64,000 bases of DNA from the NCBI RefSeq assembly GCF_016908635.1, contig NZ_JAFBEG010000011.1, positions 1-64,000 on the forward strand, given 5' to 3'. Made by a program: the position numbers and the translations under genes. Of this stretch, positions 1-64,000 are shown piece after piece. Source of the DNA: Sporohalobacter salinus. Its GTDB lineage: Bacteria; Bacillota; Halanaerobiia; Halobacteroidales; Acetohalobiaceae. Position 1 is the stretch's first letter. Each line of letters begins with the position of its first letter. The notes under the pieces were generated by a model. That model was not told where the DNA came from, searched no databases, and saw only the letters and a list, made by a program, of their open reading frames with translations.

Positions 1-104
1 CTCTCCTTTCTTTGTAGTTATGTTTTAGTGGGTTAAAACTATTATACTCCTAGGAAGGAGAGGGGTTCAAGTTTCATATAACTTAACAGAACTTTGAGAA
101 GTAT
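1..104 (+). promoter_or_regulatory. Leader upstream of hnd operon with SD-containing inverted repeat
   Basis: This stretch before hndA holds no gene. At about 48-61 the sequence CTCCTAGGAAGGAG is an inverted repeat (CTCCT/AGGAG) that includes a strong Shine-Dalgarno-like AGGAAGGAG. That SD sits over 40 nt upstream of the annotated TTG start, with an in-frame TAA at 84-86 between them, so it does not obviously serve hndA. Its role is unclear: it could belong to a very short leader ORF or to a hairpin. The promoter probably lies outside the window. Confidence 0.3.
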
Positions 105-551
105 TTGGAGCCGCTATATGAAATTCTGAATAACCATGAGAAAAAGGAAAAGAGTCTAATACCAATTTTACAGGATGTTCAGAATGAATATGATTATCTT
201 CCAGAGGCAGTTCTTAGGAGAGTAGCTACAGAAATTGGAATGTCATTAAGTCAGGTTTATGGAGTAGCAACGTTTTATTCCCAATTTCATTTAGAACCAA
301 GAGGTGACAACATTATTAGGGTATGTATGGGGACTGCTTGCCATGTAAGGGGAGGAGAAGATATCCTTAATAAGATTGAAGAAGAATTAGGAGTTGATGA
401 AGGTGAAACTACTGATGATCTTAAATTTACTTTAGAATCAGTAGCTTGTATTGGGGCTTGTGGATTAGCTCCTGTAATTATGATTAATGATGATACTCAT
501 GGACGTCTTACCCCTGACAAAGTACCAGAAATATTAGAGCAATATCAATAA
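105..551 (+). CDS. hndA: NADP-reducing hydrogenase subunit A (NuoE-like [2Fe-2S] protein)
   Basis: NuoE/HydC-type thioredoxin-fold subunit (148 aa) of a cytoplasmic multimeric [FeFe]-hydrogenase. It carries one [2Fe-2S] cluster that helps pass electrons between the flavin subunit and the hydrogenase. The four Cys ligands are visible as C-x4-C (CMGTAC) and C-x3-C (CIGAC). It is first in the order A-B-C-D known from hnd operons. The start is a TTG with only a weak purine stretch (GAGAAG, 96-101) directly upstream; no in-frame ATG exists after the TAA at 84-86. The family assignment is firm; the exact start is not. Confidence 0.9.
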   Translation: MEPLYEILNNHEKKEKSLIPILQDVQNEYDYLPEAVLRRVATEIGMSLSQVYGVATFYSQFHLEPRGDNIIRVCMGTACHVRGGEDILNKIEEELGVDEGETTDDLKFTLESVACIGACGLAPVIMINDDTHGRLTPDKVPEILEQYQ

Positions 552-583
552 GTTAAATATTTAACTTGCGGAGGTGATCAATT

Positions 584-949
584 GTGAAGTCATTAGAAGA
601 ATTAAATGAATTAAAAGAAAAGGTGCAAAAGGATTTGAACACAAGAAAAAGTGAAGGTAAACCTAAAGTAATTGTAGGTATGGGGACTTGTGGTATTGCA
701 GCAGGAGCAAGAAAGATTATGCAGGCACTTTTGGATGAAATCAACAAGAGAGATTTGGATGTAATTGTTTCTCAGACTGGTTGTATCGGTATGTGCGAAA
801 AAGAGCCATTAGTTGATGTTAAACTGCCGGGGAAAGATAGAATTACGTATGGCAGAGTGACTGAAGAGGATGCACAGCGAATAATAGTAGAACATGTAGT
901 TAACGGTAATATTGTAGAAGATTTAGTGGAGGCTAAATTAGAAGAGTAA
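584..949 (+). CDS. hndB: NADP-reducing hydrogenase subunit B ([2Fe-2S] thioredoxin-like ferredoxin)
   Basis: Small (121 aa) thioredoxin-like [2Fe-2S] ferredoxin of the Hnd complex, equivalent to a free-standing copy of the N-terminal domain of the next subunit. After an N-terminal helix (about residues 1-25) it has the Cys patterns GMGTCGIAAGA and TGCIGMCEKEP. It begins with GTG behind a good SD (GGAGGTGATC, spacing about 7), 32 nt after hndA and 29 nt before hndC, so the genes are one operon. Its role as an electron-transfer or assembly subunit is inferred from the family. Confidence 0.88.
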   Translation: MKSLEELNELKEKVQKDLNTRKSEGKPKVIVGMGTCGIAAGARKIMQALLDEINKRDLDVIVSQTGCIGMCEKEPLVDVKLPGKDRITYGRVTEEDAQRIIVEHVVNGNIVEDLVEAKLEE

Positions 950-978
950 TTACTAGGCTTTAAAGGAGGTATAATATA

Positions 979-2781
979 ATGTCAGAATCTATTTATAGAT
1001 CGCATATTTTGGTATGTGGAGGAACGGGATGTGTTTCTTCAGGCTGTAAAGAAGTACAGGAATCTCTAAAGGATGAATTGAAGAAACAAGATTTAATAGA
1101 TGAAATAAAGATTGTCGAAACTGGATGTCATGGTTTTTGTGAAAAAGGACCAATTTTAATTATTTATCCTGAAGGGGTATTTTATTGTGAAGTACAGCCT
1201 GGTGATATGGAAGAATTAGTAGAAGAACATATCCTAAAGGGAAGAATAGTAGATAGACTACTTTATGAAGAACCATTAACAGAGGAAAATATTCCAGCAT
1301 ATCAAAATATAGATTTCTATAAAAAACAACAACGAGTTGTATTATCCAATTGTGGTAAGATAGACCCAGAAAGTATTGAGGAATATATTGCAGAAGACGG
1401 ATATAAAGCAGTAGGAGAAGCCCTAACATCAATGACTCCAGAGGAAGTAATTGATGAAGTTAAAGAATCAGGACTGCGTGGTCGTGGGGGGGGAGGATTC
1501 CCAACAGGATTAAAATGGCAGTTTGCTTATGATGAAGAGGGTGATAAGAAATATATTATCTGTAATGCTGATGAAGGAGACCCTGGGGCTTTCATGGATC
1601 GGAGTATCTTAGAAGGTGACCCTCATAGAGTTATTGAAGGAATGATTATTGCTGCTTATGCTATTGGAGCAGATGAAGGATATGTTTATGTTCGAGCAGA
1701 ATACCCCTTAGCTATTAAGAGATTGGAAAAGGCTATTGAGCAGGCCGAAGAATTTGGTTTGTTAGGGGATAACTTATTTGAGTCAGGCTTTGATTTTAAG
1801 TTACAGATTAAGAAAGGTGCTGGAGCATTTGTTTGTGGTGAAGAAACAGCTTTAATGAATTCTATTGAAGGAAAACGTGGTATGCCTAGACCTCGTCCGC
1901 CGTTCCCAGCTCAGAAAGGGCTTTGGGGAAAACCATCAAACATCAATAATGTAGAAACTTATGCTAATGTACCAGTAATTATTCAAGAAGGAGCAGATGA
2001 ATATAAAAAAGTTGGAACTGAGGACAGTAAAGGAACTAAGATCTTTGCTATTACTGGTAAGATAAATAATACTGGTTTAGCTGAAGTGCCAATGGGAATT
2101 ACAATGCATGAAATCATCTATGATATTGGGGGAGGAATTATAGATGGTAAAGACTTTAAAGCAGTTCAGATTGGCGGACCATCCGGTGGCTGTCTCCCAG
2201 AAGACAAGTTAGATTTATCTATTGATTATGATTCCCTTATTGAAGCTGGAGCTATGATGGGCTCTGGTGGATTAGTTGTTATGGATGAAGATACATGTAT
2301 GGTGGATGTGGCTAAGTTTTTCTTAGACTTTACTCAGAGTGAATCTTGTGGAAAGTGTACTCCATGTCGTGAAGGGACAAAGCGAATGTTAGAGATTTTA
2401 GAGCGAATTACTGCAGGAGAAGGGAAAGAGGGAGATATTGAATTATTAGAAGAGTTGTCATATCATATCAAAGCTACTTCCCTTTGTGGTTTAGGACAGA
2501 CAGCTGCTAATCCTGTTTTGAGTACTCTGCAGTACTTCCGAGATGAATATGAAGCTCACATTTGTGATGAAACATGTCCGGCTGGAAGTTGTGATGGATT
2601 AGTGAAAGGTTATGTAATAGACGAAGAAGTTTGTATTGGCTGTACATCTTGTATTGATGTCTGTCCTGTTGATGCAATTGAAGGTGAAAAGAAAGAAGCT
2701 CATAAGATTGATATTGATAAATGCATTAATTGTGGTTCTTGTGTTGATGAATGTCCAGTTGATGCTATTTCACAAGGTTAG
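979..2781 (+). CDS. hndC: NADP-reducing hydrogenase subunit C (NuoF-like flavoprotein)
   Basis: Diaphorase subunit (600 aa) that oxidises NAD(P)H on FMN, the likely bifurcating site in trimeric and tetrameric [FeFe]-hydrogenases. Domains in order: thioredoxin-like [2Fe-2S] (about 8-95, CGGTGC and TGCHGFC); the NuoF nucleotide/FMN domain with RGRGGGGFPTG (about 167-177) and GAGAFVCGEETAL (about 281); an SLBB region; the N3-type [4Fe-4S] motif ESCGKCTPCREG (about 455); and a C-terminal 2x[4Fe-4S] ferredoxin (CIGCTSC, CINCGSC; about 550-600). Length and order match HndC/HydB. It starts with ATG behind AAAGGAGG. Confidence 0.95.
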   Translation: MSESIYRSHILVCGGTGCVSSGCKEVQESLKDELKKQDLIDEIKIVETGCHGFCEKGPILIIYPEGVFYCEVQPGDMEELVEEHILKGRIVDRLLYEEPLTEENIPAYQNIDFYKKQQRVVLSNCGKIDPESIEEYIAEDGYKAVGEALTSMTPEEVIDEVKESGLRGRGGGGFPTGLKWQFAYDEEGDKKYIICNADEGDPGAFMDRSILEGDPHRVIEGMIIAAYAIGADEGYVYVRAEYPLAIKRLEKAIEQAEEFGLLGDNLFESGFDFKLQIKKGAGAFVCGEETALMNSIEGKRGMPRPRPPFPAQKGLWGKPSNINNVETYANVPVIIQEGADEYKKVGTEDSKGTKIFAITGKINNTGLAEVPMGITMHEIIYDIGGGIIDGKDFKAVQIGGPSGGCLPEDKLDLSIDYDSLIEAGAMMGSGGLVVMDEDTCMVDVAKFFLDFTQSESCGKCTPCREGTKRMLEILERITAGEGKEGDIELLEELSYHIKATSLCGLGQTAANPVLSTLQYFRDEYEAHICDETCPAGSCDGLVKGYVIDEEVCIGCTSCIDVCPVDAIEGEKKEAHKIDIDKCINCGSCVDECPVDAISQG

Positions 2782-2806
2782 TAATAAGGAAAGGGAGTGA
2801 TGAAGA

Positions 2807-4558
2807 ATGGATACAGTTATGTTGACTCACAAAGATACTGTTAGTTTAACAATAGATGGTCAGGAAGTGGAAGTTGAAAAAGAGAGTACCGTTTTAGAAG
2901 CAGCACGTGAATTGGGTATTGAGATTCCGACGCTCTGTTATCATAAAGAGCTAACTCTCTTTGGTTCTTGTCGTGTTTGTGAGGTAGAGGATGAAAAGAA
3001 TGGGCAGTTATTAGCCTCCTGTGTAACACCAGTAACTGAAGGAATGAAGATTAGAACTAATAGTGCTAGAGCTAGACGAGCTAGAAGAATGAATGTAGAA
3101 CTTTTATTGGCTAATCATCCTAATGAATGTTTGACTTGTGACCGAAATGGAACTTGTGAATTGCAAGAAATTGCTTACGATCTTGGAGTGCATGAAATTA
3201 GGTTTGAGGGAGAAACTAGAGAGCATCCAATTGATACTGAAGGGCCTTCATTGAAACGTGATCCAAATAAATGTATTCTTTGTGGACGTTGTGTTAGAGT
3301 TTGTGATGAAATTCAGGAAGTTGCTGCTTTGGACTTTACGGAAAGAGGTTTTAATTCAACTGTAACTACTGCTTTCGATTTACCACAGAGTGAGATTAAT
3401 TGTACTAATTGTGGTCAATGTGCAGTAGTATGTCCAGTAGGGGCTATTACTGAAGTAAGTGAGATTGGTAATGTCTGGAGTGCTTTAGAGGATGAAGATA
3501 AGCATGTTGTTGTACAAGTTGCCCCTGCTATTCAGGCTAGTATTGGAGAAGAATTTGATATGGAACCTGGAACAGTAGTAACAGGTCAATTAATAACAGC
3601 TTTGGAAGAATTAGGTTTTGACAAGATATTCTCTACAGAGTTTACTGCTGACTTAACCATTTTGGAAGAAGGTAATGAATTATTAAAAAGAATTAAAGGA
3701 CAGAAGAAGCTTCCACAGTTTACTTCTTGTTGTCCAGGTTGGATTAAGTACTGTGAGCATAATCATCCAGAGTATTTAGATCATTTATCAACTGCTAAAT
3801 CACCGCAGCAGATGTTCTCTACTTTAGCTAAGACTTATTATGCAGAAAAAGAAGATATTGATCCAGAAAATATCTTTACTGTTGCTATCATGCCTTGTAC
3901 TGCTAAAAAGTATGAAAAAGAGAGAGAAGAAATGGATGATAGCGGTTATCAAGATACAGATGCAGTTTTGACTACTCGTGAGGCAGCAAGAATGATCAAG
4001 GAAATGGGAATTCAGTTTGATGAGTTACCTGACGGGAAGTATGATAAAATGATGGGAGCTCATACTGGAGCTGGAACTATCTTTGGTACTACTGGTGGAG
4101 TAATGGAAGCTGCATTACGAACTGCATATGAGGTATTGACAGATGATGAATTACCACGATTAGATTTGACCGAGGTACGTGGTATGGATGGACTGCGTGA
4201 TGCTAATATTCAGCTTGATGGTGAGAGTATTAAAGTAGCAGTTGTTCATGGTTTGAGGAATGCTGGTGAGTTATTAGATAAGATAAAAGCCGGCGAAGTA
4301 GAGTATGACTTTGTTGAAGTTATGGCTTGTCCTGGTGGATGTGTCGGCGGCGGTGGTCAGCCGTTGAATTCAACTACTATGGATGTTAAAGCCAAACGAA
4401 CCGAAGGAATATATCAAACAGATAAAGACAATACTATTAGAAAATCTCATGAAAATCCTCAAATTCTTAAATTGTATGAAGACTATTTAGGAGAACCATT
4501 AAGCAAAGAAGCACATCATTTACTTCATACAACCTATAAAGAACGATCAGAAAATTAA
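2807..4558 (+). CDS. hndD: [FeFe]-hydrogenase catalytic subunit (HndD/HydA)
   Basis: Catalytic H2-evolving subunit (583 aa) carrying the H-cluster. N-terminal [2Fe-2S] ferredoxin (about 10-85, CYHKELTLFGSCRVC), His-Cys [4Fe-4S] region, then 2x[4Fe-4S] (CILCGRCVRVC, CTNCGQCAVVC). The three H-cluster signatures are complete: L1 TSCCPGW (about 306), L2 MPCTAKK (about 362) and L3 MACPGGCVGGGGQP (about 506). L1 contains the second Cys used in proton transfer, and a small-subunit domain follows at the C-terminus. All residues expected for activity are present. It is last in the hnd operon, 26 nt after hndC, and is followed by a strong terminator. Maturation needs HydE/F/G, of which only hydG is in this window. 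Confidence 0.96.
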   Translation: MDTVMLTHKDTVSLTIDGQEVEVEKESTVLEAARELGIEIPTLCYHKELTLFGSCRVCEVEDEKNGQLLASCVTPVTEGMKIRTNSARARRARRMNVELLLANHPNECLTCDRNGTCELQEIAYDLGVHEIRFEGETREHPIDTEGPSLKRDPNKCILCGRCVRVCDEIQEVAALDFTERGFNSTVTTAFDLPQSEINCTNCGQCAVVCPVGAITEVSEIGNVWSALEDEDKHVVVQVAPAIQASIGEEFDMEPGTVVTGQLITALEELGFDKIFSTEFTADLTILEEGNELLKRIKGQKKLPQFTSCCPGWIKYCEHNHPEYLDHLSTAKSPQQMFSTLAKTYYAEKEDIDPENIFTVAIMPCTAKKYEKEREEMDDSGYQDTDAVLTTREAARMIKEMGIQFDELPDGKYDKMMGAHTGAGTIFGTTGGVMEAALRTAYEVLTDDELPRLDLTEVRGMDGLRDANIQLDGESIKVAVVHGLRNAGELLDKIKAGEVEYDFVEVMACPGGCVGGGGQPLNSTTMDVKAKRTEGIYQTDKDNTIRKSHENPQILKLYEDYLGEPLSKEAHHLLHTTYKERSEN

Positions 4559-4570
4559 TTATTTGTATTG

Positions 4571-4605
4571 GACAGATAGGAAATTTCCTATCTGTCTTTT
4601 ATTTT
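4571..4605 (+). terminator. Intrinsic terminator of the hnd operon
   Basis: A perfect palindrome GACAGATAGGAAA/TTTCCTATCTGTC (4571-4596) is followed by TTTTATTTT, 13 nt after the hndD stop. Confidence 0.9.
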
Positions 4606-4608
4606 CCC

Positions 4609-4637
4609 TTGCATATTTATATATTATTGTGTATAAT
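4609..4637 (+). promoter_or_regulatory. Sigma-A promoter for the amino-acid binding protein
   Basis: TTGCAT (4609-4614), a 17-nt spacer and TATAAT (4632-4637), about 50 nt before the gene. It closely resembles the promoter at 5552-5580. Confidence 0.75.
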
Positions 4638-4686
4638 TATAATAACTTAATTAAGTAACTATATAAAATCGAGGAGGAAGATGATA

Positions 4687-5472
4687 ATGAATAAAGGAAT
4701 GAAATTATTTTTAGTAGTATTATTAGGACTAGCCTTAGCTATAGGAGTAGTTGGTTGTGGGGGAGCTAAAAAGGAAGAAGCAAAGACTACCTTTGATAAA
4801 ATAAAAGAAGAAGGTAAGTTAGTAGTGGGTTGTTCTGCTGATTATAAGCCTTTTGAATATCCTAATGAAGACGGAAAGATTGTAGGCTTTGATGTAGAGT
4901 TTATGAAAGCAGTTGGAGAGGAATTAGGTTTAGAAGTAGAGTTTACGGATACTGCTTTTGATGGTTTAATTCCTAGTCTAAAATCTAAAAAGTTTGATGT
5001 AATTGCTTCAGCAATGACAATTACAGATAAAAGGGCAAAAACAGTTGATTTTTCACAGCCTTATTTCAATGCTGGGCAGGTTATTGCAGTTAAAGAAGGA
5101 AGTAATGATGTTAAAAAGCCAGAAGATTTAGCAGGAAAAGTAGTTGGAGTTCAATTAGGGACAACAGGAGATCTAAAAGCAAGTGAGATTGAAGACATCA
5201 AAAAAGTTAAACGATATCAGAAGATTACTCAGGCCTTTATTGAGTTACGGAATGAAAGAATTGATGCAGTGGTTAATGACCTACCGGTAACAGCAGCTTA
5301 TATTATGGATAATCCTGATGTGAAAATTATAGGAAAACCATTTACTGAAGAAAATTACGGTATTGCTATGCGCAAAGGAGACGATGAGTTAGAAAAGAAA
5401 ATTAATAAAACAATTAAAAAGCTAAAAGAAAATGGTACTTATGATGAACTTTATAATAAGTGGTTTAAATAA
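4687..5472 (+). CDS. Amino-acid ABC transporter substrate-binding lipoprotein (SBP family 3)
   Basis: Extracytoplasmic receptor of a polar amino-acid ABC importer (about 261 aa). The signal peptide ends in a lipobox (GVVGC), so it should be lipid-anchored. The rest is the two-lobed SBP_bac_3 fold with typical GFDVEFMKAVGEELG, IASAMTITDKRAKTVDFSQPY and QLGTTGD segments. I place the start at ATG 4687, because the SD AGGAGG at 4672-4677 is 9 nt away; the earlier ATG at 4681 is only 3 nt from it. The substrate cannot be told from sequence alone (glutamine, arginine and cystine receptors look alike). It has its own promoter and a weak terminator, separating it from the permease. Confidence 0.9.
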   Translation: MNKGMKLFLVVLLGLALAIGVVGCGGAKKEEAKTTFDKIKEEGKLVVGCSADYKPFEYPNEDGKIVGFDVEFMKAVGEELGLEVEFTDTAFDGLIPSLKSKKFDVIASAMTITDKRAKTVDFSQPYFNAGQVIAVKEGSNDVKKPEDLAGKVVGVQLGTTGDLKASEIEDIKKVKRYQKITQAFIELRNERIDAVVNDLPVTAAYIMDNPDVKIIGKPFTEENYGIAMRKGDDELEKKINKTIKKLKENGTYDELYNKWFK

Positions 5473-5503
5473 GGAATATAAAACTTAATATTTGTTCTTT
5501 ATA

Positions 5504-5544
5504 AGGGATATTTATCGATATAGATAGATATCTCTTTTTTCTTT
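5504..5544 (+). terminator. Weak intrinsic terminator between binding protein and permease
   Basis: AGGGATAT (5504-5511) pairs with ATATCTCT (5528-5535), including one G-U pair, and is followed by TTTTTCTTTTC. It probably allows partial read-through or separates the two transcription units. Confidence 0.55.
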
Positions 5545-5551
5545 TCATTTC

Positions 5552-5580
5552 TTGCATACTTATTAAAATTATTGTATAAT
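5552..5580 (+). promoter_or_regulatory. Sigma-A promoter for permease-ATPase genes
   Basis: TTGCAT (5552-5557), a 17-nt spacer and TATAAT (5575-5580). The surrounding bases (CTTGCATA..TTAT..ATTGTATAATTATA) strongly resemble the promoter of the binding-protein gene. Confidence 0.75.
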
Positions 5581-5635
5581 TATATATGTTAGCAAATTTG
5601 TTTGGAAAGTTAGATTAAGAAAGGAAGTGAGCTAG

Positions 5636-6283
5636 ATGTATGAAGCTTTTATTGAAGCAGTACCCTTTTTATTAAAAGGGTCGTTGATGACAGTTAAAAT
5701 TACAACAATTGCTGTAGGAATGGGAATTATTTTAGGTGTTATTCTTGGATTAGGTCGTGTTTCTAGAAATCAAATTATAGCTGGATTTGCCAAAAGTTAT
5801 ATTGAAGTATTTAGAGGGACTCCTTTATTGATCCAGTTATTTATTCTCTATTATGGTTTACCTTCATTAGGAATTAATTTAACCCCTTATATAGCAGCAG
5901 TTATAGGGTTAGGTTTAAATAGTGGAGCTTATGTAGGAGAGATTGTTCGAGGCGGTATTGAATCTATTGATAAAGGTCAGATGGAGGCAGCTCGGTCAGT
6001 TGGAATGTCATATACTCAGTCAATGCGTTATATTATTCTGCCCCAGGCCTTTAAATCTATTATTCCAGCTTTAGGAAATGAATTTATTGCTTTACTCAAA
6101 GATTCTTCTTTAGTATCGGTAATTGCTGTTAAAGATTTAACAAGACAGGGAAGACTAATTATTAGTAGAACTTACCAATCTTTTTTCATATTTTTGACAG
6201 TAGCAGCATTTTATTTTATAATGGTATTTATAATGACTAGATTTGTAAATTATGCAGAAAGGAAGTTAAAGACTAGTGATTAG
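5636..6283 (+). CDS. Amino-acid ABC transporter permease (HisM/GlnP family)
   Basis: Inner-membrane permease (215 aa) of a polar amino-acid importer. It has about five hydrophobic segments, the family signature [14 protein letters not shown] (about 61-75) and the EAA loop [17 protein letters not shown] with the following [16 protein letters not shown], which docks on the ATPase. ATG start behind GGAAGTGAG. The last 8 nt overlap the ATPase gene, so the two are translationally coupled. As only one permease gene is present it probably works as a homodimer (inference). Confidence 0.92.
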
Positions 6284-6998
6284 AGTCGAAAATTTATATA
6301 AGAATTTTGGTGACCTAGAAGTTTTGAAGGATATAAATTTTGAAATAGACGCAGGAGAGGTAGTAGTAATTATTGGTCCCAGTGGTTCAGGGAAGAGTAC
6401 TGTGTTGCGCTGTATTAATCTGTTAGAAGAGTTGACTTCTGGTCAAATTTATATTGAAGAAACTTCTATGGATGATCCAGAGACAGATATCAATCTGATG
6501 CGCCAAAGAGTAGGTATGGTTTTTCAGCAATTTAATTTATTTCCTCATAAGACTTCATTAGAGAATATAACTCTAGCTCCCATTAAAGTAAAGAATATTT
6601 CCGAAAGTGAAGCTGAAGAGATTGCCTATGAGTTATTGGATAAGGTAGGTCTGCGGGATAAAGCAGATGTCTACCCTGCTCAGTTATCAGGTGGTCAAAA
6701 ACAGAGGATTGCTATTGCTCGAGCTTTAGCTATGGAGCCTAAAGTGATGTTATTTGATGAGCCTACATCCGCTTTAGATCCAGAGATGGTAGGTGAAGTA
6801 TTAGAGGTTATGAGAGCTTTAGCTGAAGAAGGAATGACTATGGCAGTAGTTACTCATGAGATGGGTTTTGCTCGTGAAGTAGGAGATAGAATTTTCTTTA
6901 TGGATGAGGGAAGAATAGTTGAAACAGGGCCTCCAGAGCAGATATTTGATGAGCCGCAAGAGGAAAGAACTCAGGAATTTTTGAGTAAGATTCTTTAA
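6276..6998 (+). CDS. Amino-acid ABC transporter ATP-binding protein (GlnQ-like)
   Basis: Cytoplasmic ATPase (240 aa) energising the importer. Walker A is GPSGSGKST (about 33-41), Q-loop [10 protein letters not shown], signature LSGGQKQR (about 138), Walker [14 protein letters not shown] and the switch His in VTHEMGF. All catalytic motifs are intact. It starts with GTG inside the end of the permease gene. The family is polar amino-acid uptake (PAAT); the specific substrate remains unknown. Confidence 0.94.
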
Positions 6999-7037
6999 AT
7001 AGTATTTTAAATATTCAAATTATTTCAAGCAGGGATT

Positions 7038-7066
7038 TTTAGATTTGTATCGAATATTAGTATAAG
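7038..7066 (+). promoter_or_regulatory. Possible promoter for hpf
   Basis: A weak TTTAGA (7038-7043) lies 17 nt before TATAAG (7061-7066), 34 nt upstream of the chosen start. A stationary-phase sigma factor could also act here; I cannot tell. Confidence 0.35.
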
Positions 7067-7100
7067 AGTAGGATTGATAAAAGAAGGGAGCTGGTTTGTA

Positions 7101-7649
7101 ATGAAATTTATAATCAGAGGTAAGAATATTGAGGTTACGGATGCATTAAAGCAGTATACCGAAGAGAAAATAGGTAAGATTGAGAAGTATTTTGATGATC
7201 TACCTATTGAAGCGAGAATTTCATTAGAAGTCGAAAAAGAGAGACATATTGTCGAAGTTACAGTCTATATCGACGGCTTAATAATCAGAGGTGAAGAGGT
7301 TACTGGAGATATGTATGCCTCAATTGATGGTGTTATCGAGAAACTAGAGCGTCAAATTCATAAATATAAGACAAGAATCAACCGTAAAATTAAAGAAGAA
7401 AGAAGAGAATTAAAGGCTGATTTAGCAGAGGTGAATCTTCTGGATGAAGATGAAGAAGATGATGAGCCGGAGATTGTTAGAACCAAGCGTTTTGCTATGA
7501 AGCCGATGAATGTTGAGGAAGCAGTAATGCAGATGGAACTGCTTGATCATGACTTCTTTGTTTTCTTAAATTCAGCTTCCGAAGAGGTAAATGTTGTTTA
7601 TAAACGAAATGCTGGAGATTACGGTTTGATTGAGCCAACTTTAGGTTAA
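7101..7649 (+). CDS. hpf: Ribosome hibernation promoting factor, long form
   Basis: Binds 30S subunits and dimerises 70S ribosomes into inactive 100S particles in stationary phase. The N-terminal RaiA/HPF domain (about 1-100) begins MKFIIRGKNIEVTDALKQY; an acidic linker (DEDEEDDEPE) follows. The C-terminal dimerisation domain has FAMKPMNVEEAVMQMELL and FFVFLNS. The length (182 aa) is that of the Firmicute long form. The start is ATG 7101 behind GAAGGGAG; an in-frame TTG at 7074 would add nine residues before the conserved N-terminus and lacks a good SD. It sits just upstream of secA, as often in Firmicutes. Confidence 0.93.
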   Translation: MKFIIRGKNIEVTDALKQYTEEKIGKIEKYFDDLPIEARISLEVEKERHIVEVTVYIDGLIIRGEEVTGDMYASIDGVIEKLERQIHKYKTRINRKIKEERRELKADLAEVNLLDEDEEDDEPEIVRTKRFAMKPMNVEEAVMQMELLDHDFFVFLNSASEEVNVVYKRNAGDYGLIEPTLG

Positions 7650-7677
7650 ATAAATTTTAAAAATAATGTGATATCAA

Positions 7678-7719
7678 GGCTAGTTTGGATTTATTCCAAG
7701 CTAGCCCTTTTTAATTTTT
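7678..7719 (+). terminator. Intrinsic terminator after hpf
   Basis: GGCTAGTTTGG (7678-7688) pairs with CCAAGCTAGCC (one wobble), and the pair is followed by TTTTTAATTTTT. Confidence 0.8.
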
Positions 7720-7723
7720 GAAT

Positions 7724-7752
7724 TTGCTCTGACTATAATTGAGTGATATAAT
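7724..7752 (+). promoter_or_regulatory. Promoter for secA
   Basis: TTGCTC (7724-7729), a 17-nt spacer and TATAAT (7747-7752), 43 nt before secA. Another TATAAT at 7734-7739 has no clear -35. Confidence 0.6.
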
Positions 7753-7795
7753 TGAAAAGGAAAACAATAGGAGTATTAAAAAAGGGTGATAATTA

Positions 7796-10396
7796 ATGCT
7801 TGGTTTTTTGAAGAAATGGTTATTTAAAGATCCTAATAAAAAAGAATTGGAACGCATTCAACCGAAAGTAGATCAGATTAATGAATTAGAACCTCAAATG
7901 CAGGAGTTAACTGATGCAGAATTGAAAGCTAAGACTGATGAATTTAAGGAAAGACTAAATCAGGAAGAGACAGTGGATGACTTAATGCCAGAAGCTTTTG
8001 CTGTAGTTAGAGAAGCATCACAGCGAGCTACTGAAGAAGAGTTTCGTCATTATGATGTTCAGTTAATTGGAGCTATTGTTCTACATGAAGGTAAGATAGC
8101 TGAAATGAAGACCGGTGAAGGAAAGACGTTAGCTGCAACTATGCCTGCCTATTTAAATGCTTTAACTGGAAATGGAGTTCATATTGTAACTGTTAATGAT
8201 TATTTAGCTGAACGAGACAGTGAATGGATGGGACAGATTTATGAATTTTTAGGTTTAGAGGTTGGAGTTATTTTAGAAGATATGGATACAGAAGAGAGGC
8301 AGGAAGCTTATCAAGCTGATATTATTTATGGAACTAATAATCAATTTGGTTTTGATTATCTGCGAGATAATATGGCCATTGATAAAGAGGATTTAGTTCA
8401 AGGAGAGTTAAGTTTTGCAATTTTAGATGAGGTAGATAGTATTTTAATTGATGAGGCTAGGACTCCTTTGATTATTTCCGGACCAGCCGAATCATCGCCA
8501 GCCCTTTATTATAAATTTGCTAGGTTAGCTCCCCGCTTTAAAGAAGATAGAGATTATGAAGTGGATGAAAAAGCCAATACTGTAACTTTAACTGAAGAGG
8601 GAATTGCGCGGGCTGAAGATATGTTAAATGTTGATAATCTTTATTTAGATGAAAACATGGATTTACATCGTCATCTTAAACTTTCGCTTAGAGCTAAAGC
8701 TTTGATGGATAAGGATGAAGATTATATTGTTAAAAATGGAGAAATCCATATTGTTGATGAATTTACAGGTCGTTTAATGACTGGACGTCGATATGGTGAA
8801 GGGCTTCATCAAGCTATTGAAGCTAAAGAAGGAGTCGATATTCAAAAGGAGACACAGACATTGGCTAGTGTCACTTTTCAGAACTTCTTTAGAATGTATG
8901 ATAAATTAGCCGGTATGACTGGAACAGCAGCTACAGAAGCTGAGGAATTTGATGAAATATATGATTTAGATGTAGTAGTAGTGCCTACTAATGAGCCAGT
9001 AATTAGAGAGGATCATGATGATATAATCTATCAAACAGAAGAGGCTAAGTTCAATGCAGTCGTTGAAGATATTATTGAAAGTCATGAGCGCGGTCAGCCG
9101 GTGTTAGTAGGAACAAGATCTATTGAAAAATCTGAAGAGTTAAGCCGTAAATTAAGGAAGAATAATATTCCTCATAATGTATTGAATGCTAAACATCATG
9201 AAAAAGAAGCAGAAATTATCAAAGATGCAGGACAGGAAGGTGCAGTTACGATTGCTACCAATATGGCCGGACGAGGAACTGATATTGTTTTAGGTGATGG
9301 TGTAGTTGACAAAGGTGGTCTCTATGTAATAGGAACTGAGCGACATGAAAGTAGACGGATTGATAATCAGCTTAGAGGTCGTTCCGGCCGACAGGGAGAT
9401 CCTGGTGCTTCTCAATTTTATGTTTCCTTAGAAGATGATCTGATGCGTCTCTTTGGATCTGATAAGATGAGTAGTGTAATGGACAGTTTAGGATTAGAAG
9501 AGGATCAACCGATTGAACATTCCTTAATTAGTCGGGCATTGGAGAATGCACAGAAGAAGGTTGAATCCCGTAACTTTGAAATCAGAAAACAGGTTTTAGA
9601 GTATGATAATGTAATGAATAAACAGCGTAAGGTTATCTATGATCAACGCCAGAAAATACTTTATGGTGATGATTTGAAGGAAAATATCTTAACTATGATC
9701 GAAAAGTTAATTGACGAGATGTTAGAGGTTTATGCTAGTGAAGATGTTCATCCCGAAGAATGGGACTTAGAAGGATTAATTAATTATGCTGAGACTCTCT
9801 TTTTAGAAGAAGACGACATAGAGATTGACGATTTAGTTGACTGTGGTCAGAAGAGAGTTAAGGAGAAGTTGATGACAACGGCTAAGGAGAATTATGAAGC
9901 TCGAGAAGAAGAAGTAGAGTCTGAGGTTATGCGTGACTTAGAGAAGATAGTTATGTTGAAGGTAGTTGATCAAAAATGGATGGATCATCTCCATGCTATG
10001 GACGATTTACGTCAGGGTATTGGACTTAGAGCTTATGGCCAGCGTGATCCATTAATAGAGTACAAACATGAGGCTTATGATATGTTCCAAAATATGATTA
10101 GTAGAATCAGAGAAGATATTATTAAATACATCTTTAGAATCGAGTTAGTTTCGGGAGAATTAGAAGCTAGAGATAGTAGTATCGATATAGGACGCGGAGA
10201 AGTACCTTCTGCTTATGACACAGTTCGAGCAGAGAAGGAATTAGAATCAAATCAGGCTCAGCGTCGTCAACAGCAGAACCAAAATAACCAACAATCACAG
10301 AAGCAGCAGCCTATCGTTAAAGAAGAAGAACCAGGGCGAAATGACCCCTGTCCTTGCGGTAGTGGCGAAAAGTATAAAAGGTGCTGTGGGCGTTAA
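7796..10396 (+). CDS. secA: Preprotein translocase ATPase SecA
   Basis: Motor ATPase (866 aa) that pushes unfolded preproteins through SecYEG. Helicase motifs are present: Walker A MKTGEGKT (about 102-109), DEAD-like [16 protein letters not shown]-like GMTGTA, and NMAGRGTDI with [11 protein letters not shown] in the second nucleotide-binding fold. The preprotein cross-linking and scaffold domains follow. The C-terminus has a Gln-rich linker (about 815-840) and a SEC-C zinc motif ([13 protein letters not shown]), which normally binds SecB or ribosomes. Full length, ATG start behind AAAGGGTGAT. prfB follows 30 nt later, the usual Firmicute order. Confidence 0.97.
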
Positions 10397-10426
10397 AGTT
10401 AAAAGAGAATACAAGGAGGAGTTTAA

Positions 10427-11522
10427 GTGTTAGTAGAAGAAAAAAAACGATTAGAGAATTTAAAGGGAGAGTTAGCAGAATTGAGGGTCTCTCTTTGACT
10501 ATGATGGTTTAGAAAAGAAGCATGATAAGTTACGCAGAGAGATGTCGAAGCCAGGTTTTTGGGATGATAGTTCTCATGCTCAGCAAGTATCAAAAGAGGT
10601 TAGTGCTTTAAAAGATAAAATGAAAAAATTTGATAAATTGGAAGAAAGATTAGAAGAAATAGAAGTGTTGATTGAACTAGCTCAAGAAGAAGCAGATGAT
10701 TCATTAACTGATGAGATTAAGGATAAATTAAAAGAATTAGAAGAAGATATTGAAAAGCTGCAATTGAAGGTGCTTTTGCAGGGAGAGTATGATGAGAATA
10801 ATGCATTATTGTCAATTAATCCTGGGGCTGGAGGAATTGATTCTCAGGATTGGGCAGAGATGCTGCTTAGAATGTATAATCGCTGGGCTGAACAGAATGA
10901 ATATCAAGTAGAAACTTTAGAATTTATGTCCGGTGAAGAAGCTGGAATTAAGAGTGTGACCTTACAGATTAATGGTCCTTATGCCTATGGCTATCTGAAA
11001 GCGGAAAAAGGAATTCACCGCTTAGTGCGTGTTTCTCCGTTTGATTCTTCTGGGCGGCGTCATACTTCTTTTGCTTCCGTGGAAGTATTACCTGAAATTG
11101 AGGATGACATAGATATAGATATTGAAAAGAGTGATTTGAAGATAGAGACTTATCGAGCCAGCGGTGCTGGAGGGCAGCATGTTAATACTACTGATTCTGC
11201 TGTTAGAATTACACATCAACCAACAGGAATAGTAGTTCAATGCCAGTCACTGCGTTCTCAGCATAAAAATCGTCAGAAAGCAATGCATATTTTAAAAGCT
11301 AAACTCTTTGATTACATGAAAGAGAAAAAGGCTGAGAAATTATCAGAGATTCGCGGCGAGAAGAAAGATATTAGCTGGGGAAGTCAGATTCGTTCTTATT
11401 TCTTCGATCCATATCAATTAATTAAAGATCATCGGACTAATCTCGAGGTCAATAATATTCAGGCAGTGATGGATGGAGAGTTAGATTCTTTAATCGAAGC
11501 TTACTTGAAAGAAGATAAGTGA
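10427..11522 (+). CDS. prfB: Peptide chain release factor 2, expressed by programmed +1 frameshift
   Basis: Terminates translation at UGA and UAA. The gene is read in two frames. Codons 1-23 start at GTG 10427 (SD AAGGAGG) and end at an in-frame TGA (10496-10498). Skipping T10496 in CTT-TGA-C gives GAC TAT GAT and continues to 11522, for a total of about 364 aa, the normal RF2 length. The recognition motif SPF (RVSPFDSSGRR) marks RF2 rather than RF1, and the catalytic GGQ is present (GAGGQHVN). A reading that begins at ATG 10542 would lack the N-terminal helix. The shift autoregulates RF2: low RF2 stalls at UGA and favours shifting. Confidence 0.95.
10482..10499 (+). promoter_or_regulatory. 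prfB programmed frameshift site
   Basis: The slippery core CTT TGA C (10493-10499) is preceded, in the classical register, by an SD-like AGGG (10484-10487). The canonical stimulator is AGGGGG; here it is shorter (AGG GTC TCT CTT TGA C), so the internal SD pairing is weaker than in the textbook site. Confidence 0.9.
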
Positions 11523-11532
11523 GGGTAGGATT

Positions 11533-12222
11533 ATGAAGAAACTAATAGGATTTATTGTAATCTTGTTATTAATTAGTCAGCTAGTGTTGCCGGTCTATTT
11601 TTCTCAACAGTTGGAGAAGAGTTTAAGTAAGAAGTTGGAGTCAAGTCAGAGTTTAAAGGTTGAAGTTAGCTCTTTTCCAGCTCTATTAATGTTGACCGGG
11701 CGCTTTCAGAGAGTTGATTTAAAAGGAAAAGAATTAGTAGTAGATCGGCTGCGGGTAGCTGAATTAGAAGCTAAGTTTAGTAATATTAAATTAAAATCTA
11801 CTCCGGATAAAGAGAAAGGGAGCCGCTTTGTTGGCGATAATAAACGATTGAAGTTAACATTTACCGAAGAAGATTTAGAGAATTATTTAGCTGATAGGTT
11901 ATCCTCACTTCAGAATATAATTTTGAATCTAGGTCCTAAGCAGACAACATTGTCTGGAGATTTTGATCTTTTTGGTAACCGAATAAAACTTAAACTAGGT
12001 GGGAAATTTAAACTAGAAACTAATCAGAAATTAAGCTTTATTCCACAGGATTTAATGGTAGCTGAACTGAGAATTCCGCGTGAGATTATTAAAGAGTTAA
12101 TGAGTGAAATTAATCTTACATTAGATTTAACTAAATTACCAGTTCCTCTACAGGCTGATAAAATTAAAATTAAGCAAGATAAATTAATGATCTTAGGTGG
12201 GGTAAAAGAAGAGAATGTATAA
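11533..12222 (+). CDS. DUF2993 (LmeA-like) membrane-anchored protein
   Basis: 229 aa with an N-terminal hydrophobic segment (about 4-25), then a mostly beta region of the DUF2993 type, a family linked to phospholipid binding in other bacteria. No catalytic motif is visible. It starts 10 nt after prfB (SD GAGGGTAGG overlapping the prfB stop) and its end overlaps the next gene by 8 nt. Location before DUF5693, csaB and tagA suggests a role in cell-envelope assembly; this is inference. The family call rests on overall pattern and neighbours. Confidence 0.6.
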   Translation: MKKLIGFIVILLLISQLVLPVYFSQQLEKSLSKKLESSQSLKVEVSSFPALLMLTGRFQRVDLKGKELVVDRLRVAELEAKFSNIKLKSTPDKEKGSRFVGDNKRLKLTFTEEDLENYLADRLSSLQNIILNLGPKQTTLSGDFDLFGNRIKLKLGGKFKLETNQKLSFIPQDLMVAELRIPREIIKELMSEINLTLDLTKLPVPLQADKIKIKQDKLMILGGVKEENV

Positions 12223-14236
12223 AAAAATTTTGATTATATTAATTATAGCTGGAGTGATTACTGGAGCGGTTATTGGATATCAGCGTTATCAAGTAGAAAC
12301 TAAAAATCATAGTGTTGAATTAATTCTTGATCTTCAGCAGTGGCAGAAACTTAAACTGCCGCCAGGAATTGATTTGGCTTCAGCCTTAAAGAAGTATAAG
12401 AAGCTGGGAGTTACTTCGTTAGCTATAACAGAACAGAAATTAGAAGACTTAGAAGCTAGTGGAGAGATTAAGTTAATTACTGATTTAGAATTGAGAATGT
12501 TAAAAGGGATTACATCTGTAATATCCCAGCAGCAGTTTAAATTAACTGAGGATAACTTTCGAGAATTGACTTATATTTTTTATCGACAGCAGGAAATAGG
12601 TCACAAAATAAAAAGAAGATTAAGTGATTATTTAGGTAAAGATAAGGTGATTAAAGCAGGTAAACAGCTTTTAGCTGTTAAAGCTAATCAAAAACAACTT
12701 TCAAATTTTCCTATAGGCTTTACAGCTGAACAATTGAATTTAGCACGTCAATCCGGTTTAAAAGTAGTTCCTCGTTTCAGTAATCAGGCTATTAATGATT
12801 CTAAGGTTATTAAAAGTAGGTTTAGTGACCTGAAAGGGCTATCTAGAATTACTTTATCACAGGTGATCTTTAGTGGTACAGAAGTCTTAGGTTATCCTGA
12901 CTTTTTGCCGACCACTGCTGCTTTAATTGAAGAATATGGTTTGAAGCTAGGGGTTATTGAACCTTTTATTGCTTATCAAGCAGGCGTTAATCATTTGGCT
13001 GACAAATTAGGAAGAAATAATATACGAGTACATAGTGCTAAACAGCAGGAATTTGAATCTTTATCAGTTGAAAAATTAACAGATCGTTATTTGCGAGCAG
13101 TAAGAGAAAGAAATGTAAGAGGAGTCTACTTGAAGCCTATTTTGAAGAATAAAGAGGGGAAGACAGCTATTAAATTAACTGATGATTTTTTATCTTCTTT
13201 GACGGCAAGATTGAAAGCAGAAGGATATTCTTTAGAAGCTGCAGAACCTATATCTGATTTTTCAAGTAATCTTCTTTTTTTATTTATAATTAATTTAGCT
13301 GCTTTGGCTGCTTTATTTTATCTAATTGAACATTTATTTATTTCTGAGTTTCCTTTAAAGATTGCTAGCAGATATAAGATAATTTTCTTTTTGATATCTA
13401 ATTTAGCATTTTTAGTTCTGATTATTCAGAATTATATTTTTTTGAATAGAGAGATTACTGCTTTATTAATTGCTATTATTTTTCCAACATTGTCGCTGAT
13501 AAGTATTTTATTTCCTTATATTTTTTCTGATAAACAGTTTAAAAAAGAGAATAGTATTCAGATATTATTCAGCATATTTTTAAAGAGTAGTTTAATTACA
13601 TTAAGCGGTGGAATCTTGCTTATAGGTGCTTTAGGTGATTGGCATTATATATTGAAGATTCGGCAATTTAGAGGAATTAAACTTTCTTTTTTAGGGCCAA
13701 TTATATTAGTGAGTTTTTATTATTTACATTATTATTTCTGGCTTAATAGAGAAAAACTTAGTTTTAATAATTTAATAGAGAAAAGTAAGGACTTATTAAA
13801 TAGAAATTTAAAGTTAAAGGATCTATTTGTCTTAATCTTTTTGGCAGTAGTAGGGATAATATATATAGGAAGAACCGGGAATCAGCCATTAATTCCAGTA
13901 CCAAAACTTGAGATTATAATTCGGAACTGGTTAGAAGACATATTATTAGTGCGACCTAGATTTAAGTCTTTCTTAATTGGACATCCCTTATTAATAATGG
14001 CTATCTGGTTAGTTTTAGATCGATATCGAAATTTAAATATTTCAGTTTTGTTGGGAGGACTAATAGGTCAGATTACTATAATAAATACTTTTTCTCATAT
14101 TCATACTCCACTCTGGGTAAGCATTTTGAGAGTAGGATTAGGATTGGTTTTGGGTGTTATTATTGGTGTTTTATTAATTAAATTGGGAAGAGTTTTAACT
14201 AAGTGGGGCCAAAAGTGGAGAAGGGAGCTACATTAA
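12215..14236 (+). CDS. DUF5693-type multi-pass membrane protein
   Basis: 673 aa. An N-terminal transmembrane segment (about 4-22) is followed by a large extracytoplasmic domain (about 25-345, with LGVTSLAITEQKLEDL and GVIEPFIAYQAGVNHLA). Many membrane helices follow from about residue 350 to the end. This layout matches the uncharacterised DUF5693 family that commonly sits beside csaB in anaerobic Firmicutes. No known catalytic residues are seen. It overlaps the upstream gene by 8 nt and csaB by 1 nt, so all three are coupled. A role in handling the secondary cell-wall polymer is an inference from context. Confidence 0.65.
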   Translation: MYKKILIILIIAGVITGAVIGYQRYQVETKNHSVELILDLQQWQKLKLPPGIDLASALKKYKKLGVTSLAITEQKLEDLEASGEIKLITDLELRMLKGITSVISQQQFKLTEDNFRELTYIFYRQQEIGHKIKRRLSDYLGKDKVIKAGKQLLAVKANQKQLSNFPIGFTAEQLNLARQSGLKVVPRFSNQAINDSKVIKSRFSDLKGLSRITLSQVIFSGTEVLGYPDFLPTTAALIEEYGLKLGVIEPFIAYQAGVNHLADKLGRNNIRVHSAKQQEFESLSVEKLTDRYLRAVRERNVRGVYLKPILKNKEGKTAIKLTDDFLSSLTARLKAEGYSLEAAEPISDFSSNLLFLFIINLAALAALFYLIEHLFISEFPLKIASRYKIIFFLISNLAFLVLIIQNYIFLNREITALLIAIIFPTLSLISILFPYIFSDKQFKKENSIQILFSIFLKSSLITLSGGILLIGALGDWHYILKIRQFRGIKLSFLGPIILVSFYYLHYYFWLNREKLSFNNLIEKSKDLLNRNLKLKDLFVLIFLAVVGIIYIGRTGNQPLIPVPKLEIIIRNWLEDILLVRPRFKSFLIGHPLLIMAIWLVLDRYRNLNISVLLGGLIGQITIINTFSHIHTPLWVSILRVGLGLVLGVIIGVLLIKLGRVLTKWGQKWRRELH

Positions 14237-15339
14237 TGAAAAAAATAGCTCTTGTCGGTTATTATGGTTTTGATAATGCCGGAGATGAAGCTATTCTAGC
14301 AGCTATTATTTCTAGTTTACGCCGACGAATAGATGAAGAATTAGAAATTACAGTTTTGTCAGCTAGTCCAGATAAGACAGAAGAACTGTATAATGCTTCG
14401 GCTATTAATCGGTTTAATTTAATAGAGGTCATAACAACTTTTCGTCAGGCCGATCTCTTACTCTTAGGCGGCGGTAGTCTTTTGCAGGATGCGACTAGTC
14501 AGCGGAGTCTACTTTATTATTTAGGATTGATCTATTTAGCTCAAAAGCTTAGCTTGCCAGTGATTTTTTATGCTCAGGGAGTAGGTCCTATTACTAGTGA
14601 TTTGGGACGTGCTTTAGTGCCGAAAGTACTTAATTCAGTAGATAGGTTGACAGTAAGGGATCAGGAATCTAAAGATCTGTTATTAAACTTGGGAGTAAAA
14701 AAAGAAGTGAGGGTGACAGTAGATCCAGTTTTTAATTTATCAACGGTTTCAAAAGAAAGATGTGAAGAGATTATTACTCAGGAAAATCTTGAATTACAAT
14801 CGCAAGTAATTGGGGTATCAGTCCGTTATTGGGAAGAGGAGAGCAATAATTACTTGTCAACTTTAGCCGAAGTATTGGATCAGATTAATCATGAATTAAA
14901 GGCAGATATTCTTTTTTTACCACTTCATTATCCTCATGATTTATCGGCAAGTAGAGATGTTAGAAGGCAGATGGAGACTGAAACAAAATTATTAGAAGGA
15001 GAATATCACCCGCGTGAAATAGCTGGATTATTTGAGAAGTGTGATTTAGTGGTTGGAGTACGGCTTCATTCTTTGATTTTTGCTGCTGTTAATCATATAC
15101 CATTAGTTGGTATCTCTTATGATCCAAAAGTAGATAATCTTTTGCATCGTTTAAACCTGACACCAGCCGGTAGAGTAAAGGATTTATCAGCATCGGAATT
15201 ATATAACCAAATTCTAGATGTTTGGCAGAATCAGAATCAGGCAGAAGAAAATTTAAGAAAAAAAGTTTCAAAAATGAGGCAGATATCCTGTAAAGATATA
15301 GATTTAGTCCAAAACCTGTTATTAAATAGGAGTGATTAG
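14236..15339 (+). CDS. csaB: Polysaccharide pyruvyl transferase CsaB
   Basis: Adds pyruvate ketals to the secondary cell-wall polysaccharide, creating the ligand for SLH domains of S-layer proteins. The N-terminus has the family pattern ALVGYYGFDNAGDEAIL; LLLGGGSLLQD and the C-terminal VGVRLHSLIFA also fit. About 367 aa, normal for CsaB. Start chosen at ATG 14236, whose A is the last base of the upstream TAA stop, with SD AAGGGAG; an in-frame ATG at 14203 would add 11 residues before the conserved start. It lies directly before the tagA-like gene. No SLH protein is in the window. Confidence 0.9.
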   Translation: MKKIALVGYYGFDNAGDEAILAAIISSLRRRIDEELEITVLSASPDKTEELYNASAINRFNLIEVITTFRQADLLLLGGGSLLQDATSQRSLLYYLGLIYLAQKLSLPVIFYAQGVGPITSDLGRALVPKVLNSVDRLTVRDQESKDLLLNLGVKKEVRVTVDPVFNLSTVSKERCEEIITQENLELQSQVIGVSVRYWEEESNNYLSTLAEVLDQINHELKADILFLPLHYPHDLSASRDVRRQMETETKLLEGEYHPREIAGLFEKCDLVVGVRLHSLIFAAVNHIPLVGISYDPKVDNLLHRLNLTPAGRVKDLSASELYNQILDVWQNQNQAEENLRKKVSKMRQISCKDIDLVQNLLLNRSD

Positions 15340-16071
15340 GTGAAGCAGGTTGATATTTTAGATGTTACTATTGATCGAGTTGATATGGATACTGCAGTAT
15401 CTAAAATAGACAAATTGATAGAGAACAAGGGTGACTCCAGTTTAGTAGTTACTCCTAATTCAGAAATGATAGTTATGGCCCAAAAAGATTTGGGATTCAG
15501 GAATATTTTAAACCAGGCAGACTTGACAGTTCCTGATGGAATTGGAGTAGTTTGGGCAGCTAGATTATTAGGAGCTTATCTACCAGAGAGAGTAACAGGG
15601 ATAGACTTAATGAGTCATATTTTTGAGCTGGCAGATAAGAAAGATTATAGAATTTATTTTTTAGGTGGAAAACCAGGTGTAACTAAACAAGCAAAAAGAA
15701 GGATTTTATCAAAATATCCAGAACTAAAGATAATTGGAGACCACCATGGTTATTTAGATAAAAAAAGAGAGATTAATGTAATTGAAGAAATTAATTCTCT
15801 ACAACCTGATCTTCTCTTTGTAGGTATGGGAGTGCCATTACAGGAGAAATGGTTAGCAAAGAACTTATCTTCTTTACAGGTTTCTGTTGGTATCGGAGTG
15901 GGAGGTAGTTTTGATGTGTTAGCGGGGCAGAAAGAAAGGGCTCCAGTTTGGGTTCAGAGATTAGGTTTAGAATGGCTATATCGATTATTACAGGAGCCAG
16001 AACGGTTGATCAGAATCTTATCACTACCCAAATTTGTTTATTTAGTTATAAAAAGGATGATTTTGAGTTAA
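15340..16071 (+). CDS. tagA: WecG/TagA/CpsF-family glycosyltransferase
   Basis: Membrane-associated transferase (243 aa) expected to add N-acetylmannosamine to undecaprenyl-PP-GlcNAc, an early step in wall-polymer synthesis. Typical segments: VVTPNSEMIVMAQKD, LTVPDGIGVVWAARLLG, ERVTGIDLM, and VGMGVPLQEKWL with VGVGGSFDVLAGQ. The start is a GTG immediately after the csaB stop, SD GGAGTGATTAGG. Pairing with csaB suggests both act on the same pyruvylated wall polymer. The exact sugar is not proven by sequence. Confidence 0.88.
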   Translation: MKQVDILDVTIDRVDMDTAVSKIDKLIENKGDSSLVVTPNSEMIVMAQKDLGFRNILNQADLTVPDGIGVVWAARLLGAYLPERVTGIDLMSHIFELADKKDYRIYFLGGKPGVTKQAKRRILSKYPELKIIGDHHGYLDKKREINVIEEINSLQPDLLFVGMGVPLQEKWLAKNLSSLQVSVGIGVGGSFDVLAGQKERAPVWVQRLGLEWLYRLLQEPERLIRILSLPKFVYLVIKRMILS

Positions 16072-16090
16072 AATATAGGGGATGTTTAAT

Positions 16091-16963
16091 ATGAAACGAG
16101 AAATAATATATGATTATTCAGGAATTACTCTAGGTAGTTTATTAACATCTATGGGATTAGTTATGTTTCTAGTACCTAATAAGATTGCTGCTGGAGGCAT
16201 TAGCGGATTAGCAACTGTGATTCATTATCTTTTCAACTATCCGGTAGGTATAACAATGTTAGCGATTAATGTTCCACTATTTATAACCGGAGTTAAGGTA
16301 TTGGGGGCTCAGTTTGGTTTTAGAACTCTTTACGGTATCTTGGTTCTATCTTTGGCTACTGATTATTTAGTGCCTTATTTGCCTATTTTGACTTATGATC
16401 CGCTTTTAGGGGCAATTTATGGCGGATTATTTGTTGGAACTGGATTAGGTTTAGTTTTTAGGTTTAAGGGAACTACTGGCGGGACTGATTTAATAGCTCA
16501 ATTAGTAAATTATTACTTTGATATCAGAGTTGGCAGAGCTTTATTGATGATAGATTTCTTTATTATTCTTTTTGCTGCAATTGTTTTTAATGCTGAATTA
16601 GCTTTATATGCTTTAATAGGTCTTTTCATTACTAGTAAAACTATTGATTTAGTTCAGGAAGGATTTAATATTTCTAAAGGTGCTTTTATTATTTCTGATA
16701 AAGGAAAAAAGATCAAAGAGGAAATTTTAGATAGCTTAGATAGAGGAGTAACAGTTCTAGAAGGAAAAGGCGGTTATACTAATAATGATAAAGAAGTTTT
16801 ATTATGTATCATCAGCAGAAGTGAAATAACTAAATTGAAGAATTTAGTTTATAATTTAGATCAGGCGTCTTTTTTGATCATTACTGATGTTCATGAAGTG
16901 TTAGGGGAAGGTTTTGGAGAGAGCTTTAGTGAAAGCTTAGAACAGAAAAGTAAAAGTGAATAA
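16091..16963 (+). CDS. YitT family membrane protein (DUF161/DUF2179)
   Basis: About 290 aa with five or six membrane segments (about 10-180), including FRFKGTTGGTDLIAQL, and a soluble C-terminal DUF2179 domain (about 205-285; GAFIISDKGKKI, GVTVLEGKGGYTNNDKEVL). Function is unknown; some relatives are annotated as transporters. The preferred start is ATG 16091, because the SD (TAGGGG) ends just before ATG 16082, too close for that codon and about 9 nt from 16091. It follows tagA by about 20 nt and precedes transketolase by 29 nt. Confidence 0.85.
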   Translation: MKREIIYDYSGITLGSLLTSMGLVMFLVPNKIAAGGISGLATVIHYLFNYPVGITMLAINVPLFITGVKVLGAQFGFRTLYGILVLSLATDYLVPYLPILTYDPLLGAIYGGLFVGTGLGLVFRFKGTTGGTDLIAQLVNYYFDIRVGRALLMIDFFIILFAAIVFNAELALYALIGLFITSKTIDLVQEGFNISKGAFIISDKGKKIKEEILDSLDRGVTVLEGKGGYTNNDKEVLLCIISRSEITKLKNLVYNLDQASFLIITDVHEVLGEGFGESFSESLEQKSKSE

Positions 16964-16992
16964 GTTTAATTTATAAAGGAGGATCAAGATAA

Positions 16993-17805
16993 ATGACAAA
17001 GATCGAAGAATTAGAGAAAAAGGCTACAGAAATTAGACGGAGCATCTTAAAAATGGTAGCTGAAGCAGGTTCTGGACATCCTGGAGGGTCACTATCTGCA
17101 ACAGAGATAGTAACTGCTCTTTATTTTGATGAAATGAATTTAGATCCGGCTAATCCGGATTGGGAGGATAGAGATAGATTTGTACTTTCAAAAGGACATG
17201 CTGCACCTGTACTATATGCTGCCTTGGCTAAAAAAGGTTATTTTCCAGAAGAAGAATTACAGACATTAAGAAGATTAGATAGCCATCTGCAGGGGCATCC
17301 AGATATGAATAAGACGCCAGGGGTAGACATGACAGCCGGTTCATTAGGTCAAGGACTTTCTGCAGCAGTAGGTATGGCTTTAGCCGGTAAGTTAGATCAG
17401 AAAGATTATCGGGTCTTTTCTATAATTGGAGATGGTGAGATGCAGGAAGGCCAAATTTGGGAGGCCGCCATGTCAGCAGCTAATTATAAATTGGACAACC
17501 TGATTGCTTTTGCTGACTATAATCAAGTCCAATTAGTAGATAAGACTGAGGAAGTAATGAATGTTCATCCAGTTGCTGATAAATTTGAAGCTTTTGGTTG
17601 GTATATAATTGAGATTGATGGTCATGAATTAACAGCAGTTTTAGAAGCTTTAGATGAAGCTAAAGAAGTAACTGATAAGCCTATAATGGTCGTTGCTAAT
17701 ACTGTAAAAGGTAAAGGAGTTTCCTTTATGGAAGGTAAAGCAGCTTGGCACGGAAATGCACCTGATGAGGAAGAATTAGAGAAGGCTTTAGCAGAATTGA
17801 ATTAA
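16993..17805 (+). CDS. Transketolase, N-terminal (ThDP-binding) subunit
   Basis: First half of a split transketolase (270 aa) of the non-oxidative pentose phosphate pathway. Motifs: GSGHPGGSLSATEI (about 26-39), SKGHAAPVLYA, TAGSLGQGLSAAVGMA and the ThDP-binding GDGEMQEGQIWEAAM. Active only with the C-terminal subunit encoded 21 nt downstream. SD AAAGGAGG with ATG start. Split transketolases are usual in clostridia and archaea. A full pentose pathway is not visible here. Confidence 0.95.
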   Translation: MTKIEELEKKATEIRRSILKMVAEAGSGHPGGSLSATEIVTALYFDEMNLDPANPDWEDRDRFVLSKGHAAPVLYAALAKKGYFPEEELQTLRRLDSHLQGHPDMNKTPGVDMTAGSLGQGLSAAVGMALAGKLDQKDYRVFSIIGDGEMQEGQIWEAAMSAANYKLDNLIAFADYNQVQLVDKTEEVMNVHPVADKFEAFGWYIIEIDGHELTAVLEALDEAKEVTDKPIMVVANTVKGKGVSFMEGKAAWHGNAPDEEELEKALAELN

Positions 17806-17826
17806 ATATTTGGGAGGTCAAGATCA

Positions 17827-18768
17827 ATGTCAGAAAAGATTGCTACACGAGATGCCTATGGTGAAACATTATTGGAGTTAGGTAAAGAAAATGAAGATAT
17901 TGTAGTTTTTGATGCAGATGTAGGCTCATCTACACGTGTCAAACATTTCGCAGCTGAATTTCCTGATCGTTTCTTTCAGATGGGGATTGCTGAACAGAAT
18001 ATGGTAGGTGCAGCAGCTGGAATGGCTACTTGTGGTAAGATACCCTTTGTCAGTACTTTTGCTGTCTTTGGAAGTGCACGAGTAGCTGACCAGATAAGAA
18101 ATTCCATTGCCTATCCTGAGTTAAATGTTAAACTGGCAGTAACTCATGCCGGGATTACTGTTGGTGAGGATGGAGCAACTCATCAAGCTGTAGAGGATAT
18201 TGGAATTATGCGTTCAATCCCTGAGATGACAGTAATAGTTCCTGGTGATGCTGTAGAAGCTAAAAAGGTAGTTAGGGCTGCAGCTGATTATGATGGGCCA
18301 GTTTATATGCGGTTTACTCGTGGAGGAGTACCTGTGGTCTTTGATGAAGAAGAGTATGAATTTGAATGGGGTAAAGTAATGTCAGTTAGAGAAGGTAGTG
18401 ATGTAACTATCTTTGCTACTGGAGTAATGGTTGGCGAAGCATTGGATGCAGCTAATCGATTAGCCCAGAAAGGTATTGAAGCAGAGGTAGTTAATGTTCA
18501 TACCATTAAACCTATAGATGTAGAAGGAGTAGTTGCTGCAGCTAAAAAGACAGGAGCAGTAGTAACTGCCGAAGAACATAATATTTATAATGGATTAGGT
18601 AGTGCAGTAGCTGAAGTACTAGGTGAGAACTCTCCACTACCAATGCAGCGGGTAGGTATTAAGGATACTTTTGGCCGTTCTGGAGGGCCTGAAGAATTGA
18701 TGGATCATTTTGAAATCAGTTCTGAAGATGTTATTGCCGCTGTAGAAGATGTAATAGATAAAAAATAA
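17827..18768 (+). CDS. Transketolase, C-terminal subunit
   Basis: Second half of the split transketolase (313 aa), carrying the pyrimidine-binding domain (about 5-165; catalytic-Glu region FFQMGIAEQNMVGAAAGMA, with VTHAGITVGEDGATHQ) and the C-terminal domain (about 190-310; GPEELMDHF). It follows the N-terminal subunit by 21 nt with SD GGGAGG and is closed by a strong terminator. Same fold as DXS C-terminal regions, but the paired N-terminal gene makes transketolase the better call. Confidence 0.94.
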   Translation: MSEKIATRDAYGETLLELGKENEDIVVFDADVGSSTRVKHFAAEFPDRFFQMGIAEQNMVGAAAGMATCGKIPFVSTFAVFGSARVADQIRNSIAYPELNVKLAVTHAGITVGEDGATHQAVEDIGIMRSIPEMTVIVPGDAVEAKKVVRAAADYDGPVYMRFTRGGVPVVFDEEEYEFEWGKVMSVREGSDVTIFATGVMVGEALDAANRLAQKGIEAEVVNVHTIKPIDVEGVVAAAKKTGAVVTAEEHNIYNGLGSAVAEVLGENSPLPMQRVGIKDTFGRSGGPEELMDHFEISSEDVIAAVEDVIDKK

Positions 18769-18790
18769 ATAGAATTATAATTTATAATTA

Positions 18791-18827
18791 AAAAAGCCGC
18801 AGCTATTGAATAGTAGCGGCTTTTTGA
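18791..18827 (+). terminator. Intrinsic terminator after transketolase
   Basis: AAAAAGCCGC (18791-18800) pairs with GCGGCTTTTT (18816-18825). Confidence 0.9.
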
Positions 18828-18856
18828 TTTTCATTAAATATCTATTATTTTTAATA

Positions 18857-18882
18857 ATTTCCTGCCGCAAAAAACAGGAAAT
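18857..18882. promoter_or_regulatory. Inverted repeat upstream of ctpA
   Basis: ATTTCCTG (18857-18864) and CAGGAAAT (18875-18882) form a perfect 8-bp inverted repeat with a 10-nt loop. It lies just upstream of TATAAT (18904-18909), which lacks a recognisable -35. It could be an activator or repressor site in the ctpA promoter region. Confidence 0.4.
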
Positions 18883-18964
18883 AGGATTAAAATCTAGAAC
18901 TGATATAATTAAGCTGTGTGAATATTTGTAAGGAATAGTTGTTTTGGAAAGGTAGTGAAAGTAT

Positions 18965-20179
18965 ATGTTCAGAGATTGGGGAAAGGTAGTAGGGATTGTA
19001 GCTTTGATAACTTTGGTTTTAGGAGCTGGAGTTTTAGGTTTTTTTATTAGAGGAGTTCAGGCTAATGATTATTTGTTAACTGAGAATATGCCTCAGAAAT
19101 TTCAGATCTTTGATAAGGTTTTAACTATTGTTCAGCGTTATTATGTAAAAGATGTTGATTCAAATAAACTCTTGACTGGGGCTATTGAAGGTGTATTAAA
19201 TTCTTTAGATGATCCTTATACTAGATATTTATCAAAACAGGATTATGAGGATATGCAGACAAATTTTGAAGGTGAGTTCGGTGGTATTGGGATTGTAATT
19301 ACTATGCGTCATGAGGAATTGACGATTATTTCACCAATTGAAGGTACACCTGGCTCTAAAGCTAATCTACAAGCAGGAGATATAATTGTTAAGGTTGACG
19401 AGAAGTCAACGAAGGGTATGACAATTAAAAAAGCAGTTAGTTTAATGAAAGGTGAACCTGGAACTAAAGTAAAGTTAACTATTAAACGTAAAAAAGAAGA
19501 TCAGGATAAACCAGAGGTAATTGAAGTTCCTATTACTAGAGATATGATAGAAGTTCCTTATGTGAAATCAGAAATGAAAGAAGATAATATTGGTTATATT
19601 AGAATTACTCAGTTTGCTAAAGAAGTAGGTGAAGATGTACAGCAGAAATTAAAGGAATTCAAGAATCAGAATACAAAAGCAGTTATTCTTGATTTGAGAA
19701 ATAATCCTGGTGGTATGTTAAAGGAAGCAGTTACTACTGCTAGCAATTTTATACCTAATGGTCCAGTAGTTCATATTAAGGGGCGTAACAGCAAACAAGA
19801 AACTCAATTAGTTTCTTCGAAGATAAAACCTTTTGATTATCCTTTAGTAGTTTTAGTTAATAAAGGTAGTGCTAGTGCTTCTGAAATAGTAGCTGGAGCA
19901 ATTCAGGATACTAATAATGGAGTAGTTATGGGAAGTCAAACTTTTGGTAAAGGAGTTGTTCAGTCAGTTATTCCTCTAGGAGATGGGTCAGCTCTAAAAC
20001 TGACTACAGCTAGATATTATACTCCGGATGAACGATATATTAATGAAAAGGGACTTGAACCTGATATTAAAATAAAGTATAATCCTGATACTGAACAGGA
20101 TGAACAGCTACAGCGGGCTATTAAGTATTTAAAACAAAAAATTAAAGGAAAAAAAGATGAACTTAAATCAGCTAGTTAA
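18965..20179 (+). CDS. ctpA: C-terminal processing peptidase, S41 family
   Basis: Extracytoplasmic serine protease (404 aa) with an N-terminal signal anchor (about 8-30). Tandem domains: a CtpA core, a PDZ domain (about 95-180, GEFGGIGIVI and LQAGDIIVKVDEKS) and the catalytic region with Ser in GSASASEIVAGAIQD and Lys in TFGKGVVQ, forming the Ser-Lys dyad. All expected residues are present. ATG start behind GGTAGTG. The next gene is 40 nt downstream. Substrates (wall hydrolases or signalling proteins) are not deducible. Confidence 0.93.
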   Translation: MFRDWGKVVGIVALITLVLGAGVLGFFIRGVQANDYLLTENMPQKFQIFDKVLTIVQRYYVKDVDSNKLLTGAIEGVLNSLDDPYTRYLSKQDYEDMQTNFEGEFGGIGIVITMRHEELTIISPIEGTPGSKANLQAGDIIVKVDEKSTKGMTIKKAVSLMKGEPGTKVKLTIKRKKEDQDKPEVIEVPITRDMIEVPYVKSEMKEDNIGYIRITQFAKEVGEDVQQKLKEFKNQNTKAVILDLRNNPGGMLKEAVTTASNFIPNGPVVHIKGRNSKQETQLVSSKIKPFDYPLVVLVNKGSASASEIVAGAIQDTNNGVVMGSQTFGKGVVQSVIPLGDGSALKLTTARYYTPDERYINEKGLEPDIKIKYNPDTEQDEQLQRAIKYLKQKIKGKKDELKSAS

Positions 20180-20219
20180 ATAGAAGATTTAATGATAGAT
20201 AGGATAGGAAGGATTGAAA

Positions 20220-21362
20220 ATGACCAAAAATTTAAGAAGGATCTTATTGATAATCAGCGGGCTGTTAATTATTTCTGTTTTAGCAGCCTGTAGTAATACT
20301 ACTCCAGTTGAGAAAGAGGTTGAAAAACTGAACTATATTAAATTAAGTCAGAATATAAAAGATAAAGTTGATTCTTACTGGCAGGAACAGGATCTAGACT
20401 TTCAGTCTGAGATGGAGTGGGGCCGAGAAAAAAAAGAAAGCATTTCAGGAAAGGAAATTAGCTGGAAGAAGAACTTTCAAAAGTTTGAACTTTCCTTTCC
20501 TTCATCTAGAGAGCAGGAGCTGGATAGATTATTAACTGGATTAGAAGATAGATTAACAAAAAATGAAGTTAAAGTTGATATTGAGACTAAGTCAACCAAG
20601 TCAGGATTGGTGAATGCGACTTTGACAGTTAAGTTGCAGCTTCCAAAATTAGAAGATAAAGAGCTGACTCTTTATCAATTAAAGTTGACTCAACCGGAAG
20701 TTAAGGCTAGGATGGCTTTTATTATTGATGATCTTGGTTTTAATCGGAGCGGTATGAAAGAATTGATGGATATAGAGCATCCATTGACAGTAGCCGTTTT
20801 ACCGCTGCGTCCTCATTCTAAGCATGATGCTAAGAAGGCTTCTCAGGCAGGACACCAGATTTTGCTTCATTTACCTATGGAGCCTTTGTCATCAGTTAGT
20901 CCAGGTAAAGGGGCTATTACTACTGATATGACATCTGAAGAGATTGAAGCTACTATAGATAAGAATTTATCCAGTCTGGGAGTTAAGGTAGCAGGAGTCA
21001 ATAATCACATGGGTTCTAAGGCTACTGCTAATAATAAAACTATGTCTGCAGTTTTAAGCTATCTTCATCAGCGAGATTTATTCTTTATTGATAGCAGTAC
21101 AGCACCGAGGTCTGTAGTACCAGCTATAGCTAAGAAAAAGAAAGAATCTTATGCTATGAATTATCTCTTTATTGATAACATTGATGATAAAAAAAGAATT
21201 AAGAAGCAGATTAAGTATTTGGCTGGAGTAGCGTTAAAAAAGAAGAAGTTGATTACTATTGGTCATATTAGGCCTAATACTATTCTAGCTATTCAAGAGA
21301 TGATTCCTAAGCTTGAAGAGATGGGGATTCAGTTAGTTTATGTTTCTGAGTTGGTGGATTAA
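20220..21362 (+). CDS. Divergent polysaccharide deacetylase (YibQ-like) lipoprotein
   Basis: About 380 aa. The signal peptide ends in a lipobox (VLAAC). A lysine/glutamate-rich region follows, then a divergent polysaccharide deacetylase domain (about 165-375): MAFIIDDLGFN, LTVAVLPLRPHSKHDA, HQILLHLPMEP, VNNHMGSKAT and FFIDSSTAP. The metal-binding His/Asp pattern of this divergent family is kept. Start set at ATG 20220 (SD AGGAAGG, spacing 7) rather than the in-frame TTG at 20214. It probably forms an operon with ctpA, suggesting a job in envelope or peptidoglycan turnover. The substrate is unknown. Confidence 0.85.
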   Translation: MTKNLRRILLIISGLLIISVLAACSNTTPVEKEVEKLNYIKLSQNIKDKVDSYWQEQDLDFQSEMEWGREKKESISGKEISWKKNFQKFELSFPSSREQELDRLLTGLEDRLTKNEVKVDIETKSTKSGLVNATLTVKLQLPKLEDKELTLYQLKLTQPEVKARMAFIIDDLGFNRSGMKELMDIEHPLTVAVLPLRPHSKHDAKKASQAGHQILLHLPMEPLSSVSPGKGAITTDMTSEEIEATIDKNLSSLGVKVAGVNNHMGSKATANNKTMSAVLSYLHQRDLFFIDSSTAPRSVVPAIAKKKKESYAMNYLFIDNIDDKKRIKKQIKYLAGVALKKKKLITIGHIRPNTILAIQEMIPKLEEMGIQLVYVSELVD

Positions 21363-21404
21363 GTAAGATAATGAAGGCAAAAATTAATATAGTTTTTAAT
21401 AGGT

Positions 21405-21442
21405 AAAGTTCAATTATCATTATTTGGTAATTGAACTTTTTG
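21405..21442 (+). terminator. Intrinsic terminator before uvrB
   Basis: AAAGTTCAATTA (21405-21416) pairs with TAATTGAACTTT (21428-21439), followed by further T. Confidence 0.85.
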
Positions 21443-21454
21443 TTTATTTTTTCG

Positions 21455-21488
21455 TTTACTTTAAATAGGATGTTGGTTATAGTATAAT
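21455..21488 (+). promoter_or_regulatory. Promoter region for uvrB
   Basis: TTTACT (21455-21460) lies 17 nt before TATAGT (21478-21483); an overlapping consensus TATAAT is at 21483-21488. No obvious LexA operator is visible. Confidence 0.5.
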
Positions 21489-21534
21489 AGTAGTAACCAT
21501 TATTGATTATAAAAGGTTAAAAGGAGTGAAAATA

Positions 21535-23541
21535 ATGCCTCAATTTGAATTAGTTTCAGATTATACTCCCTGCGGTGATCAACCGAAAGCTATTGAAAAT
21601 TTGAAAAGGGGAGTAGAGGCTGAAATGGAGCATCAGACATTATTAGGAGTTACTGGTTCAGGAAAGACCTTTACTATGGCAAATTTGATTGAGCAGGTTC
21701 AAAAACCAACCTTAGTAATTGCTCATAATAAGACTTTAGCTGCTCAACTTTGTAGTGAGTTTCGCGAGTTCTTTCCTGATAATGCAGTAGAATACTTTGT
21801 TAGTTATTATAATTACTACCAACCAGAGGCATATGTGCCCCAAACAGACACTTATATAGAAAAAGATGCTTCAATTAATGAAGAGATTGATAGATTACGG
21901 TTGGCAGCAACTAGTGATTTATTTGAAAGAGAAGATGTAATTATTGTAGCCAGCGTTTCCTGCATTTATGGTCTTGGTTCGCCGACAGACTATTTGGATT
22001 TAACCTGTTTTCTTAAACGGGGAGCAATTAAAGATCGTAAAGAGATTATTAGAGAATTAATTTATATTCAGTATGAACGTAAAGACTTCGATTTAGATCG
22101 CGGGAGTTTTCGAGTAAGAGGTGATGTGATTGAGATACATCCAGCTTATGAAGATAGAGTTTATCGAGTAGAGTTATTTGGTGATGAAATAGATAGAATT
22201 CGTGAAGTTAATTCAATAACGGGAGAGATTAAAGAAGAATTAGAGGAGTTAACAATCTATCCTGCTAGTCACTTTGTTACAAAAGAGGAAAAGTTAAAGC
22301 GGGCAATTAAGAGTATTAGAGAGGAATTAGAAGAACGGCTAGAAAAACTGCGAAATCAGGATAAATTATTAGAGGCTCAGCGTTTAGAACAGCGGACGCG
22401 GTATGATTTAGAGATGTTAGAAGAAGTAGGTTTCTGTCAAGGGATTGAGAATTATTCTCGTCATTTAGCTAATCGAGAACCAGGTTCTAGGCCTCAGACT
22501 TTGATTGACTATTTTCCTGATGACTTTTTATTATTAATTGATGAGTCTCATAAAACAATTCCTCAAATAGGCGGAATGTATGCTGGGGATAGATCACGAA
22601 AAGAGAAGTTAGTAGAACATGGTTTTAGATTACCATCAGCTTTAGATAATAGACCTTTAGAGTTTGAAGAATTTGAGAGTCTTATTAACCAGGCTGTCTA
22701 TATTTCAGCAACACCAGGGCCTTATGAAAAAGAACATAGTCAGCAGATAGTAGAACAGATTATTCGCCCAACAGGACTTGTTGATCCTGAGATAGATGTT
22801 CGGCCTACAGGAGGTCAGATTGATAACTTATTATCAGAGATTCGTAAAGTAGTGGATTGTGATGAACGTGTTTTAATTACAACTTTAACTAAACAGATGG
22901 CCGAAGATTTGACAGAGTATTTGGGTAACGCCGGAGTACAAGTTAGATATCTTCATTCAGATATAGATACCATTGAGCGGTTAGAGATTATTCGCGATCT
23001 GCGGCAGGGAGAGTTTGATGTCTTAGTTGGAATTAACCTCCTGCGGGAAGGATTGGATATTCCTGAGGTTTCTTTGGTAGCCATTCTAGATGCTGATAAA
23101 GAAGGATTCTTGCGTTCTACTCGTTCTTTAATTCAGACAATTGGACGTGCAGCTCGCAATGTTAGTGGAAGAGTAATTATGTATGGTGATAAAGTAACAG
23201 ATTCAATGAAAGAAGCTATCGAGGAAACTAACCGCCGAAGAGAGATTCAACAGGAATTTAATGAAAAGAATAATATTACTCCTCAAACTATAATTAAACC
23301 TGTACGGGAAGTACTTCGACCAGTAGATATGGTGGCTGAAGATAATAATGTTGAATATGATAGTGAAGAACCAGAAGATAGAGAGGTGAGTGAAATGACA
23401 GTTGAGGAGATCAAAGAATTAATAATTGAATTGGAAGCAGAGATGGAAGAGGCATCTGACAATTTAGAGTTTGAATTAGCAGCTCAGATTAGAGACGAGA
23501 TAGAGGAATTAAATGAAGAATTAGAACTAAGGTCAGAATAA
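21535..23541 (+). CDS. uvrB: UvrABC excinuclease subunit B
   Basis: DNA-damage verification helicase of nucleotide excision repair (668 aa). Walker A GVTGSGKT (about 37-44), the beta-hairpin region [16 protein letters not shown] box (LLIDESHKT), and motifs V and VI ([22 protein letters not shown]). The UVR domain for UvrC/UvrA contact is at the C-terminus (about 620-665). Start placed at ATG 21535 with SD AAGGAG (spacing 8); the upstream GTG at 21526 overlaps the SD itself. Clustered with uvrA and uvrC. Confidence 0.97.
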
Positions 23542-23645
23542 ATATTAAGGATATGACTTTTTTATTAGACTTATCATTCTAGATTTTTTGACTTAGAATA
23601 TATTATTTTGGTAAAGTTTACTATAGTTTAAAATTTGTAATTTCT

Positions 23646-23709
23646 CTGGTATAATAGAGCCGGAATCAAGAGAATAGACTTTGCAATTAATAATCATTAC
23701 TGGTATAAT
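23646..23709 (+). promoter_or_regulatory. uvrA promoter region with two extended -10 elements
   Basis: The best promoter is TTGCAA (23681-23686), a 17-nt spacer and TATAAT (23704-23709). The 10-mer CTGGTATAAT, an extended -10 (TGnTATAAT), occurs twice, at 23646-23655 and 23700-23709. A second start site from the upstream copy is likely. Confidence 0.65.
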
Positions 23710-23743
23710 ATTATGTAATGTAAATTATCATGAGGTGATCAGA

Positions 23744-26554
23744 ATGGTAAAAGATAGAATAGTTGTCAAGGGAGCTCAGGAACATAATTTAAAAGATTTA
23801 GATATCGAGATTCCTCGTAATGAATTAATAGTAATTACTGGTTTGAGTGGTTCTGGTAAGTCCTCATTAGCATTTGATACTATTTATGCAGAGGGACAGC
23901 GTAGATATGTAGAGTCACTTTCGTCTTATGCTCGTCAGTTTTTAGGTCAGATGGAGAAACCTAAAGTTGAGTATATTGAAGGGTTATCACCTTCGATTTC
24001 TATTGATCAAAAGAATAGTAGTCAGAATCCTCGATCTACAGTGGGAACTGTTACCGAAATTTATGATTATCTTCGGCTATTATATGCTAGAGTTGGCACG
24101 CCGCATTGTCCTGAATGTGGTGAGGAGATTACTTCCCAGACGATTGATGAGATTGTAGATCAAGTATTGGAGTTAGAAGAGCGGACAAAGCTTCAAATTT
24201 TGGCACCTATAGTTAAGGACCGTAAGGGTGAGCATAAAGAATTACTAAAAAATATGCAGCGAGAAGGATATGTTCGAGTTAAAGTTGATGGTGAAGTTAA
24301 GGATTTAGCTGAGGAGATTAATCTAGATCCTAATAAGCGTCATCGAATTGAAGTAGTAATTGATAGGTTGATTATTAAAGATGAAATTAAAGAACGCTTG
24401 ACTGATTCATTAGAGACGGCTCTGGATTTAGGAGAAGGGCTAGTAATTGTTGATGTGATTGATGGTGAAGAACAGCTTTTTAGTGCAAATTTTGCTTGTC
24501 CTGATTGTGGTATTAATTTAGAAGAATTAACGCCGAGAATGTTTTCTTTTAATAGTCCTTATGGTGCTTGTTCAACTTGCGGCGGTTTAGGTACTAAACG
24601 TGAGTTTGATCCAGATTTAATTTTAGATTATGATCAATCAATTAATGATGGAGCGATTATTCCTTGGCGAAGATCCCGTAGTAAATATTACCCGCAAGTA
24701 TTAGAAGCTTTAGCTGAGCATTTTGATTTTAGTTTGGATACACCGCTTAAGAAACTTGATGATGAAATAGTAGATATGATTGTTTACGGTACTTCCGAGG
24801 AAGTAAGCTTTAGATATACAAATCGCTATAATCGAACGCGAATGCATACTACTAAATTCAAGGGGATTATAGGCTATTTAAAACGGAGATTAAATAAGGC
24901 TAAATCAGATAAAGGTCAGAAAAAGTTAGAAAAATATATGAGTATCGGTAAGTGTCCTGATTGTGAAGGCGGTAGATTAAATCCCAAGAGCTTAGCGGTA
25001 ACTGTTGGTGGTTATTCTATTAATGAAGTAACAAGATTGCCGATTGAAGAAGCTTATGATTTCTTTAATCAATTAGAGTTAAGTGATAGAGAAGAATTAA
25101 TTGGCGGTCAGATTCTAAAAGAGATTCGAGAGCGATTAAGTTTTCTTAATAATGTAGGGTTGAATTATTTAACTTTAAGTAGATCAGCAGGAACATTATC
25201 TGGCGGGGAGTCACAGCGGATTAGGTTAGCAACTCAGATAGGCTCTAGTTTAGTAGGAGTACTTTATATTTTGGACGAGCCTAGTATTGGGCTTCACCAG
25301 CGAGATAATGAACGTTTAATTAATACTTTACAGGATTTGCGTGATGTAGGTAATACAGTAGTAGTAGTTGAACATGATGAAGAGACAATCAGAGAAGCAG
25401 ACCATATTATAGATATGGGTCCTGGAGCTGGAAAGCACGGTGGAGAAGTTGTAGCTCAGGGGGAGCAAAAAGATATTATGGCTGTAGAAGAATCTTTAAC
25501 CGGTCAATATCTTGCAGGAGAAAAAGAGATTCCAGTACCAGAAGAGAGATATCAACCTAATGGTGAGTATTTGGAGATTAAAGGAGCCCGCCAGCATAAT
25601 TTAAAGGATATAGATGTTAAGCTGCCTCTGGGGGTTTTCACCTGCATTACAGGTGTTTCCGGTTCTGGGAAGAGTACTTTAATTAATGAGATTCTAAATA
25701 AAAGATTGATGCAGGAGTTTTATAAATCAAAAGAGAAGCCAGGCGATCATGATAAAATTATTGGACTAGATCAGATAGATAAGGTAGTTAATATTGATCA
25801 GTCACCAATCGGAAGAACTCCTAGATCGAATCCAGCTACCTATACTAAAGTCTTTGATTATATTCGAGAAGTCTTTGCCAAAACACCAGAAGCTAAACGT
25901 CGCGGTTATAAGAAAGGGCGTTTTAGTTTTAATGTTAAAGGTGGACGCTGTGAAGCTTGTAGCGGTGATGGTATTATTCAGATAGAAATGCATTTTTTAG
26001 CTGATGTTTATGTTCCTTGTGAAGTTTGTGGCGGCAAGCGGTATAATAGTGAAACTTTAGAGATTAAATATAAAGGTAAAACGATTGCTGATGTTCTGGA
26101 AATGACTGTTGAAGAGGCATTAGAATTTTTCGATAATATTCCAAAGATTAAGCGGAGATTGCAGACACTATATGATGTAGGTTTAGGGTATATTAAATTA
26201 GGTCAGCCTTCTACTACTCTATCTGGTGGTGAAGCACAGCGAGTTAAGATTGCTACTGAATTAAGTAAGCGAAGTACTGGTAGTACTGTCTATATTCTTG
26301 ATGAACCGACAACAGGTCTTCATTTTGCTGATGTCAAGAAGTTATTAGAAGTTTTAAAGCGATTGCGTGAAGGCGGCAATACTATTATTGTAATTGAGCA
26401 TAATTTAGAGGTGATTAAATCTGCCGATTATATTGTTGATCTCGGCCCCGAAGGGGGTAGAGATGGGGGAGAAGTAATTGCTACTGGTACACCAGAAGAA
26501 TTAACTCAGGTGAAGCATTCTTATACAGGGGAATGTTTACAACAGGTGTTATAA
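23744..26554 (+). CDS. uvrA: UvrABC excinuclease subunit A
   Basis: Damage-sensing ABC-type ATPase (936 aa). Two ATP-binding modules: Walker [10 protein letters not shown] near the N-terminus and GVSGSGKST in the second half, with signatures LSGGESQR and LSGGEAQR. Zinc-finger Cys pairs ([30 protein letters not shown]) and the UvrB-binding region ([11 protein letters not shown]) are present. The start is ATG 23744 behind GAGGTGATC; the frame is open upstream to a TTG at 23681, but that coincides with the promoter -35 and is rejected. uvrC follows 25 nt downstream. Confidence 0.97.
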
Positions 26555-26579
26555 ATTGAGAAGCTGATGGAGTGATAAT

Positions 26580-28403
26580 ATGGATATAGAAAAACAATTA
26601 GATAACCTACCTGATGCGTCAGGAGTTTATCTGATGAAGAATAAAGCCGGGGAAGTTATCTATGTGGGCAAGGCCAAATCACTGCGGAAAAGAGTTCGGT
26701 CTTACTTTCAAAAGTCAAGAAATCATTCCTTTAAGACAAAGGCTTTAGTAAAGAGAATAGATGATATTGATTATATTATCACTGATTCAGAAGTAGAAGC
26801 CTTAATTTTAGAAGCAACTATGATTAAAAAGCATAATCCTAAATTTAATATTAGACTAAAGGATGATAAGACTTATCCCTATATTAAGGTAACTACCAAT
26901 GAGGATTATCCTCGGGTTTTTAAGACTAGAATTGTAAAAAAAGATGGAGCTAAATACTTTGGCCCCTATACTGATGTTAATGCTGTGCATAAGACTTTAA
27001 AGCTTTTGCGCGATTTATTTCCGCTTCGAGATTGTAAGAAGGATATTTCTCAGAAAGAAAAAAAGGATAGAGCTTGTCTTAATTATCATATTGAAAAATG
27101 CTTGGGTCCTTGTGTAAATAATGTTGATTTAGATAAGTATAAAACGATGGTAGATGAAATATGTCTTTTTTTAAAGGGCAAACAGCAGGATTTAATTGAA
27201 GAATTGAAAGAAGAAATGGAACAGGCTGCTGATAAACAGGAATTTGAACGAGCAGCTGAACTAAGAGATCAGATAGAGGCTATAAAAAAGATAACCGAAA
27301 AACAGAAAGTGGTTTCCTCTGATTTTGCTGATCAGGATGTAATTGCCACGTCACATCAAGATGATCTAGCTTGCGTTCAGGTAATGGTAGTTAGAAATGG
27401 TAGATTAGTAGGAGAAGAAGATTTTATTATGGAAGGTACTTCAGTAGAAGCAATTAATGAAACCTTGATTGCTTTTTTAAAACAGTATTATATGAATGCT
27501 AATTATATTCCTAAAGAGGTATTATTAGAGATTGAGATTGAAGATAAAGAGATAATTGAAGATTGGTTAAATGACAAACGGGGTTCTAGAGTTTATCTTA
27601 GAGCACCGCAGCGTGGAGCCAAGAATCAGTTGATTAATATGGCTCAACGTAATGCTAAGTATAATCTAAAGGATTACTTGATTAAGTCTGATTATCAGAA
27701 GAGAAAGCCTCTAAAAGCTGTAAAAGAACTGCAGACTTATTTAGATTTAAGTCAACCTCCTATTAGGATTGAAGGTTTTGACATTTCAAATATTCAGGGA
27801 ACTGATCCTGTTGCTTCGTTGGTAGTATTTGAAAATGGGAGTTCTAAAAAAGGAGATTATAGGCGGTTTAAGATTAAAACAGTTGAAGGTCCTGATGATT
27901 TTGCTATGATGAAAGAAGTAATTAAACGGCGTTATTCTCGGCTGTTAGAAGAAGATAGGAAATTACCTGATTTAATCTTGATTGATGGCGGTAAAGGACA
28001 GTTGAATGCTGCTTTAGAGGTTTTAGATGAATTAGGAATTAATGATCAGGCCATTATTGGCTTAGCTAAAAAGAAAGAGGAGGTTTTTGTAGAAGGCAAG
28101 TCAGATCCGATAATTCTTCCTCGAGATTCGGAAGCATTATATCTTCTGCAGAGGGTTAGGGATGAAGCTCACCGTTTTGCTGTTAATTATCATCGTAAAC
28201 TACGGTCACGGCGGGTAACTCATTCTATGTTAGATGATATTCCCGGTATCGGTCAGAAACGACGAGAACGCTTATTACAATACTTTGGTTCATTAGATAA
28301 GATAAGGAAGGCTTCAGTTGAAGAATTAAGTGAGGTTAGAGGCATCAGTGAGGGGATAGCTACTACGGTTTATAATTATTTACGTGAGCATACAAGACCA
28401 TAA
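26580..28403 (+). CDS. uvrC: UvrABC excinuclease subunit C
   Basis: Dual-incision nuclease (607 aa) of excision repair. The N-terminal GIY-YIG domain (about 10-95; GVYLMKNKAGEVIYVGKAKSL) makes the 3' cut, a UVR motif lies near 205-240, the RNase H-like endonuclease domain (GFDISNIQGTDPVASLVVFENG) makes the 5' cut, and a C-terminal tandem helix-hairpin-helix (DIPGIGQKRRERLL, VRGISEGIA) binds DNA. ATG start behind GGAGTGAT. A terminator follows directly. Confidence 0.97.
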   Translation: MDIEKQLDNLPDASGVYLMKNKAGEVIYVGKAKSLRKRVRSYFQKSRNHSFKTKALVKRIDDIDYIITDSEVEALILEATMIKKHNPKFNIRLKDDKTYPYIKVTTNEDYPRVFKTRIVKKDGAKYFGPYTDVNAVHKTLKLLRDLFPLRDCKKDISQKEKKDRACLNYHIEKCLGPCVNNVDLDKYKTMVDEICLFLKGKQQDLIEELKEEMEQAADKQEFERAAELRDQIEAIKKITEKQKVVSSDFADQDVIATSHQDDLACVQVMVVRNGRLVGEEDFIMEGTSVEAINETLIAFLKQYYMNANYIPKEVLLEIEIEDKEIIEDWLNDKRGSRVYLRAPQRGAKNQLINMAQRNAKYNLKDYLIKSDYQKRKPLKAVKELQTYLDLSQPPIRIEGFDISNIQGTDPVASLVVFENGSSKKGDYRRFKIKTVEGPDDFAMMKEVIKRRYSRLLEEDRKLPDLILIDGGKGQLNAALEVLDELGINDQAIIGLAKKKEEVFVEGKSDPIILPRDSEALYLLQRVRDEAHRFAVNYHRKLRSRRVTHSMLDDIPGIGQKRRERLLQYFGSLDKIRKASVEELSEVRGISEGIATTVYNYLREHTRP

Positions 28404-28434
28404 TTGAATAAGTTAGATTGGGTATTGAAGATTG

Positions 28435-28466
28435 AAACTGCTGATATAATATCAGCAGTTTTTATT
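28435..28466 (+). terminator. Intrinsic terminator after uvrC
   Basis: AAACTGCTGATAT is followed by its complement ATATCAGCAGTTT and a T-rich tail TTATTTTT. Confidence 0.9.
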
Positions 28467-28481
28467 TTTGATTAAACTGTC

Positions 28482-28510
28482 TTGACTTTTCAGAAAGATT
28501 ATAATATAAT
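28482..28510 (+). promoter_or_regulatory. Strong promoter of the fructose operon
   Basis: TTGACT (28482-28487), a 17-nt spacer and TATAAT (28505-28510). The leader of about 110 nt before fruR contains A-rich segments with GATCAAAAA (about 28538) and a small hairpin AGATTT/AAATCT (28566-28581), which could hold the FruR operator. That operator guess is weak. Confidence 0.8.
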
Positions 28511-28627
28511 CACAAATAAGAGTAAATAAGCATAAACGATCAAAAAACAGCTATATTTCAGCGAGATTTGAGCAAAAATCTATGATTGGTTATATAGTTA
28601 GTTCATTATAGAAAGTGAGGGATAGCT

Positions 28628-29389
28628 TTGTTTGCTGAAGAGAGACAAAAGAAGATTTTAGAATTAATTAAACAAAGAGATTCTGTAAAAGTAAATCAAT
28701 TAAGTGAAAAATTTAGTGTTTCACCATCTACTATTAGAAGGGATTTAAAAGAATTAGAACAGGAAAATTTAATTAAAAGAACACATGGGGGAGCAGTAAA
28801 TAATGAAAGTATGAAATTCGAACCGTCTGTTTCAGAAAAGGAAGAGCAGCGATTAAAAGAAAAAGAGTGGATTGGAAGTGCAGCTGCAAATTTAGTTGTT
28901 GATGGTGAAAGTATAATATTAGATGCTGGGACTACCACTGCTCAAATTGCTAAAAATTTAACAGAAGGTTCTGATTTAACAGTTATAACTAACGGAATTA
29001 ATGTTGCAGCTGAACTAGAAAAAATTGAAGGAATAGAGATATTAGTTGCTGGTGGTAGATTGAAACAGAAAACATTATCATTAATAGGATCAATAGCTCA
29101 ACAGATGCTAAAAAAGATTAAAGTAGACAAAGCCTTCATTGGAGTTAATGGAATTACCGTTGAAGATGGTTTAACTACTCCGGATATTGAAGAAGCAAAG
29201 ACAAAAGAAATTATGATAGAAACAGCTAAAGAAGTAATTGTTGTTGCCGATCATAGTAAGTTTGGTCAAGTAACTTTTGCTCAGATCTGTTCTTTAGAAA
29301 AGATAGATAAAATTATTACTGATAAAACTATAGATGATGAAATATTAGATGAATATTTACAATTAGGTATAGATGTTGACATAATTTAG
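28628..29389 (+). CDS. fruR: DeoR-family transcriptional repressor of fructose operon
   Basis: 253 aa regulator. N-terminal winged helix-turn-helix (about 1-57; SVKVNQLSEKFSVSPSTIRRDLKELE) and a C-terminal DeoR sugar-phosphate sensor domain (ILDAGTTTAQIAKNL, TNGINVAAEL, FIGVNGI, VVADHSKFGQVTF). Likely binds fructose 1-phosphate and represses its own operon, as FruR does in other Firmicutes. The start is TTG 28628 with SD GTGAGGG; no in-frame ATG fits the conserved N-terminus FAEERQKKIL. First gene of fruR-fruK-IIA-IIBC. Confidence 0.9.
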   Translation: MFAEERQKKILELIKQRDSVKVNQLSEKFSVSPSTIRRDLKELEQENLIKRTHGGAVNNESMKFEPSVSEKEEQRLKEKEWIGSAAANLVVDGESIILDAGTTTAQIAKNLTEGSDLTVITNGINVAAELEKIEGIEILVAGGRLKQKTLSLIGSIAQQMLKKIKVDKAFIGVNGITVEDGLTTPDIEEAKTKEIMIETAKEVIVVADHSKFGQVTFAQICSLEKIDKIITDKTIDDEILDEYLQLGIDVDII

Positions 29390-29403
29390 AGAGGAGGTTT
29401 TAG

Positions 29404-30336
29404 ATGATAATTACTTTAACTTTAAACCCAGCTATAGATAAGATGTTAACTGTAGATGATTTTCAACTTGATAAAGTAAATCGAGCCAAAGATGTTAGAC
29501 GTGATATAGGTGGAAAAGGTATTAATGTTTCTAAAGTAGTAGCAGAACTAGGTGGTAAGACTACAGCTTTAGGATTATTAGCTGGGAATAATGGAAACTT
29601 TATTGTGAATAGATTAGATGAATTAGGGATTATACATAATTTTACTTGGTTAGATGGAGAAACACGTACTAATTTGAAGTTAGTTGATATTCAAAAAAGT
29701 CATGAAATAGAGATAAATGAACCTGGATTTAGAGTAACAGATAGTGATATTGATAATTTGAAATCAGATTTATTAGATACAGTTACTGAAGATGATTTTG
29801 TAGTTTTATCCGGCAGCTTACCTAGAAATGTACCATCGAATATTTATGCAGATTTAATTACTGATATCAAGAATAGCGGTGGAAAAGCTGTTTTAGATAC
29901 TTCTGGTTTTCCATTAACAGTTGGTTTAAAAGCTAAGCCTTATCTCATAAAACCCAATCTATCGGAATTAGAAGAATTAGTTAATGAAGAATTGGAGACA
30001 TTAGACCAGATTGTGAGAGCAGGGAAAAAGGTTTACCACCAAGGGATTAAGGTAGTGATTATATCTTTAGGTAGTGAGGGGTCAATTATAATCAGTAATC
30101 AAGGAGTTTGGAAGCTAACTTCTTCAGCTGTAGAGGTTAAAAGTACAGTAGGAGCAGGGGATACTTTGGTAGGAGCTTTAGTGCTACAGTTGAATCAAGG
30201 AGTAAAGTTAAAGCAGGCAATTACTTATGCTGCTGCTGCTAGTGTGAATAGTGTAACTAAGCCAGGTACTCAACTTTGTCAGCAGACTGAAGTTGAGCAG
30301 TTTTTAGAGTTAATTAATGTTGAGGAGTTAGAATAG
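29404..30336 (+). CDS. fruK: 1-phosphofructokinase
   Basis: PfkB-family kinase (310 aa) that turns fructose 1-phosphate, the product of the PTS, into fructose 1,6-bisphosphate. Signatures: LNPAIDKML, GGKGINVSKVV (about 37-47), VVLSGSLPR, and the catalytic KSTVGAGDTLVGALV (about 245-259) with its Asp base. ATG start behind GAGGAGG, 14 nt after fruR. Context separates it from tagatose-6-phosphate kinase, which shares the fold. Confidence 0.94.
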   Translation: MIITLTLNPAIDKMLTVDDFQLDKVNRAKDVRRDIGGKGINVSKVVAELGGKTTALGLLAGNNGNFIVNRLDELGIIHNFTWLDGETRTNLKLVDIQKSHEIEINEPGFRVTDSDIDNLKSDLLDTVTEDDFVVLSGSLPRNVPSNIYADLITDIKNSGGKAVLDTSGFPLTVGLKAKPYLIKPNLSELEELVNEELETLDQIVRAGKKVYHQGIKVVIISLGSEGSIIISNQGVWKLTSSAVEVKSTVGAGDTLVGALVLQLNQGVKLKQAITYAAAASVNSVTKPGTQLCQQTEVEQFLELINVEELE

Positions 30337-30387
30337 TAAAAATATTAATTTTGAAAGGAAGAATGTTAAATTAAAGGAGGGGTAAAA

Positions 30388-30840
30388 ATGGAGATTAGTG
30401 ATTTATTAATTCCTAAATTAATTGAGTTGAATTTAGAGGCTAAAACTAAAAATGATGCTTTACGTGAATTAGTTAATCTATTAGCAGCGGAAGACAAAAT
30501 TACTTCTAAAGAAGAATTTTATCAAGTTATTTTGGATCGGGAAGAAAAGAGTACTACTGGAGTAGGAAATGGGGTGGCTATACCTCACGGTAAAAGCGAG
30601 GTAGTTAAGGAACCAGCATTAGTTTTTGCTAAAACTGAGGAAGGAATTGAGTTTGATAGTCTTGATGAGCAGCCGGCTAAGATTTTCTTTATGATTGCAG
30701 TTCCTAAAACCGGAACCGACGATCATTTGAAGATATTAGCCCAATTATCTCGTAAGTTGATGCATGATGATTTCAGGCAAGATTTATTAGCTGCCCAGTC
30801 AAAAAAGGAAATTTTAAGTGTAATAGATGAGCATGAATAA
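30388..30840 (+). CDS. PTS fructose-specific IIA component
   Basis: Cytoplasmic IIA domain (150 aa) of the fructose PTS, phosphorylated by HPr on the His of GVAIPHGK (about residue 67). It is encoded separately from IIBC, whereas many fruA genes fuse all three domains. It starts at ATG 30388 behind AAAGGAGGGG and is followed 20 nt later by IIBC. An Ntr-type EIIA is the main alternative, but the operon argues for fructose. Confidence 0.92.
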   Translation: MEISDLLIPKLIELNLEAKTKNDALRELVNLLAAEDKITSKEEFYQVILDREEKSTTGVGNGVAIPHGKSEVVKEPALVFAKTEEGIEFDSLDEQPAKIFFMIAVPKTGTDDHLKILAQLSRKLMHDDFRQDLLAAQSKKEILSVIDEHE

Positions 30841-30860
30841 TTAAATAAGGAGGGAGAATA

Positions 30861-32243
30861 ATGAAGAAGATAATAGCTGTAACTTCCTGCCCAACTGGAA
30901 TAGCCCATACTTTCATGGCGGCAGAAGCTTTAGAAGAGGCTGCTAAAGAAAAGGGGCTTGAAGTTAAAGTGGAGACTAGAGCAGCTGAAGGGACAGAAAA
31001 TGAGTTAACTGTTGAGGACATTCAAGAGGCTGAAGCAGTTATTGTTGCTGCTGATACTGATGTTGATACTGATAGATTTCAGGGGAAACCTGTTGTATCA
31101 ACGGTAGTGGCTGATGCCATTAATAATGCAGCTGGATTAATTGAAGAGGCTTTGACAAAAGCAGAGAATTTTGAATCATGTCAAGAAGATTTTGTTTCAA
31201 ATGTTCAAAATAATAAAAAGCAGCGTAGTTCACAAAGGAAGGGACTATATAAACACTTAATGAATGGTGTTTCTCGAATGATTCCTTTTGTAGTAGCTGG
31301 TGGTTTAATGATTGCTTTATCTTTTGCGGTAGGTGGAATTCATACTAAAGGAAGATTAGCTTCTGCTTTGATGCAGATTGGTGGCGATTCAGCTTTTGCT
31401 TTAATGGTTCCAATTTTAGCTGGATATATTGCTATTTCAATTGCTGATCGACCTGGTTTAGCACCTGGTATGATCGGTGGAATGTTAGCTTCTAAAATAG
31501 GAGCTGGTTTCTTAGGGGGAATTATAGCTGGATTCTTAGCTGGATATATTACAAAATGGTTGAAGGATAATATTAAGTTACCTGAAGTTTTAAAAGGTCT
31601 AAAACCAGTTCTAATTTTACCATTACTTTCGACTTTAATTGTTGGATTGTTGATGGTTTTTGTTGTAGGAAATCCTGTTAAAATAATTATGGATAGCTTA
31701 CAAAGCTGGCTAGAAGGTATGACTGGTACTAATCGGGTAATATTAGGTATAATTTTAGGAGCGATGATGGCTTTTGATACGGGTGGTCCTGTTAATAAAG
31801 CTGCTTATACTTTTGCTACTGGATTATTGGCTTCTAAAGCTGCAGCTGGCCCTACGATTATGGCGGCAGTAATGGCGGGGGGAATGACTCCTCCATTAGG
31901 TCTTGCATTAGCTACTTTTGTTGCTGGAAATAAATTCAGTACCGATCAGAAGGAAGCTGGTAAGGCAGCGGGAGTCTTAGGAATTTCATTTATTACTGAA
32001 GGGGCAATTCCATTTGCTGCTGCTGATCCAATTAGGGTTATTCCTTCGATTGCAGTTGGCTCAGCTGTAGCAGGTGCTTTGTCAATGTTATTTAGGGTAA
32101 CTTTACAGGCACCTCACGGTGGTATATTTGTGTTAGCAATTCCAGGAGCAGTGGGAAATTTAGGAATGTATATTATTTCAATCTTAGCAGGAACAATAGT
32201 TACAGCAGCCTTAATTAGTATTTTAAAATCTGAAGTAGACTAG
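30861..32243 (+). CDS. PTS fructose-specific IIBC component
   Basis: Membrane permease of the fructose PTS (460 aa). The N-terminal IIB domain (about 1-100) has the phosphorylated Cys in [18 protein letters not shown]; a linker (about 100-130) leads to the IIC membrane domain with about eight to ten helices ([56 protein letters not shown]). Takes up fructose as fructose 1-phosphate. SD AAGGAGGG and ATG start. Confidence 0.95.
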
Positions 32244-32291
32244 ATATAAGTTAAATTGATTTAGAGTAGAGAGGTGAATTATACATTATTT

Positions 32292-32322
32292 AGCCATTCT
32301 ATATTACTCGGAATGGCTTTGA
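32292..32322 (+). terminator. Weak hairpin between fructose operon and ptsHI
   Basis: AGCCATTC (32292-32299) pairs with GAATGGCT (32311-32318), followed only by TTGATG. It may attenuate read-through into ptsH. Confidence 0.45.
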
Positions 32323-32429
32323 TGTATATATAGATAAAAAAATTGTTTATAAAGAAGGATTTATTCTTAGTAACTTGAAGTATATATAACTAGTAAATAA
32401 ATGACATATGAGGAAGGTATTAAATCAAG

Positions 32430-32693
32430 ATGGAAAAGGTAAGGACAAAAATTACTAATAAGACTGGATTGCATGCTAGACCTGCATCTATGTTTAGTGA
32501 GATAGCAAATCAATATCAGGCTGATGTAACTGTTATTTATAAAGATAAAGAGGTAAATGGTAAAAGCGTTATGACAATTATGAGTTTAGGGGTTAGTCAG
32601 GGAGAAGAAATAACTATAATAGTAGAAGGGGAAGATGAAATTCAAGCAGTTACAGCTTTAACTGATTTGATTGAAAGTGATTTCAATGAATAG
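32430..32693 (+). CDS. ptsH: Phosphocarrier protein HPr
   Basis: Small PTS phosphocarrier (87 aa). Active-site His is in TGLHARPAS (about residue 15), and the regulatory Ser for HPr kinase is in VNGKSVMTIMSLGV (about residue 46), so catabolite regulation through P-Ser-HPr is possible. It ends just before ptsI. SD AGGAAGG is about 12 nt upstream. It lies 186 nt after the fructose IIBC gene, so it can be made with or without it. Confidence 0.95.
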   Translation: MEKVRTKITNKTGLHARPASMFSEIANQYQADVTVIYKDKEVNGKSVMTIMSLGVSQGEEITIIVEGEDEIQAVTALTDLIESDFNE

Positions 32694-32709
32694 GAGGCAG
32701 AAGAAAAAA

Positions 32710-34410
32710 ATGAATAAAAAATTCAACGGGGTAGCAGCTTCTCCAGGTATAGTAACTGGTAAAGTGTTAGTATTGACAGAAGACGATTTAACTTATGAGA
32801 CAAAAAAAGTTGAAGATCTAGAGGGAGAAAAAGAACGGTTACAGGAAGCTATTCAGACTTCTAAAGAAGATTTAAATAGCCTAAAAGAGAAAGTAAAGGT
32901 TGAGATGGGAGAAGATAAGGCTGAAATATTCCAGGCTCATTTAATGTTAGTAGAAGATCCGGAGTTAATTTCTACAATTCAAGACAAAATTGAAACTAAA
33001 AAGATTAATGTAGAGGCAGCTGTAGATGAAGCAGTAAAAGAATTTGCTACTATGTTTGAAAATATGGATGATGAGTATATGCAGGGAAGAGCTTCTGATA
33101 TTCGTGATGTAGGAAATAGAATTTTAAAGAACTTGTTGGGAATAGATACTACATCATTATTAGGAATAGAAGATGAGGTTATATTAGTTGCCCGTGATTT
33201 AATTCCTTCTGATACTGCCCAAATAGATAAGGATAAGGTATTGGCTTTTGCAACAGAGCAGGGAAGTAGAACTTCTCATACTGCTATTATGGCCCGCTCC
33301 TTAGAAATACCTGCTGTAACAGGAGTTAATGATTTGTTAGCTGATGTTGAATCAGAAACAGAGATTATTGTTGATGGACTAGAAGGGGAAGTTATTTTAA
33401 ATCCAACTAAAGAAAAGTTAATGGAGTATGAAGAAAAGGCTAAGGAGTATCAAAACCGAAGAGAAGAATTAATTCAACTTAAGGAGGTAGCTGCTGAGAC
33501 TAAAGATGGTCATGCTGTAGAATTAGCTGCTAATATTGGTACTCCTAAAGATCTTACAGGTGTTCTAAAGCAGGGAGCAGAAGGAATAGGCCTATATCGA
33601 ACGGAATTTCTTTATATGGATCGAGATTCACTCCCCAGTGAAGAAGAACAGTTTGAAGCTTATAAGGAGGTAGCAGAGAAGGTAGATGGTCCAGTAATAA
33701 TTAGAACTCTCGATATTGGTGGAGATAAGGAATTATCTTATTTAGATTTACCAGAGGAGATGAATCCTTTTCTAGGTTATCGAGCAATTAGAATTTCTTT
33801 AGATCGACCGGATGTCTTTAAGGAACAGTTGAGGGCCATTTTACGGGCTAGTGTATATGGTGAAGTTAAGATTATGTATCCTATGATATCAAGTTTAGAA
33901 GAACTACGGGCAGCAAATAATATATTAGAAGAGGTAAAAGAAGAATTACGTCAAGAAAATAAGGAGTTTGATGAAGATTTAGAAGTAGGTATGATGATTG
34001 AAGTTCCAGCTACAGCAATGATTGCTGATGCTTTAGCTCAAGAAACTGACTTTTTCAGTATTGGGACTAATGATTTAATTCAATATACGACTGCTACTGA
34101 TAGAATGAATAATAATATTTCACATCTTTATCAACCTTTTCATCCAGCAATTTTGAAGTTTATTAAACGTGTTGTTGATGCTGGTCATGCTGCAGGTAAC
34201 TGGGTAGGTATGTGTGGAGAAGTAGCAGGAGATAAGAGATTAACTCCATTTTTATTAGGTATAGGTCTTGATGAATTTAGTATGAGTTCTATTTTAATTC
34301 TTGAGGTAAAAGAGAGAATTAGGAATATGACTTTAACAGAAGCAGAAAATATTGCCCAGAAAGTTTTACAGATGTCAACAGCTAAGGAGATAAAAGATTA
34401 TTTAGAATAG
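32710..34410 (+). CDS. ptsI: PTS enzyme I (phosphoenolpyruvate-protein phosphotransferase)
   Basis: Starts the PTS relay by taking phosphate from PEP and passing it to HPr (about 566 aa). The N-terminus GVAASPGIVTGKVLVL, the phospho-His in GSRTSHTAIMARSLEIPAV (about 190), and the PEP-binding TIM barrel (GIGLYRTEFLYMDR, IRTLDIGGDKELSYL, FSIGTNDLIQYTTATDR, GMCGEVAGD) are intact. I favour ATG 32710 (SD AGGAGG, spacing about 12), which fits the family N-terminus; in-frame upstream codons overlapping ptsH are possible but add a basic, non-conserved leader. Confidence 0.95.
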   Translation: MNKKFNGVAASPGIVTGKVLVLTEDDLTYETKKVEDLEGEKERLQEAIQTSKEDLNSLKEKVKVEMGEDKAEIFQAHLMLVEDPELISTIQDKIETKKINVEAAVDEAVKEFATMFENMDDEYMQGRASDIRDVGNRILKNLLGIDTTSLLGIEDEVILVARDLIPSDTAQIDKDKVLAFATEQGSRTSHTAIMARSLEIPAVTGVNDLLADVESETEIIVDGLEGEVILNPTKEKLMEYEEKAKEYQNRREELIQLKEVAAETKDGHAVELAANIGTPKDLTGVLKQGAEGIGLYRTEFLYMDRDSLPSEEEQFEAYKEVAEKVDGPVIIRTLDIGGDKELSYLDLPEEMNPFLGYRAIRISLDRPDVFKEQLRAILRASVYGEVKIMYPMISSLEELRAANNILEEVKEELRQENKEFDEDLEVGMMIEVPATAMIADALAQETDFFSIGTNDLIQYTTATDRMNNNISHLYQPFHPAILKFIKRVVDAGHAAGNWVGMCGEVAGDKRLTPFLLGIGLDEFSMSSILILEVKERIRNMTLTEAENIAQKVLQMSTAKEIKDYLE

Positions 34411-34453
34411 ATAATAGAGAAACCTATTCTTATTTATATAAAGAATGAATTTA

Positions 34454-34497
34454 TTAACCTGTTCTTTAATCTAGATTAAAGAACAGGTTAATTTTTT
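34454..34497 (+). terminator. Terminator of ptsHI, perfect 38-bp palindrome
   Basis: TTAACCTGTTCTTTAATCT (34454-34472) and its exact complement (34473-34491) are followed by TTTTTT. Confidence 0.9.
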
Positions 34498-34664
34498 AAT
34501 ATAAACTATACTTAAATATTTTAATTTTTAACCCATTTGAAGTCAAAACTAAGTAGTGATATATAAAATATTGAAATTACTTGTTTAAGTTGAAGCAGGA
34601 CACCATTTAGTAAATGTTGAATATAATGATAGTAGTAATTACTTTGATGAGGAGTGAAGGGATC

Positions 34665-34859
34665 ATGAGTTTTAATGATAAGCTATATCGATCTACAACA
34701 GATAAGATGGTAGCAGGTGTTTGTGGTGGAATTGCTGAATACTTCAATATTGATTCTACTATAGTTAGATTAATCTGGATTCTTTTGTTTATGGGAGCTG
34801 GCTGTGGTTTTATTGCTTATATCATTTGTTGGGTAGTAATTCCTAAAAGGGATAGATAA
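34665..34859 (+). CDS. PspC domain membrane protein
   Basis: 64-aa protein of the phage-shock PspC domain. It has the usual [32 protein letters not shown] pattern in pieces: a hydrophilic N-terminus ([19 protein letters not shown]) and one or two hydrophobic segments (about 33-60). Likely a small inner-membrane stress protein. Start ATG 34665 has SD GAGGAGTGAAGGG; the frame is open further upstream (to 34614) but that extension is not conserved-looking. No other psp gene is nearby. Confidence 0.85.
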
Positions 34860-34904
34860 AAGAATAGCTTTTGGTTTATTGCAATAAACCAAAAGCTATT
34901 CTTT
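34859..34904. terminator. Bidirectional terminator between pspC and clc
   Basis: An extended perfect palindrome centred at 34881/34882 (AAAGAATAGC to GCTATTCTTT). The convergent minus-strand gene stops inside it (stop at 34896-34898). The T-rich tail is better on the minus strand (TTTATC) than on the plus strand. Confidence 0.8.
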
Positions 34905-36566
34905 GGCTGAAACTTTTTGATTGTAAGCTTTGATCACATCACTTCTACTAATTAATCCTACTAGTTTATCTTCTTCTTCTTTATCTACTACTGGAATACG
35001 GCCTATGTTATGGAAGGTTAACTTTTTTAGAGCTGTAGTTAAAAATTCATCTGGATAAGCAACAATTAAGTCTTTTGTCATATGTTGAGATACTAATTTT
35101 TCTAGTCTATTTTCCGGATCGATATCTCTAATATCATTTAAAGTAATAATTCCGACTAATTTACCAGTTTTATTGATAACAGGAAAGCCAGTATGACGAG
35201 AAGACTGCATTAATTTAATTACTTTACTTATAGAATCTTCGGCGGATACAATATCTAAATTATCAGCATGAACCATAATATCTTTGACAAAAATTGATTT
35301 AGATTCATTAATTTTTTCTCTTCGATCTGGATTAATTCCTCGTCGGATTAATTTTCCAGTATAAATATTTTCTTTGCTAATGATAGTGGATATAATAGTA
35401 CTGATAACACAGCTAATCAGTAAGGGAAGTATAATCTGATAGTTTCTTGTTATTTCCATAATTATCATAATTGCTGTGATTGGCGCTTGCATAGTTCCAG
35501 CAATTACAGCTCCCATTCCTACTAAAGCATAAGCACCGGGAGAAGCAGTGATAGCTGGATATAAGTTATTAAGTAGAATACCTAAACTACTTCCTAAAGC
35601 TGCTCCAATAAATAAAGAAGGAGTAAATATTCCCCCGGAATGTCCTGAACCTAATGTAATTGAAGTAGCTAAAACTTTTAAGATGATAAGCCCAGTTAAA
35701 GTAGGCAATAAAAATTGGTTATTAAGAGTCTTTTCAATTACTGAACAGCCTAATCCCATTATATAAGGGAAACCAAGACCAATTCCTCCTACCATTAATC
35801 CACCTATAACTGGCTTGAAGTAAATAGAGAAATCCCAATTTTCAAATAATTCACTAATTTTATATAAAGCTGAGATGAAGATTCGGCTAATACCAGCAGC
35901 TAAGATTCCTAGAACAATGTAGAATATGAGCTCAGTTGAATGAACCATGCTATACTCAAAGTTTGAAAAGAAAGGTTGATTTCCATTTAAAAGGAGGTTA
36001 ATTACAGAGGCCATAACTGAGGAAATGACTATTAATCCAAAACTGCTAAAGGTAAATTCAAATAGAATAATTTCTAAGGCAAAGAATACTCCTGCAATTG
36101 GAGCATTGAAAAGAGAAGCAATGCCTGCTGCAGCACCACAACCAACTAAAGTTTTTAAATGGCGACTAGGTATGTTAGGAATTTGTCCTAGTATGGAACC
36201 AACACCAGCTCCCATTTCTACAATTGGACCTGTAGAACCAACTGAATTTCCAGAACCAATCGAAACTGCTGAAGCTAATACCTTAGTCAGTATAGTTTTA
36301 ATTTTAATTTTTCCTTTATTTATCACTACAGCTTCCATCACTTCTGGAATTCCATGACCTTTGGCTTTAGGTTCAAGGTTATAGATTAATGATGCAACAA
36401 CTATTCCACCTAAAGCAGGAATAAGAACAAGTTGGAATTTGTTAATATTATACAATGGCATTGAAAGTATTATTTTGCGATATATAATAGCAAATAATCC
36501 ACTACTAGCTCCAGTTAGTATAGAAAGAATAATTAATAAGATATAATTCTTTATTCTATCTTTCAT
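34896..36566 (-). CDS. ClC-family chloride channel/antiporter with CBS domains
   Basis: About 556-aa membrane protein. The ClC core (about 1-405) shows the anion-pathway motifs GSGNSVGSTGPIVEMGA (GSGIP-like plus GxGPxx) and GSGHSGGIFTPSLFIGAALG (the GxFxP motif). Two CBS domains form the C-terminus (about 425-550: VKDIMVHADNLDIV, HMTKDLIVAYPDE), likely binding nucleotides. The residue at the gating-glutamate position appears to be in PIVEMGAG, compatible with an antiporter. Start ATG 36566 is preferred, SD AAGGAG (spacing about 8); the ATG 18 nt upstream overlaps the SD. In a halophile it may take part in chloride balance (inference). Confidence 0.92.
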   Translation of the reverse strand: MKDRIKNYILLIILSILTGASSGLFAIIYRKIILSMPLYNINKFQLVLIPALGGIVVASLIYNLEPKAKGHGIPEVMEAVVINKGKIKIKTILTKVLASAVSIGSGNSVGSTGPIVEMGAGVGSILGQIPNIPSRHLKTLVGCGAAAGIASLFNAPIAGVFFALEIILFEFTFSSFGLIVISSVMASVINLLLNGNQPFFSNFEYSMVHSTELIFYIVLGILAAGISRIFISALYKISELFENWDFSIYFKPVIGGLMVGGIGLGFPYIMGLGCSVIEKTLNNQFLLPTLTGLIILKVLATSITLGSGHSGGIFTPSLFIGAALGSSLGILLNNLYPAITASPGAYALVGMGAVIAGTMQAPITAIMIIMEITRNYQIILPLLISCVISTIISTIISKENIYTGKLIRRGINPDRREKINESKSIFVKDIMVHADNLDIVSAEDSISKVIKLMQSSRHTGFPVINKTGKLVGIITLNDIRDIDPENRLEKLVSQHMTKDLIVAYPDEFLTTALKKLTFHNIGRIPVVDKEEEDKLVGLISRSDVIKAYNQKVSAKE

Positions 36567-36606
36567 TTTATTTCTCCTTTTCATTATTCCATGTATTTAT
36601 CGTATA

Positions 36607-36635
36607 ATTATAACAAATATAAGTTAGATAATCAA
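36607..36635 (-). promoter_or_regulatory. Promoter for the ClC gene
   Basis: On the minus strand: TTGATT (36635-36630), a 17-nt spacer and TATAAT (36612-36607), about 40 nt before the start codon. Confidence 0.75.
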
Positions 36636-36750
36636 TGTTAAAAAAATATTAGGTTCAAATTTTGGATTTAATTTAGTTATTTTAATTTTTATAATTAAAT
36701 TTGATGATTAAAGTAAGATTAAAAGTGAATTTAGTAGTTTTCAATATAAT

Positions 36751-36782
36751 TTAAACCTGCAACTGGCAAATTGCAGGTTTGC
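36751..36782 (-). terminator. Hairpin after the 80-codon minus-strand gene
   Basis: AAACCTGCAA and TTGCAGGTTT form a 10-bp stem. The minus-strand tail is AAATTATATT, so termination may be weak. Confidence 0.55.
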
Positions 36783-36785
36783 ATC

Positions 36786-37028
36786 CTAAATACGGCGATT
36801 TTCTTCTAATTGTGCATCTAGTAATTCATGATCAATAGTACTGAAGTCTCCTTCCATAGTAATCATTCCTTCATCTTCTAGAATTTGGACTACTTCTGAC
36901 CAACTGTCACGTTGATTTTCTGGAAGACTAAGAATGAAATCATTAATCTCTTCAACAGGGACTTCATTTCTCACTTTCATACCGCCGAATTTCATATGCT
37001 GTTCTATTTGTTTGAATATAGGTGCCAC
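36786..37028 (-). CDS. Small acidic protein of unknown function
   Basis: I do not recognise this 80-aa product. It is rich in Glu and Asp, probably helical and soluble, with segments KVRNEVPVEEINDFILSL and SWSEVVQILEDEGMITM. A perfect AGGAGG lies at the very start of the frame: the GTG at 37028 overlaps it (AGGAGGTG), so initiation there is doubtful. At the proper distance the in-frame codon is ATA, and the first in-frame ATGs are at 36995 and 36980. The SD plus the downstream hairpin argue that it is a real, lone gene. Function unknown. Confidence 0.6.
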   Translation of the reverse strand: MAPIFKQIEQHMKFGGMKVRNEVPVEEINDFILSLPENQRDSWSEVVQILEDEGMITMEGDFSTIDHELLDAQLEENRRI

Positions 37029-37191
37029 CTCCTATCAGTAGTTTATTAATAGTATCTTGATTGAAGAAAGCTTTGATAACTGGAAAATTTATTTTTCTGT
37101 TTTAATATAATTTGTAATTTTTAATTTTGTATATTTTTATAAAGTTGGACTAATTATAAAAGTAAATGTATCTTAACTAGGAGGGAAAATA

Positions 37192-38148
37192 ATGATATCT
37201 GATGATGAGAGAGTTAAAATTGGAATTATTGGTGCAGGATTTGTAGGTTCTACAATTGCATTTACTTTAATGATGAGTGGATTAGCTTCAGAAATAGTAT
37301 TAGTAGATATTGATGAAGATAAGGCGAAGGGAGAAGCTATGGATTTAAGACATGGAGCTTCCTTTGTAAGTCCAGTTGATATTGAAACTGGAACTTATAG
37401 TGATTGTCGGGACGCAGACCTTATAATCATTACTGCTGGTGCTAATCAGAATCCTGATGAGACAAGATTGGATTTAACTAAAAAGAATACAGAAATTTTT
37501 AAAGATATAATTCCTAAGTTAACTTCAGATATTGATTCTGATACGTTATTATTAGTAGTTACTAATCCAGTTGATATTTTATCTTATGTAACTTGGAAAT
37601 TATCTGATTTACCATCACATAGGGTGATAGGATCTGGAACAGTATTGGATAGTTCTAGATTTCGGTATAGTTTAAGTCAGCGCTGTGACATAGATGCTAG
37701 AAATATTCACGGTTATATTATTGGAGAACATGGTGATAGTGAAGTGCCTGTTTGGAGTGCTACTAATATTGTAGGTTTGCCTTTTGAACAGTTTAATGAA
37801 GTTTGTAATCAAAAAGATAATATTAATAGTAAGGAAGAAATTATATCTGAAATAAAGAATGCTGCTTATGAAATTATTGAACGCAAAGGAGCAACTTATT
37901 ATGCTATTGCTTTGGCTGTTAATCGAATTGTAAAAGGAATTATTCGTGATGAAAATTCTATTCTTACTCTTTCAACTTTAGTGCAAGATAATTATGGCCT
38001 TAATGACGTTTATTTAAGCTTACCCTGTATAATTAATAGAGATGGAATTAGAGAAATATTAAATTTAGAGTTATCTTCTTCAGAAGAGGCGGCTTTAACC
38101 CATTCTGCTAAAGTTTTGCAGGAATCAATTGAACAGATAGAGATATGA
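37192..38148 (+). CDS. ldh: L-lactate dehydrogenase
   Basis: Reduces pyruvate to L-lactate with NADH (318 aa). Rossmann motif GIIGAGFVGSTIA (about 9-21), acidic NAD-binding VDIDEDKA, the substrate loop GANQNPDETRLDL whose Gln marks lactate rather than malate dehydrogenase, VTNPVDILSYV, and the catalytic His in IGEHGDSEVPVWS. ATG start behind AGGAGGG. It is monocistronic and gives the cell an outlet for reductant besides H2. No clear promoter or redox-repressor site is seen in the AT-rich upstream region (a TATAAT at 37106 lacks a -35). Confidence 0.94.
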   Translation: MISDDERVKIGIIGAGFVGSTIAFTLMMSGLASEIVLVDIDEDKAKGEAMDLRHGASFVSPVDIETGTYSDCRDADLIIITAGANQNPDETRLDLTKKNTEIFKDIIPKLTSDIDSDTLLLVVTNPVDILSYVTWKLSDLPSHRVIGSGTVLDSSRFRYSLSQRCDIDARNIHGYIIGEHGDSEVPVWSATNIVGLPFEQFNEVCNQKDNINSKEEIISEIKNAAYEIIERKGATYYAIALAVNRIVKGIIRDENSILTLSTLVQDNYGLNDVYLSLPCIINRDGIREILNLELSSSEEAALTHSAKVLQESIEQIEI

Positions 38149-38177
38149 AAGATCAAAAGTTGGTTTTAGATCTTTTC
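38147..38177 (+). terminator. Intrinsic terminator after ldh
   Basis: AAAGATC and GATCTTT flank an AAAAGTTGGTTTTA centre, and TTTTC follows. It starts at the ldh stop codon. Confidence 0.65.
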
Positions 38178-38206
38178 TTGACATATTTTAGTCTATTGAA
38201 TATAAT
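38178..38206 (+). promoter_or_regulatory. Consensus promoter before HD-GYP leader
   Basis: A perfect TTGACA (38178-38183), 17-nt spacer and TATAAT (38201-38206). The downstream gene starts about 305 nt later, so the transcript has a long leader. Confidence 0.85.
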
Positions 38207-38212
38207 AAAATG

Positions 38213-38511
38213 AAAATCATTTTTGATTTGTTAATTAATTTGATATTTATTGGCGAAATTTTTATAAAATGATTGAGAATAATTCTTAAAAGAATAAAGA
38301 AAGTTTTTTTAATATCAAATGATAATACTTCTCAATCAAATTAGAAAATTAAAGTATTTATGAGAATATTTAAAATGGTTGGTTAAATTAAGAGATATAA
38401 AATTACTTATGATTGTAATTGTGAAAAACGCAGTGAAATTTGAATATGTAAATATGATTTTATGTTAGAAGGAATTGAGGTTTATTTTATAAGTAAGAGG
38501 TGGGATGTATA
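38213..38511 (+). promoter_or_regulatory. Long structured 5' leader of the HD-GYP gene
   Basis: A gene-free stretch of about 300 nt. Two competing stems can be drawn: AATCATTTT (38215-38223) with AAAATGATT (38266-38274), and TGATTGAGAA (38270-38279) with TTCTCAATCA (38329-38338). They share TGATT and so exclude one another. A small hairpin ATTCTT/AAGAAT lies inside the second. I do not see the conserved bases of c-di-GMP-I, c-di-GMP-II or other riboswitches I know. The region is very AT-rich, so chance pairing is possible. Confidence 0.45.
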
Positions 38512-39201
38512 ATGATTTCTAAAAATTTAAATATACATGATGTAATTGAAATTTTAATAACTACTTTGAATGTCAGAGATAATTATACCTTTCAACATTC
38601 TTGGAGAGTAGCTGAATTAGCTACAATGATTGCTCAAGAGATGAATTTAACTAATGAAGTAGTTGAACGAGTTCATCAGGCAGCTCATTTACATGATATC
38701 GGTAAAATTGGTGTTTCAGATAATATATTAAATAAACCTGGGAAATTAACTGAAGATGAGGTAAAAGAAATGCAAAAGCATCCAACTATTGGCTATAATA
38801 TATTGAAAAAAGTGTCAATGTTTAAATCGATATCTACTATTGTTCTGTATCATCATGAACGATATGATGGATTAGGTTATCCTGAAGGATTAAAGGGGGA
38901 AGAAATTCCACTTGAATCTAGAATAATTACAGTAGCAGATGCTTTTGATGCTATAACATCTAATAGGAGTTATCGTCAAGCTCAAAGTTATGATTATGCA
39001 TATGATGAGATAAATGATCATGTTAATGAACAATTTTGTCCTGTGGTAGTAAAATATTTTAATAAAGTTTTTGATTTAATATCTAGTTTTTTAGAAAAAA
39101 ATGAAATAGAGATAAAAGATAATTCTATCTCTAATTATAGAATAGAAAATATTAATCATAATGAGTTAATCCATTCAAAAAAGGTTGGAAATAATAATTA
39201 A
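38512..39201 (+). CDS. HD-GYP domain phosphodiesterase-like protein
   Basis: 229 aa, a stand-alone HD-GYP domain. The metal-binding HD is in HLHDIGKIGVS, with the further conserved QKHPTIGYNIL, HHERYDGLGYPEGLKG (the GYP motif) and ADAFDAITSNRSYRQA. Members hydrolyse cyclic di-GMP or related cyclic dinucleotides. There is no receiver, PAS or membrane domain, and the hydrophilic C-terminal tail (about 190-229) is not conserved-looking. Start ATG 38512 with SD AGAGGTGGG is preferred to the in-frame GTG 38500, which overlaps the SD. Monocistronic behind a long leader. Confidence 0.88.
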   Translation: MISKNLNIHDVIEILITTLNVRDNYTFQHSWRVAELATMIAQEMNLTNEVVERVHQAAHLHDIGKIGVSDNILNKPGKLTEDEVKEMQKHPTIGYNILKKVSMFKSISTIVLYHHERYDGLGYPEGLKGEEIPLESRIITVADAFDAITSNRSYRQAQSYDYAYDEINDHVNEQFCPVVVKYFNKVFDLISSFLEKNEIEIKDNSISNYRIENINHNELIHSKKVGNNN

Positions 39202-39313
39202 ATTATAAATTTGTAATTTTTGGTATTTAAAATGTTATAAACTGCAGTTTTCTTAAGTAATATTTTTTGATATAATAAGGTTTAGTATTTATTGTTTGAA
39301 GGGAGGAATTGAG

Positions 39314-39610
39314 TTGAGCCAGGAATCAAAGATAGGGAATTCATATAGTGAACACAGTGATGAGTTGATTACTAGATTAAAAAGAATAGAAGGACAGGTA
39401 CGAGGGATTCAACGAATGATTGATGAAGAGAAGTATTGTGTGGATGTTTTAACCCAGATTGCTGCTGTTAAAGCTGCTTTAAATAAAGTAGGAATGACAG
39501 TTTTACGGAATCATACCCATGGTTGTGTAAAACAGGCAGTAGCTGAAAGTGAAAATGGAGAGGAAATCATTGATGAGTTAATGGATGTTATTTCTAAATT
39601 TGCTAACTAA
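39314..39610 (+). CDS. CsoR/FrmR-family metal- or thiol-sensing repressor
   Basis: 98-aa all-helical DNA-binding protein of the DUF156 family. The core LKRIEGQVRGIQRMIDEEKYCVDVL is followed by LRNHTHGCV. The Cys in KYCVDV plus His and Cys in HTHGC match the C-H-C ligand set of copper-sensing CsoR, though persulfide- and formaldehyde-sensing members share part of it. The start is probably TTG 39314 (SD GGGAGG, spacing 6). A TATAAT at 39271-39276 lies upstream without a good -35. The next gene, RseC-like, is 21 nt away, so the pair is probably one operon. Confidence 0.85.
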   Translation: MSQESKIGNSYSEHSDELITRLKRIEGQVRGIQRMIDEEKYCVDVLTQIAAVKAALNKVGMTVLRNHTHGCVKQAVAESENGEEIIDELMDVISKFAN

Positions 39611-39631
39611 AAATTAAGGAGGGGAGGTTTT

Positions 39632-40066
39632 ATGCGGGAATATGCAAAGGTAATTGAAGTTAATGATAATTTGGCTACTGTTAGGATTCAGCGTCATGGT
39701 AGCTGTGATAAATGTGGAAAGTGTGGAGAATCTAATGATATAGAGGTAGAGGCTAAGAATTCTATTGGAGCTAAAGAAGGAGATTTAGTAACTATTGAAT
39801 TAAGAGATAGTAATGTATTAGGAGCTGCTTTAGTAGTTTATCTTTTGCCTTTGATTAATTTATTTATTGGTTATTTTATAGGGCAGTGGTTTAGTGGAAA
39901 TTATGGATTTGGAAATAGTGATCTAATAGGGGCTTTATCTGGAATTTCATTTTTAATTATATCTTTATTTTTTGCTCGTAAATATGGGGAGATTAATAAT
40001 TCTAAAGGAAAGTATCAACCTGAAATTAAAAGAACTGTTGATCCTACATCGGAAAACTTAACTTAA
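39632..40066 (+). CDS. RseC/MucC-family (SoxR-reducing system) membrane protein
   Basis: 144 aa. A soluble N-terminal segment (about 1-62) has a Cys cluster CDKCGKC typical of RseC proteins, followed by two membrane helices (about 68-90 and 100-120) and a basic tail. RseC relatives accompany Rnf or Rsx electron-transport complexes; no rnf gene is in the window. SD AAGGAGGGGAGG with ATG start. Pairing with a CsoR-type thiol/metal sensor is unusual and suggests redox or metal control (inference). Confidence 0.85.
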   Translation: MREYAKVIEVNDNLATVRIQRHGSCDKCGKCGESNDIEVEAKNSIGAKEGDLVTIELRDSNVLGAALVVYLLPLINLFIGYFIGQWFSGNYGFGNSDLIGALSGISFLIISLFFARKYGEINNSKGKYQPEIKRTVDPTSENLT

Positions 40067-40070
40067 ATTA

Positions 40071-40099
40071 TTGATCTTTGGTTAAAAATAAAATATAAT
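40071..40099 (+). promoter_or_regulatory. Promoter of hydG
   Basis: TTGATC (40071-40076), a 17-nt spacer and TATAAT (40094-40099). Transcription would begin near 40106, about 233 nt before hydG. Confidence 0.75.
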
Positions 40100-40265
40100 T
40101 ATAATGAAGAAGAGTAAGTTATTAAAAATATGTTATTATTAGTATCTCACATAATGTATCCTAATAAATTGGGACTTTTTAGTCCGGATTTAGAGGGATT
40201 AGAGATAGTAGTTTAATATTCTAAGTGAGAGGAGAGATCTAATCACTCGGAGGAAGGAGGTATAG

Positions 40266-40313
40266 ATGATTATGGCTTATCCTTGGGGGATAAGTCTTTT
40301 TATTTTAAATTAA
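40266..40313 (+). CDS. Candidate 15-codon leader ORF overlapping the hydG terminator
   Basis: ATG 40266 follows a perfect SD AAGGAGG (40254-40260) at 5 nt spacing and encodes MIMAYPWGISLFILN, stopping at TAA 40311-40313. The terminator hairpin at 40274-40296 lies inside it, so ribosomes initiating here would block the hairpin. It ends 25 nt before hydG. It contains one Tyr, the substrate amino acid of HydG, though a single codon is weak evidence for sensing. Not proven to be translated. Confidence 0.5.
   Translation: MIMAYPWGISLFILN
40274..40306 (+). terminator. Intrinsic terminator (attenuator) in the hydG leader
   Basis: GGCTTATCC (40274-40282) pairs with GGATAAGTC (40288-40296), one G-U pair, loop TTGGG, followed by TTTTTATTTT. 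It lies between the hydG promoter and hydG. Confidence 0.85.
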
Positions 40314-40338
40314 AAAAATCACAAAGGGGTGAGTTAAA

Positions 40339-41727
40339 GTGGCTACTAAAGATTTTATTGATGATGAAAAATTAGAGGAAATTTTAAATGATGCAGAACC
40401 AACAGAGGCTGAAATTGAAAGGATTATTGAAAAGTCATTGAATAAACAGAGATTAAGTTTAGAAGAGACAGCAACTTTATTACAGGCTGAAAAGCCGGAA
40501 TGGATTGAGAAAATATATGATGGCGCAAGAAAAATAAAGGAAAAGATTTATGGTGATCGTGTAGTATTATTTGCTCCTTTATATATTGGGAATAAATGTA
40601 TTAATGATTGTACCTATTGTGGTTTTAAAAAATCTAATGAAGATGCTGAACGTCATACTCTAAGTGAAAAAGAAATTAGACAACAGATTAAAGCTATGGA
40701 AAGCCAAGGTCAAAAAAGATCGATTTTAGTTTATGGTTCTCATCCAGATTATGATGCTGATTTTATGGCTGATACAGTTAAGACTGTTTATGATACTACA
40801 GAAGATAATGGGGAGATTAGACGAGTTAATATTAATGCTAAACCGTTAGACGTAGAAGGGTATAAGAAATTAAAAGAAGTAGGAATTGGAACTTATCAAA
40901 TTTTTCAAGAAACATATCATCACGAAACTTATCAAAAAGTACATCCTAGTGGGCCTAAATCAGATTTTGAATGGCGTTTAACAGGCTTAGACCGGGCGAT
41001 GGAAGCTGGCATTGATGATTTAGGAATTGGAGTTTTATTTGGGTTATACGATTGGAAGTATGAAGTTTTAGGTCTATTAGAGCATGCAATTCATTTCGAA
41101 GATAAATTTGGTGTTGGACCTCATACAGTTTCTTTTCCTCGCATTAAAGATGCAAGTAATATTGACATTAGTGATGAATATGAAGTTGATGATGAAGAGT
41201 TTAAACGTTTAGTAGCTATTTTGAGATTAGCTATACCATATACTGGTATGATTTTGACAGCACGTGAAGATGCAGAATTGAGAGATGAAGTAATGCAGTT
41301 TGGAATTTCTCAAATTGATGCGGGAACAAGAATTGAGATGGAAGGTTATACACATGCAGATGAAGAACAAGAATTAGATAAGGAACAATTTGAAATTGGA
41401 GATACCCGTTCTTTAGAGGAAGTTATGTATGAGTTAGTAAGAGATGGCTACGTGCCTTCATTTTGTACTGCTTGTTATCGTTTAGGAAGAACAGGAGAAC
41501 ATTTTATGGAGTTTGCTAAACCAGGATTTATTAAGCGCTATTGTACTCCTAATGCTCTCTTAACTTTTAAGGAGTATTTAGAGGATTACGCTTCTCAGCG
41601 AATTAAGGATGAGGGTAAAAAATTAATTCAACAACAAATTGCTAATATTGAAAATGAAGATATTAAAACAGAATTAATTGAGAAATTGGAGCGAGTAAAA
41701 GATGGCGAACGAGACTTATATTTTTAA
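40339..41727 (+). CDS. hydG: [FeFe]-hydrogenase H-cluster maturase HydG
   Basis: Radical SAM enzyme (462 aa) that cleaves tyrosine to p-cresol and supplies the CO and CN ligands of the H-cluster. The radical-SAM motif CINDCTYCGF (about 90, Cx3Cx2C) binds one [4Fe-4S]; the C-terminal motif CTACYRLGRTG (about 377) and the following FAKPGFIKRYC hold the second, HydG-specific cluster site. This separates it from ThiH. SD AAAGGGGTGAG; the start is GTG 40339. hydE and hydF are not adjacent. A regulated leader precedes it and a small gene overlaps its end. Confidence 0.95.
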   Translation: MATKDFIDDEKLEEILNDAEPTEAEIERIIEKSLNKQRLSLEETATLLQAEKPEWIEKIYDGARKIKEKIYGDRVVLFAPLYIGNKCINDCTYCGFKKSNEDAERHTLSEKEIRQQIKAMESQGQKRSILVYGSHPDYDADFMADTVKTVYDTTEDNGEIRRVNINAKPLDVEGYKKLKEVGIGTYQIFQETYHHETYQKVHPSGPKSDFEWRLTGLDRAMEAGIDDLGIGVLFGLYDWKYEVLGLLEHAIHFEDKFGVGPHTVSFPRIKDASNIDISDEYEVDDEEFKRLVAILRLAIPYTGMILTAREDAELRDEVMQFGISQIDAGTRIEMEGYTHADEEQELDKEQFEIGDTRSLEEVMYELVRDGYVPSFCTACYRLGRTGEHFMEFAKPGFIKRYCTPNALLTFKEYLEDYASQRIKDEGKKLIQQQIANIENEDIKTELIEKLERVKDGERDLYF

Positions 41728-41947
41728 AGAACAAGCCGAGGAAATAATAGACGAAAAAGAGATGAAAATTTGGTTAACAAAGAAGCAAGGTAAACGGATA
41801 GAATATCTATTTAAGTTAGGAAAGGAGCAGTTTGATCCTCCTCAAAAGATAGCTGAGAGTAAAGAATATATTCTCTTTGGTCAGAATATAAATAGAGACC
41901 AAAATGGAAAACTAAAAGAGTTATTTATGAAATATATTCAAGGATAA
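41702..41947 (+). CDS. Small unknown protein overlapping the end of hydG
   Basis: I do not recognise this 81-aa protein. It is charged and soluble, with segments KIWLTKKQGKRIEYLFKLG and ESKEYILFGQNINRD, and has no Cys or membrane segment. The ATG lies 26 nt inside hydG in another frame, with GGAG (41688-41691) about 10 nt before it, so translation would be coupled to HydG. It does not resemble the short ACT-domain TM1266-type regulator often found near hydrogenase maturases. A terminator follows 35 nt later. A role linked to H-cluster maturation is possible by context only. Confidence 0.65.
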   Translation: MANETYIFKEQAEEIIDEKEMKIWLTKKQGKRIEYLFKLGKEQFDPPQKIAESKEYILFGQNINRDQNGKLKELFMKYIQG

Positions 41948-41981
41948 GAAATTATGATTTCAACTGCATATTTTATTTTCT

Positions 41982-42021
41982 AAAAGTGTCAGGTAATACC
42001 TGAGGCTTTTCTTATTTTTTT
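41982..42021 (+). terminator. Intrinsic terminator of the hydG operon
   Basis: AAAAG...TCAGGT (41982-41994) pairs with ACCTGA...CTTTT (41998-42010), followed by a long T tract. Confidence 0.85.
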
Positions 42022-42128
42022 GGAATTATTTTCTTTGTTAATTAATAACAAGGGAATAAATTCTTTTTTATAGAAGTAAATATAAAAAGCAAATTATTTA
42101 TTTTATAGAATTAATGGAGGGAAAACAA

Positions 42129-42929
42129 ATGGAATATAAGTTATTAGCGATAGATGTTGATGATACTTTATTGTCTGATGAATTAGTTTTATCTTCACGG
42201 GTAAAAAATAAAATAAGAAAAGCTGTTGAAGCCAATGTGCTGGTTACTATAGCTACGGGGAGAATGTATTCTTCTGCTTTGCCATATGCTAAGCAGTTAG
42301 AGCTTGGGTTGCCGCTTATTACATATAATGGTGCTTTAATCAAGGAAGCTATTTCAGGTGAAGTAATAGATCATCAGCCGATACCAGTAGAGTTAGCTCA
42401 AGAGATAGGAGCTTTGGCCGATAGAGAGGACTGGCATTTGAATCTTTATATAAATGATAAGTTATATGTTACTAAATCAGGGCCAACAGTAGAAAAGTAT
42501 GAAGAAATTTCTGGTATGAGAGCTACTTTGGTTGAAGAAGAAATAACAGATTTTTTGGTTCAGTCTCCTACGAAATTGTTGATTATAGGTTCTAGTCCAG
42601 CTCAGACAGAGGGGATTTTAACTAGAATAAGTGATGAATTTGGAGATGATTTAAGTATTACTCAATCTAAGTCTACTTTTGTAGAGATTATGCAACAGGA
42701 TGTATCTAAAGGAGTAGCCTTAAAGCATTTAGCAAAAAAATTTGATATTAAAAGAAATGAAGTTATTGCTATTGGTGATAGTTTGAATGATTTAGAGATG
42801 ATTGAATATGCAGGATTAGGAGTAGCAGTAGCTAATGGAGCAGATGAGTTGAAGGAAAGATCTGATTATGTAACTGAGTCCAATGAAGAGGATGGGGTAG
42901 CAGGTGTAATTGACAAATTTATATTGTAA
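42129..42929 (+). CDS. Cof-type HAD-superfamily phosphatase
   Basis: About 266-aa haloacid dehalogenase hydrolase of the Cof/IIB class. Motif I is AIDVDDTLLSDE (nucleophile and acid Asp), motif II TIATGRMYSSA, a C2b cap (about 80-185), and motifs III/IV near KGVALKHLAKKF and IGDSLNDLEMIEYAG. It probably dephosphorylates sugar phosphates or flavin/pyridoxal phosphates; the substrate is not predictable. Start ATG 42129, SD GGAGGG at 8 nt; an upstream in-frame ATG at 42114 overlaps the SD region. Confidence 0.9.
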   Translation: MEYKLLAIDVDDTLLSDELVLSSRVKNKIRKAVEANVLVTIATGRMYSSALPYAKQLELGLPLITYNGALIKEAISGEVIDHQPIPVELAQEIGALADREDWHLNLYINDKLYVTKSGPTVEKYEEISGMRATLVEEEITDFLVQSPTKLLIIGSSPAQTEGILTRISDEFGDDLSITQSKSTFVEIMQQDVSKGVALKHLAKKFDIKRNEVIAIGDSLNDLEMIEYAGLGVAVANGADELKERSDYVTESNEEDGVAGVIDKFIL

Positions 42930-42951
42930 CTTCGAATAAAAGGAGGTAATT

Positions 42952-43983
42952 ATGAGGGATCTTATCAGGAAATTACCCAAGGTAGAGTTGCATCTTCATT
43001 TAGATGGATCTTTGCGGGGCAGAACTGTATTGGAGTTAGCAGAAAATAGAGGTCTTGAATTACCAACTTATAGTTTAGAAGAATTAATGGAGTATTTGCA
43101 GGTGAATGATAATTGTAATAGTCTAGCAGAGTACCTAGAGAAGTTTGAATTACCATTAAAAATAATGCAGACTAAGGAGGCTTTGACTAGAGTTACTTAT
43201 GAATTAATTGAAGATGCGGCCCTAGAGAATATAAAGTATCTAGAGATTAGATTTGCTCCTTTATTATCAACTGAAAAACTAAATGCTGAGGAGGTGATGA
43301 AAGCAGTATTAGCAGGGATAGAGCAAGGAGAGAGTGATTATGATCTGCAGGCTAATCTTATTCTCTGTTGTATGCGACATCAGGATCCTAGCAAAAGTAT
43401 TGAAGTTGCCCAATTGGCTATTGAATATTTAGATCAAGGAGTAGTTGGTTTGGATTTAGCTGGAGATGAAGCAAATTTTCCTCCGGAAGAACATGAAGAG
43501 GCATTCAAATTAGCTACAGAAGCAGGACTTCATCGTACAGTTCATGCAGGAGAAGTAGCAGGAGCTGAAAGCGTAAAAAAGGCTATTGATTATTTAAATG
43601 CAGAACGAATTGGCCATGGTATTAGGAGTAATGAAGACAAAGAAACTTTAGAAACAGTTAAAGAATCAGGCGTAACGTTAGAAGTTTGTCCTACTAGTAA
43701 TCTTCATACAAATGTTATAACGAATTTAGTCCAACATCCGATTAGAGAATATTATGAACTTGGTATTCCGGTAACTGTGAGTACAGATAATCGTACAGTT
43801 TCTGATTTAACTTTAAGTCAAGAATATTTGCTGTTATATGAAAAATTAGGATTTTCATTAACTGATATTTGGAACCTAATTTCGAGTGGAATAAAAGCAT
43901 CTTTTATTACTAAAGAAGAAAAAGAAAAGTTGATAGTTAATTTTAAGGATGAGTTTAAAAATATAACTGATTATTCTTTGTAA
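42952..43983 (+). CDS. add: Adenosine deaminase
   Basis: Zn-dependent purine-salvage enzyme (343 aa) converting adenosine to inosine. Zinc ligands and catalytic residues are seen in KVELHLHLDGSLRG (about 9-22), the HAGE motif (TVHAGEVAG), the His of ERIGHGIR and the Asp pair region in VSTDNRTVS. Length is typical. ATG start behind AAAGGAGG, 22 nt after the HAD gene. Adenine deaminase-like members share the fold, but the motifs fit adenosine deaminase. Confidence 0.92.
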   Translation: MRDLIRKLPKVELHLHLDGSLRGRTVLELAENRGLELPTYSLEELMEYLQVNDNCNSLAEYLEKFELPLKIMQTKEALTRVTYELIEDAALENIKYLEIRFAPLLSTEKLNAEEVMKAVLAGIEQGESDYDLQANLILCCMRHQDPSKSIEVAQLAIEYLDQGVVGLDLAGDEANFPPEEHEEAFKLATEAGLHRTVHAGEVAGAESVKKAIDYLNAERIGHGIRSNEDKETLETVKESGVTLEVCPTSNLHTNVITNLVQHPIREYYELGIPVTVSTDNRTVSDLTLSQEYLLLYEKLGFSLTDIWNLISSGIKASFITKEEKEKLIVNFKDEFKNITDYSL

Positions 43984-44114
43984 AAAGTGTTTAGTGAGCA
44001 GTTATGGAATTAAAAGGAGAAGAATTAGGGTGATTTTTAGTTTTATAACATAATTTTTTCTAATTTGAGGTATAATACATAGAGTACAATCTGTATAATA
44101 GGGAGGTTGAAATA

Positions 44115-45515
44115 ATGGCAATTGAATTTGGAACTGATGGTTGGAGAGCAGTTATAGCCGAGGAATTTACCTTTGGTAATTTAGAGATAGTAGTGCAAGC
44201 AATAGCTAACTATCTGCAGAATAATGATCAAACAGAAGAAGGAATATTTATTGGATATGATAATCGCTTTTTAGCTGAAGAGTTTGCCCAGACAGCGGCA
44301 GAAGTTTTAACAGCTAATGGTATTCAAGCTATAATAGCAGAAGAAAATCTACCGACGCCAGTAACTGCTTTTGCTATTCGAGATGAAGGATTAGATGGAG
44401 CATTAATGTTAACAGCTAGCCATAATCCAGCTCCATATCAAGGAATTAAGTTTATCCCTGATTATGCTGGGCCAGCATTACCTGAGATTACTGACCAGAT
44501 TGAAGAAGAAGTGGCTAAAGTACAGGAAAGTGGTGAGATATATAACTGTGAGTCAGAAGAAACAGATAAGATTAAGGAGTTTAATCCTAAATCTAATTAC
44601 TTACAGCATTTAAAAGATTTAATTAATTTTTCTGATCAAAGTTTAAAGATTTTAACTGATCCCATGTATGGACCAGGTGCTGGGTACTTGACTGATATTT
44701 TTGCTGATACAGAAGTTGAGGTTGAAGAAATTAATGATTATCGTGATCCGCTTTTCGGCAGTGGAATGCCGGAACCAACAGAGGAAGAATTACCTGAGTT
44801 AATTGATAGAGTTAAGACGGAGGATTATGACTTAGGATTTGCATTAGATGGCGATGCAGATCGCTTTGGTATCATTACTGAAAATGGAAAGTATTTAAGT
44901 CCTAATCAGGTATTATTTTTGTTATTGGATCATTTAGTTGAAAGTAAGGAGGAAACAGGAGGAGTAGTTAGGACTGTCGCTACTACTCATATGTTAGATA
45001 AAATAGCTAAAGAACACGATTTAGAAATTTTTGAGACTCCTGTTGGATTCAAGTATGTTGGTGAATTGATGTTAGAAGAGGATATAATTATAGGTGGTGA
45101 AGAGAGCGGAGGTTTAAGTATTAAAGGACATATACCTGAAAAAGATGGACTATTGGCTTGTGCTTTGATGGCGGAAATGGTAATGGATAGAGAAAAGAAG
45201 TTATCGGTAATCTTAAAGGAAGTAGAAAAAAAGTACGGAAAATTAATTAGTGAAAGATTGGATATAGAATGTGGTTCAGAAGAAAAGTCGAAGGTTTTAG
45301 AGCGAATTGAAAATTTTGACCTTAATAAAATTGCTGGTTATAAGGTTATTGATAAGATTACTAAAGATGGTATGAAAGTTGTTTTAGAGGATGGTAGCTG
45401 GTGTTTGATGCGTCCTTCAGGAACGGAACCTTTGATTAGAGTCTATGTTGAAACTTCTGATCATGAGTTGATGAAGAAAATTCAGACAGAAGTTAGAGAT
45501 GAATTACAGATTTAG
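44115..45515 (+). CDS. Phosphoglucomutase/phosphomannomutase family protein
   Basis: Alpha-D-phosphohexomutase (466 aa). All four active-site loops are complete: phosphoserine LTASHNPAPYQGIKF (about 96-110), metal loop LDGDADRFGI (about 244), sugar loop GGEESGGLS and the phosphate loop RPSGTEPLIRVY near the C-terminus. It interconverts 1- and 6-phosphates of glucose or mannose, feeding the glucan genes further on. SD GGGAGG with ATG. TATAAT boxes at 44071 and 44094 lie upstream without clear -35 elements. Confidence 0.93.
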   Translation: MAIEFGTDGWRAVIAEEFTFGNLEIVVQAIANYLQNNDQTEEGIFIGYDNRFLAEEFAQTAAEVLTANGIQAIIAEENLPTPVTAFAIRDEGLDGALMLTASHNPAPYQGIKFIPDYAGPALPEITDQIEEEVAKVQESGEIYNCESEETDKIKEFNPKSNYLQHLKDLINFSDQSLKILTDPMYGPGAGYLTDIFADTEVEVEEINDYRDPLFGSGMPEPTEEELPELIDRVKTEDYDLGFALDGDADRFGIITENGKYLSPNQVLFLLLDHLVESKEETGGVVRTVATTHMLDKIAKEHDLEIFETPVGFKYVGELMLEEDIIIGGEESGGLSIKGHIPEKDGLLACALMAEMVMDREKKLSVILKEVEKKYGKLISERLDIECGSEEKSKVLERIENFDLNKIAGYKVIDKITKDGMKVVLEDGSWCLMRPSGTEPLIRVYVETSDHELMKKIQTEVRDELQI

Positions 45516-45532
45516 TTTTTTAATTTAATATT

Positions 45533-45565
45533 AAATCCTCTATCATTATGATAGAGGATTTTTGA
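45533..45565 (+). terminator. Intrinsic terminator after phosphohexomutase
   Basis: AAATCCTCTATCA (45533-45545) pairs with TGATAGAGGATTT (45549-45561), then T. Confidence 0.9.
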
Positions 45566-45637
45566 TTTTGTAGGTTAAAAAGGAGGAAAGTTATAGACTA
45601 GTCTGGAATAATTTATTGAAGGAAGGTAAAAGGGAAT

Positions 45638-46448
45638 ATGGGTGAAAGATTATTAGCAATAGATGTGGGAGCTGGTACTCAAGATATTTTGATTTTTGAA
45701 ACTGGGCAGCCAATTGAAAATTCTATTAAGCTAGTTTTACCAGCGCCAACAGTAATTAAAGCAGAAGAGATAGCTGATGCTATCAACAAAGGAGAAGATT
45801 TATTAGTGGACAGTTAATGGGTGGCGGAGCTAATACTAAGGCCATCAAAGAGCATTTATCTGCTGGAAATAATGTTTATGCTCTTCCTCAGCCTGCTAAG
45901 ACTATAAATGATAATTTAGAAGTAGTAAGTAAGTTAGGAGTTGAGATAGTAGAAAGGCCGCCACAGAATAAAGAGTATCGTCAAATAGAGTTTGGTGATT
46001 TAAAGTTAGATTAACTGGCCGATAGTTTAGCTAACTTTGGAGTTGAGCTGCCGTCTAAATGTGCAGTAGCAGTGCAGGATCACGGTGAATCGCTAATGGA
46101 AAGTGATCGTAAGTTTAGATTCAAACACTGGCAGCATTTTGTAGAATCCGGCGGTAGAATTGCAGAATTAGGTTATTTGAACATCTTCACTGTTGAATTC
46201 AGAAAAATTACAAAATTATATTCAGCGTTTGCGCAGGGGAGAATTAACTAATCAGGAAGTATATAATGACTCTGGACATGGTGTTTATATAGCTTCAGAA
46301 CTAACAGTAGATGATGGGGGAAGTTACTGGCCCTAATCGTCAGCTTGCTAATGGTTTAGGCTATTATTTTGCTGTACCTTGTGGTAATATGATGTTGTCA
46401 GGTTGTTTTGGACTTTTAGCTGCAGCTAGAGATCATGAATTAATTTAA
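45638..46448 (+). pseudogene. Degenerate DUF1786-like gene
   Basis: Fragments in different frames make one recognisable protein. Residues from ATG 45638 (LLAIDVGAGTQDILIFE, an actin-like phosphate-1 motif) stop at TAA 45815. The next frame continues (MGGGANTKAIKEHLSAG) to an in-frame TAA at 46012-46014, then reads on (CAVAVQDHGESLMESDRKFRF). Near 46175 it shifts into LFEH and then LLNSEKLQNYIQRLRRGEL. A five-G run at 46316-46320 shifts it again to GPNRQLANGLGYYFAVPCG and MLSGCFGLLAA. The total is also shorter than such proteins usually are (over 300 aa), so a central part appears deleted. Several independent lesions make a single sequencing error unlikely. Confidence 0.8.
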
Positions 46449-46469
46449 TAGTGAGGTAGATAGAAAATT

Positions 46470-46877
46470 ATGAGTTCAGAATTAGAAAGTGGTATTTATA
46501 ATTTAATTATTTATTTGGATAAAGATTGTAATATTGAAGTAGGTAGTTTAGGTGAATTTAACTTTGAGAGAGGTTATTATATTTATACTGGTACTGCTCA
46601 GCGGAACCTTTCTGCACGGATAGATCGTCATAAGAGTCAGGATAAGAAGTTACATTGGCATATAGATTATTTATTACAGAAGGCTGAAATAGTAGATGTA
46701 GAAACTTGGCCGAAAAATAAAGAGGCTGAATGTCAGATTCATCAAGAATTAGCATCCAAACCAGAATTTGTAGAACCAATAGCTGGTTTTGGTGCTAGTG
46801 ATTGTAGTTGTAGGACTCATTTATTATATTCATTCCAGAGACCGAAAATAGAAGACAAGTTGGCTATAGGGAATTAA
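46470..46877 (+). CDS. DUF123 GIY-YIG-like nuclease family protein
   Basis: 135-aa protein of the DUF123 family, distantly related to GIY-YIG nucleases: GIYNLIIYLDKDCNIEVGSLG, YYIYTGTAQRNLSARIDRH and HWHIDYLL, ending with GASDCSCRTHLLYSF. Function of the family is not settled. ATG start 22 nt after the pseudogene stop, weak SD GAGGTAG. It may have formed an operon with the now broken gene and the next two genes. Confidence 0.85.
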   Translation: MSSELESGIYNLIIYLDKDCNIEVGSLGEFNFERGYYIYTGTAQRNLSARIDRHKSQDKKLHWHIDYLLQKAEIVDVETWPKNKEAECQIHQELASKPEFVEPIAGFGASDCSCRTHLLYSFQRPKIEDKLAIGN

Positions 46878-46904
46878 TCTTGGAGAGAAAGGAAGATAGG
46901 GCTT

Positions 46905-47945
46905 ATGACCAAAAAAGAATTGGAGACTTTAGAAGATGTAATTAATGTAACAGTTTCTGAAGATAGAATTTTACATTCTGCTAATCATAATGAGATTAAA
47001 CAAGGGCTTACAACTGATGTTTATTTTGTTAAGACTAGAGAAATACTTAATGAACTTGATTTATCTCAGACTGAAGTAGTGGTAGATATCTTTGCCAGTA
47101 GAGGTGGGGTTGTAGCTGGAATAGATGAAGCAGTTAATCTATTACAGGATAAGGACGTTGAAGTTTGGGGTTTAGAAGAAGGTAGTAAAATGGATAAAAA
47201 AGAAGTGGTTTTGCGGATAAAAGGAATTTATAATGATTTTGGCATCTTGGAGACACCTTTATTAGGCTCACTTGCCAGTGCTAGCGGTTGGGCTACGGCA
47301 GCAGCTGAATGTAAAGAAGTAGCTGGTGATATACCTGTTCTCTGTTTTGGAGCCCGTCATTTACATCCTGCAGTAGCACCGGTAATGGAACGAGCTGCTG
47401 TTATTGGTGGGGCTGATGGAGCTAGTTGTATTTTAGGTGCTAAGCTGGCTGGACAGAAACCATCAGGAACAGTGCCACATGCTTTAATTTTAACAGTAGG
47501 AGATACTCTTCAAGTGGCTCAAGCCTATGATGAAGTTATGCCTGATGATGCAGCGCGGATTATAATTGTTGATACCTTTAAGGATGAAGCGGAAGAGAGT
47601 TTGCGTATAGCTAATAATTTGAAAGAAAAATTAGATGGAATTAGATTAGATACCCCTTCAGAACGTGGAGGCGTAACTCCTGCTTTAATTAAGGAAGTTA
47701 GAGCAAGATTGGACCAGGCTGGACATGACTATGTAAATATATTTGTTTCCGGAGGTATTACTCCAAAGCGAATCTTAAACTTAAAAGACTTAGGAGTAGA
47801 TGGATTTGGAGTTGGAAGCTATATTGCTGGAGCTGAGGCAATTAATATGACAATGGATATTAAAGAAGTAAATGGGAAAGCTATAGCTAAACGAGGCAGA
47901 ATTCCAGGTCCAACAGAGAATAAAAGGCTAAATAAGTTACTCTAA
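46905..47945 (+). CDS. Nicotinate phosphoribosyltransferase-like protein
   Basis: 346-aa member of the nicotinate/quinolinate phosphoribosyltransferase fold. Visible segments: GLTTDVYFVKTREIL, ILETPLLGSLASASGWA, FGARHLHPAVAPVMERAA (the His/Arg region), DTLQVAQAYD, LDTPSERGGVTP and VSGGITPKRILNLKDLGVDGFGVGSYI (phosphate-binding end). It would make nicotinate mononucleotide in NAD salvage. Shorter than classic PncB, but of the size seen in the clostridial/archaeal type. SD GAGAAAGGAAG; ATG start. Confidence 0.85.
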   Translation: MTKKELETLEDVINVTVSEDRILHSANHNEIKQGLTTDVYFVKTREILNELDLSQTEVVVDIFASRGGVVAGIDEAVNLLQDKDVEVWGLEEGSKMDKKEVVLRIKGIYNDFGILETPLLGSLASASGWATAAAECKEVAGDIPVLCFGARHLHPAVAPVMERAAVIGGADGASCILGAKLAGQKPSGTVPHALILTVGDTLQVAQAYDEVMPDDAARIIIVDTFKDEAEESLRIANNLKEKLDGIRLDTPSERGGVTPALIKEVRARLDQAGHDYVNIFVSGGITPKRILNLKDLGVDGFGVGSYIAGAEAINMTMDIKEVNGKAIAKRGRIPGPTENKRLNKLL

Positions 47946-47959
47946 GCAGGAGGGAAAAT

Positions 47960-48931
47960 GTGGCTAAATATGTGATTGGGGTTGATTTAGGTGGAACTAA
48001 AATATTGACAGCTTTGGCTAATCTACAGGGAGAGATTGTAGCTAAAGATAGATTGTCTACTGAGGCTGAGCAGGGAAAAAAGAAAGTAATTGATCGTATC
48101 TTAACTACTATAGATCAAGTTCTTACAAAATCTAATCTTACTAAAAAGGAGATAGAGGCTATAGCAATTGGATCTCCTGGTCCGTTAAATGTAGAGGAAG
48201 GGATTATCTATCAAGCTCCTAATTTAGGTTGGAAGAATGTGAATTTAAAGCAGGTGTTGGAATCGAAATTGGATATCCCAGTATTTGTTGAGAATGATGC
48301 TAATGCAGCAGCTTTGGGAGCTAAATGGTTTGGAGTTGGTCAAAATAAGGATAATTTAATCTATCTTACAATTAGTACTGGAATTGGTAGTGGAATTATT
48401 ATTGACGGAAAATTATATCATGGAGCTAGTGATAGTAGTGGAGAAGTAGGTCATATGGTTATTGAAGCTAATTCAGATATTAAATGCAATTGCGGAGATT
48501 ACGGATGTTGGGAAGCAATTGCTTCTGGCACTGCTTTAGGAAGATTAGCTCGAGAAAAAATAAATTCAGGAAGTTCTTCGTTAATGAAAGAGTTAGTTGA
48601 TAGTGTTGAAGAGATTGATGGCAAAATAGTTACTCAGGCTGCAGCCCAAGGTGATAAAGTAGCTCAGAAAGTTTTACAACGGGTAATTAATTATCTAGGG
48701 ACTGGGATTTCTAATCTAATTAACATTTTAAATCCTGAAATAATAGTAATTGGTGGTGGTGTTTCTCAGGCAGGAGATATGGTTTTGGAACCAATTAGAG
48801 ATATAGCACTAAAGCGAGCTATGGAAACACCGGCTAAAGAAGTTGAGATAGTTCCAACTCAGCTAGGAGACGATATAGGGGTTATTGGTGCAGTTACTAA
48901 AGCATTGATTGAACTTGAAATTTTACATTAA
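47960..48931 (+). CDS. glcK: ROK-family glucokinase
   Basis: Cytoplasmic sugar kinase (323 aa). ATP-binding GVDLGGTKILTALA (about 6-19), catalytic ENDANAAALGAKW, and the ROK signature and zinc-binding CNCGDYGCWEAIASGTA (about 177-193) with an upstream His (GEVGHM). There is no DNA-binding domain, so this is a kinase, not a repressor. Probably glucokinase; other hexoses or N-acetyl sugars are possible. GTG start behind AGGAGGG. Confidence 0.9.
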   Translation: MAKYVIGVDLGGTKILTALANLQGEIVAKDRLSTEAEQGKKKVIDRILTTIDQVLTKSNLTKKEIEAIAIGSPGPLNVEEGIIYQAPNLGWKNVNLKQVLESKLDIPVFVENDANAAALGAKWFGVGQNKDNLIYLTISTGIGSGIIIDGKLYHGASDSSGEVGHMVIEANSDIKCNCGDYGCWEAIASGTALGRLAREKINSGSSSLMKELVDSVEEIDGKIVTQAAAQGDKVAQKVLQRVINYLGTGISNLINILNPEIIVIGGGVSQAGDMVLEPIRDIALKRAMETPAKEVEIVPTQLGDDIGVIGAVTKALIELEILH

Positions 48932-48965
48932 TTTAATTGCAAAATTATAACAGTAGTCTTGTCAG

Positions 48966-49010
48966 CCTGGTTGAGAGGAAAGTAATTATTTCTCAGTCAG
49001 GTTTTATTTT
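48966..49010 (+). terminator. Intrinsic terminator after glcK
   Basis: CCTGGTTGAGA (48966-48976) pairs with TCTCAGTCAGG (48991-49001) through two wobbles; TTTTATTTT follows. Confidence 0.75.
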
Positions 49011-49081
49011 GTGTAATAATAAATATATGTAATTCATAGAATTTAACTAGATTGAGTTAATTAAATTTAGGAGGTTTAACG

Positions 49082-49954
49082 GTGGGGAGAAAAATAAAAT
49101 TTTTAATTGGTTTAATGCTTATATTATTAGTCAGTACTTCAACAGTAACTGCCCAAAAAGCTCTTTTTGAGATGGATGATCCAGTGGGTGATGATTATGG
49201 TCCTGGCACTTATGTTTATCCGACAAGTGAACAATTTGCTCCTTTTGAAGGAGTATTTGATTTGATGAAGTTTCGAGTTAGTGAAGAAGACTCGAATTAT
49301 ATTTTTAGATTTAAATTTGATACTATCACTAATCCCTGGCATGCTCCTTTTGGATTTAGTCATCAATTAATTCAAGTCTATATTGATAATCAAGATAGCG
49401 GAGCAACTACTGTTTTTAAAAAGGGAGCTAATATAAAGTTTAGTGAAGCAGCTCCTTGGAATAAATTAATTAAAATTACCGGATGGAATGTTAAAATTTT
49501 TGACTATCAAGATGATCCTAGTCAAGAAATTGAGCCAGTAGCCGAAGTAGAAGCCAGAGCATTACAGAATGAACAGACTATTCAGGTTCAGATTCCCAAA
49601 AAAATGATTGGTGATTTAAATTCAGCTCAATATTATGTCTTAATAGGTTCGCTAGATGGGTTTAGTTATGATAATTACAGACCAGTAACTAAAGAAGTAG
49701 GTGAATGGAAGTTTGGTGGGGGTACCGATACTCAGTATAATCCTAATGTTTTGGATGTTTTAGTACCCGAAGATAAATCTCAAAAGGAAGTATTAAGCAA
49801 ATATGATTCAGAAGAAAAGCGTTTAGCTACGCTTTATCCAGTGGGAAATAAATCACTAATATCTAATAAGATTTTTTTAGTTTTAATTTTATTAGGAGTT
49901 ATTCTTTTATTTTTTGTAATAATTAAATACCGCAGTAATTTACTTAAAGAATAA
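49082..49954 (+). CDS. Exported glucodextranase-type DOMON-like protein
   Basis: 290 aa with a signal peptide (about 1-25) and a C-terminal membrane segment (about 262-282), so it is probably displayed on the outer face of the membrane. The middle (about 28-235; DDPVGDDYGPGTYVYPTS, LIQVYIDNQDSGATT, WKFGGGTD) is like the C-terminal DOMON-like module of glucodextranases and pullulanase-type proteins, which contact sugars. No catalytic glycosidase domain is attached. GTG start behind GGAGG. A role in holding or sensing alpha-glucans outside the cell is inferred. Confidence 0.75.
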   Translation: MGRKIKFLIGLMLILLVSTSTVTAQKALFEMDDPVGDDYGPGTYVYPTSEQFAPFEGVFDLMKFRVSEEDSNYIFRFKFDTITNPWHAPFGFSHQLIQVYIDNQDSGATTVFKKGANIKFSEAAPWNKLIKITGWNVKIFDYQDDPSQEIEPVAEVEARALQNEQTIQVQIPKKMIGDLNSAQYYVLIGSLDGFSYDNYRPVTKEVGEWKFGGGTDTQYNPNVLDVLVPEDKSQKEVLSKYDSEEKRLATLYPVGNKSLISNKIFLVLILLGVILLFFVIIKYRSNLLKE

Positions 49955-50063
49955 CTAATTGTTATTAATTACCTTTAATAATATTGAATGACGAATAGAC
50001 TGCAAGTACATAATAGGAGTAGATGTTGTAAAAAATCAAATTTACTAAGGAGGTTAATTAGCT

Positions 50064-50387
50064 ATGGCTGAATTTGATAAGGTAAATATTAATCCTACTC
50101 CTATTACTACAGGAGAGAATGTAACGATTGAATATGATGGATTATTGAGTGAATCAGGAGCCGAAGAAGTTTATCTTCATGCTGGTGTAGGTGAAGGTGA
50201 AGACTGGAATGATGTTAAGACAATCAGAATGAATCGTACTCCGGAAGGGAGTTGGAGAACAACAGTTAGATTGAATACTACTCAAGACTTTAAATTCTGC
50301 TTTAAAGATGCAGCAGAGAACTGGGATAATAATAATGGTCATAATTGGAGCTATCAAGTTCACAATGGAGAGCATGCATATAGTTAA
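50064..50387 (+). CDS. Free-standing starch-binding module (CBM25-like)
   Basis: 107-aa single-domain protein: INPTPITTGENVTIEYDG, VYLHAGVGEGEDWNDV, FKFCFKDAAENWDNN and HNWSYQV follow the CBM25/53 starch-binding pattern, including aromatic residues that would stack on glucose units. There is no signal peptide or enzyme domain, so it is probably cytoplasmic and may bind stored alpha-glucan. ATG start behind AAGGAGG. Its neighbours on both sides are glucan-related. Confidence 0.8.
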   Translation: MAEFDKVNINPTPITTGENVTIEYDGLLSESGAEEVYLHAGVGEGEDWNDVKTIRMNRTPEGSWRTTVRLNTTQDFKFCFKDAAENWDNNNGHNWSYQVHNGEHAYS

Positions 50388-50412
50388 ACTTTATAATCAA
50401 GTACTTGATTTT

Positions 50413-50456
50413 AACCTTCAATTATGCTGTACTTACAGTATAATTGAAGGTTTTTA
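50413..50456 (+). terminator. Intrinsic terminator after the starch-binding gene
   Basis: AACCTTCAATTA pairs with TAATTGAAGGTT (ends at 50452), followed by T. The T-tail is best on the + strand; it also lies downstream of the convergent DUF4912 gene. Confidence 0.8.
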
Positions 50457-50488
50457 TATTTAATTTAAATAAAAAAGAGGATTGGAAT

Positions 50489-51301
50489 TTACCAATCCCC
50501 ATTCTGAGGTGAACTGACGTATCCAGGTGAACTTACATATTCTTCTGGTCCTAAGGGAGAGCTTACATTAATTCCGATTCCCGGAAATTCTTTGGCTCCT
50601 AGTGGTGAACTACCTGTATTTAAAGTACCATCTGAGTTAGAGTGAGGATAACTGCGTCTAAATAATGCGTCAATTGTCATCCATTCTGGGTCATATTTAT
50701 CAGAAGGTTTATCCCTAGGAGTAGTAAAGTAATTGGAGCGAGCTAAAAGATTAAAATCACCAGTTTCTCTTTGTAAACCTAACTCTACAGTATATTTTCT
50801 GTTAGCGGCTGGCATTTTCAGATACCAGTTTTCAGCTGCAAGGTCTATATCTACTGTAAAATAATCATGTGGAGAAGCGTGTGGGTAATTCAGATTGGTA
50901 ATATCTAATACTTTCAGTACTGGTTGACCACTGGTTTCAAATAATTCATTAATTTCCCAGTAGAGATATATCCAGTAAGGATCACGTACTAAAGCTGTAA
51001 TTCGATTCTGGTGGAAACTAGTTTCTAGATTATAATTAGCTAATTCAGGATAATCATAGGTTTCAAAGAATTCTATATTTGGTTTAATAGCTTCGATAGC
51101 TGGACGCGTTTGCATTTTTTCTGGTTGGTCTTGACCTAAGTTAGTGCTCAATTCTTTGGACACCTCCCAATTGGAATTTTGCTTTTTCTGTTGAAATAAT
51201 TTTAAGATTTTTTGATCTAATCTTTCTTCTGGTTGGGAGAAGAGATAATAGAAAATGCCCCCCAACAATAGAAAGATAAATAGATAAAGTAGAAGATTCA
51301 C
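50489..51301 (-). CDS. DUF4912 protein with N-terminal membrane anchor
   Basis: 270 aa. The N-terminus is a hydrophobic anchor (about 2-18). The DUF4912 domain (about 85-205) has ITALVRDPYWIYLYWEI and YTVELGLQRETGDF. The C-terminal tail repeats a short Ser-Ser-Pro motif (SSPLG, VSSPLG, VSSPG, VSSPQ). GTG start at 51301 with SD AGAGGTG. It lies 27 nt downstream of the GH57 gene on the same strand, an arrangement typical for DUF4912. Such proteins are thought to be glycan-associated, but the function is unknown. Confidence 0.85.
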   Translation of the reverse strand: MNLLLYLFIFLLLGGIFYYLFSQPEERLDQKILKLFQQKKQNSNWEVSKELSTNLGQDQPEKMQTRPAIEAIKPNIEFFETYDYPELANYNLETSFHQNRITALVRDPYWIYLYWEINELFETSGQPVLKVLDITNLNYPHASPHDYFTVDIDLAAENWYLKMPAANRKYTVELGLQRETGDFNLLARSNYFTTPRDKPSDKYDPEWMTIDALFRRSYPHSNSDGTLNTGSSPLGAKEFPGIGINVSSPLGPEEYVSSPGYVSSPQNGDW

Positions 51302-51328
51302 AAATTTTCACCTCTTAATCTCCTGTTT

Positions 51329-52954
51329 CTACTTAATTAATGCTTGTCTTAATTCATTGGAGATATTATCTGAACGATAGACACGATAGTCAATATCTGG
51401 AAAGAGATTATCATAATTTTGTATTTTTCTTAAAATATGGACATCAATATCGTCATCTTTAATTTCATGATATAAACTCTTGAATCTAGTAAGATGGGTT
51501 TTAATGCGTCGGACAGCATATTCTACCATAGTTCCTGTTTTCATAATAAATGGCCAATCACTACTTTGGGCTAAGAGTAGTTCGCGGGCTAATTGATTTA
51601 AAGCTTCATATTTTAGTCCACTGGCATCAGGATATTCGTTAGCAACTTCAATCATTTTTTCTGTAGCCCAATGTAGGTGGCGGTAGATCCAGTCATTGTT
51701 ACTTTGTAACCAGACTTCTCCGTAACCTTTATATCCCCAACTAGAATAGGATGGAGTAGCGACTTGATTTGTCTTATATTCATTCAAATATTCTCCAGGA
51801 GTAGTTAGAGTTATACTGTTGTAGTCACAGGCAATTTTACGAATCACGAAATCTAACCACTGAACTCCTTCATACCACCAGTGACCATATAGTTCTGCAT
51901 CATAAGGAGAAACAATAATCGGTTTTCTATCCATCTTATCAGCTAAATAATCGATTTGCTGAATTCGATTTTGAATAAAGTCTTCAGCATGCATATCAGC
52001 TTTATGTGCTGCCCATTCTGGATTATATGCTTCTTTATAATCGCCTTCTCCAGTGATACGGTGGTATTTAATTCCAGTATCTTTTCTTTCTCCGCTGGCA
52101 TGGATATAAGGTTCTATGTATTCATAATCAAGATCATACCCTATATCTCGATAGAATTCTCGATAGTCATAGTCACCGGGATACCCTTCATTAGCACTCC
52201 AGACTTGCTTAGAAGATTCCATATCACGGCCGAAGGCTGCTACTCCAGATTCAGTATAAATTGGAGCATAGACACCATATTTTGGTCTAGTATCAGCATG
52301 TAAAATCCCGTGAGAATCAGTAAAGAAGTATCTTATATCTCGTTGGGCTAAAAATTCGTCATGTTCAGGCTGGTAACCACATTCTGGCAACCAAAAACCA
52401 GGTGGGGTTTGGTCAAAGTGTTTATAATACTCATTAACTCCAACATCAATCTGACTCTTGACTGCTTCTGGATATATGTCAAAGAAAGGTAAGAATGCAT
52501 GAGTAGCACTAGAAGTAATAACTTCTAGACAGCCTTGATCTTGAAACTTTTTAAAAGCAGAGACTAGATTACGGTTATACTTTTCAGCAAATACATATCT
52601 GGCTTCTTTGAATAAGTATGCATACCGTTTTGCCATCTCATGATGTTCTGGTGCTTCCCTACTGGTTCTTTCTACTTCTTTATCTGCTAGTTCAATTAAT
52701 TCATTAAGATGATTTAAATATCTCTCCTGTAATAATGGATCAGTTAACATTTGTAGTAGTGGAGGAGAGAGGGATAAAGTTAATTTGAATTCAATACCAT
52801 CTTCGATTAAATTATCAAAGATATTAATTAAAGGAATATAAGTTTCAGTAATTGCTTCATAGAGCCATTCTTCTTCCATGATATTTTCATTTTCAGGATG
52901 GCGAACATGGGGAAGATGAGCATGAAGTATAAAAGATAGATATCCTTTTTCCAC
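51329..52954 (-). CDS. GH57 1,4-alpha-glucan branching enzyme
   Basis: Makes alpha-1,6 branches in glycogen (541 aa). N-terminus FILHAHLPHVRHP, catalytic nucleophile Glu191 in FWLPECGY, acid/base Asp352 in VSPYDAELYGHWW, and a C-terminal DUF1957 helical region (about 425-535). Positions agree with characterised GH57 branching enzymes. ATG start behind GGAGGG on the minus strand. It is divergently placed against a GT4 glycosyltransferase across a 193-nt gap. Confidence 0.93.
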   Translation of the reverse strand: MEKGYLSFILHAHLPHVRHPENENIMEEEWLYEAITETYIPLINIFDNLIEDGIEFKLTLSLSPPLLQMLTDPLLQERYLNHLNELIELADKEVERTSREAPEHHEMAKRYAYLFKEARYVFAEKYNRNLVSAFKKFQDQGCLEVITSSATHAFLPFFDIYPEAVKSQIDVGVNEYYKHFDQTPPGFWLPECGYQPEHDEFLAQRDIRYFFTDSHGILHADTRPKYGVYAPIYTESGVAAFGRDMESSKQVWSANEGYPGDYDYREFYRDIGYDLDYEYIEPYIHASGERKDTGIKYHRITGEGDYKEAYNPEWAAHKADMHAEDFIQNRIQQIDYLADKMDRKPIIVSPYDAELYGHWWYEGVQWLDFVIRKIACDYNSITLTTPGEYLNEYKTNQVATPSYSSWGYKGYGEVWLQSNNDWIYRHLHWATEKMIEVANEYPDASGLKYEALNQLARELLLAQSSDWPFIMKTGTMVEYAVRRIKTHLTRFKSLYHEIKDDDIDVHILRKIQNYDNLFPDIDYRVYRSDNISNELRQALIK

Positions 52955-53147
52955 TAATTTTCCCTCCTAATTTTATTTTTAGTTTAATTGTTACTCTATA
53001 TTAATATGACAGAATTAAACTTGACTTATTCATCTAAGACGTGAATAAAAAAAATTGGCTTGGAAATATTAATTTTTGAATCAGAAAAAGTTAAAAAGCC
53101 AAAAATAGACAAAAAATAATAAATAAAAAAGGTTAGGAGGTAGATAA
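52955..53147. promoter_or_regulatory. Divergent intergenic region, GH57 / GT4
   Basis: 193 AT-rich nt that must hold promoters for both directions. A TTGACT at about 53020 on the + strand lacks a clear -10. TTGGCT and AGCCAA (about 53056 and 53096) form a loose inverted repeat. No convincing promoter pair is seen. Confidence 0.3.
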
Positions 53148-54350
53148 ATGCGAGTATTAATGGTGTCTTGGGAATATCCCCCGGTTAGCATTGGTGGTTT
53201 AGCCAGCCACGTAGAAGATCTATCCCAAGCATTAGTTGAGGAAGATGTTGAAGTACATTTAATTACACAAGGTGGAGAAGTAAGTGATAGATATTGTGAG
53301 GAAGATGGAGTTCATGTTTATCGGGTTGATAAGCCTAATATTTCTACTCCAGATTTTCTTACCTGGGCCATGTTAATGAATTATAATTTTTTGGAAGTAG
53401 CAAATAGTCTATTGAATGATTTAGATTTTGATTTAATACACATTCATGATTGGTTAGTAGGGTTTACCGGTAAAACATTAAAACATAGTTATCACCTCCC
53501 GTTAGTTGTTACTATTCATGCTACTGAATCAGGTAGGAATCATGGTATTTATAATTCTCATCAACAGTATATTAATGATGTAGAATGGTTGCTTGGTTAT
53601 GAAGCTTGGAGAGTAATTTGTTGTAGTGAATATATGCAGGGAGAGATTCATGGTCTCTTTCAAACTCCAAAAGATAAGATAGATATTATTAATAATGGAG
53701 TAGATTTGGATACTTTTGATGTTGAGGTAGAGTCTGGATTTAAAGATAAATATACCGATGGGAATTTAGTCTTTTATATTGGACGTTTAGTCCAGGAAAA
53801 AGGAGTTCAGCATTTGTTAGAAGCAGTTCCGCAAGTTTTATCAGCTGCTCCTAATACCGAATTTGTGATTGCTGGGAAAGGACCTAAATTGGATGAACTG
53901 AAAGCACAAGCCCATAGAATGAGGGTTGCTGATCATATTACATTTCCAGGATATATTTCTGAAGAAGAAAAAGAAAAGTTATATCAAGTAGCTGATACAG
54001 CCGTTTTCCCTAGTTTGTATGAGCCTTTTGGTATTGTTGCGTTGGAAGCTATGGCTAGCAAAACTCCGGTAGTTGTTTCTGGAGTAGGCGGATTTAATGA
54101 GATTATAGATGATGGACAGGATGGACTAAAAGCATTACCTGGAAATCCAGACTCATTAGCTGAAAAGATAGTTAAGCTATTAACGGATCATTCTTATTCT
54201 GAATCTATACGCAATAATGGTTATCGTAAAGCAGTAGAAGAATATAGTTGGCAGGGGATTGCTCGTCAGACTAAAGAGGTTTACAATCAGGTATTAACTG
54301 AATATTTAGATTCTGAATGGAGACATGCTGAGCCGATAACTACAATATAA
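53148..54350 (+). CDS. GT4-family glycosyltransferase, candidate glucan synthase
   Basis: 400-aa GT-B fold enzyme. The N-terminal SWEYPPVSIGGLASHVEDLS (glycine-rich acceptor loop), IHIHDWLVG-like DLIHIHDWLVGF, and the donor-binding half with FYIGRLVQEKGVQHLLEA and the EX7E motif EPFGIVALE (about 287-295). It is divergent from a GH57 branching enzyme and followed by a sugar nucleotidyltransferase, so it may build alpha-glucan. Sequence alone allows other GT4 roles. SD TAGGAGG and ATG. Confidence 0.8.
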   Translation: MRVLMVSWEYPPVSIGGLASHVEDLSQALVEEDVEVHLITQGGEVSDRYCEEDGVHVYRVDKPNISTPDFLTWAMLMNYNFLEVANSLLNDLDFDLIHIHDWLVGFTGKTLKHSYHLPLVVTIHATESGRNHGIYNSHQQYINDVEWLLGYEAWRVICCSEYMQGEIHGLFQTPKDKIDIINNGVDLDTFDVEVESGFKDKYTDGNLVFYIGRLVQEKGVQHLLEAVPQVLSAAPNTEFVIAGKGPKLDELKAQAHRMRVADHITFPGYISEEEKEKLYQVADTAVFPSLYEPFGIVALEAMASKTPVVVSGVGGFNEIIDDGQDGLKALPGNPDSLAEKIVKLLTDHSYSESIRNNGYRKAVEEYSWQGIARQTKEVYNQVLTEYLDSEWRHAEPITTI

Positions 54351-54390
54351 ATATTACTAGGAGATAAACAATGTAAGGAGGAGTTAATGC

Positions 54391-56859
54391 ATGAAAGCAG
54401 TAATTATGGCCGGGGGAAAAGGCACAAGACTTAGGCCTCTAACCTGTGATTGTCCAAAACCTATGGTGCCGATCATGAATAAACCGGTTATGGAGCATAT
54501 TATTGATTTATTGAAACGGCATGGAATTACAGATATTGCAGTTACTACTTTTTATTTACCTCAAGTAATTGAAGATTATTTTGGTGATGGTTCAGATTTT
54601 GGTGTTAATCTCCATTATTTTGTAGAAGAAAGTCCTTTAGGAACTGCTGGTAGTGTTAAAAATGCTGAAGAATTTCTTGACGAAACCTTTATAGTTATTA
54701 GCGGTGATGCTTTGACAGATGCAGATTTGACTAAAGCATTTGATTATCACCAAAATAAAGAGTCAGTAGCTACTTTAGTATTAACTCAGGAAGATATACC
54801 ACTGGAATATGGAGTAGTTATGACTGATGAAAAGGGAGCTATTACTCAGTTTTTAGAGAAGCCTAACTGGGGAGAGGTTTTTAGTGATACCGTTAATACA
54901 GGAATTTATATTTTAGATCCGCATGTATTTAATTATTATGATAAAGGGGTTAAATTTGACTTCAGCAAAGATCTTTTTCCTAAATTACTGCAGGCCAATG
55001 AGCCAATGTATGGCCATGTAATGGAAAATTACTGGTGTGATATTGGTAATTTACAGCAGTATCGAAAGACGCATTATGATATAATTAATGGTAAAGTAGA
55101 AGTCAATATTCCTGGGGAAGAAATAAAAGATCAAGTCTGGGTTAGAGAAGAAACAGATATTGCTGATACTGCAGATTTATCTGGCCCCCTTTATATCGGT
55201 AAAGGTTGCGTAATTAAAGATGGAGTTCAACTGCAGGAATCAATCCTTGCTGATAATAATATCATCAATGATTCTACTTCAATAAAGAAGAGTATTATTT
55301 GGAATAATACCTTCATTGATCAAAATTCCGAGCTTAGAGGAACAGTGATTTGTGATGATGTAAGGATTAAAGATCATGTTTCTATCTTTGAAGGAACAGC
55401 TATTGGAGACGGATCGCAGGTAGGTAAAAGTGCTAAAGTAAAGCCTGATGTCAAAGTCTGGCCTTATAAAGACATCTCTGACTTTACTATTCTAAATAAG
55501 AGTTTAGTTTGGGAGACGGAATGGAATCGGACATTATTTGGGAACCAAGGTGTAGTAGGGATTAGTAATATTGAAGTAACTCCTGATTTTGTTGCTAAAT
55601 TAGGAACTGCTTATGGTGCTATGTTAGAGAATGAAACTGTAATTACTATTAGCTGTGATACTTACAGTATATCAAAGATGCTTAAGCATTCTTTAGTTTC
55701 TGGTCTTATGTCAGCCGGAATTACCGTTCGGGATATAGGAGAAATGCCTAGTCCTGTAGCTAGATATAGTGTGCGGGAATTAGATGCAGAAGGTGGAATT
55801 CATATTAGAGCCTGTCAACAAGATCCACAAAATACTGTGATTGAATTTCTGAATGAAGATGGAATTAATATTTCTCGTGGAGAGGAGAAAGGGATTGAAA
55901 AGATATTCTTTAGAGAGGACTTTCAGCGGGCTGATCTTGAAGCAGTAGGAGAAGTAGATTATATTCCCCAGATGATAGACTCTTATATTAGTGGACTTTT
56001 TGCTGGAATAGATATTGATGCTATTAAAGAAGCTAATTATAAAATAGTAGCTGATTATGAACGGGATAATCTTGACGATCTTTGGACAGCTTTAACAGAT
56101 AGGTTGAACTTTAAGTTAATTAAGACAGACTATGAATTTGACAAATCTAGACCTCTTAGTTTTCAGGAACGTTTACAGAAACAGGATTTAATACTAAATA
56201 AATTTGAAGATGAAGAGGTAGATTTGGGAATTATTTTGGATCACAATGGTGAAGAGATTACTCTAATTACTGAAGATGGGGAATTAGTTGGTAGCGAATT
56301 AAATGAAGTAATTAGAGCAATTATTGATCTAAGGCAGGGAGCTAAAAAAATATTTGTACCAGTAACTGCTCCTCGAATTATCGAAGATATAGCCTTTGAA
56401 TATGATGCTGATGTAACTTGGACTAAAGCTCAAGATAAAGAATTATTATCAAACATGTTTGAATATAGAGAAAATAGTGAAAAAGATTTTGAACGTTTGC
56501 CAGTTATAGGAGATGCATTATCCTTTTTGGTTAAATTAATGGAATTTTTAGCTCATGAGGAAACTACATTATCTGAGTTATTGTCATCTATTCCTGAATT
56601 TCACCGTGTAGAGGAGACAATTGAATGTCCTTGGGAAGCTAAGGGACAGGTAATGCGTAATTTAATTGAAGAGGTGCCCGAAGAACAGATTGAGTTAATA
56701 GATGGCGTTAAAGTTTATCATGAAGATCAAGAAAGCTGGACTTTAGTATTGCCAGACTCTGAAGAACCTACTTTCCATGTTTATTCTGAAGCTGATACTA
56801 TCCAGAAAGCACATAATTTTAATGAGGAGTATGCAGAGATGATTAGTACCTTACAATAA
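54391..56859 (+). CDS. Sugar nucleotidyltransferase fused to a degenerate phosphohexomutase
   Basis: 822-aa fusion annotated in relatives as mannose-1-phosphate guanylyltransferase. N-terminal NDP-sugar pyrophosphorylase (about 1-235): [38 protein letters not shown]. Next is a left-handed beta-helix (about 250-365). The C-terminal part (about 380-820) has the phosphohexomutase fold, but the phosphoserine loop reads HIRACQQDP (about 472-480) instead of TASHNP, and the metal loop reads ILDHNGEE (about 612) instead of DGDADR, so mutase activity is unlikely. ATG behind AAGGAGG. It may supply GDP- or ADP-sugars to the GT4 enzyme upstream. Confidence 0.87.
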
Positions 56860-56979
56860 ATGATAATTTGATTTTGTAGTTTGTTTTTAATAGATTTTGT
56901 TCTAAGAAGGAGTTTTAGTTTAAACCCAGAAATAATTTAGCAGTTTAGATCATTTTTGTATCTGGGGAGTTAATAATGA

Positions 56980-57894
56980 ATGATTAAATTATTAAGTTTA
57001 GCACTATTAATTAGTTCAATTAGTATTTTAGAGCGGAGATTAAAGTCTAGCAGTTATTATTATTTGCTGCATCCCGTTTTAGTAGCCCCTCTAGGAGGAG
57101 CTCTATTAGGGAATTTATCTACTGGGATTTATATTGGGCTTCTTCTAGAATTAATCTGGGGCATTAATCTATTTGATTATGATTTTGGACTACAATATAT
57201 TCATTTAGCGGCTATTTTAGCTACTGTACTAACATTAATGACAGGAAATATCAGTTTAATAACTAATTTAACTATTGTCATAATCATTACTTATTTTTTA
57301 CAGGAAGTAGTAATTAATTTGAGTTCAAAGACTAATCAATGGTTAATTGAGGGTGGATTATTTCTCTTTATTATTACTTTGTTAAATTTCATTCCAATTT
57401 TAAAAGAATTGCTAGGGGAGATTCCAGCCCAGTTTTTAAACCAATTATCTGTAGCCGGTGGTTTATTACCTAGTTTAGGGTTGGGAGTTATTTTAGCTCA
57501 GGTGATTATTCCTAAATATTTAAATAATGAACAAAAGTCTTCCTATCTTTTGACTTTATTAATTTTACTGCTGTTTTCGCTGCGAGTTACTAGATTATTA
57601 CCAGTATTATTTATAGTAATCTGGGGAGGACTTTATCTTTTATTAAAGAAATTAGAACCTTCTACATATTTTTTAAGATTAGTAATTGGCGGTCTGGTGA
57701 TAATTGCTACTCCTTTATTAGTAGAAATAACAGGTCCATTAGTAGATTCTCAATTAAAATTAGTACTTTGGTCAGAAGCTTTTCTATCTTTATCTACTAT
57801 TAGTTTATTATTATTTGAAATTACTCAATTTGAATTATATTTTATTTGTTTGATTTTAGGGGTTATAGTAAGTAGAGCGGGATTATTATTATAG
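56980..57894 (+). CDS. PTS Man/sorbose-family IIC-like membrane protein (orphan)
   Basis: 304 aa, very hydrophobic, about nine helices. HPVLVAPLGGALLGNLSTGIYIGLLLELIWG resembles the IIC proteins of the mannose/sorbose PTS family (kept here in parts: GALLGNLSTGIYIGLLLEL). It is longer than typical IIC (about 260 aa). No IIA, IIB or IID gene is nearby, so it may have a non-PTS role or borrow partners. ATG 56980, SD GGGGAG at 10 nt; a four-codon ATG-AAT-GAT-TAA overlaps the start out of frame. The family call is moderate. Confidence 0.65.
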   Translation: MIKLLSLALLISSISILERRLKSSSYYYLLHPVLVAPLGGALLGNLSTGIYIGLLLELIWGINLFDYDFGLQYIHLAAILATVLTLMTGNISLITNLTIVIIITYFLQEVVINLSSKTNQWLIEGGLFLFIITLLNFIPILKELLGEIPAQFLNQLSVAGGLLPSLGLGVILAQVIIPKYLNNEQKSSYLLTLLILLLFSLRVTRLLPVLFIVIWGGLYLLLKKLEPSTYFLRLVIGGLVIIATPLLVEITGPLVDSQLKLVLWSEAFLSLSTISLLLFEITQFELYFICLILGVIVSRAGLLL

Positions 57895-57907
57895 GTGGTG
57901 ATTAAAA

Positions 57908-58639
57908 TTGGATATTATTGCTGATTTACATACTCATACTATTGCTTGTGGACATGCTTATAGTACCTTAGAAGAGATGGTAAGAGGTGCTAAAGAGAAT
58001 GGTATTGAAATTCTTGCAACTACTGACCACGGCCCTCGAATGCCTGGGGGATGCCATCCATATTACTTTTATAATTTAGCGGTATTGCCAGAAGTAATTG
58101 ATGGTATTAGAGTTTTAAAAGGAATTGAGACAAATATTACTGATATTCGTGGAACGCTTGATTTACCAGTAGCTGCTTTGAAAGAACTTGATATTGTTTT
58201 AGCTGGAATGCATCCATTGACTGGCTATGATGGGGGAACTGAGGATGAAAATACTGAGGCGATGATTAATGCTATTAAAAATCCCTTGGTAGATGTCATT
58301 GTTCATCCTGGGAATCCAGAGTTTGAAGTAAATGTCAATCAGGTAGTAGAGGCTGCTTTAAACAATGATACCATTTTAGAGATTAATAATAGCTCCTTTA
58401 GAAAGAGCAGAGCAGGTAGTTGGAGTAACTGTTTAGAAATAGCTAAGGCTGCTAAAAAATTCGGATTGGAAGTGATTGTAAGTAGTGATGCTCACTTTTC
58501 ACAGGATGTTGGTAAAATGAAAAAGGCTCTGCAGTTAATTAAGAAGGCTAATTTGGAAGAAAAAGATATTTTGAATACTTCTATAGAACGGGTAACTGAA
58601 TTTATTAATACAAAAAAGAAAGTAAGGGCTAAAATATAG
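57908..58639 (+). CDS. PHP-domain phosphatase (YcdX-like)
   Basis: 243 aa, PHP metal-dependent phosphoesterase. Metal ligands are seen in DLHTHTIACGHAYS, TTDHGPRMPGGCHP, LAGMHP, VHPGNPEF and SSDAHFSQDVG, matching the YcdX group with three metal ions. The substrate is unknown. Start is TTG 57908 with SD AGGTGGTG at 8 nt; there is no good in-frame ATG upstream. It follows the IIC-like gene by 13 nt and a paralogue lies 1.1 kb downstream. Confidence 0.88.
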   Translation: MDIIADLHTHTIACGHAYSTLEEMVRGAKENGIEILATTDHGPRMPGGCHPYYFYNLAVLPEVIDGIRVLKGIETNITDIRGTLDLPVAALKELDIVLAGMHPLTGYDGGTEDENTEAMINAIKNPLVDVIVHPGNPEFEVNVNQVVEAALNNDTILEINNSSFRKSRAGSWSNCLEIAKAAKKFGLEVIVSSDAHFSQDVGKMKKALQLIKKANLEEKDILNTSIERVTEFINTKKKVRAKI

Positions 58640-58660
58640 CTATTAAGGAAGGAGTAGATG

Positions 58661-59446
58661 ATGAAAAGAAAAGTCTTTTTATTCTTATTAATAATTGTTT
58701 TATTATCGTCTATACAAGTATTAGCTAAAGATAATAGCGTTGAGCTAAATAAGGCTGAACTTAAAGAAAGATTAAAGTTTTCTGAAAATAGAGTTAGGGC
58801 TTATAGTAATTTAGCTTTAATTGCCAAGAGGGAAGGTAAGATAGATAAGGCAGTTATATATTATCAGAAAGCATTGCGATTGAATTCAAATTCTGTATCA
58901 AATCATATTAGTTTAGGAGATCTTTATTTAAAACAGGATAAAGTTAAAAAAGCTATTAAAGAATATTTAATAGCTAAAAATTTGACTTCTCATTTTATTC
59001 CTAGACAGAAGCTAGGAGTTTTGTATTACAAACTAGGGAATTATCATAAGACTATTTCTTATTTGGAAGAGCTAGAAAGGAATAATAATGAAACTTATAT
59101 TGGATATTATTATTTAGCAGCAGCTAAAAGACAGTTAGGAGATATAAAGACAGCTATTGATTATTATCAGCGGGCGCTTGAATTAAACTCCACTTATGTT
59201 AAAGGATATTTAGGTTTGGGTGATGCCTATCTAGATAATGGGCAAAATTCATTAGCGCTTGCTGCGTACAAAAGCGCTATTAAAGTTAATCCAAATTATT
59301 ATTTGAGTAGATTTAAACTTGCTCATGCCTATGTAACTTTGAATAAACTAGAATTAGCTAAGAAAAGTTTGCGTAAGACTTTACATTTAAAATCGAATTT
59401 CAATGAAGCAAGAGAAATATTGACTGAATTAGAGAAAATGAAATAA
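58661..59446 (+). CDS. Exported TPR-repeat protein
   Basis: About 261 aa. Signal peptide (about 1-22, ending near VLAKD) followed by five to six tetratricopeptide repeats: RAYSNLALIAKREGKIDKA, VSNHISLGDLYLKQDKVKKA, GYYYLAAAKRQLGDIKTA, GYLGLGDAYLDNGQNSLA and the last near SRFKLAHAYVTLNKLE. Likely a protein-protein scaffold outside the cytoplasm. ATG 58661 (spacing 6 from GGAAGGAG) is preferred over the adjacent ATG 58658. Between two PHP genes; no function assigned. Confidence 0.82.
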   Translation: MKRKVFLFLLIIVLLSSIQVLAKDNSVELNKAELKERLKFSENRVRAYSNLALIAKREGKIDKAVIYYQKALRLNSNSVSNHISLGDLYLKQDKVKKAIKEYLIAKNLTSHFIPRQKLGVLYYKLGNYHKTISYLEELERNNNETYIGYYYLAAAKRQLGDIKTAIDYYQRALELNSTYVKGYLGLGDAYLDNGQNSLALAAYKSAIKVNPNYYLSRFKLAHAYVTLNKLELAKKSLRKTLHLKSNFNEAREILTELEKMK

Positions 59447-59452
59447 TATTTT

Positions 59453-59484
59453 AACCCTACAGAATATTAACTGTAGGGTTTTTT
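59453..59484 (+). terminator. Intrinsic terminator after the TPR gene
   Basis: AACCCTACAG (59453-59462) pairs with CTGTAGGGTT (59471-59480), then TTTT. Confidence 0.9.
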
Positions 59485-59558
59485 AATTGAATAAAATTGG
59501 TATAAAGATTATTTGTTTAGGATAGATTAAATATCGACTTAAAAGTGGAGGTGTAAGT

Positions 59559-59756
59559 ATGAAACGCCGAGTGATAATTATATTTATTTTGTTGACTATT
59601 TTAATTAGTGGTTGTACAGTTAAGGAAGAGGTGCCAGATAAGAAAGATAAGCCTAATAAAAAAGTGCCGCAGACTGATGAATTTAATGATCCCTATGGAT
59701 CTGACAAAAAAAAGAAAAAAACTGTTGATGAGAATGATGATTTAATAGGAGAGTGA
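59559..59756 (+). CDS. Small lipoprotein of unknown function
   Basis: 65 aa. Signal peptide with lipobox (ILISGC, Cys at about 20), then a short, very charged tail rich in Lys and Asp (KKDKPNKKVPQTDEF). No domain is recognised. ATG start behind GTGGAGGTG; 7 nt before the second PHP gene, so probably co-transcribed with it. Confidence 0.75.
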   Translation: MKRRVIIIFILLTILISGCTVKEEVPDKKDKPNKKVPQTDEFNDPYGSDKKKKKTVDENDDLIGE

Positions 59757-59763
59757 TTATTAA

Positions 59764-60507
59764 ATGAAACTTGTAGCTGATTATCATACACATACAAATT
59801 ATGGTCATGGAACTGGACTGATTGAAGATAATATCAAACAGGCTATTGAATTAGGCTTAGATGAATTAGCAATTACTGAGCATGGTCCTGCCAGTCACAG
59901 CTTGACTAGATTAGGGGTTAAAGATTCACTACAGTTATTAGAAATTAAAGAAGAGATTGCTGAATATGATCGTTATTTTAATGAAATTAATCTTTTAACT
60001 GGAGTAGAAGCTAATGTGATAAATTTAGATGGAAAATTAGATGTGCCTGAATTAATATTAAAAGAGCTTGATATTATACTGGCAGGGCTGCATCTTTGGA
60101 TCAAACCTAAAAGTTTGCAGGCAGGTAAAGAGATTATATTTGATAATTTAATAGGATATAAGCTGGGATTAGTTTCAAAAGAAGAAATAAGAGAGAAGAA
60201 TACTCAGGCTTTAGTTAATGCAGTGGAAAAATATAACATAGATATTATTACACATCCTGGTTATCAATTAGATATTGATACTCATAAATTAGCTACCGTA
60301 TGTCAAAAAGAAGATACCTGTTTAGAAATTAATAATAGTCATAATCAATTATCTGTTAGCTTTATTAATACGGCAGCTTCAACTGGAGTTGAATTTGCTG
60401 TTAATAGTGATGCTCATACTACTAAAGGGATAGGACAGATAGATTCAGCATTAGAGTTAATTAAAAGAGCTAAACTAGATTTAGATCAGGTAATAAATGT
60501 TATTTAA
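59764..60507 (+). CDS. PHP-domain phosphoesterase, second paralogue
   Basis: 247 aa with the same metal-ligand layout as the gene at 57908: DYHTHTNYGHGTG, ITEHGPASHSLTR, LAGLHLW, THPGYQLDI and NSDAHTTKGIG. A longer insertion (about 112-150) separates the LAGLH and THPGY motifs, and the HGP loop differs, so its substrate may differ. SD GGAGAGTGAT overlapping the lipoprotein stop; ATG 59764. Confidence 0.87.
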   Translation: MKLVADYHTHTNYGHGTGLIEDNIKQAIELGLDELAITEHGPASHSLTRLGVKDSLQLLEIKEEIAEYDRYFNEINLLTGVEANVINLDGKLDVPELILKELDIILAGLHLWIKPKSLQAGKEIIFDNLIGYKLGLVSKEEIREKNTQALVNAVEKYNIDIITHPGYQLDIDTHKLATVCQKEDTCLEINNSHNQLSVSFINTAASTGVEFAVNSDAHTTKGIGQIDSALELIKRAKLDLDQVINVI

Positions 60508-60523
60508 AATTATGGCATGGAAT

Positions 60524-60552
60524 TTGCTAGTGGTTGAAAAAAATGATATGAT
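60524..60552 (+). promoter_or_regulatory. Promoter of rapZ operon
   Basis: TTGCTA (60524-60529), a 17-nt spacer and TATGAT (60547-60552), 18 nt before rapZ. Confidence 0.65.
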
Positions 60553-60569
60553 GTTAATGAGGTGGTAAA

Positions 60570-61445
60570 ATGAAAAAGATAAAATTTATAATTATTACCG
60601 GGATGTCTGGAGCCGGTAAGACAGAAGCAATTAGAATTTTTGAAGATTTAGGTTTTTTCTGTGTTGATAATCTACCGCCGGCCTTGATTTCAAAGTTTGC
60701 TGAATTATGTTTGCAATCCGACGGTAAAATAAATAAAGTAGCTTTAGTAATAGATATTAGAGGAGGGGACTTCTTTGATAATCTCCTAGAGGAGTTATCG
60801 GTATTAAATGAAGAAAAAGTTATAGATTATGATATATTATTTTTAGAAGCTGCTGATGAAGCTTTGATTCAGAGATATAAGGAGACTAGACGTCGTCATC
60901 CATTAGCTAAAGAAGAAGGAAGAATTTTTGATGCTATCAAATTAGAGCGTAAAAAGCTAGGAGCCTTAAGAGCTCAAGCAGATAAGGTAATAGATACTTC
61001 TCAGTCATCAATAAAAGAACTGAAAAAAGAATTGAAATCAAATTTTGCTCAAATGGAATTAACTGATAAAATTAATATTTCACTTATTTCTTTTGGTTTT
61101 AAGTATGGTATACCAGCAGATTCGGATTTGATGTTTGATGTGCGTTTCTTACCTAACCCTCATTATGTGGATTCTTTACGTTCATTAACAGGAAATGATA
61201 AAGAAGTTCAAGAATATATTTTAAAGCGGCCTATTACAAAAAAGTTTAAGGAAAAGTTCTTTGGTTTAATAGATTTTTTAATTCCGCAATATATTAAAGA
61301 AGGAAAGAATCATTTATCGATTGGCATTGGTTGTACTGGCGGCAAACATAGGTCAGTAACTTTTGTTAATGAATTATCAGATTTCTTATTAAATAAGCAG
61401 TATCATGTAATTACTGAACACCGTGATATTGATAAGGATAGATAG
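60570..61445 (+). CDS. rapZ: RNase adaptor / nucleotide-binding protein RapZ (YvcJ)
   Basis: 291-aa P-loop protein. Walker A GMSGAGKTEA (about 12-21), DNLPPALI, the ribose-binding-like RRRHPLAKEEGRIFDAI and the C-terminal SIGIGCTGGKHRSV with HRDI. In Gram-negatives it steers decay of GlmZ; in Firmicutes (YvcJ) it binds nucleotides and its role is less clear. First gene of rapZ-yvcK-whiA, a conserved Firmicute cluster. SD GAGGTGG; ATG start. Confidence 0.94.
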   Translation: MKKIKFIIITGMSGAGKTEAIRIFEDLGFFCVDNLPPALISKFAELCLQSDGKINKVALVIDIRGGDFFDNLLEELSVLNEEKVIDYDILFLEAADEALIQRYKETRRRHPLAKEEGRIFDAIKLERKKLGALRAQADKVIDTSQSSIKELKKELKSNFAQMELTDKINISLISFGFKYGIPADSDLMFDVRFLPNPHYVDSLRSLTGNDKEVQEYILKRPITKKFKEKFFGLIDFLIPQYIKEGKNHLSIGIGCTGGKHRSVTFVNELSDFLLNKQYHVITEHRDIDKDR

Positions 61446-61459
61446 GTAGGAGTGAGATA

Positions 61460-62806
61460 ATGAAACTCTTTAAGTGGTTATATCCAGGGTTAAAAATAAA
61501 ACGCTGGCTGGTTTTATCAATTATCGGTATTTTGATGATTAGTATTGGATTAACTGTAATGTTGGGATTTGAGTTTTTAGGATTGTTAGAAGGTAAGTTA
61601 TTAACTTTTATTTATAGTTTAACAGGTCATTTTTCTGAATGGTTAAATATTATAATTGGCTTAGTGATTATGGGATTTGGATTTGTCTTTGTTACTTATG
61701 GAATTACTAAAATGATTAATTCCATTATTGAAGCTTTATTACCGGAGAATGAAGAAGAATTAGTAGAATTAATCTATCAACAGCGGCACCTAAAGCGTGG
61801 GCCTGAAATTGTTGTTATTGGTGGAGGAACTGGTTTACCGACTATGCTTAGGGGGATTAAGGAATTTACCAGTAATATTACAGCAGTAGTTACTGTAGCT
61901 GATGACGGAGGAAGTTCAGGAGTTCTAAGAGATGAATTGAATATTTTACCTCCGGGAGATATTAGAAATTGTTTAGTATCTTTGGCTGATACTGAAGAAT
62001 TAATGGAAAAATTATTCCAGTATAGATTTAAGGCAGGAGAAGAATTAGCTGGACATAGTTTTGGTAACCTATTTATAGCTACTTTATCAAAAGTAATTGG
62101 AGATTTTGAAAAAGCTGTTAAAAAGTCAAGTAAAGTATTGGCTATTAAGGGGCGAGTTTTACCTTCTACTTTAGAGGATATTATTTTATGTGCTGAGACT
62201 GAAGGAAAAAGAATTATTGAAGGTGAGTCAAATATTTCAGAGTCTGATGAGAGAATAAAAGAAGTATTTCTTAAGTCGGGAGATTGCAATTCGCTGCCAG
62301 AGGTTATTGAAGCTATTAAAGAGGCGGACGCTGTCGTTTTAGGACCTGGTAGTTTATATACTAGCGTTATTCCTAATTTATTAGTTTCTGATATTAGTAA
62401 AGCTATCAAAGAAAGTGAAGCTTTAAAGATATATAACTGTAATATTATGACGCAGCCAGGTGAAACAACTGATTATACTGCGGCTGATCATGTTCAAGCT
62501 CTTTATGATCATGTTGGTTCTGAAATAGTAGATTATGTTTTAGTCAATAATGAAGAAATTCCAGCTGAATTACTAGCGAAATATGAAGAAGAAGGAGCTA
62601 AACCAGTAGAAGTTGATTTTAAAGAGTTGGAGAGTCTTGATATTAATCTTGTAGAGGCTCCTTTGTTGAATAAGGAAGATCTTGTTCGGCATAATCCGCA
62701 TAAACTGGCTGAGGTGATTATTAAATTAATTATTAAGCTTAATGAAGGAGCGGATCAGCGTTCATTAATTGATCTCTATTTACGTGATAAGTATAGAGGG
62801 AGTTAG
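61460..62806 (+). CDS. yvcK: YvcK-family gluconeogenesis factor with N-terminal membrane helices
   Basis: 448 aa. The CofD-like core (about 110-430) has VVIGGGTGLPTMLRGI, VADDGGSSGVLRDEL, PPGDIRNCLVSLAD and LGPGSLYTSVIPNLL, binding UDP-sugars. Two hydrophobic segments come first (about 16-42 and 62-90), absent from the ~320-aa B. subtilis type, so this form is membrane anchored. YvcK is needed for growth on gluconeogenic substrates and for normal wall synthesis. SD TAGGAGTGAG; 14 nt after rapZ. Confidence 0.93.
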   Translation: MKLFKWLYPGLKIKRWLVLSIIGILMISIGLTVMLGFEFLGLLEGKLLTFIYSLTGHFSEWLNIIIGLVIMGFGFVFVTYGITKMINSIIEALLPENEEELVELIYQQRHLKRGPEIVVIGGGTGLPTMLRGIKEFTSNITAVVTVADDGGSSGVLRDELNILPPGDIRNCLVSLADTEELMEKLFQYRFKAGEELAGHSFGNLFIATLSKVIGDFEKAVKKSSKVLAIKGRVLPSTLEDIILCAETEGKRIIEGESNISESDERIKEVFLKSGDCNSLPEVIEAIKEADAVVLGPGSLYTSVIPNLLVSDISKAIKESEALKIYNCNIMTQPGETTDYTAADHVQALYDHVGSEIVDYVLVNNEEIPAELLAKYEEEGAKPVEVDFKELESLDINLVEAPLLNKEDLVRHNPHKLAEVIIKLIIKLNEGADQRSLIDLYLRDKYRGS

Positions 62807-62816
62807 GTGATAGATT

Positions 62817-63770
62817 ATGTCTTTTAGTGACCAAGTGAAAAATGAAGCGGCTAGAATTGAGGTAGAAAGTAAGTGTTGTGGATGGGCACAACTTTCGGCT
62901 TTGATTAAAGCTAATGGTTCTTTAGAGATTGTAAGAAAGAGATTAGCTCTAAAGTTAGTTTCTCAACATGCTACAGTAGCTAGACAGATATATCAATTAT
63001 TAAAAGAACGGTTTAATTTGTTAACTAAGATTATGGTTCGAAGAAATATGTATCTTAATAAAGATAATTACTATATTATCAAATTGCCGCCACAAAAAGG
63101 AGTTAAAGAGCTGTTAATTAATTGTGGATTGATAGATGATAATTATAGTTTAAATGATGGAATTGAGGATAGATTGGTAGCTAATCAATGTTGTAAGCGA
63201 GCTTATTTTAGAGGAAGTTTTTTAGGCGGGGGATCTGTTAATGATCCGGAATCGAGTTATCATTTAGAGATTAGAGTTAATAAAAAAGATTATGCTAAAA
63301 AATTTGCTGATTTAGTTGCTGACAGTTTTGGTTTGAATTTTAGAATTCGATCTAGAAATGATGATCATTTACTTTATTTAAAAAAAGCAGAGGAAATTGT
63401 GAAAGTTTTAAATATTATAGGTGCTCATAATTCATTATTGGAATTTGAGAATACCAGAGTAGTAAAAGAAGTTAGAAATCAGGTTAATCGAATTGTTAAT
63501 TGTGAAACGGCAAATCTGAATAAAACTATTGAAGCAGCCCGGGACCAGATTGAAAATATCAAATTGATTGAAGCTATTAAAGGATTAGATTCATTATCTC
63601 CTAGTTTACTGGAAATAGCAGAATTGCGGTTGGAGAATCCCTATGCTAGTTTTAAGGAGTTGGGAGAATTATTGGAACCTACTTTGAGTAAGTCAGGGGT
63701 TAATCATAGACTGCGTCGAATTAATAAGTTGGCAGATGAACTTAGAGATGAACGAAATCTATCAAGTTAA
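62817..63770 (+). CDS. whiA: DNA-binding protein WhiA
   Basis: 317 aa. The N-terminal LAGLIDADG-like domain (about 1-200; CCGWAQLSALIKANGSLEI, CCKRAYFRGSFLGGGSVNDP) has lost nuclease residues as in all WhiA, and the C-terminal helix-turn-helix (about 225-310; IKGLDSLSPSLLEIAELRLENP, LGELLEPTLSKSGVNHRLRRI) binds DNA. Affects cell division and chromosome segregation in Firmicutes. SD TTAGGTGAT; 10 nt after yvcK. Confidence 0.95.
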   Translation: MSFSDQVKNEAARIEVESKCCGWAQLSALIKANGSLEIVRKRLALKLVSQHATVARQIYQLLKERFNLLTKIMVRRNMYLNKDNYYIIKLPPQKGVKELLINCGLIDDNYSLNDGIEDRLVANQCCKRAYFRGSFLGGGSVNDPESSYHLEIRVNKKDYAKKFADLVADSFGLNFRIRSRNDDHLLYLKKAEEIVKVLNIIGAHNSLLEFENTRVVKEVRNQVNRIVNCETANLNKTIEAARDQIENIKLIEAIKGLDSLSPSLLEIAELRLENPYASFKELGELLEPTLSKSGVNHRLRRINKLADELRDERNLSS

Positions 63771-63788
63771 AAGAAGGTGATAATTAAC

Positions 63789-64000
63789 ATGAAATTAACT
63801 CCTGAAATATCTTTAGAACAAAAACAAGAGTTAGTTATGACACCTAAGTTGCAGCAGGCTATTGAACTATTACAATTATCTAAAATTGAATTAAATCAGC
63901 GTTTAAAGCAGAAAATGTTGGAGAATCCTGTTTTGGAATTAGCTGAGGAAGAAGAGGAAGACTTAATAGATGAACTTGAAGATGTGGATTGGGAAGATTA
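63789..64000 (+). CDS. rpoN: RNA polymerase sigma-54 factor, 5' part only
   Basis: The frame is open to the window end. The first residues KLTPEISLEQKQELVMTP, then LQQAIELLQLSKIELNQRL and ENPVLELAEEEEED, are region I of sigma-54 (Gln/Leu-rich) and the start of the acidic region II. The DNA-binding C-terminus with the RpoN box is outside the window. ATG 63789 with SD AAGAAGGTGAT, 18 nt after whiA. Its presence predicts -24/-12 promoters and enhancer-binding activators elsewhere in this genome. Confidence 0.9.
   Translation, partial: MKLTPEISLEQKQELVMTPKLQQAIELLQLSKIELNQRLKQKMLENPVLELAEEEEEDLIDELEDVDWED

Follow-up and report, generated by a model that had tools for sequence, protein, structure and literature searches.

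Why should hydG of Sporohalobacter salinus, which encodes an [FeFe]-hydrogenase maturase, be preceded by a long gene-free leader that contains a transcription terminator? The gene was identified by its match to TIGR03955 (531.7 bits against a cut-off of 312) in the window analysed here, by which we mean the whole 64,000 nt stretch of DNA from this species. In an initial annotation, made from the letters of this DNA, the leader had been read as an attenuator-type RNA of no recognised class. Our analysis points to a conserved cis-regulatory RNA that probably controls [FeFe]-hydrogenase maturation genes via premature transcription termination; that the RNA regulates, that it does so by switching genes off and that it responds to a signal are what we infer. 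The features of the locus are given below in window coordinates.

40071..40099, forward strand: sigma-70-type promoter, TTGATC-17-TATAAT (a consensus match alone, not significant by itself)
40266..40313, forward strand: small ORF MIMAYPWGISLFILN with the Shine–Dalgarno sequence AAGGAGG, overlapping the terminator (read from the sequence)
40274..40296, forward strand: intrinsic terminator, GGCTTATCCTTGGGGGATAAGTC then TTTTTATTTT (terminator search)
40339..41727, forward strand: hydG, [FeFe]-hydrogenase H-cluster radical SAM maturase (TIGR03955 profile match)
41702..41947, forward strand: gene for an 81 aa protein that matches nothing in Pfam or NCBIfam, overlapping hydG at its 3′ end

The leader of about 230 nt contains no genes, and it carries the nested stems and the intrinsic terminator before hydG that had been described for it. 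The promoter is likewise present and agrees with the consensus at 10 of 12 positions, but chance alone would supply 3.4 ± 1.9 such matches in that region; from the sequence, the transcript would be expected to start near 40106. Folding of the leader yielded −62.8 kcal/mol, compared with −45.3 ± 4.1 kcal/mol for shuffled sequences (z = −4.3; reached by 0 of 200 shuffles), and two terminator-like sites were seen in its region where 0.1 would be expected. Directly 5′ of the leader (window 39296–40066) lie a gene for a CsoR/RcnR-type metal repressor and then an RseC-like gene. The counterpart of the gene for the 81 aa protein comes after hydG in relatives too (reverse strands of L010, L011, L013 and L008).

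The receptor domain and its repeated module

hydG is present in 12 of the 13 genomes of the order and, by eye and using MAFFT, we found one motif common to nine of the order's hydG leaders, including that of the window. The domain that it defines, together with its parts, is laid out as follows.

40156..40255, forward strand: conserved receptor domain of ∼100 nt with two hairpins (covariance models R1–R3)
40130..40219, forward strand: optional outer extension of hairpin 1 (40130–40135/40214–40219, 40138–40141/40209–40212 and 40143–40148/40202–40207)
40158..40199, forward strand: hairpin 1 (covarying pairs)
40158–40162/40195–40199, forward strand: P1 of hairpin 1 (covarying pairs)
40166–40169/40188–40191, forward strand: P2 of hairpin 1 (covarying pairs)
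40172–40174/40183–40185, forward strand: P3 of hairpin 1 (covarying pairs)
40161–40165/40192–40196, forward strand: module 1, CUAAU opposite AGAGG (best-conserved positions of hairpin 1)
40219..40252, forward strand: hairpin 2, P4 (covarying pairs)
40219–40222/40249–40252, forward strand: P4a of hairpin 2 (covarying pairs)
40225–40228/40243–40246, forward strand: P4b of hairpin 2 (covarying pairs)
40231–40233/40238–40240, forward strand: P4c of hairpin 2 (covarying pairs)
40228–40232/40239–40243, forward strand: module 2, in inverted order, AGAGG opposite CUAAU (in hairpin 2)

When the nine leaders were aligned, 97 % of cells were paired and both sides changed in 8 of 23 pairs, which was equalled by only 1 of 500 shuffles; the covariation score was 0.359 versus 0.205 (0 of 500 shuffles), and sliding the partners abolished the signal. 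Changes on both sides rose to 16 of 23 pairs with 22 sequences (model R2), and to 17 of 23 with 27 sequences (0 of 500 shuffles; 93.4 % paired), the latter alignment being fitted to the structure; here too, covariation was lost upon sliding the partners. As such, the aptamer-like domain of the hydG leader is both conserved and covarying, as is required of a riboswitch. The window's own receptor scored 65.9 bits with model R3 (E-value 1.1 × 10−11), although it is itself part of the training set.

These data redraw the structure that had initially been proposed. Of the nested stem, the core at 40158–40199 is conserved, whilst the outer part is only an optional extension, and the hairpin at 40219–40252 had not been recognised. 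The extension comprises 16 pairs in the window, is of similar length in several Halobacteroidales and is missing in others; a long outer P1 stem was thus rejected as a universal feature because it is lineage-specific. Two competing helices, TCTCAC (40145–40150) with GTGAGA (40225–40230) and GATTAGA (40197–40203) with TCTAATC (40238–40244), are indeed present in the window but lack conservation in relatives.

The best-conserved positions are alike in both hairpins and consist of 5′-CURA-3′ opposite 5′-RAGG-3′, with a U-G beside a purine 2 × 2 loop. Both copies in the window read CUAAU/AGAGG, the module of the first hairpin facing outward and that of the second inward, and the unpaired purines of the receptor domain are invariant. 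This internal symmetry suggests either contact between the two loops or reading by a dimer, one loop per subunit.

Distribution among hydrogenase maturation genes

Model R1, trained on the nine hydG leaders of the order, was used to search 59 genomes of the class and returned 12 places: the nine training leaders plus three new ones at E ≤ 5 × 10−4. The first of these is in the S. salinus genome itself, on another contig, before hydF (TIGR03918, 583 bits); the second, in the same genus, follows parB and is separated from hydF by ∼2 kb of inserted sequence; and the third lies before hydG in a different family. The insert (G001:C1:2456207–2458336, at L108) is apparently a mobile element. Scanning class-wide hydG loci with R1 additionally revealed the RNA in Halanaerobium and its relatives, before a small gene that precedes hydG and encodes TM1266 (TIGR03959, 'iron-only hydrogenase system regulator', about 80 aa). 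With model R2 we obtained 30 matches at E ≤ 0.01, each at hydG, hydF or TM1266-hydG (counting the insertion-separated hydF copy); many of these are training members, and the independent evidence consists of the new places found by R1 and of the matches in Clostridia. At the same threshold, R2 found no match in the 22 genomes of the class that have no hydG, and hydE of the S. salinus genome has no copy of the RNA.

Amongst Clostridia, R2 detected the RNA 100–200 nt 5′ of hydG in Clostridium acetireducens (38.7 bits) and, followed by a terminator, before a hydG copy in a metagenome-assembled genome (50.8 bits). Model R3 (27 sequences), when run over 391 Clostridia genomes, gave 10 matches at E ≤ 0.05, with seven at hydG, hydF or TM1266; six of these seven are outside the training set, and some are followed by hydG or hydE-like genes. 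Furthermore, 12 of 30 Clostridia TM1266 loci contain a match at E < 0.1, mostly just 5′ of TM1266. Most of the 391 genomes gave no R3 match, and the members that did match are diverged. Weak R2 or R3 matches without hyd genes, at L186, L196–L199, L205, L207 and L209, were taken as false positives. The presence of this RNA in the leaders of hydG, hydF and TM1266 makes the proposed link to H-cluster maturation stronger than could be known from the hydG locus by itself.

Several observations at individual loci are recorded here. In some Clostridia TM1266 leaders (L204, L215 and L217) the module sits in rearranged hairpins, which suggests a second architecture of the same RNA. A degenerate sequence resembling hairpin 1 lies 5′ of hydG at L015 and may be a decayed remnant of the RNA; the genome concerned (G009) has no TM1266 above cut-off. 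G004, also without TM1266, has two hydG genes (L006 and L009), neither of which carries the RNA. The palindrome GTTTCACATGAAAC, found before several hydG genes, was considered as a repressor operator and rejected because similar palindromes occur inside parB and before hydF. As they do, and as TGTTTCACGTGAAACA is the parS consensus, parS-like sites near parB are more likely. Palindromes of the form TGTTTCAC(G/A)TGAAACA are located near parB and before hydF (L107, 1080–1105 and 1485–1502; L108, about 1620–1640), as well as 5′ of hydG in L012, L014, L007, L009 and L016; in Orenia, parS-looking palindromes overlap the outer stem of the RNA.

In order to place the RNA among known families we scanned the window against Rfam 15, in which no family reached its gathering score, and a relaxed threshold gave nothing credible at the hydG leader; neither the T-box model (RF00230) nor the SAM models matched there. 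For the leaders of relatives, matches at E ≤ 1 were limited to chance matches of microRNA type or to matches elsewhere in the loci. The scan itself works, as T-box, tRNA and TwoAYGGAY elements were recognised elsewhere in the same loci (a T-box, for example, in L092). With conserved, covarying stems and no matching family, the initial description of an unrecognised attenuator-type RNA at hydG is supported. A search of the open-access PMC literature found no RNA element described at hydG, hydF or TM1266, nor any account of H-cluster maturation being controlled at the RNA level. Reported motifs include orphan riboswitch candidates whose expression platform is a terminator (PMC8632094; PMC11109978); the main text of the former paper makes no mention of hydrogenase, hydG, hydE or hydF, and that of the latter none of hydrogenase.

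Terminator and proposed switch

An intrinsic terminator between receptor and first gene, the mark of an attenuator, is found in the window and in about 22 of 31 members, at 8–61 nt 3′ of the receptor. Some Halanaerobium members have no clear terminator, and therefore control may act differently there. To look for an alternative to the terminator, pairing probabilities were calculated with the partition function for transcripts cut before the terminator 3′ arm, which in the window yielded the following.

40252..40282, forward strand: possible antiterminator hairpin (partition function of truncated transcript)
40252–40254/40280–40282, 40257–40259/40276–40278 and 40261–40264/40271–40274, forward strand: antiterminator pairs (5′ arm in common with the terminator)

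In this truncated transcript the terminator 5′ arm is paired upstream with a probability of 0.73; the strength of this duplex does not exceed that of shuffled sequence (composition-preserving shuffle of the strand, z = 0.3), and it overlaps P4 at base 40252 only. In the C. acetireducens leader (L188), the terminator 5′ arm pairs with the 3′ strand of P4 over 11 bp at −17.5 kcal/mol (0 of 200 shuffles), and folding predicts the same pairing with probabilities of 0.48–0.70 in L108, L180, L183, L184, L188 and L203. On these folding models, it is plausible that the terminator 5′ arm set against the last strand of the receptor constitutes the switch in several relatives.

The mechanism that we propose would operate as follows. 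The two-hairpin receptor, with one internal-loop module per hairpin, would bind a signal linked to H-cluster maturation, and this binding would fix the second hairpin (P4). The purine-rich 3′ strand of a fixed P4, along with the bases following it, would be kept from the pyrimidine-rich 5′ arm of the terminator; the terminator could then form, and hydG (elsewhere hydF or TM1266-hydE/hydG) would be switched off. Without signal, the antiterminator would form and the gene would be read.

Candidate signals and related systems

What such a switch might sense is the question on which the remaining readings differ. We hold in even balance the broader proposal of a new class of RNA sensor in Halanaerobiia and Clostridia, which would monitor H-cluster assembly either directly, by binding an organometallic or iron precursor, or with TM1266 as an RNA-binding attenuation protein. 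In the direct case the RNA would be a riboswitch for a metabolite or an ion: its modules would dock together and create a pocket that accepts a small ligand from H-cluster assembly, candidates being Fe2+, an Fe-cysteine-CO/CN intermediate, SAM, 5′-deoxyadenosine, cysteine and tyrosine. The initial annotation had suggested that SAM, tyrosine or iron–sulfur clusters might be sensed. We regard this model as a serious possibility, given the complex, conserved two-hairpin architecture with its invariant unpaired purines, the terminator-based output and an association confined to a single biosynthetic system, a pattern seen with many orphan riboswitches; it would, however, require another explanation for the co-occurrence with TM1266 detailed below, and the Rfam scans gave no likeness to known SAM classes.

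TM1266 was above its curated cut-off in all 26 of the RNA-positive hydG genomes of the class, and the RNA was detected in none of the five hydG genomes without it (G004, G007, G009, G019 and G020; Fisher P = 0.001, uncorrected for phylogeny). Within the order, the RNA is found in nine of nine genomes with TM1266 compared with none of three without; the gene is mostly far from hydG here, yet its co-occurrence with the RNA is complete. From reading of the sequences, TM1266 in the order belongs to an operon with ylmH-like, divIVA-like and nucleosidase-like genes. The S. salinus gene (G000:C27:6047–6274, L248) has such neighbours, including an MTA/SAH-nucleosidase-like gene, followed by ileS, and the divIVA-TM1266 order is found again in relatives (L244, L245, L247 and L249–L251). 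We found a single TM1266 relative with a solved structure, 2nzc, whose annotation reads 'hypothetical protein'.

With the RNA limited, in this class, to genomes that encode TM1266, recognition by this protein seriously rivals a metabolite riboswitch. On the protein-dependent model, which we put forward tentatively, TM1266 would bind the leader with one subunit per CURA/RAGG module and thereby set termination, as in systems of the PyrR, TRAP or HutP type. Besides the co-occurrence, the model draws on the module being present twice, as a dimer would need, and on the RNA preceding TM1266 itself in Halanaerobium, which would amount to autoregulation. Weighing against it are six TM1266-positive hydG genomes in which no RNA was detected (G021, G024, G040, G044, G045 and G047), the dependence of co-occurrence on phylogeny, and the possibility that the protein simply belongs to the same biochemical system; moreover, we know of no RNA binding by TM1266. 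Overall, TM1266 as an RNA-binding factor and a metabolite riboswitch appear about equally likely.

The remaining explanations fare less well. It is improbable that the RNA is a constitutive structured 5′ UTR that affects the stability or processing of the mRNA and, its terminator being inefficient, does not switch: several Halanaerobium members without a clear terminator would fit, but a conserved, covarying and position-specific RNA at several genes of one system, with terminators in most members, would not. Translation-coupled attenuation by a leader peptide was also considered, as the ORF over the terminator, which the initial annotation had missed, has 15 codons with a good Shine–Dalgarno sequence and start codon, and short ORFs of a similar kind occur in Halanaerobium members (MPNFTLPIFGR...), their Shine–Dalgarno sequence lying within the P4 3′ strand. 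We consider this highly unlikely, however, and the ORF at 40266–40313 probably incidental: it is not kept in most of the relatives compared, most members from Halobacteroidales and Clostridia lack such an ORF, and the peptide shows neither conservation nor a run of one codon. Finally, a chance fold without function, for which the AT-rich, terminator-prone context speaks at most, can be dismissed, being contradicted by the covariation and by the independent recovery of homologues at hyd genes.

As a cis-regulatory RNA of maturation genes, the element is defined and transferable, occurring at hydG, hydF and TM1266 operons, and comes with a covariance model for finding more. It also provides a concrete candidate job for TM1266, a protein annotated as a regulator, and could be used to sense or tune the production of active [FeFe]-hydrogenase. 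Should the RNA sense an H-cluster precursor directly, the ligand would be of a type new to riboswitches.

Comparison with known systems reveals partial likenesses at several levels. The window module, with UAA opposite GAG in both hairpins, resembles the UAA/GAN internal-loop motif, but relatives show variants of it with UGA opposite AAG and with CAA opposite GAG. SAM, T-box and other amino-acid or cofactor sensors with terminator output would fit the chemistry of HydG (SAM, tyrosine and cysteine), although Rfam gave no match to them in the leaders of the window or its relatives. Closer are the orphan riboswitch candidates, which share a conserved structured leader, a terminator output, a tight link to one pathway and no assigned ligand; the hydG-leader RNA differs in that it is not in Rfam 15. 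PyrR, TRAP and HutP control attenuators in which the leader RNA forms mutually exclusive terminator and antiterminator structures. Although unrelated to these leaders in structure and sequence, the hydG-leader RNA resembles them as an attenuator leader with a possible small oligomeric protein partner, for which TM1266 is the candidate here.
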